Source: Candidatus Babeliales bacterium (GTDB taxonomy: Bacteria > Babelota > Babeliae > Babelales > JABDEC01). From it: a stretch of 30,363 nt of DNA. The DNA lies in assembly GCA_031292305.1 (NCBI GenBank), contig JARLHJ010000018.1, positions 1 to 30,363 of the forward strand, read 5' to 3'. This document shows positions 1 through 30,363 of the stretch, piece by piece. The notes under the pieces were generated by a model that saw only the letters and a list, made by a program, of their open reading frames with translations, searched no databases and was not told where the DNA came from. The first letter of the stretch is position 1. Every line of letters begins with the position of its first letter. The position numbers and the translations under genes are program-made.

Positions 1-1193
1 ACTTTTTCTAAAAAGTAATCTTCTAGCTCTTTTGCTGTTTCTACTTTTTTTTCTTCTATTAGATTTATTGTATTTTGAACATCTTTAGGAGATTTAGGCT
101 TTAACGCAATTTTTAATTTATCGCGTCTAGCTTCACAGCCCAAATGCAAAAGTGATTCGCCATTTAAATATAAAATATCGAATAAGAATAATTTTAATGG
201 TAACTCAGTTGAAGCTTCTTCAATACCGTGTTTACGTTTACGTTTAATTGTTTCTTGAAATGGCACAAAGTTGCCTGTGTCGACATCATAAACTACAGCT
301 TCACCTTCACAAATTAATGTATCAACATTTAATTTTAATAAAGCTTCTACTAAATCAGGAAACATGTGTGACATATCAACAAGGTTACGTGAGAAAAACC
401 TTACAACAGGTTCTTTACCTGTTTTATCAAGATGCACTTGTAACCTAAAGCCATCTATTTTTGGCTGTGCTATGCAATGGCCAATCTTTTCTATAATATC
501 TTTAGGAGTTGGCAATCTTTCTGCTGCTGCTGGACGCACAGGTATCCCAACACGCATTGTTAGTTTCTTAACACCGTCAATGCCTTCTTTTTTTGCATTG
601 TATGCGACAAGGCCAATATCTACGCATAAATTATATTCGTTTTCCATTTCTTTGCGTAAAGACTTATTTCCTACCAACATCCAAGAGAATGCATCAATTA
701 ATGTCATATCAGAAAAACCTAAACGTAGCGTATGTGTTATTATACGTATAATAAATTTGGCACTAATCGGATCTATTTCTCTAAGTAATAAAAGCACGCA
801 ATCTTGTTTTAACTCTTGTGAGCCTTCACCTGATATATTTACTATGTCTAAGATACGAGCGTACATTTGTTCTACAGTTAAGCTCGATTTCTCTTGCCAT
901 GTACCAGCCTCAATAATTGAACCTAAATCACCAGTATCTTTAAATTTTTGTTTAACTTCAACTTCAGGAATATCTAATAACTTTGATATAGATTTAATTG
1001 CGCTTTTTTCTGCAAAATTTGTTTGCGTACCTATGTAAGGTGGATTAAGTTCACCAAGTGATAAATAAGAAATTATCTTTGCTTCTTCTGGCGTAGCCTT
1101 TTTTAAAAGCTCACTTAGCATGCTTGTCATTTCAAGTCTTGATTGAACCGGTTCAATTTGGTTAAAAGTTACAGCTACATCTTGGAACAACAT
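1..1193 (-). CDS. ATP-dependent DNA ligase, archaeal/eukaryotic type, C-terminus cut by the window edge
   Basis: This enzyme seals nicks in duplex DNA through a lysine-AMP intermediate. Translating the minus strand from ATG at 1193 gives 397 residues before the window ends. The first 200 or so match the helical DNA-binding domain of archaeal LigI-type ligases (RLEMTSML near the start). The nucleotidyltransferase core follows: motif I is QPKIDGFR with the adenylated lysine at about residue 245, then EGEAVVYD and FDILYLNGESL. Archaeal-type ligases are usually near 560-600 residues, so roughly the last third (end of the core and the OB fold) lies outside. TAGGAT precedes the ATG, which sits 10 nt after the pgsA stop, so the two are probably cotranscribed. 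The family call is firm; the role relative to an NAD-dependent LigA, not visible here, is unknown. Confidence 0.9.
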   Translation of the reverse strand, partial: MLFQDVAVTFNQIEPVQSRLEMTSMLSELLKKATPEEAKIISYLSLGELNPPYIGTQTNFAEKSAIKSISKLLDIPEVEVKQKFKDTGDLGSIIEAGTWQEKSSLTVEQMYARILDIVNISGEGSQELKQDCVLLLLREIDPISAKFIIRIITHTLRLGFSDMTLIDAFSWMLVGNKSLRKEMENEYNLCVDIGLVAYNAKKEGIDGVKKLTMRVGIPVRPAAAERLPTPKDIIEKIGHCIAQPKIDGFRLQVHLDKTGKEPVVRFFSRNLVDMSHMFPDLVEALLKLNVDTLICEGEAVVYDVDTGNFVPFQETIKRKRKHGIEEASTELPLKLFLFDILYLNGESLLHLGCEARRDKLKIALKPKSPKDVQNTINLIEEKKVETAKELEDYFLEK

Positions 1194-1203
1194 GCTTAAG
1201 ATC

Positions 1204-1785
1204 CTACATAAATTTAAAACGTTTTAAAAAAATATTAAAATAAATAAAAGCTGAAAGTAATGAAAACAGCAAAGCGAAGAATATAGTAATTGATTCGATA
1301 ATATTCCAGTACGATTCTGTTAATCCTAAATTTTGAGCAGGGTTTAAAATTATTAACCCTAACATGATAAACTGAAAAGTTGTTTTTAATTTACCAATAA
1401 ATAAAACTGATATCGCTTTGTTACTTTCTGTAGCAATCAGACGCAAGGCTAATAAAAATAGCTCTCTTAAAATTAATAAGAGTGCCCAGAAAAAATAAAT
1501 TTTGTTAATTGCTAATAATGAAATTAATGTTGATGTGACTAAAAATTTGTCAGCTATATGGTCTAGCTCTCTTCCAAAACTTGTCTCAAGTTTATATTTA
1601 CGAGCTAAATAGCCGTCAAAAAAATCTGTAAGAGCGATAAGTAAAAAAAGGATTGTTATTAAACTGTTTAGCCAAAAAATATTTTGGGGCAATAAATAGA
1701 CTATTAAGAATGGCAAAATTATTATCGAAGCTAAGAGCCTGATTAATGTTAAAATTGTAGGTAGATTGAGTGATAAAAAAGGCAT
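1204..1785 (-). CDS. pgsA: CDP-diacylglycerol--glycerol-3-phosphate 3-phosphatidyltransferase
   Basis: This is a CDP-alcohol phosphatidyltransferase of 193 residues. It is an inner-membrane enzyme that joins CDP-diacylglycerol and glycerol-3-phosphate to make phosphatidylglycerol phosphate, the first step to phosphatidylglycerol and cardiolipin. The family signature DG-x2-AR-x8-G-x3-D-x3-D is complete at about residues 57-80 (DGYLARK, then GRELDHIAD). Hydrophobic segments fit several membrane helices: one N-terminal, one before the motif, and at least two in the C-terminal half. The length is usual for PgsA. It lies just upstream of the DNA ligase on the same strand and downstream of tRNA-Met. 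The choice of glycerol-3-phosphate rather than serine or inositol as acceptor is inferred from overall similarity. Confidence 0.88.
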   Translation of the reverse strand: MPFLSLNLPTILTLIRLLASIIILPFLIVYLLPQNIFWLNSLITILFLLIALTDFFDGYLARKYKLETSFGRELDHIADKFLVTSTLISLLAINKIYFFWALLLILRELFLLALRLIATESNKAISVLFIGKLKTTFQFIMLGLIILNPAQNLGLTESYWNIIESITIFFALLFSLLSAFIYFNIFLKRFKFM

Positions 1786-1816
1786 TAATTTACTCGAAGT
1801 CTAAAAAATTATTTAT

Positions 1817-1890
1817 TGGCGATGCAGGGACTCGAACCCCGGACCTACGGATTATGATTCCGCCGCTCTAACCAGCTGAGCTACATCGCC
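1817..1890 (-). tRNA. tRNA-Met (CAT anticodon), elongator type
   Basis: The minus strand folds into a complete 74-nt cloverleaf. The acceptor arm GGCGATG pairs with CATCGCC, the D-arm is GCTC/GAGC, and the anticodon stem GCGGA/TCCGT carries loop ATCATAA with anticodon CAT. The TTCGAGT loop closes on CGGGG/CCCTG, with one mismatch or wobble. Discriminator A is followed by ATA, so the CCA end is not encoded. The acceptor begins with a normal G-C pair rather than the C:A mismatch of initiator tRNA, so it reads as elongator Met. A lysidine-modified Ile2 identity cannot be fully excluded by eye. Confidence 0.93.
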
Positions 1891-1909
1891 AAATATTTAT
1901 TAGTATATA

Positions 1910-3469
1910 CTAAATACTTAATTTTTTAACTTCTTTTGTATCTAAATAAAAATTAAATAGTGATTTTAAGAAGAATAAACCAGTTATCAGTGTAGATATT
2001 ATACCAATCATCATTGTAACTGCAAAGCCTTTTATAGGCCCTGTTCCAAATTTAAATAGTACAATAGCAGCAACTAATGTAGTTATATTCGCATCTAAAA
2101 TAACTTCCATTGCACCACTAAAACCTTCTCGCACAGCTTGACGTGGAGTGGCTCCAGTTGCAATGACTTCGCGCATTTTTTCATAAATTAAGATAGAAGC
2201 ATCAATTGCCATACCTACAGTTAACACCATGCCAGCAATACCAGGTAATGTTAACGTAGCTTTTAGCAATGCCAACCCAACTAAAATTAATATCAAGTTA
2301 TATATTAACGCTAAAAACGCAAAAAGACCAGATAATTTGTAATAAAATACGCTAAATACAAGCAATAAACCTAATCCTATTAAGCATGCCATTAAGCCAG
2401 CATATATAGATTCTTGCCCTAATGAAGGACCAATTCTGCGTTCTTCTGAGAATTCAACAGGCGCTACAAATGCCCCTGACTTTAAAAGCATTGCTAATTC
2501 TTTTGCTTTTTCTGCAGTAAAGTTTCCACTAATTGAACCTTCAGAATGAATTTCATCTCTTATATTTGCAGCAGAAATAACTTTATTATCTAAAACAGCA
2601 GCTAATTCTCTTCCAATATTTTTGCCTGTTAATTCAGCAAATCTATCGCCACCTTCTTTTGATAAAACAAAAGTTACCGCAACTTGAGATCCCATTTTGC
2701 CACCACCAATAGATGGATAAGCGTCTTTTAAATCTTTGCCTGTAACTTCAGAATATTCTGATACTAAATAGAAAGGTCCTTTTCCACCCTTAGCATCTTT
2801 ATCAGGTATTATTGTCATACCCTCAGGTAATTGGCCGCCATATTCATCATAAATTTCATCTTTATTTGATGCAATCTTCTCAACTAATTTAAATTCTAAA
2901 ATTGCTGGTGTACCAATCATTTGTTTTGCTTTAGCTGGGTCATCGACATCAGGAATTTCAACAACAATGTGTCTATCACCTTTTGAAGATATCGCAATTT
3001 CTTCAACACCAATTTTTTTCAAACGAGTATCTAAAACTTCGATATTACTTCTTAATGCCCATTTTTTTATTTCATTCATTTTTTCAGGAGAATAACCCAA
3101 CGATAGTGCTGTTCCATTTTGGCTTAATACTAAATCTGGAAAGTTTTCATGCAATACTGATTGAGCAGAATTTGTAGCAGTTTCGTTTTCAAAACTTAAT
3201 TCTATTTTTTGATTTTCTACTTTTGAAGATACAGGCAATTCTTTATTTTCATTTTTTAAAACATCTGGAATGCGCTGCATTTTTTGTCTTAATTCATAGT
3301 CAATAGCTTTTTCTACTTGAACATCTAAGGTGATATAAGTTCCACCTACAAGATCAATACCTAGCTTTACTTTCTTTCTTAATGGATGTAAAAAGAAAAT
3401 TGCTACTGCACCTAATGCTACCCAAAATAAAAACCCTGATGACAGAATACGTCGAACAGATAAATTCAT
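1910..3469 (-). CDS. secD: Protein translocase subunit SecD
   Basis: SecD is an RND-family membrane subunit that works with SecF on the periplasmic face of SecYEG and uses the proton gradient to help complete protein export. The 519-residue protein has an N-terminal membrane helix (about residues 10-28), the GGTYITLDV segment typical of the start of the periplasmic P1 region, and a large periplasmic part. From about residue 350 comes a block of membrane helices ending near 510. AIDASILIYEKMRE, at about residue 420, is the conserved transmembrane motif with the acidic residue of SecD/SecF proteins. AAAGGAATGTT precedes the ATG. SecF is neither fused nor next to it, unlike many bacterial secDF operons. 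Many neighbours carry signal peptides and would use this pathway. Confidence 0.95.
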   Translation of the reverse strand: MNLSVRRILSSGFLFWVALGAVAIFFLHPLRKKVKLGIDLVGGTYITLDVQVEKAIDYELRQKMQRIPDVLKNENKELPVSSKVENQKIELSFENETATNSAQSVLHENFPDLVLSQNGTALSLGYSPEKMNEIKKWALRSNIEVLDTRLKKIGVEEIAISSKGDRHIVVEIPDVDDPAKAKQMIGTPAILEFKLVEKIASNKDEIYDEYGGQLPEGMTIIPDKDAKGGKGPFYLVSEYSEVTGKDLKDAYPSIGGGKMGSQVAVTFVLSKEGGDRFAELTGKNIGRELAAVLDNKVISAANIRDEIHSEGSISGNFTAEKAKELAMLLKSGAFVAPVEFSEERRIGPSLGQESIYAGLMACLIGLGLLLVFSVFYYKLSGLFAFLALIYNLILILVGLALLKATLTLPGIAGMVLTVGMAIDASILIYEKMREVIATGATPRQAVREGFSGAMEVILDANITTLVAAIVLFKFGTGPIKGFAVTMMIGIISTLITGLFFLKSLFNFYLDTKEVKKLSI

Positions 3470-3560
3470 AACATTCCTTTTTGTCTTTTTGTTTCAAATT
3501 TTATTTAAAAACTAAAATATTTTCTAGTTAAAAACTGGCCACATAATAATTCGTAGACTG

Positions 3561-3592
3561 ACCTGCCAACCGAAGCTTTGGCGTAGGTTGGT
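3561..3592. repeat. Imperfect palindrome abutting the 3' end of tRNA-Leu
   Basis: The 32-base segment is an imperfect inverted repeat. The core CCGAAGCTTTGG is self-complementary around AAGCTT with one G-T wobble, and outer arms CCAACC and GGTTGG pair across it. It is richer in G+C than the surrounding spacer and overlaps the encoded CCA of tRNA-Leu. It could be a processing or termination hairpin, or one copy of a dispersed palindromic element. No second copy was seen in this window. Confidence 0.5.
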
Positions 3593-3674
3593 GCCGAAGA
3601 GGGGACTCGAACCCCTACAGGATTTCTCCCACAGCCACCTCAAGACTGCGTGTATGCCATTCCACCACTTCGGC
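3589..3674 (-). tRNA. tRNA-Leu (GAG anticodon)
   Basis: The minus strand forms a class II tRNA with acceptor GCCGAAG/CTTCGGC, anticodon stem CAGTC/GGCTG and loop TTGAGGT (anticodon GAG, reading CUC and CUU). It has a long variable arm and the T-arm AGGGG TTCGAGT CCCCT. After discriminator A at 3592 the genome reads CCA (3589-3591), so the CCA tail appears to be encoded, unlike the tRNA-Met at 1817. Those bases also belong to an imperfect palindrome abutting the gene, so the match may be incidental. Confidence 0.93.
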
Positions 3675-3762
3675 GGATATATTCAAAATTTATCAGATTT
3701 AAAAACTATTGGCAAATCAAACTATATCAATCTGATTTGCCAATAAAAATATTATATATTAA

Positions 3763-5250
3763 TTAAAAAATTGATGTAACTTTATCCCACATAGTCGCTA
3801 ACCAAGATTTTTGTTTTTTTGGCATCGCTTGCTTGCTTTGAGATTCACCCTTTAATTTATTTTCTAATTCATTTTGTTTTCTTAGTTCTTCTTCACGTTG
3901 CAATTTTTCAAATTGTTCTTTTAGATTTCCAGTCTCTTTTTCCAAGTCGTTAACTTTTGTAACGATTGAATTAGACAGCTTATCTACATTATCTAATAAA
4001 TCTTGATAATATTTTTTTAAATCAGCGCTTAAATATATTTGAATGTTTTGAATACTTTTTAAATCAGCTTCAATTTGATAAAACAATGTTTTTGCTTTCT
4101 TATCATTTAAAACACGTCCTATTTCTTTAAAGTCTTGCCATGCGCTTTTTTCATAATCTCTAGATTTATTTACTTGATCAACTAGTTGATTAATAACATT
4201 ATCAACTGATATGTCTAACTCACTTAATGAATTTAAATCCGTTTGAACTTTTTCAATATCTTCTTTTTTGTGACCTAAAATATCCAAAAATTCTCTAGCG
4301 GGAGCTTCCAAGCCATGAGCTTCTCTTTCTAGAGAAAGCTGATGTAGGAAATATTCAAGAACTTGTGAAATTTCTCCTTGCTCAAATCCTAACTTACGGA
4401 ACAAGTCGCTTAATTTTTTATCTAACTCACTTCTTTTTGATATATAATCGATTTGTAATTTTATTACATCATCGTTAAGAGAAATTATTTTTTCAAATGT
4501 TTGCTCAGCTTGTTCCCACCATACACGTTTTAAAAGCCAGTTTCCCTCTTCTTCTACATCTAATGTATTTATATTAGACATAACAGCTTCTCTTTCTTTT
4601 TTTGCAGCGGGCTTTTCTTCTATTTTTGTAGGGATAGCAACGGGCGTCACTGATGTAGCAACATCATTTGCTGGCGGTACAGGTATTGGGGCTTGTACAA
4701 CTGAAACCTCTGGTGGGGTTAATGCAGCTGTTGTATCTTGTGGTGCTGCGCCCACAACATTAACTTCTGGTGATATTGTTTCAACTGGAGATACTGTTTC
4801 AACTGGAGTTACTGACGGGGTATTTATTGTAGCATCAACTTGTGGTTGAATAGATATACCTGTGGCAAGATCAACTGGCTGAGTCTGCCCAGGCGCAGAT
4901 GACGCTGGAGTTTCAGGCGTCACTACTTCTTGAGTGGGTTTATTTTTTATTGTATTTGGCACCTCTGTTGTTGGAGCTGAGGAATCTATAGCTACCGAAG
5001 CTGCAGTAGGCGTAGTATTAACTGCTGAACTTGTAATTGGAGAAACACCCGGAGTTCTGACTTCCAAATTTGGTTGAGTAACAGGAGTTGATGGAGCAAC
5101 TGTAGTTACTACACCATTATTTCCCGCATTTGCGGCTTGAACACCTGTTGGAGTTTGACTTACAACCGGTGAAGATGCACCACCAGGAGCATCTTGCGTT
5201 AAAATATATGCAAAATTAAAAATTAAAAAAGCAAAATATAAGACTATCAT
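3763..5250 (-). CDS. Exported Pro/Thr/Val-rich coiled-coil protein, unknown function
   Basis: I do not recognise a family. The 495-residue product begins with a hydrophobic stretch (about residues 2-18) that reads as a signal peptide or anchor. Residues about 20-215 are low-complexity sequence rich in Pro, Thr, Val, Ala and Ser with repeated PxVxPVET-like pieces, which suggests an extended, disordered exported region. Residues about 220-495 are strongly helical with heptad-like spacing and many Glu/Lys/Leu, likely coiled coil. A basic patch (KQAMPKKQKS) and a short aromatic tail (WLATMWDKVTSIF) close the protein; the tail could be an amphipathic membrane-contacting helix. AAAGG lies upstream of the ATG. 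It is a single gene between tRNA-Leu and the PPOX gene. A surface or host-facing structural protein is possible. Confidence 0.8.
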   Translation of the reverse strand: MIVLYFAFLIFNFAYILTQDAPGGASSPVVSQTPTGVQAANAGNNGVVTTVAPSTPVTQPNLEVRTPGVSPITSSAVNTTPTAASVAIDSSAPTTEVPNTIKNKPTQEVVTPETPASSAPGQTQPVDLATGISIQPQVDATINTPSVTPVETVSPVETISPEVNVVGAAPQDTTAALTPPEVSVVQAPIPVPPANDVATSVTPVAIPTKIEEKPAAKKEREAVMSNINTLDVEEEGNWLLKRVWWEQAEQTFEKIISLNDDVIKLQIDYISKRSELDKKLSDLFRKLGFEQGEISQVLEYFLHQLSLEREAHGLEAPAREFLDILGHKKEDIEKVQTDLNSLSELDISVDNVINQLVDQVNKSRDYEKSAWQDFKEIGRVLNDKKAKTLFYQIEADLKSIQNIQIYLSADLKKYYQDLLDNVDKLSNSIVTKVNDLEKETGNLKEQFEKLQREEELRKQNELENKLKGESQSKQAMPKKQKSWLATMWDKVTSIF

Positions 5251-5285
5251 ACTACAAACCTTTTATTATTATTAACTACTTTCAA

Positions 5286-5747
5286 CTATAAGACTAAAGC
5301 AAGTTCTTTTAATTCAGTCAATAATGCTTCACATAATTCTTCAGCTTCTTTAGAAACATATCCCCATCTAATCCCAGAATCTACTCTGGTTAAAACTGAT
5401 CTGTCGCTTTTTATATCAATAATATCTATTCTCACCACGTTCATTAATGGATGAACTGATGATGGAGCTCGGACTACCCCTGCTCTACCTAAAACACTGT
5501 AAGCAACATTGCCTTCATCCATAAAACATAACATAACTTTTTTCTGCCATACCATATTATGATATCCGGTATGTTCTTTGTGAATTGAAATTAAAAAACT
5601 TTCAACTCCTTTTGGATAGATCCATTGAATAGGTGTTGTATGTGGCAATCCTTTTTCAGAAAATGTAGATAAAATACAAACGGTTTTTCCTTTTTTCAAG
5701 ACTTCTAATAAGTCTTCTGGGAGTTTAGCCCCAACATGTTTTGCCAT
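5286..5747 (-). CDS. Pyridoxamine 5'-phosphate oxidase-like (PPOX) FMN-binding split-barrel protein
   Basis: The 153-residue product resembles the small PPOX/general stress FMN-binding split-barrel proteins. The N-terminal half has the usual alternation of strands: KTVCILSTFSEKG, then PHTTPIQWIYPKG, then a strand ending SIHKEHTGYHNM. Strands VMLCFMDEGNVAYSVLGRAGV complete the barrel. The length is typical of the single-domain family. These proteins bind FMN, F420 or haem and act as oxidoreductases or flavin binders; the substrate cannot be read from sequence, and I see no specific support for a PdxH role in vitamin B6 synthesis. AGGA lies about 10 nt before the ATG. It sits apart from its neighbours with its own upstream spacer, so it is likely monocistronic. 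Confidence 0.7.
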   Translation of the reverse strand: MAKHVGAKLPEDLLEVLKKGKTVCILSTFSEKGLPHTTPIQWIYPKGVESFLISIHKEHTGYHNMVWQKKVMLCFMDEGNVAYSVLGRAGVVRAPSSVHPLMNVVRIDIIDIKSDRSVLTRVDSGIRWGYVSKEAEELCEALLTELKELALVL

Positions 5748-5787
5748 AAAAAAATCATCCTATATTAAAAAAATAATCACAATAATA

Positions 5788-5793
5788 ATTATA
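5788..5793 (-). promoter_or_regulatory. Possible -10 element for the PPOX gene
   Basis: The minus strand reads TATAAT about 40 nt upstream of the ATG at 5747. No convincing -35 box was found at 16-18 nt. The spacer is A+T-rich, so chance matches are common. Confidence 0.35.
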
Positions 5794-5944
5794 CACTAAA
5801 AATTAATTTATTTTACTTACAGATTTTAAATTGAACGTTATGCTAGCACAAAAGCTCAAGCTTCCCACAATTAATTAACATAGTTTTCAAAAAAAATTGG
5901 CCTACTTATAGTATACCAGACGTGTCAAGCCCCCTATTTGAATA

Positions 5945-6460
5945 CTAGGTTTTTGAGTTGTTTATGTTCGATTTGTATTTCTCAATCGACTTAGCCGTCG
6001 TTTTTATCGCATTCAAATCTTCATGAATACGATTTTCATCAATTAGTGAATTTGCAAATTTTACAAGTTGAGCGCGCTTTATTATTAAATCTATATTTAT
6101 AACTTCTGAAGAATTTAAATTATTTAAAAAATCTATTATTTCATCATCTGTTAAACTATAGAGTTCATCATTAAATGTATCAGATAAGTAGTTTTTAAAA
6201 ATTAAGATTAATCTTATATAAAAAACCTCAGGATTGTGCTTATGCTTTGATAATAAAGCTATTTCATGATCAAATTTTTCAATCGGTGACAATTTTTTTA
6301 TCTTTGATTCTTTAATTTTTTTTATTACTAAAATTAAAACTACGCCCAAAATTAAAAATACTAATATCCCAATAGCCCAGTAAAAACTTTTAGTTTGCCA
6401 AAAAGGCTGATACCAGATTTCATAGTTTGTAAGATCTAACCCTGATTTTTTAATATCCAT
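5945..6460 (-). CDS. Single-pass membrane protein, DUF4381-like (Bat/aerotolerance-type operon)
   Basis: The 171-residue protein has a short N-terminal segment with aromatic residues (IWYQPFWQTKSFYW), one membrane helix at about residues 27-47, a basic stop-transfer segment (KKIKESKIKK) and a helical cytosolic domain. This architecture matches DUF4381 proteins, which are encoded beside DUF58 proteins in MoxR-Bat clusters. Here it begins one base after the stop of the DUF58 gene, so the two are translationally coupled. The cytosolic part (LTDDEIIDFL, then a C-terminal helix) probably binds partner proteins. The function is inferred from position and layout; sequence similarity to DUF4381 is weak by eye. 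Confidence 0.6.
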   Translation of the reverse strand: MDIKKSGLDLTNYEIWYQPFWQTKSFYWAIGILVFLILGVVLILVIKKIKESKIKKLSPIEKFDHEIALLSKHKHNPEVFYIRLILIFKNYLSDTFNDELYSLTDDEIIDFLNNLNSSEVINIDLIIKRAQLVKFANSLIDENRIHEDLNAIKTTAKSIEKYKSNINNSKT

Positions 6461-6461
6461 T

Positions 6462-7322
6462 TTAATACATTAATCTTTTGTTAAAAAACTTAATAATTTG
6501 CGAAATATAATCTTCATGATTATTTATATTTAAAAAAGAAACTTTATGCTTTTTTAATATTTTTTCTTGATTCATAAAATAATTATTAATTTCTAAGTTT
6601 ATATTCTTACTTATATTTAAACTAAAATTTTCACCTGTTTCAATATCTTGAAAATTTATTAAACCAACTTGAGGCAAATTTCCCTCAATTTTGTCATTGT
6701 ATTTAATAGCGATTAAATCAGAATAATTAGCAACAATACCTAATGCTTTTTCAAATGAATTCGAATCAATAAAATCAGAAATTAAAAAAACAATAGATTT
6801 TTTTTTAACTTTTTTCATCCAATCTTTTAATGCAAAATCAATACTAGTTTGACCTTGTTCATTATTGAAAATAAAAAGTTCTTCCATAATATTATTAATG
6901 TGGGCATTGCCTTTGCTAGGTGGAATAAACTTAATTATGCGATCAGTAAACAAAGCCACACCTACACGATCTTTACAATGATTAGCAGCCATTGCAATAA
7001 CACTGGCTATTTCACTTACAACTTCATGCTTTAACATTTTTGTCGAAGAAAAAAAACTAGATGCAGAAACATCAACCAAAATAATAATGGTTCTATTTCT
7101 TTCTTCTAAATATTGTCTTACAAAAAGTTTACCCATTTTTGCAGAACTTTTAAAATCTACAAATCTAATATCATCACCTGGAACATATTCTCTTATTTGA
7201 TCAAAATCATACCCGGAACCCTTAATTATGGAACTAGAGCTACCAACCAATAAAGCGTTAAGTTTGCGCTTTGTTTTAATTTGTATAAGTTGAATTTTCT
7301 TTTGTAATTCAGGTGATATCAT
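6462..7322 (-). CDS. DUF58 family protein with von Willebrand A-like fold
   Basis: The 286-residue product carries the DUF58 signature near the N-terminus: GSGYDFDQIREYVPGDDIR followed by VDFKSSAKMGKL. A vWA-like strand follows, IIILVDVSASSFFSS, whose D-x-S-x-S resembles a MIDAS metal site (about residues 87-93). VFLISDFID near residue 180 supplies a further acidic site. Proteins of this group work with MoxR AAA+ ATPases in assembly or stress tolerance (Bat/aerotolerance clusters). No moxR, batA or batB is present in this window. The gene follows serS by 6 nt and is coupled to the DUF4381-like gene, so the three form one operon. The family is clear; the cellular role is unproven. Confidence 0.88.
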   Translation of the reverse strand: MISPELQKKIQLIQIKTKRKLNALLVGSSSSIIKGSGYDFDQIREYVPGDDIRFVDFKSSAKMGKLFVRQYLEERNRTIIILVDVSASSFFSSTKMLKHEVVSEIASVIAMAANHCKDRVGVALFTDRIIKFIPPSKGNAHINNIMEELFIFNNEQGQTSIDFALKDWMKKVKKKSIVFLISDFIDSNSFEKALGIVANYSDLIAIKYNDKIEGNLPQVGLINFQDIETGENFSLNISKNINLEINNYFMNQEKILKKHKVSFLNINNHEDYISQIIKFFNKRLMY

Positions 7323-7328
7323 TTTAAT

Positions 7329-8558
7329 TTAAAATAATTTTGTTAAAACTTCAGGTAACTCAATAGAACCATCTTCTTTTTGGTATGTTTCCATTAATGC
7401 TATCATAAGCCTCGGTAAAGCCAGCGATGAAGCATTAAGTGTATGTACCAATTGTGTTGGTGAATTTTGTTCTTTTTTGTATCTTATTAAGCCTCTTCGT
7501 GCTTGGAAATCCGTGCAATTACTTGCAGAAGAAACTTCATAATATGCATTTTGTCCTGGCATCCAAACTTCAATATCATAAGTTTTTGATGAAGCAAATG
7601 AGCAATCTTGTCCAGCTAATAAACTTATTCTATAATGCAACCCTAATTGCTTTAAAATTTCTTCAGAACAATTAACCATTTTATCTAGCTCTGCATTTGA
7701 ATTTTCTGGCTCACACATTGTGACCAATTCAACTTTTTCAAATTGATGTATACGGATAAGTCCGTGTTCTGTAGTTCCATAAGTTCCTGCTTCGCGCCTG
7801 AAGCAACTTGTCCATGCTGTCATTTTTACAGGCAAGTCAACTGAATTAAAAATATGATCCCTATAAAGATTTGTTAAATTAACTTCTGCAGTTGGAGTTA
7901 AATATAAATTTTCATCTTCTATTTTATATACTTGATCTTTAAATTTCGGAAAATTACTTGCAACTAGTAAAGATTTCTCATTAACCAAATATGGTGGCAA
8001 TACTGGCTCAAAGCCATGATTAACATTATTTTTAAGCATTAACATTGCTAATGAATATACTAAACCAACAGCTTCTTTTTTATATAACGCAAAGCGACTA
8101 CCTGTCATTTTTGTAGCGGCTTCAAAATCTAACCATCCATTGATTTTAGCAAGTTCAATGTGATTTTTGACTTCAAAGTTAAACTTAGGTTTTTCGCCTA
8201 CCACTTTTACTACCTTATTAGATTCTTTATTGCCTTTTGGGATATCATCTTGTGGAATATTCGGGCAATTTAGATAATGCTCAGCAAATTCTTTTCTTAG
8301 AACTTCAAATTCAGATTCTTTTTCTTTTAGATCTTTGCTTATTATTATTGATTTATCTCTTATCTCTGGAGTTATTCCTGATTTTGCTCGAGCAGACAAA
8401 TCATTTTTTTCGGCTCTTAATCTTTCAATAGCCATATTTAAAGATCTTACTTGAACATCCAAATCAAATAATTTTTGCACATTGTAAGATGGATCTTTTT
8501 TTTCCAATAAATTTTTTACTTTTTCATAGCTTGTTCTTAATTCAACTAAATCAATCAT
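7329..8558 (-). CDS. serS: Seryl-tRNA synthetase
   Basis: This is a class II aminoacyl-tRNA synthetase that charges tRNA-Ser in the cytosol. The 409-residue length is close to the usual 420-430. Residues about 1-105 form the N-terminal antiparallel coiled-coil arm that binds the long variable arm of tRNA-Ser. The catalytic core includes LTPTAEVNLTNLY (serine-binding TxE loop), motif 2 FRREAGTYGTTEHGLIR, and motif 3 ending in ALPRLMIALMETYQ with its conserved arginine. The nearest upstream gene is divergent (the ADP-ribosylglycohydrolase), and the two Bat-like genes follow closely, so serS leads their operon. Confidence 0.96.
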   Translation of the reverse strand: MIDLVELRTSYEKVKNLLEKKDPSYNVQKLFDLDVQVRSLNMAIERLRAEKNDLSARAKSGITPEIRDKSIIISKDLKEKESEFEVLRKEFAEHYLNCPNIPQDDIPKGNKESNKVVKVVGEKPKFNFEVKNHIELAKINGWLDFEAATKMTGSRFALYKKEAVGLVYSLAMLMLKNNVNHGFEPVLPPYLVNEKSLLVASNFPKFKDQVYKIEDENLYLTPTAEVNLTNLYRDHIFNSVDLPVKMTAWTSCFRREAGTYGTTEHGLIRIHQFEKVELVTMCEPENSNAELDKMVNCSEEILKQLGLHYRISLLAGQDCSFASSKTYDIEVWMPGQNAYYEVSSASNCTDFQARRGLIRYKKEQNSPTQLVHTLNASSLALPRLMIALMETYQKEDGSIELPEVLTKLF

Positions 8559-8644
8559 GCGTAGCCTCTAATTCTTAATAAATATATATAAAATATAATA
8601 ACTCAGAATTCAAAGGTTGACTATAGGTGAAATTTTAGGGGCTT

Positions 8645-8672
8645 TTGACGATCATTTTATTAATGCTATGGT
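8645..8672 (+). promoter_or_regulatory. Candidate promoter for the ADP-ribosylglycohydrolase gene
   Basis: TTGACG at 8645-8650 and TATGGT at 8667-8672 are 16 nt apart and lie 37 nt before the ATG at 8709. The -10 is a poor match, so this is tentative. Confidence 0.3.
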
Positions 8673-16940: not shown

Positions 16941-17609
16941 TTACTCTTGATCTTCTGCCTGTTTTGATCTTAACCAAGCATTATACCCCTTGCAACAATC
17001 AAATAAGCGAGAAATTTTTAAACATGCAGGCAAGCAACAATTTTTAAATTTTTTCTTAAATTGTTTAAACCAATGAAAATTTTTATTTAAAACTACGCTA
17101 TGCTGTGCTAATTGTTCGTTTACAAGAACTAACTGATCTTCTAATGCTTTTATTCTTCCTGCTTGTATTTGTCGGTTCGCTGAATTATTTGTTTCAACTT
17201 GCGCAATTTTACTTTCCAGATCTTGTTTAAGTTCAGCTAATACTTCTAGAGCACCTACGTGTCTTTCAATAGCTTGTTGATGAATCAAAAGTTTACTACT
17301 ATCATTCGAAAGCAAAGGATCTGGTGATTGAGCATTATGTTGCCCATCTATTTGTTGAACACTATTTGCAGCAGCTCCAGCAGATACTGAAGATGCGCTT
17401 TGCAATACTAACTGTTGTTCTGATACAGGGTGCACTACAACTTCATCAGGTTCTGGTGAGCTTGCTTCTTCTTCACCATTTATACCTATTTTTATTGAAT
17501 CATCATAATCTGAAGAATCCTGCGCATTTAAATTTAATTCTTGATGTTCACTTGAAACTAATGGATTAGATAGTAAAAAAAGAAAGGAAAAAAATAAGAA
17601 CTTTTTCAT
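16941..17609 (-). CDS. Secreted coiled-coil protein with Cys-rich C-terminal region, unknown function
   Basis: The 222-residue product has a signal peptide (MKKFLFFSFLFLLSNPLVSS), an acidic low-complexity stretch (about 22-90), then a helical heptad-like segment at about 105-165 (ALEVLAELKQDLESK and QIQAGRIKALEDQLV) that should form a coiled coil. The C-terminal 50 residues turn basic and cysteine-rich (KKKFKNCCLPACLK and RLFDCCKGYN). The order signal, acidic, helix, Cys cluster matches the smaller neighbour at 16550, including an RLFD next to the cysteines in both. Together they look like a pair of exported or host-directed proteins. No homology to a known family is recognised. Confidence 0.75.
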   Translation of the reverse strand: MKKFLFFSFLFLLSNPLVSSEHQELNLNAQDSSDYDDSIKIGINGEEEASSPEPDEVVVHPVSEQQLVLQSASSVSAGAAANSVQQIDGQHNAQSPDPLLSNDSSKLLIHQQAIERHVGALEVLAELKQDLESKIAQVETNNSANRQIQAGRIKALEDQLVLVNEQLAQHSVVLNKNFHWFKQFKKKFKNCCLPACLKISRLFDCCKGYNAWLRSKQAEDQE

Positions 17610-17638
17610 AGCTTATCTCCCTTAAAAATTAGAACTTA

Positions 17639-17684
17639 ATTTACAATATCATTTAACTATAAAAAGTTAAATGATATTGTAAAT
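17639..17684. repeat. Perfect 20-bp inverted repeat overlapping the stop codon of the GT4 gene
   Basis: ATTTACAATATCATTTAACT (17639-17658) is exactly complementary to 17665-17684, with a 6-nt loop. The right arm covers the last codons and TAA of the glycosyltransferase gene. It is very A+T-rich and lacks a following T-run on either strand, so it is not a classic terminator; it may protect or attenuate mRNA between that gene and the secreted-protein pair. Confidence 0.85.
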
Positions 17685-18803
17685 AATACTTTCATAAAAT
17701 GTAATGAGTTTTTTAGTTACACTCTTCTGATCGTAACTTTGGCCAGTATTCCATGCATTTTTTTGCATTCTAATATGAGCTTCGTTATCTTTTAATAAGT
17801 AATTAATTTTTTCAATCATTTGCAATTCAGATTCTATTAAAAAACCATTAATATTATTTTGTATTATGTCACAAGCACCAGGAGCATTTAATGCAATAAC
17901 AGGACAACCACCTGCCATAGCTTCTGCTAACACAAGACCTTGTGTCTCGGATTTGGATGCAAATATAAATACGTCAGAACTTTTATAATAATCAGCTATT
18001 TCTACTTTAGAAGGTTTGACAATAAATTTTACATTGTCCTCTGATAGATTGAGCACCTTGTAAGCATAGTTTTGTAAATACTTAAGATGAGATCCATAAC
18101 CAATAAGATTAAATTTGCAAGCATCCTGATCCAATTGAGAATAAACATCCAACAAAAATTCTATATTTTTTTCCGGAACAAATCTGCTGACCGTAATTAA
18201 TTTAAATATTTTATTATCAGGCGGCTTAAAATCAGACAAATATATTGGCAATATCCCACTTGGAATTACTGTTATTGGTTTGGTAATTTTATTGCATTGT
18301 AAATAAGCCAGTGTCGAATTTGAAGGTGCAATAATACCATCTACAGACTGACAATAAGATATTGCTAAATTTTTTATTACAGGCTTTGTAATAGCTAATG
18401 GTAATGGTACATAATGAGCATAGTCTTCATACATAGTGTGATATGTAAAAACTATAGGTATTTTTAATTTTTTACTTACGTTAAGCGCGTAAAACCCCAA
18501 CAAGAATGGGTGCTGGGAATGAATAATATCCGGACCAAAGTTCTTTAATGCTGTAAATATTGCTTCTTCAGCCCTCCAAGGGACAGCCATATGATTTTTT
18601 TTATATATAAACTTAATAGGACAATCAATACGATAGATGTCAGGTTCATTCTTTTGGTCTTCGCCTAAAAAATCTAATGTTATTATAAAAACCTCATGCC
18701 CCTGCTTTTTAAGCTCGCATGCAAAAACATCGATGGAGTTTACAATTCCACCTGAATAGGGTTTATAATTGTTAGTAACGATAGCTATTTTTAGCTTCTT
18801 CAT
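17667..18803 (-). CDS. GT4-family glycosyltransferase
   Basis: A 378-residue GT-B glycosyltransferase that moves a sugar from a nucleotide donor to a lipid or glycan at the cytoplasmic face. The N-terminal domain opens with KIAIVTNNYKPYSGGIVNSI, the glycine-rich acceptor loop of GT4 enzymes. SQHPFLLG and FTYHTMYEDYAHYVP follow. The C-terminal donor domain has SRFVPEKNIEFLLDVY and ASKSETQGLVLAEAMAGG, the EX7E pair that binds the nucleotide sugar. I place the start at ATG 18803, preceded by GGAAACT; the frame can also open at TTG 18821, with poor ribosome-binding sequence and six extra residues. It looks like diacylglycerol or phosphatidylinositol-type GT4 enzymes, but the substrate is not determined. 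It is divergent from rpsA. Confidence 0.9.
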   Translation of the reverse strand: MKKLKIAIVTNNYKPYSGGIVNSIDVFACELKKQGHEVFIITLDFLGEDQKNEPDIYRIDCPIKFIYKKNHMAVPWRAEEAIFTALKNFGPDIIHSQHPFLLGFYALNVSKKLKIPIVFTYHTMYEDYAHYVPLPLAITKPVIKNLAISYCQSVDGIIAPSNSTLAYLQCNKITKPITVIPSGILPIYLSDFKPPDNKIFKLITVSRFVPEKNIEFLLDVYSQLDQDACKFNLIGYGSHLKYLQNYAYKVLNLSEDNVKFIVKPSKVEIADYYKSSDVFIFASKSETQGLVLAEAMAGGCPVIALNAPGACDIIQNNINGFLIESELQMIEKINYLLKDNEAHIRMQKNAWNTGQSYDQKSVTKKLITFYESIIYNII

Positions 18804-18913
18804 AGTTTCCAAGCATGCCAAAATTTGCCAAATTATCTACATTATGTTATTATTTAACATAAATCAAATCTAAAATTTTTATATCAGTCATAAAATTCTT
18901 TAGTATTGTATTA

Positions 18914-18919
18914 TATAAT
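18914..18919 (+). promoter_or_regulatory. Candidate -10 element of rpsA
   Basis: A perfect TATAAT lies 66 nt before the rpsA ATG. The -35 region (around 18891-18896) is a poor match. Confidence 0.45.
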
Positions 18920-18984
18920 CATTTGTTTAACCCATTTAACTCACGCTTTCAGCCACTGTTGCTGTAAGCTAGGAGCATCTCTTA

Positions 18985-20766
18985 ATGTCAAAAGAACTGA
19001 TAAATCCGCAACAATTTGCAAAAGCCTCACGCATCTTAGAAGAAATTCCTCAATTAAATCAAGAACAATTAGAGGAACTAAAATCATTATATGAAGTTGC
19101 TTTTGGTAAATTAAAAAAAGACCAACTATTGGTTGGAAAAGTTATATCTGCAGATTCAAATGGTGTCTTAGTTGACATCAGCTACAAATCTAACGGTATG
19201 ATCCCTCGTTATGAATTTGCTGATCATGAACTAAAAGCATTAAAGCCAGGAATGGACATTGATGTTCTTTTAGATGAATTAGAAAGTATTGATGGCAACG
19301 TAGTACTTTCTTATGAAAAAGCTAAAGCATTAAAAGCTTGGGACAAAATTATTAAACTACATGAAGAAAACAAGCCTGTTGAAGGTGTTGTTACTCATAC
19401 AGTTAAAGGCGGACTAAGTGTTGATATTGGGATTCCTGCATTCTTGCCTGGATCACAAGTTGACGTTCAACGCGTAACTGATTTTGAAAGCTTTGTTGGC
19501 CAAATAATTACAGCAAGCATTATCAAAGTTAATAAAAAACGTGGTAACGTAATAGTTTCAAGACGTAAATATCTTTCTGAGCAAAAATCAGAAGTTCGTA
19601 AGAAAATTCTTGATACAATACAACCTGGACAAGTTATTCAAGGTATCGTTAAAAACATCACCAATTACGGTGCATTTATTGATATCGGTGGCGTAGATGG
19701 TCTTCTTCATATCACTGATATGACATGGGGTCGCATTTCTCATCCTAGTGAAATATTAAAAATTAGTAGTCCTATTACTATTCAAGTTCTTTCTATAGAC
19801 AAAGACAACAATAAAATTTCTCTTGGCATGAAACAACTTACTGAAAATCCTTGGAGCAAACTTTCTGATGTAATCAAAGTTGGTTCAAAAGTTAAAGGTA
19901 AGATTTCTAGCATTACCGATTACGGTATGTTTGTAGAAATAGAAAATGGCGTTGAAGGATTAGTACATATTTCTGAAGTCTCATGGACAGACAGAATAAA
20001 TGATCTTTCTAAGCATTATAAAGTTGGCCAAGAAGTTGAAGCTCTTGTTGTTGCCTTAGATAAAGACAATAGAAGAATGTCTCTAAGCATTAAACAATTG
20101 GAAGATAATCCTTGGAAATCTGTAAGTGAAAAATTCAAAGTTGGACAAAAAGTAAAAGGCACAATAAGCAATATTACTGATTTTGGAATTTTCATTACAC
20201 TAACACCTGGCGTTGATGGATTAGCTCACGTTTCAGATCTTTCATGGACTGAACACATTGAACATCCCGCTGACCTTTATAAAAAAGGCCAAGAAATTGA
20301 AGCTATGGTATTAGCTGTAGATGAAACCAACAAGAAAATCTCTCTTGGAATCAAACAATTATCTCAAGATCCTTGGGAAAACATTGAACAAGAATTCCCA
20401 GTTTCAAAAATAGTTGAAGGCGAAATAACTAAAATTACTAACTTCGGCGCATTTGTGAAATTATCAACTGGAATCGAAGGCTTAGTTCATATTTCTGAAG
20501 CTGAACAAGATGGTAAAAAAATTGACGACGTGTTAAAAGTTGGTCAAAAACGTGAATTTAAAGTTATAAATTCAAGCAAGACTGATCGCAAACTTGGTCT
20601 AAGTTTAAATCTTGAAGAAACAGTGAAAAAAGAACCTAAAAAAGTGGTTGCTCCTAAAGCTGCAGCTCCAGCTAAAGAGAAAAAAGAACCTAAGGTTAAA
20701 GAAAGAACAGAAAACAAACCAAAATCTAGCTTACAATTAGAACTTGAAAAGTTTAAAAATAAGTAG
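18985..20766 (+). CDS. rpsA: 30S ribosomal protein S1
   Basis: S1 binds mRNA and brings it to the small ribosomal subunit. The 593-residue protein contains six S1/OB-fold repeats, starting roughly at residues 48, 130, 215, 300, 385 and 475. The last four carry the clearest RNA-binding pattern, such as GIVKNITNYGAFIDIGGVDG and GKISSITDYGMFVEIENGVEG. Six repeats is the full bacterial set. The tail after about residue 550 is basic and low-complexity (KKEPKKVVAPKAAAPAKEKK), a variable feature. AGGAG lies 9 nt before the ATG. The gene has its own upstream spacer and ends at a strong hairpin, so it is largely monocistronic, followed by ndk. Confidence 0.97.
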   Translation: MSKELINPQQFAKASRILEEIPQLNQEQLEELKSLYEVAFGKLKKDQLLVGKVISADSNGVLVDISYKSNGMIPRYEFADHELKALKPGMDIDVLLDELESIDGNVVLSYEKAKALKAWDKIIKLHEENKPVEGVVTHTVKGGLSVDIGIPAFLPGSQVDVQRVTDFESFVGQIITASIIKVNKKRGNVIVSRRKYLSEQKSEVRKKILDTIQPGQVIQGIVKNITNYGAFIDIGGVDGLLHITDMTWGRISHPSEILKISSPITIQVLSIDKDNNKISLGMKQLTENPWSKLSDVIKVGSKVKGKISSITDYGMFVEIENGVEGLVHISEVSWTDRINDLSKHYKVGQEVEALVVALDKDNRRMSLSIKQLEDNPWKSVSEKFKVGQKVKGTISNITDFGIFITLTPGVDGLAHVSDLSWTEHIEHPADLYKKGQEIEAMVLAVDETNKKISLGIKQLSQDPWENIEQEFPVSKIVEGEITKITNFGAFVKLSTGIEGLVHISEAEQDGKKIDDVLKVGQKREFKVINSSKTDRKLGLSLNLEETVKKEPKKVVAPKAAAPAKEKKEPKVKERTENKPKSSLQLELEKFKNK

Positions 20767-20776
20767 ACTTTAAGTA

Positions 20777-20816
20777 AAATTATCACCCTTTGGATTCGTT
20801 CAAAGGGTGATAATTT
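20777..20816 (+). terminator. Rho-independent-like terminator after rpsA
   Basis: AAATTATCACCCTTTG (20777-20792) and its exact complement (20801-20816) form a 16-bp stem with an 8-nt loop, ten bases after the rpsA stop. Only a short T-run follows, so some read-through into ndk (ATG at 20845) is likely. Confidence 0.8.
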
Positions 20817-20844
20817 CTATAAAACAAAATTTTAAGGAATCAAA

Positions 20845-21288
20845 ATGGAAAAACAAATAACGCTAGCAATTATTAAGCCAGATGCAGTAGCTGCTAAAAA
20901 CACAGGCAAAATAATTGATTTAATTGAACATAATGGATTTGAAATATTAGGTCTTGGTAAAATTCAATTAACAAAAGAACACGCAGAAACTTTTTATGCA
21001 GTTCACGCAGAACGTGGTTTCTTTCCTGAATTAGTTGAATTTATGACTTCAGGACCTGTAGTTGTTTTAGCTCTTGAAAAAGAAAATGCAGTTGCTGAAT
21101 GGCGCAAATTAATGGGAGAAACAGATCCTGCTAAAGCTGCTGCCGGCACAGTTCGTAAACTTTACGGTAAATCTATTGGCGAAAATGCAACTCATGGTTC
21201 AGATTCTGAAGAAAATGCAGAAGCTGAAATTGAATTCTTTTTCCCATATATGGATGAAGAAGATGATATCGAACTAGAATTAGAATAA
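20845..21288 (+). CDS. ndk: Nucleoside diphosphate kinase (cytosolic form)
   Basis: This enzyme moves the gamma phosphate between nucleoside tri- and diphosphates through a phosphohistidine. The 147-residue protein has the standard start [18 protein letters not shown] and the active-site signature NATHGSDS with the catalytic histidine at about residue 117. The core length is normal, but the C-terminus is extended by an acidic tail ([12 protein letters not shown]). AAGGAA precedes the ATG. It follows the rpsA hairpin and has its own terminator. A second ndk with an N-terminal hydrophobic segment lies immediately downstream, and the two share most of their core sequence, so they arose by tandem duplication. 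Confidence 0.96.
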
Positions 21289-21305
21289 TTGTAGTTTAAA
21301 AAATT

Positions 21306-21345
21306 AAAAGCGCAGTACTTTAAAATTAAGGTGCTGCGCTTTTTC
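21306..21345 (+). terminator. Rho-independent terminator after the first ndk
   Basis: AAGCGCAGTACTT pairs with AAGGTGCTGCGCTT (with a wobble and a bulge), and TTTTT follows. It lies 20 nt after the ndk stop. Confidence 0.85.
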
Positions 21346-21396
21346 TGCGTTAATATTTATGTATTTAATAAAACAATTTAATTTCGGAGATTATAA

Positions 21397-21924
21397 ATGA
21401 ATTCCCACAAATGTAACAATAAAAAAATGTTCTTAGTTGCTTTAGTTATAATTGCATCTATTGCTTCTGTATTTGCATACAAAAAAATGAAAACTTTTAA
21501 TATATTTAAAAGAGAGCAAGAATTAACTTTAGCAATAATTAAGCCTGATGCTGTAGCAGCAAAAAACACAGGCAAGATTATTGATATTATCGAGCAAACT
21601 GGATTTGACATTGTAGGCTTAGAAAAAATAACTCTTAATAAAGAAAAAGCTGAACAATTTTATGCAGTACACAAAGATCGTCCATTCTATAATGATTTAG
21701 TTAAATTTATGACTGAAGGACCTGTTGTTGTTATTGCGTTATCTAAAGAAAATGCGGTTGCAGACTGGCGCAACTTAATGGGTGCAACTAACCCTGAAAA
21801 CGCTGACTCTAATACTATACGCAAATTGTTTGGCACAAGCATTCAACGCAATGCAACTCATGGATCTGATTCTGTTGAAAATGCAAAAAATGAAGTTAAA
21901 TTCTTTTTTCCAAATATTAAGTAA
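21397..21924 (+). CDS. Nucleoside diphosphate kinase paralog with N-terminal export/anchor segment
   Basis: The 175-residue protein is a complete NDK ([18 protein letters not shown] from about residue 46; NATHGSDS with the active histidine near 160) preceded by about 42 extra residues. These run from a short basic, Asn/Lys-rich start through a hydrophobic stretch (MFLVALVIIASIASVFA, residues 11-27) to a basic segment, YKKMKTFNIFKR. The hydrophobic stretch fits a signal peptide, with SVFA a possible cleavage site, or a membrane anchor. The extension is absent from the neighbouring ndk. GGAG is well placed before the ATG at 21397. NDKs are normally soluble and cytosolic, so this one is predicted to be at or beyond the inner membrane; its side is uncertain. 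Confidence 0.93.
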   Translation: MNSHKCNNKKMFLVALVIIASIASVFAYKKMKTFNIFKREQELTLAIIKPDAVAAKNTGKIIDIIEQTGFDIVGLEKITLNKEKAEQFYAVHKDRPFYNDLVKFMTEGPVVVIALSKENAVADWRNLMGATNPENADSNTIRKLFGTSIQRNATHGSDSVENAKNEVKFFFPNIK

Positions 21925-21951
21925 TTAGATCAGTTTTATTCATATGAAACT

Positions 21952-21988
21952 AAAAAGGAATCACTTTGAATTAAAGTGATTCCTTTTT
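21952..21988. terminator. Bidirectional rho-independent terminator
   Basis: AAAAAGGAATCACTTT (21952-21967) and its exact complement (21973-21988) form a 16-bp stem with a 5-nt loop and A/T-runs on each side, between the plus-strand NDK paralog and the minus-strand gene ending at 22008. Confidence 0.92.
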
Positions 21989-22007
21989 TTTATTTATTGC
22001 TGTTTAA

Positions 22008-23603
22008 TTATTTCCATTGAGCTATGCTCGCGATCTTACATTGAGCACTAGTTATTGGTAATGCAACTGGTATAGTAGGCTTATTTTTTAACTTTAAATT
22101 GCAACTTTTAGCCTTAGCATCATATACTGCAGTTATATTAGATGCACTACATAAAGCTGCTGTATTTAAGCCCAATTGTGTAGTTACATTATTTCCAACT
22201 ATATAACAGTTTTTTGGAGCCGCTGCCACTGGTTTTGGTGCTGCCGCCACTGGCTTTGGTGCTGGAGCTACTACAGGTTTTGGTGCTGGAGCTACTACAG
22301 GTTTTGGTGCTGGAGCTACTACAGGTTTTTGTGCTGCCACAATTGGAGCTGCCAACGGAGTTGCCGCTGGTTTATTATATGCTGCTGCTGCATCTGTTGC
22401 TGCTTTATCTGCTGCTGCATTTGCTCTTGCTACTGCTGCATCTGTTGCTATTTGTGCTTCTGCTGCTGCTTTATCACTAGCTGCTTTTGCATTCGCTGCA
22501 TCCTGCACCGCTTGAGCCGCCGCTTGATCTGCTGGTGACGCTTGTGGAACTACTGGAGCTACGGGCTGAACTACTGGTGTCGCTGCGGGTGCAATTGCTG
22601 CCGCTGGCACCGAATTAGTAGTAGCGCAAGTATTTTGATAACTTGGCCAAGGATAGCCATCACATTCTAATGTATGCGTTGTCTTCCAATTATTCCCACT
22701 TTGATTTTTAAATAAACTTACATTTCCATTACCATCCCAATTGAATTGAACTTCTAAATTGTCTCCATTTACAGGAGTATAATATGGCGCTACTGTTGGG
22801 AAATCAGTGTTATTATCAGAAATCTGATGACCACCACCTGTATTGCTGTAATTAAAACCAAAATTGCCTGTGCAGGTTATTGGTACAGTCTGAGTTTGAT
22901 TGCCTGCAATTTTTAATGGAAAAGCAGTAGAGCTTGTACAATTTATAAGTTTATTAATCTGAATTGTATCGCCAGTTCCATTAGTAAATTTAACTGTTCC
23001 TGTAGTTGATGGTCCAACAGGTTGAACTACTGGTGTGGCAATTACTGTTGTTTTATCGACAGTTGAAGGTACTTTAATAGCCGCTGTTGCTGGCATTTTA
23101 TCAGCAGTACCATATAAAGCTTTAGCAAAATTTGAAGGAATTGTCGCAGTATCACCTTCTTTTGTACTAGAAATTTGATTTCCATCAGCTCCCAATAATA
23201 CCAATACTTTAACTACCCACGGTGCTGGATCCCCCCCTAGATTATCATTGGTCACTACTATAGAAGTTTTACCTTGAATTTTATCAGATACATCATTTGG
23301 ATTAGGAAGTTTTACAAAGGCTTGGATTTTATCTGCAGTACCATATAAAGCTTTAGTAAAGTTTGAAGGAATTGTCGCAGTATCGCCTTCTTTTGTGCTA
23401 GAAATTTTACTTCCATCAGACCCTAATAATACTAATACTTTACCTACACCAGGTACCGGATCCCCCCCTAGATTATCATTTGTAACTACTATAGAAGTTT
23501 TACCTTGAATTTTATCAGATACATCATTTGGATTTGTTAAACCTACAAGATTACTAGACGTCAGTATAAATGCTGAAATTAACAATAGATTCTTTATTCT
23601 CAT
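22008..23603 (-). CDS. Large exported repeat protein, Ala/Pro-rich, unknown function
   Basis: No family is recognised. With the ATG at 23603 (GGGAG upstream; the frame is open to 23648 but lacks a ribosome site there) the product has 531 residues. It starts with a signal peptide (MRIKNLLLISAFILTSSNLV). Two near-identical modules of about 77-79 residues follow (KTSIVVTNDNLGGDP, then VLVLLG and STKEGDTATIPSNF). Next comes a middle domain with paired cysteines (CTSSTAFPLKIAGNQTQTV, later LECDGYPWPSYQNTC). The last part is an Ala-rich helical stretch (DQAAAQAVQDAANAKAASDK), then KPVVAPAP repeats, then a C-terminal domain with cysteines (CYIVGNNVTTQLG, CNLKLKNK). A modular secreted or surface protein is likely. 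Confidence 0.85.
   Translation of the reverse strand: MRIKNLLLISAFILTSSNLVGLTNPNDVSDKIQGKTSIVVTNDNLGGDPVPGVGKVLVLLGSDGSKISSTKEGDTATIPSNFTKALYGTADKIQAFVKLPNPNDVSDKIQGKTSIVVTNDNLGGDPAPWVVKVLVLLGADGNQISSTKEGDTATIPSNFAKALYGTADKMPATAAIKVPSTVDKTTVIATPVVQPVGPSTTGTVKFTNGTGDTIQINKLINCTSSTAFPLKIAGNQTQTVPITCTGNFGFNYSNTGGGHQISDNNTDFPTVAPYYTPVNGDNLEVQFNWDGNGNVSLFKNQSGNNWKTTHTLECDGYPWPSYQNTCATTNSVPAAAIAPAATPVVQPVAPVVPQASPADQAAAQAVQDAANAKAASDKAAAEAQIATDAAVARANAAADKAATDAAAAYNKPAATPLAAPIVAAQKPVVAPAPKPVVAPAPKPVVAPAPKPVAAAPKPVAAAPKNCYIVGNNVTTQLGLNTAALCSASNITAVYDAKAKSCNLKLKNKPTIPVALPITSAQCKIASIAQWK
22252..22323 (-). repeat. 24-bp minisatellite, three units, inside the 22008 gene
   Basis: Three consecutive 24-bp units read (plus strand) GGYTTTGGTGCTGGAGCTAC followed by TACA; units two and three are identical. 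Degenerate copies flank them. Each unit encodes 8 residues (a KPVVAPAP-type block), so gain or loss of units keeps the frame. Confidence 0.9.
23067..23534 (-). repeat. Tandem duplication of a 77-79 residue module
   Basis: Copy one (23304-23534) and copy two (23067-23303) are adjacent direct repeats within the exported repeat protein. Their DNA is nearly identical over long runs, for example around the GGATCCCCCC both share, so the duplication looks recent. Confidence 0.9.
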
Positions 23604-23627
23604 AATATTCTCCCTTTTTTTGTTTAT

Positions 23628-23633
23628 ATTATA
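23628..23633 (-). promoter_or_regulatory. Candidate -10 element for the exported repeat protein
   Basis: TATAAT on the minus strand lies 24 nt upstream of the ATG at 23603. A TTGATT-like -35 exists, but at about 20 nt it is spaced too far to be convincing. Confidence 0.35.
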
Positions 23634-23825
23634 TGTATAGATTAACACATTTAAATCAAAAAAAGATACAGATTGAATTAAATATATGAAAAAATACGAT
23701 AGTTCAACATTTTTTATGGGGGTGAAAGTTAATATGTGGACTATAAATCGAAAGCTAAGATAGTTATTTTAAAGTAAATACTAGATAAAAAACTTAAGCT
23801 TTTAGTTTTTTATAATTTTTTAAAA

Positions 23826-23903
23826 CTATGACAATAAAAATCCAAGATAAATTATTGATATAATCATTACAACAACAATCCAAAAAGCTGGTTTTCTATA
23901 CAT
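23826..23903 (-). CDS. Possible 25-residue membrane peptide
   Basis: A short frame encodes MYRKPAFWIVVVMIISIIYL plus five more residues. It has a basic N-terminus and a single hydrophobic helix spanning the rest. AGGGA lies 7 nt before the ATG, the main reason to believe it. It sits in a region between the exported repeat protein and the small gene at 24042 where nothing longer is coding. The composition fits a small membrane peptide, but short A+T-rich hydrophobic frames also arise by chance. Confidence 0.4.
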   Translation of the reverse strand: MYRKPAFWIVVVMIISIIYLGFLLS

Positions 23904-23980
23904 CTTATATCCCTATATTTTAATAACCTTACTTTAAATATTAACAAAAAGCTTAATCCTAATGCAATAATTAAAATTTG

Positions 23981-24010
23981 TTGATTTTGTAATTTTGGTT
24001 TTTATATACT
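23981..24010 (+). promoter_or_regulatory. Promoter of the small membrane protein gene at 24042
   Basis: TTGATT (23981-23986) and TATACT (24005-24010) are separated by 18 nt and lie about 32 nt before the ATG. This promoter may also serve the FkbM gene downstream. Confidence 0.5.
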
Positions 24011-24041
24011 TATTAATATAGTTTAAAAAAAGGAGTTGTTT

Positions 24042-24218
24042 ATGAGAGGTTTAATTTTCTTATTTCTTTTACTATCACTTTTAACAGGCGGATTATCTTT
24101 TGGGGGCTTTTTAGCAGGCTCAAGTATTTTAATATTATTTAAAGTTCTTTTCCCAATTTGTGTAATTTTATTAGTAGCATCTTTAGTTAAGCATTTATTT
24201 TTTCCACCAACACCATAA
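24042..24218 (+). CDS. Small two-helix membrane protein, DUF1328/YtjA-like
   Basis: The 58-residue product is almost wholly hydrophobic. Two helices flank a Gly-rich turn (GGLSFGGFLAGSS), followed by LFKVLFPICVILLVASLV and a short tail ending PPTP. The layout of a first helix, a GFGG-like turn, a second helix with K and LF, and a final SL resembles the small DUF1328 (YtjA) family of unknown function. I use the ATG at 24042, since AGGAG lies 6 nt before it; a TTG six bases upstream overlaps no better signal. It precedes the FkbM methyltransferase by 39 nt on the same strand and may be cotranscribed. Confidence 0.65.
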   Translation: MRGLIFLFLLLSLLTGGLSFGGFLAGSSILILFKVLFPICVILLVASLVKHLFFPPTP

Positions 24219-24257
24219 TTATATATTTTTAAAATTGAATAATTATGCGGAGTCCAA

Positions 24258-24956
24258 ATGAGCTACTTTTGTTTGATTTTTTTAATATTAATTTTTAATA
24301 TTTCGTCTCTAGATTATAATTTTTTTAGTCAATTTGGACAAGATAGATATGTTTTTGAACATTTTAAGAATAAAAAAAATGGAATATTTATAGAAATGGG
24401 TGGCTCAGACGGAATTACTAATAGCAACACCTATTTTTTTGAAAAATATTTAAACTGGAAAGGAATTTGTATTGAGCCAGTGGAATATTTATTTAAACAA
24501 TTAATCAAAAATAGAAAATCAATAAATTTGAATTGCGCTGTATGGAAAATCGATGGATATGCTTCTTTTATAGAGACTCAGCTTCCTGGTGAAAAAAATC
24601 TTGGATGGAGTGGTTTAATTGACACTTATGATCAAAGACATAAAGATGAATTAGTTAATTTTTGGCAAAAAATTCATAATTGTATAGTCAAAGAAACAAA
24701 GATTTATTGTCGTCAATTTAATAATATATGCAAAGAATATGAAATTTCACATATTGATTTTTTAAGTATAGATACTGAAGGATCTGAACTTGATATAATA
24801 AAAACTATAGATTTTGAAAAAATTCTTATAGATATTATTACAGTAGAAGATAATTTCAACGATACTAGCATTACAGAATTTTTAAAAACAAAAGGCTTCG
24901 ATTTTATTATTAGATTAGGCGTCGATAATATTTATAAAAACAAACGCCTCACCTAA
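24258..24956 (+). CDS. FkbM family methyltransferase with N-terminal signal-like segment
   Basis: A 232-residue SAM-dependent methyltransferase of the FkbM type, often an O-methyltransferase of sugars. The domain starts with SQFGQDRYVFEHF at about residue 24, followed by the SAM-binding GIFIEMGGSDGITNSNT (a G-x-DG variant of motif I), GICIEPVEYLF, and DFLSIDTEGSELDIIKTIDF near 165-185, all standard for the family. The first 20 residues are hydrophobic (YFCLIFLILIFNISS) and precede the conserved start, so they look like a signal peptide or anchor. CGGAG precedes the ATG. SAM is a cytosolic cofactor, so export would be puzzling. Four other glycan-related genes lie within 6 kb. Confidence 0.88.
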   Translation: MSYFCLIFLILIFNISSLDYNFFSQFGQDRYVFEHFKNKKNGIFIEMGGSDGITNSNTYFFEKYLNWKGICIEPVEYLFKQLIKNRKSINLNCAVWKIDGYASFIETQLPGEKNLGWSGLIDTYDQRHKDELVNFWQKIHNCIVKETKIYCRQFNNICKEYEISHIDFLSIDTEGSELDIIKTIDFEKILIDIITVEDNFNDTSITEFLKTKGFDFIIRLGVDNIYKNKRLT

Positions 24957-24970
24957 AAATATTTAATTTT

Positions 24971-25483
24971 TTATTGAATTTCAGGCTTTAATTCTTCTAT
25001 ACGTTTAGATGCTTCATCTAACACGCCATTTACAAATTTATAAGCATCTAACTCAGAAAAACCCTTAGCAAGTTCAACAGCTTCGTTAATTACAATAGTA
25101 GATGGTGTATCTAAAGTTAAAAGTTCCCAAATTCCTAGGTATAAAACTAGTTTTGTACAAACTCCTAATCGCTCTAAGCGCCAATTTACTAGAAACCTTT
25201 GTATAATACTATCAAGCTGAGTACGAACCAAAGCAATTTTTTCAACAACTTGTGCTGGTTCACTATCTAATGGAATATCTAAATCAAAACCTCTATTAAA
25301 ATCATCCACCACAGAATCAATCGATACATTATAGTCATTAGATTCTAAAGCATAAAGCAAGTGAAACATTACTGAGCGAATATCACGACGTGATAATTTC
25401 GCATAAGTAAATTTCTCATCAACTATATTATCTTCTTGGTCGTTCTGTTGCATATCTAATGGATCAGTTGTTTCATCTATCAT
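24971..25483 (-). CDS. nusB: Transcription antitermination protein NusB
   Basis: An all-helical RNA-binding protein that, with NusE (S10), binds boxA in antitermination complexes on rRNA operons. The 170-residue protein has an acidic N-terminal extension of about 30 residues before the NusB fold begins at SRRDIRSVMFHLLYALES. The typical C-terminal signature is present: LGIWELL, then PSTIVINEAVELAKGFS and KFVNGVLDEASKR. It lies 84 nt downstream of efp on the same strand, so the two are probably cotranscribed, and converges with the FkbM gene. Confidence 0.95.
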   Translation of the reverse strand: MIDETTDPLDMQQNDQEDNIVDEKFTYAKLSRRDIRSVMFHLLYALESNDYNVSIDSVVDDFNRGFDLDIPLDSEPAQVVEKIALVRTQLDSIIQRFLVNWRLERLGVCTKLVLYLGIWELLTLDTPSTIVINEAVELAKGFSELDAYKFVNGVLDEASKRIEELKPEIQ

Positions 25484-25567
25484 GATTTTAACTTTTAATG
25501 TTTAGAATTTGAATTACCAAACCCCCTATGGATTTGGTTTATAAAAATCTGAGCAACAGCGATAATA

Positions 25568-26134
25568 TTATTTCTTTACACGCTCAATATAACTACCATC
25601 TCTAGTATCAACTTTAATTAAATCACCTTCGTTTACAAATAAAGGAATATTTAACACAAGTCCAGATTCTAGCGTAGCTGGTTTTGTTACTGAACCTTGA
25701 GCAGTATCGCCTCTTATACCAGGAACTGTTTCTGTAACTTTTAATTCCATAAATGTAGGAGGAGTAATCTCGATTGGTTTAGCTTCAAAGAACATAACAT
25801 TATAAACTTCTTGTTCTCTTAAATAGTTTATAACTTCGCCTAGCTCTTTTTTGTTAAAAAACTCTTGTTCGTAATTTTCTTGATCCATGAAATAATAATT
25901 ATCATCTTCTGAATATAAAAATTGCATTTTCTTATATTCTAAATCTGGAGTTGGGAATTTTTCTTCTGTTCTAAATGTTTCTTCATGCATTAATCCGGAA
26001 ATCATGTTTTTCATTTTGGTGCGAACAAAAGCCCCACCTTTTCCTGGTTTAACATGCTGAAATTCTGCAACTACGTATGGCTGATCTTTATATAAAAACT
26101 TTGAGCCTTTTCTGAATTCTGATGCTGCAATCAC
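25568..26134 (-). CDS. efp: Translation elongation factor P
   Basis: EF-P relieves ribosome stalling at consecutive prolines, relevant here given several Pro-rich exported proteins. The 188-residue protein has three OB-like domains: SEFRKGSKFLYKDQPYVVAEFQHVKPGKGGAFV at the N-terminus (quoted family region about residues 5-37), with the modifiable lysine in PGKGG at about residue 32, a middle domain, and the C-terminal RGDTAQGSVTKPATLESGL signature. The start codon is GTG (26132-26134), supported by AGGAG 8 nt upstream. The modification enzyme for the lysine (EpmA or other) is not in the window. Divergent from glyA. Confidence 0.96.
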   Translation of the reverse strand: MIAASEFRKGSKFLYKDQPYVVAEFQHVKPGKGGAFVRTKMKNMISGLMHEETFRTEEKFPTPDLEYKKMQFLYSEDDNYYFMDQENYEQEFFNKKELGEVINYLREQEVYNVMFFEAKPIEITPPTFMELKVTETVPGIRGDTAQGSVTKPATLESGLVLNIPLFVNEGDLIKVDTRDGSYIERVKK

Positions 26135-26157
26135 GGATATGCTCCTAAGGTAATCTG

Positions 26158-26163
26158 ATTATA
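26158..26163 (-). promoter_or_regulatory. Candidate -10 element for efp-nusB
   Basis: Minus-strand TATAAT sits 24 nt upstream of the GTG start of efp. A matching -35 was not convincing. Confidence 0.4.
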
Positions 26164-26256
26164 GTAATAAGTTTAAATAAAGGCATAAAAAAAGCAATAG
26201 AAAGCTAATTTTTAATTTTTCACCCTTTCTTTCACCCCAATTCTTGATTTGATTCT

Positions 26257-27549
26257 ATGTCCAAAAGAGAATATCCTATGGTTCGATACGATTTTTTCAA
26301 AATCACTCACCAAGATCGGGACTCAATGAAATTAAGTAACATAGACAATCAAATTTTTGAATTAATAAATAAAGAAAAAATACGCCAAAAGACAGAAATA
26401 AACCTAATAGCTTCGGAAAACTATGTCGATGATTCGGTATTAGAAGCTACGGGGTCAATTTTAACTAATAAATACGCTGAAGGGTATCCTGGTAAGCGAT
26501 ACTATGCTGGCTGTCAATTTGTAGATGAAATAGAGCAATTAGCAATTGATCGCTGCAAAGAATTATTTAATGTCGAACATGCTAATGTGCAACCTCATGC
26601 GGGATCACAGGCCAATATGGCTGCATATTTTGCATTGTTAGAACCTGGTGACACTATTATGGGAATGCAATTAGCCCAAGGTGGACATTTAACGCATGGG
26701 CATAACGTAAATTTTTCAGGGAAAGTATATAAATCAGTTTCTTATGGAGTAGATCCAGAAACTGAACAAATTAATTATGATTTATTAGAAGAATTGGCTT
26801 ACGACTTTAAACCAAAAATAATTATTGCTGGCGCTTCAGCATATTCAAGAACAATCGACTTTTTTAAATTTGCTCGCATTGCAAAATTAACAGGTGCTTA
26901 TTTAATGTGCGATATTGCACATATTGCAGGCTTAATAGCTGCAGGTCTACATCCTAATCCTGCAGAACATGCAGACATAATCACTAGTACTACCCATAAA
27001 ACTTTACGCGGTCCGCGTAGTGGCTTAATTATGAGTAAAGCAGAACATGCGAGCAAGATTGATAAGGCGGTTTTCCCGGGAATGCAAGGCGGCCCATTTA
27101 TGCACATTATTGCTGCAAAAGCAGTGGCATTTAAATTAGCAATGCAACCAAGTTTTATTGAATATCAAAAACAGGTTATAAAAAATGCCCAGCATATGGC
27201 ACAAACATTTACACAATTAGGCTATAGAATAGTTTCTGGCGGTACTGATAATCATCTTTTTATGGTTGATTTAAGATCAAAAAAATTGACTGGAAAAGTT
27301 GTTACTGAAATTCTGGAAAAAGTAGGTATTTATGTTAATAAAAATGCTATTCCATTTGATCCTGAAAAACCTACTATTACAAGTGGAATTCGGATTGGCA
27401 CACCTGCTATAACTACTCGTGGTTTTAAAGAAAAAGAATGTGAAGAAATTGTTTATTTAATTCATGAGACATTAGAAAATAAGGATAATATTCAAAAAAT
27501 TGAAGTAATTAAAAATAAAGTTAATGATTTATGTAATAGGTTTAATTAA
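26257..27549 (+). CDS. glyA: Serine hydroxymethyltransferase
   Basis: A PLP enzyme that converts serine and tetrahydrofolate to glycine and 5,10-methylene-THF, the main one-carbon source. The frame gives 430 residues. Family motifs are clear: [20 protein letters not shown] near the start, [34 protein letters not shown], and [13 protein letters not shown] with the PLP lysine (HK) at about residue 249. The true start is uncertain. ATGs at 26257, 26278 (AGAGAA upstream) and 26326 are all in frame, and the last gives 407 residues, closest to the family alignment. The 3' end overlaps the convergent gene ending at 27529 by 21 bases. Confidence 0.96.
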
Positions 27550-28416
27550 AGTGAGTATTAAATCTGCCATTTCTTTTAAATCATTTTTTATTGCATAATT
27601 ATAAGCTTGCCATTCCAAACTATAAGCTTTGTATTTGTTGTATAACTCTATGCCTTTATTTAGGGTATTTATGTCTTGCTCAAGACTTCTTTTATATAAA
27701 TAACTATGATCTAATGGGTTATAACCTGGCCGGCATTTTATAGTATGCTCTTTAGAATAATTTCTTATCCCAGACAATTGCAAATGATATGTTTTTATAG
27801 AAAGACATGGATTAATTGTTATAAAATTATTGCTTTTTACATGATCTATAAGAGCATTATCGCAACCTAAAACCCCTAATTCAAAATCACTTTTGAATTT
27901 TTTTATTGGTGTGCAGAAAATCCAACTATCTTGTGATAATTTGTGATACAATGTTGGAGTTTCATTTATATTAATGTTCCATCTTGTTAAACCAATAAAA
28001 ATATTGGTCAAATTATAATTTGATAATAGATTTAATGTTTCATCAAAATAAATATCTGCATTGCTAATAATAATTTTGGAATTCGGATAGAGTAAATTTG
28101 ATAAGTTAAAGCAATCTTCATAAGTAGGTCTTTTATTTATAGGCTTTATTATTACTTTTCTCTTCATCAAATAATTAAATAATATACACTCGTCATCGTC
28201 TTTTGAATTATCATACATTACATGAATCTTTTTTATCATTTTATTTCTAAGATTTGCTTCTAAGCAAATTATATATTCAGAAATTCGATCTAAATTCGTT
28301 TCATTATACAAACTGGTTAAAAGAACAAATCTATTATCTTCAGGAATGATTAAATCTGAAAAAACCGTGTTTAAAATTACCAGGGTAAATATTATTTTTA
28401 TGATGGGCGTATTCAT
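27529..28416 (-). CDS. Glycosyltransferase-like protein with signal peptide, paralog 1
   Basis: The 295-residue product starts with a signal-like segment ([15 protein letters not shown]). The mature part opens [15 protein letters not shown], then [12 protein letters not shown], then [17 protein letters not shown] (an Asn-Ala-Asp block like the donor-site acid motif of GT-A glycosyltransferases), [27 protein letters not shown] and [10 protein letters not shown]. Glycosyltransferase-like proteins with a short-chain start and an N/A/T-D-I-Y-F motif are known beside FkbM and sulfotransferase genes; the exact family is from memory and not certain. It is the last gene of a three-gene operon and overlaps the end of glyA. 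An exported sugar or glycan-modifying enzyme is possible. Confidence 0.6.
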
Positions 28417-28437
28417 ATTTCCCTTTGATTAATTATT

Positions 28438-29268
28438 TTAATCAATCGAATTAATTACATCTAACATTAAATTTGCGAGCATTTTTAAATTTTTACTCTT
28501 TGCGTATTCATAAGCTAACCATTTCAATTTAGAAGTGTTAATTCGCTCCAACTTTCTTTGTCCTAAGCTAGAATGATTTAATGGAATGTACTCCGGACCG
28601 GTTTTTATATAAAACTGCTTGTCATAATTTCTTATTCCAGATAAATGTAAATGATAAGTTATAATGGAAAAGCAGGGATTTTCAGCTTTAAATTTATTTT
28701 TTAGAACCTGCTCTATAAGCGCATTTTCACAGCCCAACACACCCAATTCAAAATCGCTTTTAAAATTTTTTATCGGAGTTTTATAAATCCAACTATCTTG
28801 CGACAAATTGCGATACAACTTTGTCGCTCCACCTTTTTTAACATCCCATCTAGTTAACCCCATAAACTTATTTTTTAGGCTATAGTTTGATAATAGATTT
28901 AAGCTTTCATCAAAATATATATCTGCATTTGAGATTATTATTCTTGATTTTGGGTAAATAGAATTAGATAGATTAAAAATTTCTTCATATGTTGGTCGCT
29001 TGCTAATATAGTTTATTATTACTTTTTTTTGCTTTAAATAAGCGTGTAACAAACATTTATCATCATCTTTAGATTTATCATACAATATGTGAATTTTTTT
29101 AATCATTTTGTTTTTAAGATTGGCTTCTAAACAAATTATATATTCACAAATACGATCTAAATTTGTCTCATTATACAAACTTGTAAACAAAATAAAGCCC
29201 TGAGATAAATTATTTAAAAATATATTTCCAAAAATAAAAAACAGGGCTATTTTTGTTTTGTAATTCAT
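28438..29268 (-). CDS. Glycosyltransferase-like protein with signal peptide, paralog 2
   Basis: The 276-residue product is a tandem paralog of the gene at 27529. It has the same order of blocks: [71 protein letters not shown] and HLHLSGIRNY. The N-terminus (KIALFFIFGNIFLNNLSQG) is again signal-like. The pair are clearly related over their whole length but diverge in the C-terminal third, where the first has an extra 20 or so residues. It starts 9 nt after the stop of the sulfotransferase gene and is followed after 21 nt by paralog 1. The function is inferred only from motif resemblance and from its neighbours. Confidence 0.6.
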   Translation of the reverse strand: MNYKTKIALFFIFGNIFLNNLSQGFILFTSLYNETNLDRICEYIICLEANLKNKMIKKIHILYDKSKDDDKCLLHAYLKQKKVIINYISKRPTYEEIFNLSNSIYPKSRIIISNADIYFDESLNLLSNYSLKNKFMGLTRWDVKKGGATKLYRNLSQDSWIYKTPIKNFKSDFELGVLGCENALIEQVLKNKFKAENPCFSIITYHLHLSGIRNYDKQFYIKTGPEYIPLNHSSLGQRKLERINTSKLKWLAYEYAKSKNLKMLANLMLDVINSID

Positions 29269-29277
29269 ACTACAAAT

Positions 29278-30063
29278 TTACCAATTTAAATCTTTTTCAT
29301 AGCCTAAATCTATCAGTAATTGGCCAAAGTTTTTCTTAAAAGTATTTTTTTGCTTTTGTGTAAAATTAGTTTTCCAGGATCCTATTTTTCCTGATCTAAA
29401 GGTTCCTGTTTTCCCCCAAAGATTGTTCACAACTCGAATCACATCTGCATTAGTAATTTTTAAATTTAAATGGCGGGCGATTTTAGAAATTTCAGCGATT
29501 TGTTTTTTTGAAGTTCCACCACCTTGTGGGCCTACCAGATCTTCAAATTTTATAGTACAAACATCTGGTTGTTTAATCCACCCGATATATGCATCATAAT
29601 AATATATAAAATGTCCTTTTTTATTAACTAAATAAGTTATAAGTTGATTAATTCCTAAGCTTGAGGTTTCAGCAAAAGCTTTAGGGTATTTTTTCATCCA
29701 ATAAGCCAAAGAAACTAATTGATCTCTAGGGTCTCTAAGAGTAAAAAAAGTTATAAAATTGCCTTCTTTTACAAAATTTAAAGCATGTTCATTGCATACA
29801 AGATGTTTATGAAATATTAATTTATCTTGAAAGGCGTGAATTTTGTCGAAATATGCTCTACCGCCACCTTCAAATCCATCCATGTTATTTTTTTGCTCTT
29901 TGCCTGTTAACAATGAAAGACATTTTCCAATTAAATGGGTTCCTGCTTTAGGAATACTTGTAAAAAAAACGGGTCTTTGTTCGCTTGAAATTGTACTTAT
30001 ATATAAAAACAAAACACATGACACAATAACCTGATTATGTTTTAATAAAAGCCTTAAAGACAT
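29278..30063 (-). CDS. Sulfotransferase-domain protein with signal peptide
   Basis: The 261-residue product has the PAPS-dependent sulfotransferase fold. The 5' phosphosulfate-binding loop is IPKAGTHLIGKCL at about residues 37-49 (family PKSGT), the 3' phosphate loop is RDPRDQLVSLAYWM at about 110-123, and FRSGKIGSWKTNFT near the C-terminus matches the FRxGxxGDWK motif of cytosolic-type sulfotransferases. KFEDLVGPQGG follows the usual strand. The first 28 residues (VIVSCVLFLYISTISS) form a signal or anchor segment, odd for an enzyme using cytosolic PAPS. AGGGGA precedes the ATG. It is first in an operon with two glycosyltransferase-like genes. Acceptor unknown. Confidence 0.88.
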   Translation of the reverse strand: MSLRLLLKHNQVIVSCVLFLYISTISSEQRPVFFTSIPKAGTHLIGKCLSLLTGKEQKNNMDGFEGGGRAYFDKIHAFQDKLIFHKHLVCNEHALNFVKEGNFITFFTLRDPRDQLVSLAYWMKKYPKAFAETSSLGINQLITYLVNKKGHFIYYYDAYIGWIKQPDVCTIKFEDLVGPQGGGTSKKQIAEISKIARHLNLKITNADVIRVVNNLWGKTGTFRSGKIGSWKTNFTQKQKNTFKKNFGQLLIDLGYEKDLNW

Positions 30064-30147
30064 TGAATTCCCCTCTTGTTAAATTTAATTCAATAATGCC
30101 CTATTCTAAATTTAAAAATCAATATTTAAAAAAAATGTTACATTTAT

Positions 30148-30155
30148 GTTATAAA
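30148..30155 (+). promoter_or_regulatory. Possible extended -10 for the flippase-like gene
   Basis: TGT-TATAAA lies 24 nt before the ATG at 30180. No clear -35 and no Shine-Dalgarno were seen, so this is tentative. Confidence 0.3.
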
Positions 30156-30179
30156 TTAAACCTTTAAATTAAAAAAATT

Positions 30180-30363
30180 ATGTTAAAACAATTAATTGCC
30201 AACTTTTTTACTTATTCACTCGGTGCAATTATTTTACGCTGCATTACGGCTATAATTGCACTTTCTTCAATTACTTTTTTATCTCCAACCGAATATGGGC
30301 TTTTGGCACTAATAAATACATTTATTGGAATATTGCCTATATTTTTTAATTTAGGCCTACGGC
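30180..30363 (+). CDS. Start of a polysaccharide/oligosaccharide flippase-like membrane protein (partial)
   Basis: Sixty-one residues are visible before the window ends, starting LKQLIANFFTYSLGAIILR. Two hydrophobic helices follow: IITAIIALSSITFL-like sequence with the PTEYG turn, then LLALINTFIGILPIFFNLGL. A positively charged start, a first helix, an SPTEYGLLAL turn and a G-L-R after the second helix are typical of Wzx/MATE-like exporters of lipid-linked oligosaccharides. The call rests on this short N-terminus. It is divergent from the sulfotransferase operon and suggests that a glycan cluster continues beyond the window. Confidence 0.6.
   Translation, partial: MLKQLIANFFTYSLGAIILRCITAIIALSSITFLSPTEYGLLALINTFIGILPIFFNLGLR

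Follow-up and report, generated by a model that had tools for sequence, protein, structure and literature searches.

The window analysed here is the whole 30,363-nucleotide contig JARLHJ010000018.1 of a Candidatus Babeliales bacterium, a member of a protist-infecting phylum. Toward its end lie four genes for putative glycan-modifying enzymes, each beginning with a hydrophobic, signal-like segment. The relevant features are as follows.

21397..21924, plus strand: second nucleoside diphosphate kinase (NDK) with a hydrophobic N-terminus (PF00334, 178.7 bits)
24258..24956, plus strand: FkbM-family methyltransferase of the SQxGQD subfamily with a signal-like N-terminal segment (PF05050, TIGR01444, homologues)
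24258..24308, plus strand: FkbM signal-like segment MSYFCLIFLILIFNISS (hydropathy 3.58), with a likely cut before LDY
27529..28416, minus strand: GT-A-like glycosyltransferase b with a signal-like segment (62-63% identity to a)
28357..28416, minus strand: signal-like segment of glycosyltransferase b (20 residues), with a likely cut before DLI
28438..29268, minus strand: GT-A-like glycosyltransferase a with a signal-like segment (structure model, GT-A matches)
29203..29268, minus strand: signal-like segment of glycosyltransferase a, MNYKTKIALFFIFGNIFLNNLS (hydropathy; end of the segment approximate)
29278..30063, minus strand: PAPS-type sulfotransferase with a signal-like segment (PF00685, paralogue alignment)
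29983..30063, minus strand: sulfotransferase signal-like segment MSLRLLLKHNQVIVSCVLFLYISTISS (hydropathy, learned motif), with a likely cut before EQR
30180..30362, plus strand: start of a polysaccharide-flippase-like ORF that runs off the contig end (PF01943/PF13440 below cut-off, E 0.002-0.003)

The methyltransferase matches PF05050 with 59.2 bits (cut-off 22.7) and TIGR01444 with 40.9 bits (cut-off 37.7), and the sulfotransferase matches PF00685 with 32.7 bits (cut-off 22). The latter harbors the 5'-phosphosulfate-binding loop SIPKAGTHL, directly after the signal-like segment, and the motif RDPRDQLVS, near-identical versions of which are present in five of the six other aligned paralogues; profile, loop and RDPRD...S motif all place it among the sulfotransferases. 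No Pfam or NCBIfam family was matched by the two glycosyltransferase-like proteins in the profile search. The structure model of protein a (mean pLDDT 67.8, pTM 0.70) aligns over residues 20-218 with CHSY3-CHPF (Z 13.5) and with many GT-A enzymes (Z 12-13.5), from which a GT-A fold is predicted with moderate confidence. No relatives of the pair were found by direct search of named genomes and viral contigs; they were reached solely via a protein of cyanophage S-SKS1, and in the phage relatives of a the domain lies at the very start, without the N-terminal segment.

As claimed in the first-pass annotation, a hydrophobic stretch precedes the conserved domain in all four proteins. Measured as the Kyte-Doolittle mean of the best uncharged 10-mer, hydrophobicity reaches 3.58 in FkbM (MSYFCLIFLILIFNISS), 2.82 in the sulfotransferase (MSLRLLLKHNQVIVSCVLFLYISTISS), 2.39 in glycosyltransferase a (MNYKTKIALFFIFGNIFLNN) and 2.32 in b, and the most hydrophobic 15-mer is the N-terminus in every case. 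All four start with ATG, and later in-frame starts either leave a shortened hydrophobic stretch or lie within the domain or at its very edge (FkbM codon 46, glycosyltransferase codons 26-59, sulfotransferase codon 50), so that losing the stretch by re-annotation would mean trimming near or into the domain. The sulfotransferase and both glycosyltransferase genes form one operon whose intergenic gaps measure 9 and 21 bases, FkbM being located elsewhere; since neither the cytosolic NDK nor any of the neighbouring NusB, EF-P and GlyA carries a signal-like segment, the four enzymes do not constitute a single operon. The flippase-like ORF diverges from the three-gene operon and is of relevance to a surface-glycan interpretation, considered below.

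Signal calls were made with a crude home-made rule, which errs on Rossmann N-termini and on AT-rich shadow ORFs. It scores as signal-like about 20-25% of shadow ORFs, 57-63% of the soluble genes sampled from 12 unselected contigs of the genome and 43% of those in the window. Because of this high base rate, the occurrence of the segment in four of four proteins is weak when taken alone (probability about 0.1) and was rejected as stand-alone evidence; support for predicted export comes instead from homologues and from the wider genome. About 360 kb of the genome was read in stretches, including eight contig stretches picked for FkbM or sulfotransferase genes. There, glycan-related enzymes bear a signal-like segment in 41 of 47 cases by the strict rule and 44 of 47 by eye (GalE and two GT4 enzymes have none), against 0 of 11 housekeeping controls, suggesting that the four window enzymes are not special and that export is the rule for such enzymes in this genome. 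All 11 PF00685 sulfotransferases, found in 4 of 33 phylum genomes, are signal-like, one being borderline by the rule. The segments could in principle be artefacts, either of wrong starts or of AT-rich hydrophobic N-termini devoid of targeting meaning, as the rate in shadow ORFs and the errors on Rossmann N-termini would allow. The contrast with housekeeping proteins, the ATG starts, some of them preceded by a Shine-Dalgarno-like sequence, and the family-matched contrasts in relatives described below make this explanation scarcely credible.

In the genome sample, the hydrophobic core called by the crude rule has a median length of 12 residues, and its N side is the more positive (mean charge +1.64). 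A cleavage-like motif learned by EM, [ILV]-x-[ASCG] followed by x-[DE], reached a log-likelihood of 105, compared with 33-59 in 12 shuffles, and the FkbM segment agrees with it; a simpler test for a small-residue (AxA) cleavage site gave no significant excess over shuffles. The segments thus display a charged n-region, a short core and a cleavage-like site, as putative Sec signal peptides would. The first-pass annotation had proposed a host-acting or anchored enzyme set, and it is the anchored variant that fares badly, since a typical anchor would need a core longer than 12 residues and a motif resembling a cleavage site comes after it. If left uncleaved, the stretch could tether the domain to the cytosolic or the periplasmic face of the inner membrane, close to the usual donors of the cytosol; some stretches are indeed long (FkbM, GT4), and lysines directly follow the one in the second NDK. 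Nevertheless, the charge bias places the domain outside, and the same addition is borne by the PAPS synthase and Gmd, which have no obvious need for anchoring, so that we regard anchoring as very unlikely.

The other part of that proposal, action outside the cytosol and toward the host, is supported by homologues and by an exported GT2 that carries fused ankyrin repeats. In-phylum homologues of the sulfotransferase and of FkbM have the same N-terminal addition, which free-living FkbM relatives lack: a signal is present in 24 of 26 Dependentiae/Chlamydiota-type FkbM rows and in 0 of 35 others (Fisher 5e-15), suggesting the same step of signal gain in Chlamydiota. A single origin of the FkbM signal was rejected (AU p 0.0005) on a tree whose backbone is poorly resolved, and a paired test comprised just 2 supported pairs. 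In relatives, the GDP-fucose enzymes exist in two versions, signal-less in ordinary surface-sugar clusters and signal-bearing in exported clusters. The first position of the Gmd profile falls at residue 21-23 in the exported clusters of G008, G017 and G026 versus residue 2 in G014, the second position of the Fcl profile at residue 24 in G008 and G017 versus residue 4 in G014, and ManC is offset likewise (residue 24 in G026 versus residue 8 in G014). Counts of UDP-glucose dehydrogenases across the phylum were dropped; the rule scores their Rossmann N-termini as signal-like.

Bacteria normally carry out sulfation and make nucleotide sugars in the cytosol because ATP and donors are found there, and it had been argued that export would strand such enzymes without donors unless they act in a host compartment or a donor-holding membrane. 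The stranding premise is not supported, since donor-making enzymes also bear signals: the PAPS synthase, both GDP-mannose dehydratases (Gmd), the GDP-fucose synthase (Fcl) and both UDP-glucose dehydrogenases. The bifunctional PAPS synthase (ATP sulfurylase and APS kinase; NF004040, 869 bits, cut-off 669) starts with the segment MKLLRYIFIFTYCINAWA and retains QTRNPMHRAH, GRDHAGPG and GLSGAGKST intact; residue 8 of the Aquifex enzyme 2gks aligns at residue 36 of the 573-residue frame (residue 25 from the ATG). It is the only ATP sulfurylase and the only full-length APS kinase match of the genome, adjoins genes for two exported sulfotransferases and two GT47, and is absent from the other 32 phylum genomes searched. 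The genome also encodes two ATP/ADP translocases, which depend on host ATP reaching the inner membrane. No SAM synthetase was detected, so SAM would come from the host; the absences of this enzyme and of a cytosolic PAPS synthase are provisional, the genome being a draft with 92% completeness and 4.6% contamination. A known case of sulfotransfer beyond the cytosol is the periplasmic aryl-sulfate sulfotransferase AssT, which uses no PAPS, whereas the sulfotransferases here are of the PAPS type and accompanied by a putatively exported PAPS synthase.

On balance, we favour the view that the four proteins are Sec-exported members of a large toolkit for glycan, sulfate and methyl transfer that acts on the host side with donors made outside or provided by the host. 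What the sequences support is the presence of signal-like N-termini on intact catalytic domains, donor-making enzymes included, and the contrast with relatives. In the source bacterium, which would be an intracellular member of the Babeliales (Dependentiae), signal removal would be followed by crossing of the outer membrane through a type II-like secretin, secretins being present in 33 of 33 phylum genomes, or possibly in vesicles, and the released enzymes would then work on host-side acceptors. The bacterial cytosol would supply no donors: outside it, co-exported enzymes would convert host ATP and sulfate into PAPS (the PAPS synthase), host GDP-mannose into GDP-fucose (Gmd and Fcl) and host UDP-glucose into UDP-glucuronate (UDP-glucose dehydrogenase), SAM and other nucleotide sugars being those of the host. 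More tentatively, complete pathways might be exported and operate in the host in a Golgi-like manner on host ATP, sulfate and GDP-mannose, one for sulfation (the PAPS synthase with about eight sulfotransferases) and one for fucosylation (Gmd, Fcl and several fucosyltransferases), related bacteria of two phyla having converged on signal gain for enzymes that free-living relatives keep in the cytosol.

The main rival to host action places the enzymes in the periplasm or at the bacterium's own surface, where, once Sec-exported, they would decorate its own flipped glycans with host ATP, sulfate, nucleotide sugars and SAM entering through porins. The two ATP/ADP translocases imply host ATP in the periplasm, and surface polysaccharide loci typically encode Gmd, Fcl, UDP-glucose dehydrogenase and glycosyltransferase sets. 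The flippase-like ORF adjoining the sulfotransferase operon also fits a surface-glycan locus and speaks against a host-side role. However, two relatives have signal-less surface-type clusters, one with Gmd, Fcl and ManC, so surface glycans do not require export, and the ankyrin-fused GT2 is hard to accommodate; we consider this location less likely. Host action is favoured by that fusion and by reports of type II secretion from this phylum: in Babela massiliensis, signal-bearing ankyrin proteins were proposed to reach the amoeba cytoplasm, type II being the only system (PMC4378268). The chemistry probably takes place beyond the cytosol of the bacterium and draws on host metabolites, the host cell being its likeliest site.

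The known secretomes of the phylum, with their ankyrin proteins proposed as host-secreted, are a close precedent (PMC4378268, PMC6561590), signal peptides being present on 44% of the CDS of Chromulinavorax destructans (PMC6561590). The terms glycosyltransferase, methyltransferase and sulfotransferase are absent from the Chromulinavorax text (PMC6561590) and glycosyltransferase from that on Babela (PMC4378268); no description of exported donor synthesis was found in these two papers, and no papers were found on Dependentiae and sulfotransferase, signal-peptide PAPS synthase, or Babeliales and glycosyltransferase. In Chlamydia trachomatis, glycogen enzymes likewise work beyond the bacterial cell on a nucleotide sugar of the host, in the inclusion lumen with UDP-glucose imported by host SLC35D2, but they lack a signal peptide and are delivered by type 3 secretion (PMC4829429), whereas Sec-type signals and exported donor-makers are predicted here. 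In microsporidia, which are also intracellular parasites, the secreted hexokinases are normally cytosolic metabolic enzymes that have likewise gained a signal peptide, but they are eukaryotic, follow the ER route and phosphorylate sugars, with no sulfation or fucosylation pathway (PMC6460350). Giant viruses and chloroviruses also supply their own glycosyltransferases and nucleotide-sugar enzymes to protist or algal hosts, but these proteins are made inside the host with no export step (PMC9614988, PMC5408694).

The signals on the only PAPS synthase and on the GDP-fucose enzymes suggest that biosynthesis can move into a host compartment, one prediction being that infected protists carry foreign glycans bearing sulfate or fucose. 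A signal on a normally cytosolic enzyme may also serve as a sequence criterion for host-acting enzymes in uncultured intracellular bacteria. Finally, the second NDK of the window may be a supplier of NTPs outside the cell, an anchor also being conceivable with KK right after its hydrophobic stretch; the cytosolic copy (20845-21288) has no such stretch.

In all four glycan-modifying enzymes of the window, the conserved domain is preceded by a short hydrophobic N-terminal stretch, as the first-pass annotation had observed. The window is contig C4 of a draft genome taken as Babeliales, 1.53 Mb long and split into 47 contigs. The four proteins are:

24258-24956, + strand: FkbM methyltransferase
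29278-30063, - strand: sulfotransferase
28438-29268, - strand: glycosyltransferase-like (GT-like) protein
27529-28416, - strand: GT-like protein

The sulfotransferase and both GT-like genes form a tight minus-strand operon, and the FkbM gene is separated from it by NusB, EF-P and GlyA, all without signal. The catalytic motifs that are readable are intact (SAM motif EMGGSDG, SIPKAGTHL, RDPRDQLVS). The GT-like proteins share 62-63% identity and have no match in Pfam or NCBIfam; a structure model of moderate confidence indicates a GT-A fold and resembles chondroitin synthase and other proteins at Z scores of up to 13.5.

Signal-like N-termini were called by a rule asking for an uncharged 10-residue stretch near the N-terminus with hydropathy >= 1.8 or 2.2, which is crude, giving false positives on Rossmann N-termini and missing a few obvious signals. 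On 12 contigs taken without selection, 57-63% of the soluble genes satisfy it; the share is 78-83% in eight stretches picked for FkbM or sulfotransferase genes, 43% in the window, and 20-25% among shadow ORFs; in C. destructans, 44% is reported by Phobius (PMC6561590). Given this high base rate, four of four is unremarkable. Across 158 soluble proteins that pass the rule, median length of the hydrophobic core is 12 residues, mean charge is +1.64 on its N side versus -0.10 after it, and an unsupervised search recovers a cleavage-like motif, [ILV]-x-[ASCG] then x-[DE] (log-likelihood 105 versus 33-59 in 12 block shuffles), matched or nearly matched by NISS/LDY in the FkbM protein and TISS/EQR in the sulfotransferase. 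A simpler small-residue cleavage test on the same proteins was not significant. Core length, charge bias and learned motif suggest cleaved signals rather than the anchors proposed earlier as an alternative.

The concern that export would leave these enzymes without donors loses its force, since donor-making enzymes also bear signals. One PAPS synthase on C31 (L054:7160-8845) is the sole ATP sulfurylase in the genome and its sole full-length match to APS kinase. It has a signal and intact motifs, residue 8 of Aquifex SAT/APS kinase (2gks) aligning with its residue 25 from the ATG, and lies near two signal-bearing sulfotransferases (L054:4486-5235 and 5250-6140). Signals are also present on both Gmd (C8), GDP-fucose synthase (C18) and both UDP-glucose dehydrogenases (C8, C37). 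A SAM synthetase was looked for in the draft genome and not found. In the stretches read, which are not an unbiased census, the rule is passed by 41 of 47 enzymes assigned through Pfam or NCBIfam (the two GTs added) and by none of 11 housekeeping controls; three more signals, on the PAPS synthase, a sulfotransferase and a UDP-glucose dehydrogenase, are clear by eye, and two GT4 enzymes and GalE have none. This toolkit spans GT2, GT4, GT6, GT10, GT11, GT32, GT47, FUT8-like enzymes, FkbM methyltransferases and about eight sulfotransferases.

The best reading is that the enzymes would be exported by Sec, leave through a type II-like secretin or in vesicles, and act inside the host, drawing on donors that derive from it and that co-exported enzymes complete. 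Studied members of the phylum live inside protists (PMC4378268, PMC6561590, PMC12172432), secretins occur in 33 of 33 genomes, and Babela is reported to have type II as its only secretion system (PMC4378268). The main rival, a periplasmic or surface role, draws on two ATP/ADP translocases, which imply host ATP at the inner membrane, and on a flippase-like ORF at 30180-30362. Action in the host is supported by a signal-bearing protein joining a GT2 domain to ankyrin repeats (L062:1763-2953, +, contig C6), because signal-bearing ankyrin proteins are proposed effectors in the phylum (PMC4378268). On the same contig, a 596-residue signal-bearing protein (L062:3809-5596, -) has an NDP-sugar epimerase domain after a 300-residue N-terminal part of unassigned family. 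In Chlamydia, glycogen enzymes acting on host UDP-glucose are exported by type 3 secretion and without signal peptides (PMC4829429), and microsporidia have added a signal peptide to hexokinase (PMC6460350). The open-access literature searched yielded no description of donor-making enzymes being exported for sulfation and fucosylation.

Within the phylum, Gmd has a signal in genomes G008, G017 and G026 and none in G014, G015, G018, G019, G020, G021, G023 and G027. The corresponding clusters are rule-positive for 14/15 ORFs in G017, 12/14 in G008 and 14/17 in the main G026 stretch, and for 3/13 in G014 and 4/15 in G023, by eye mostly Rossmann or membrane proteins. In the exported clusters, NCBIfam alignments place about 20 additional residues in Gmd, Fcl and ManC, except in Fcl of G026. 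A mannose-1-phosphate guanylyltransferase-like protein of G026 (L274:4366-5451, +, contig C10) has a signal, suggesting that GDP-mannose synthesis itself may be exported there.

The N-terminal addition is found in 11/11 PF00685 sulfotransferases of this genome, G004, G021 and G024; a search of the last three for PAPS synthase gave none, so their sulfotransferases would rely on host PAPS. It is absent from the relatives of the GT-like pair in cyanophage S-SKS1 and viral contigs, which begin at the domain start. In the SQxGQD subfamily of FkbM, signals occur in 24/26 rows from Dependentiae, Chlamydiota and one Endomicrobiellum versus 0/35 other rows (Fisher 5e-15, uncorrected for relatedness; Chlamydiia row L134, slightly below the rule, judged by eye to be signal-bearing; rows whose origin was unclear excluded), and many free-living relatives start directly at the domain. 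A single clade of signal-bearing rows is rejected (AU p 0.0005), and signal state changes eight times on a poorly resolved tree. The Chlamydiota homologues with signal-like N-termini (L129, L137, L143, L152, L163, L174 and others) place the same trait outside Dependentiae.

Elsewhere in the window, two nucleoside diphosphate kinases lie side by side (20845-21288 and 21397-21924, +); the first is plain, the second carries a hydrophobic N-terminus with lysines after it, and they offer a natural comparison for export versus anchoring. An ADP-ribosylglycohydrolase (PF03747; 8709-9908, +) with a signal-like N-terminus possibly performs host-acting de-ADP-ribosylation, and an M3 peptidase (11421-13520, -) with a lipobox-like start (...VFAVSCTKK) may be a lipoprotein. 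Finally, a signal-bearing protein at 22008-23648 (-) is internally duplicated (NPNDVSDKIQGKTSIVVTNDNLGGDP) and has repeats rich in alanine and proline.
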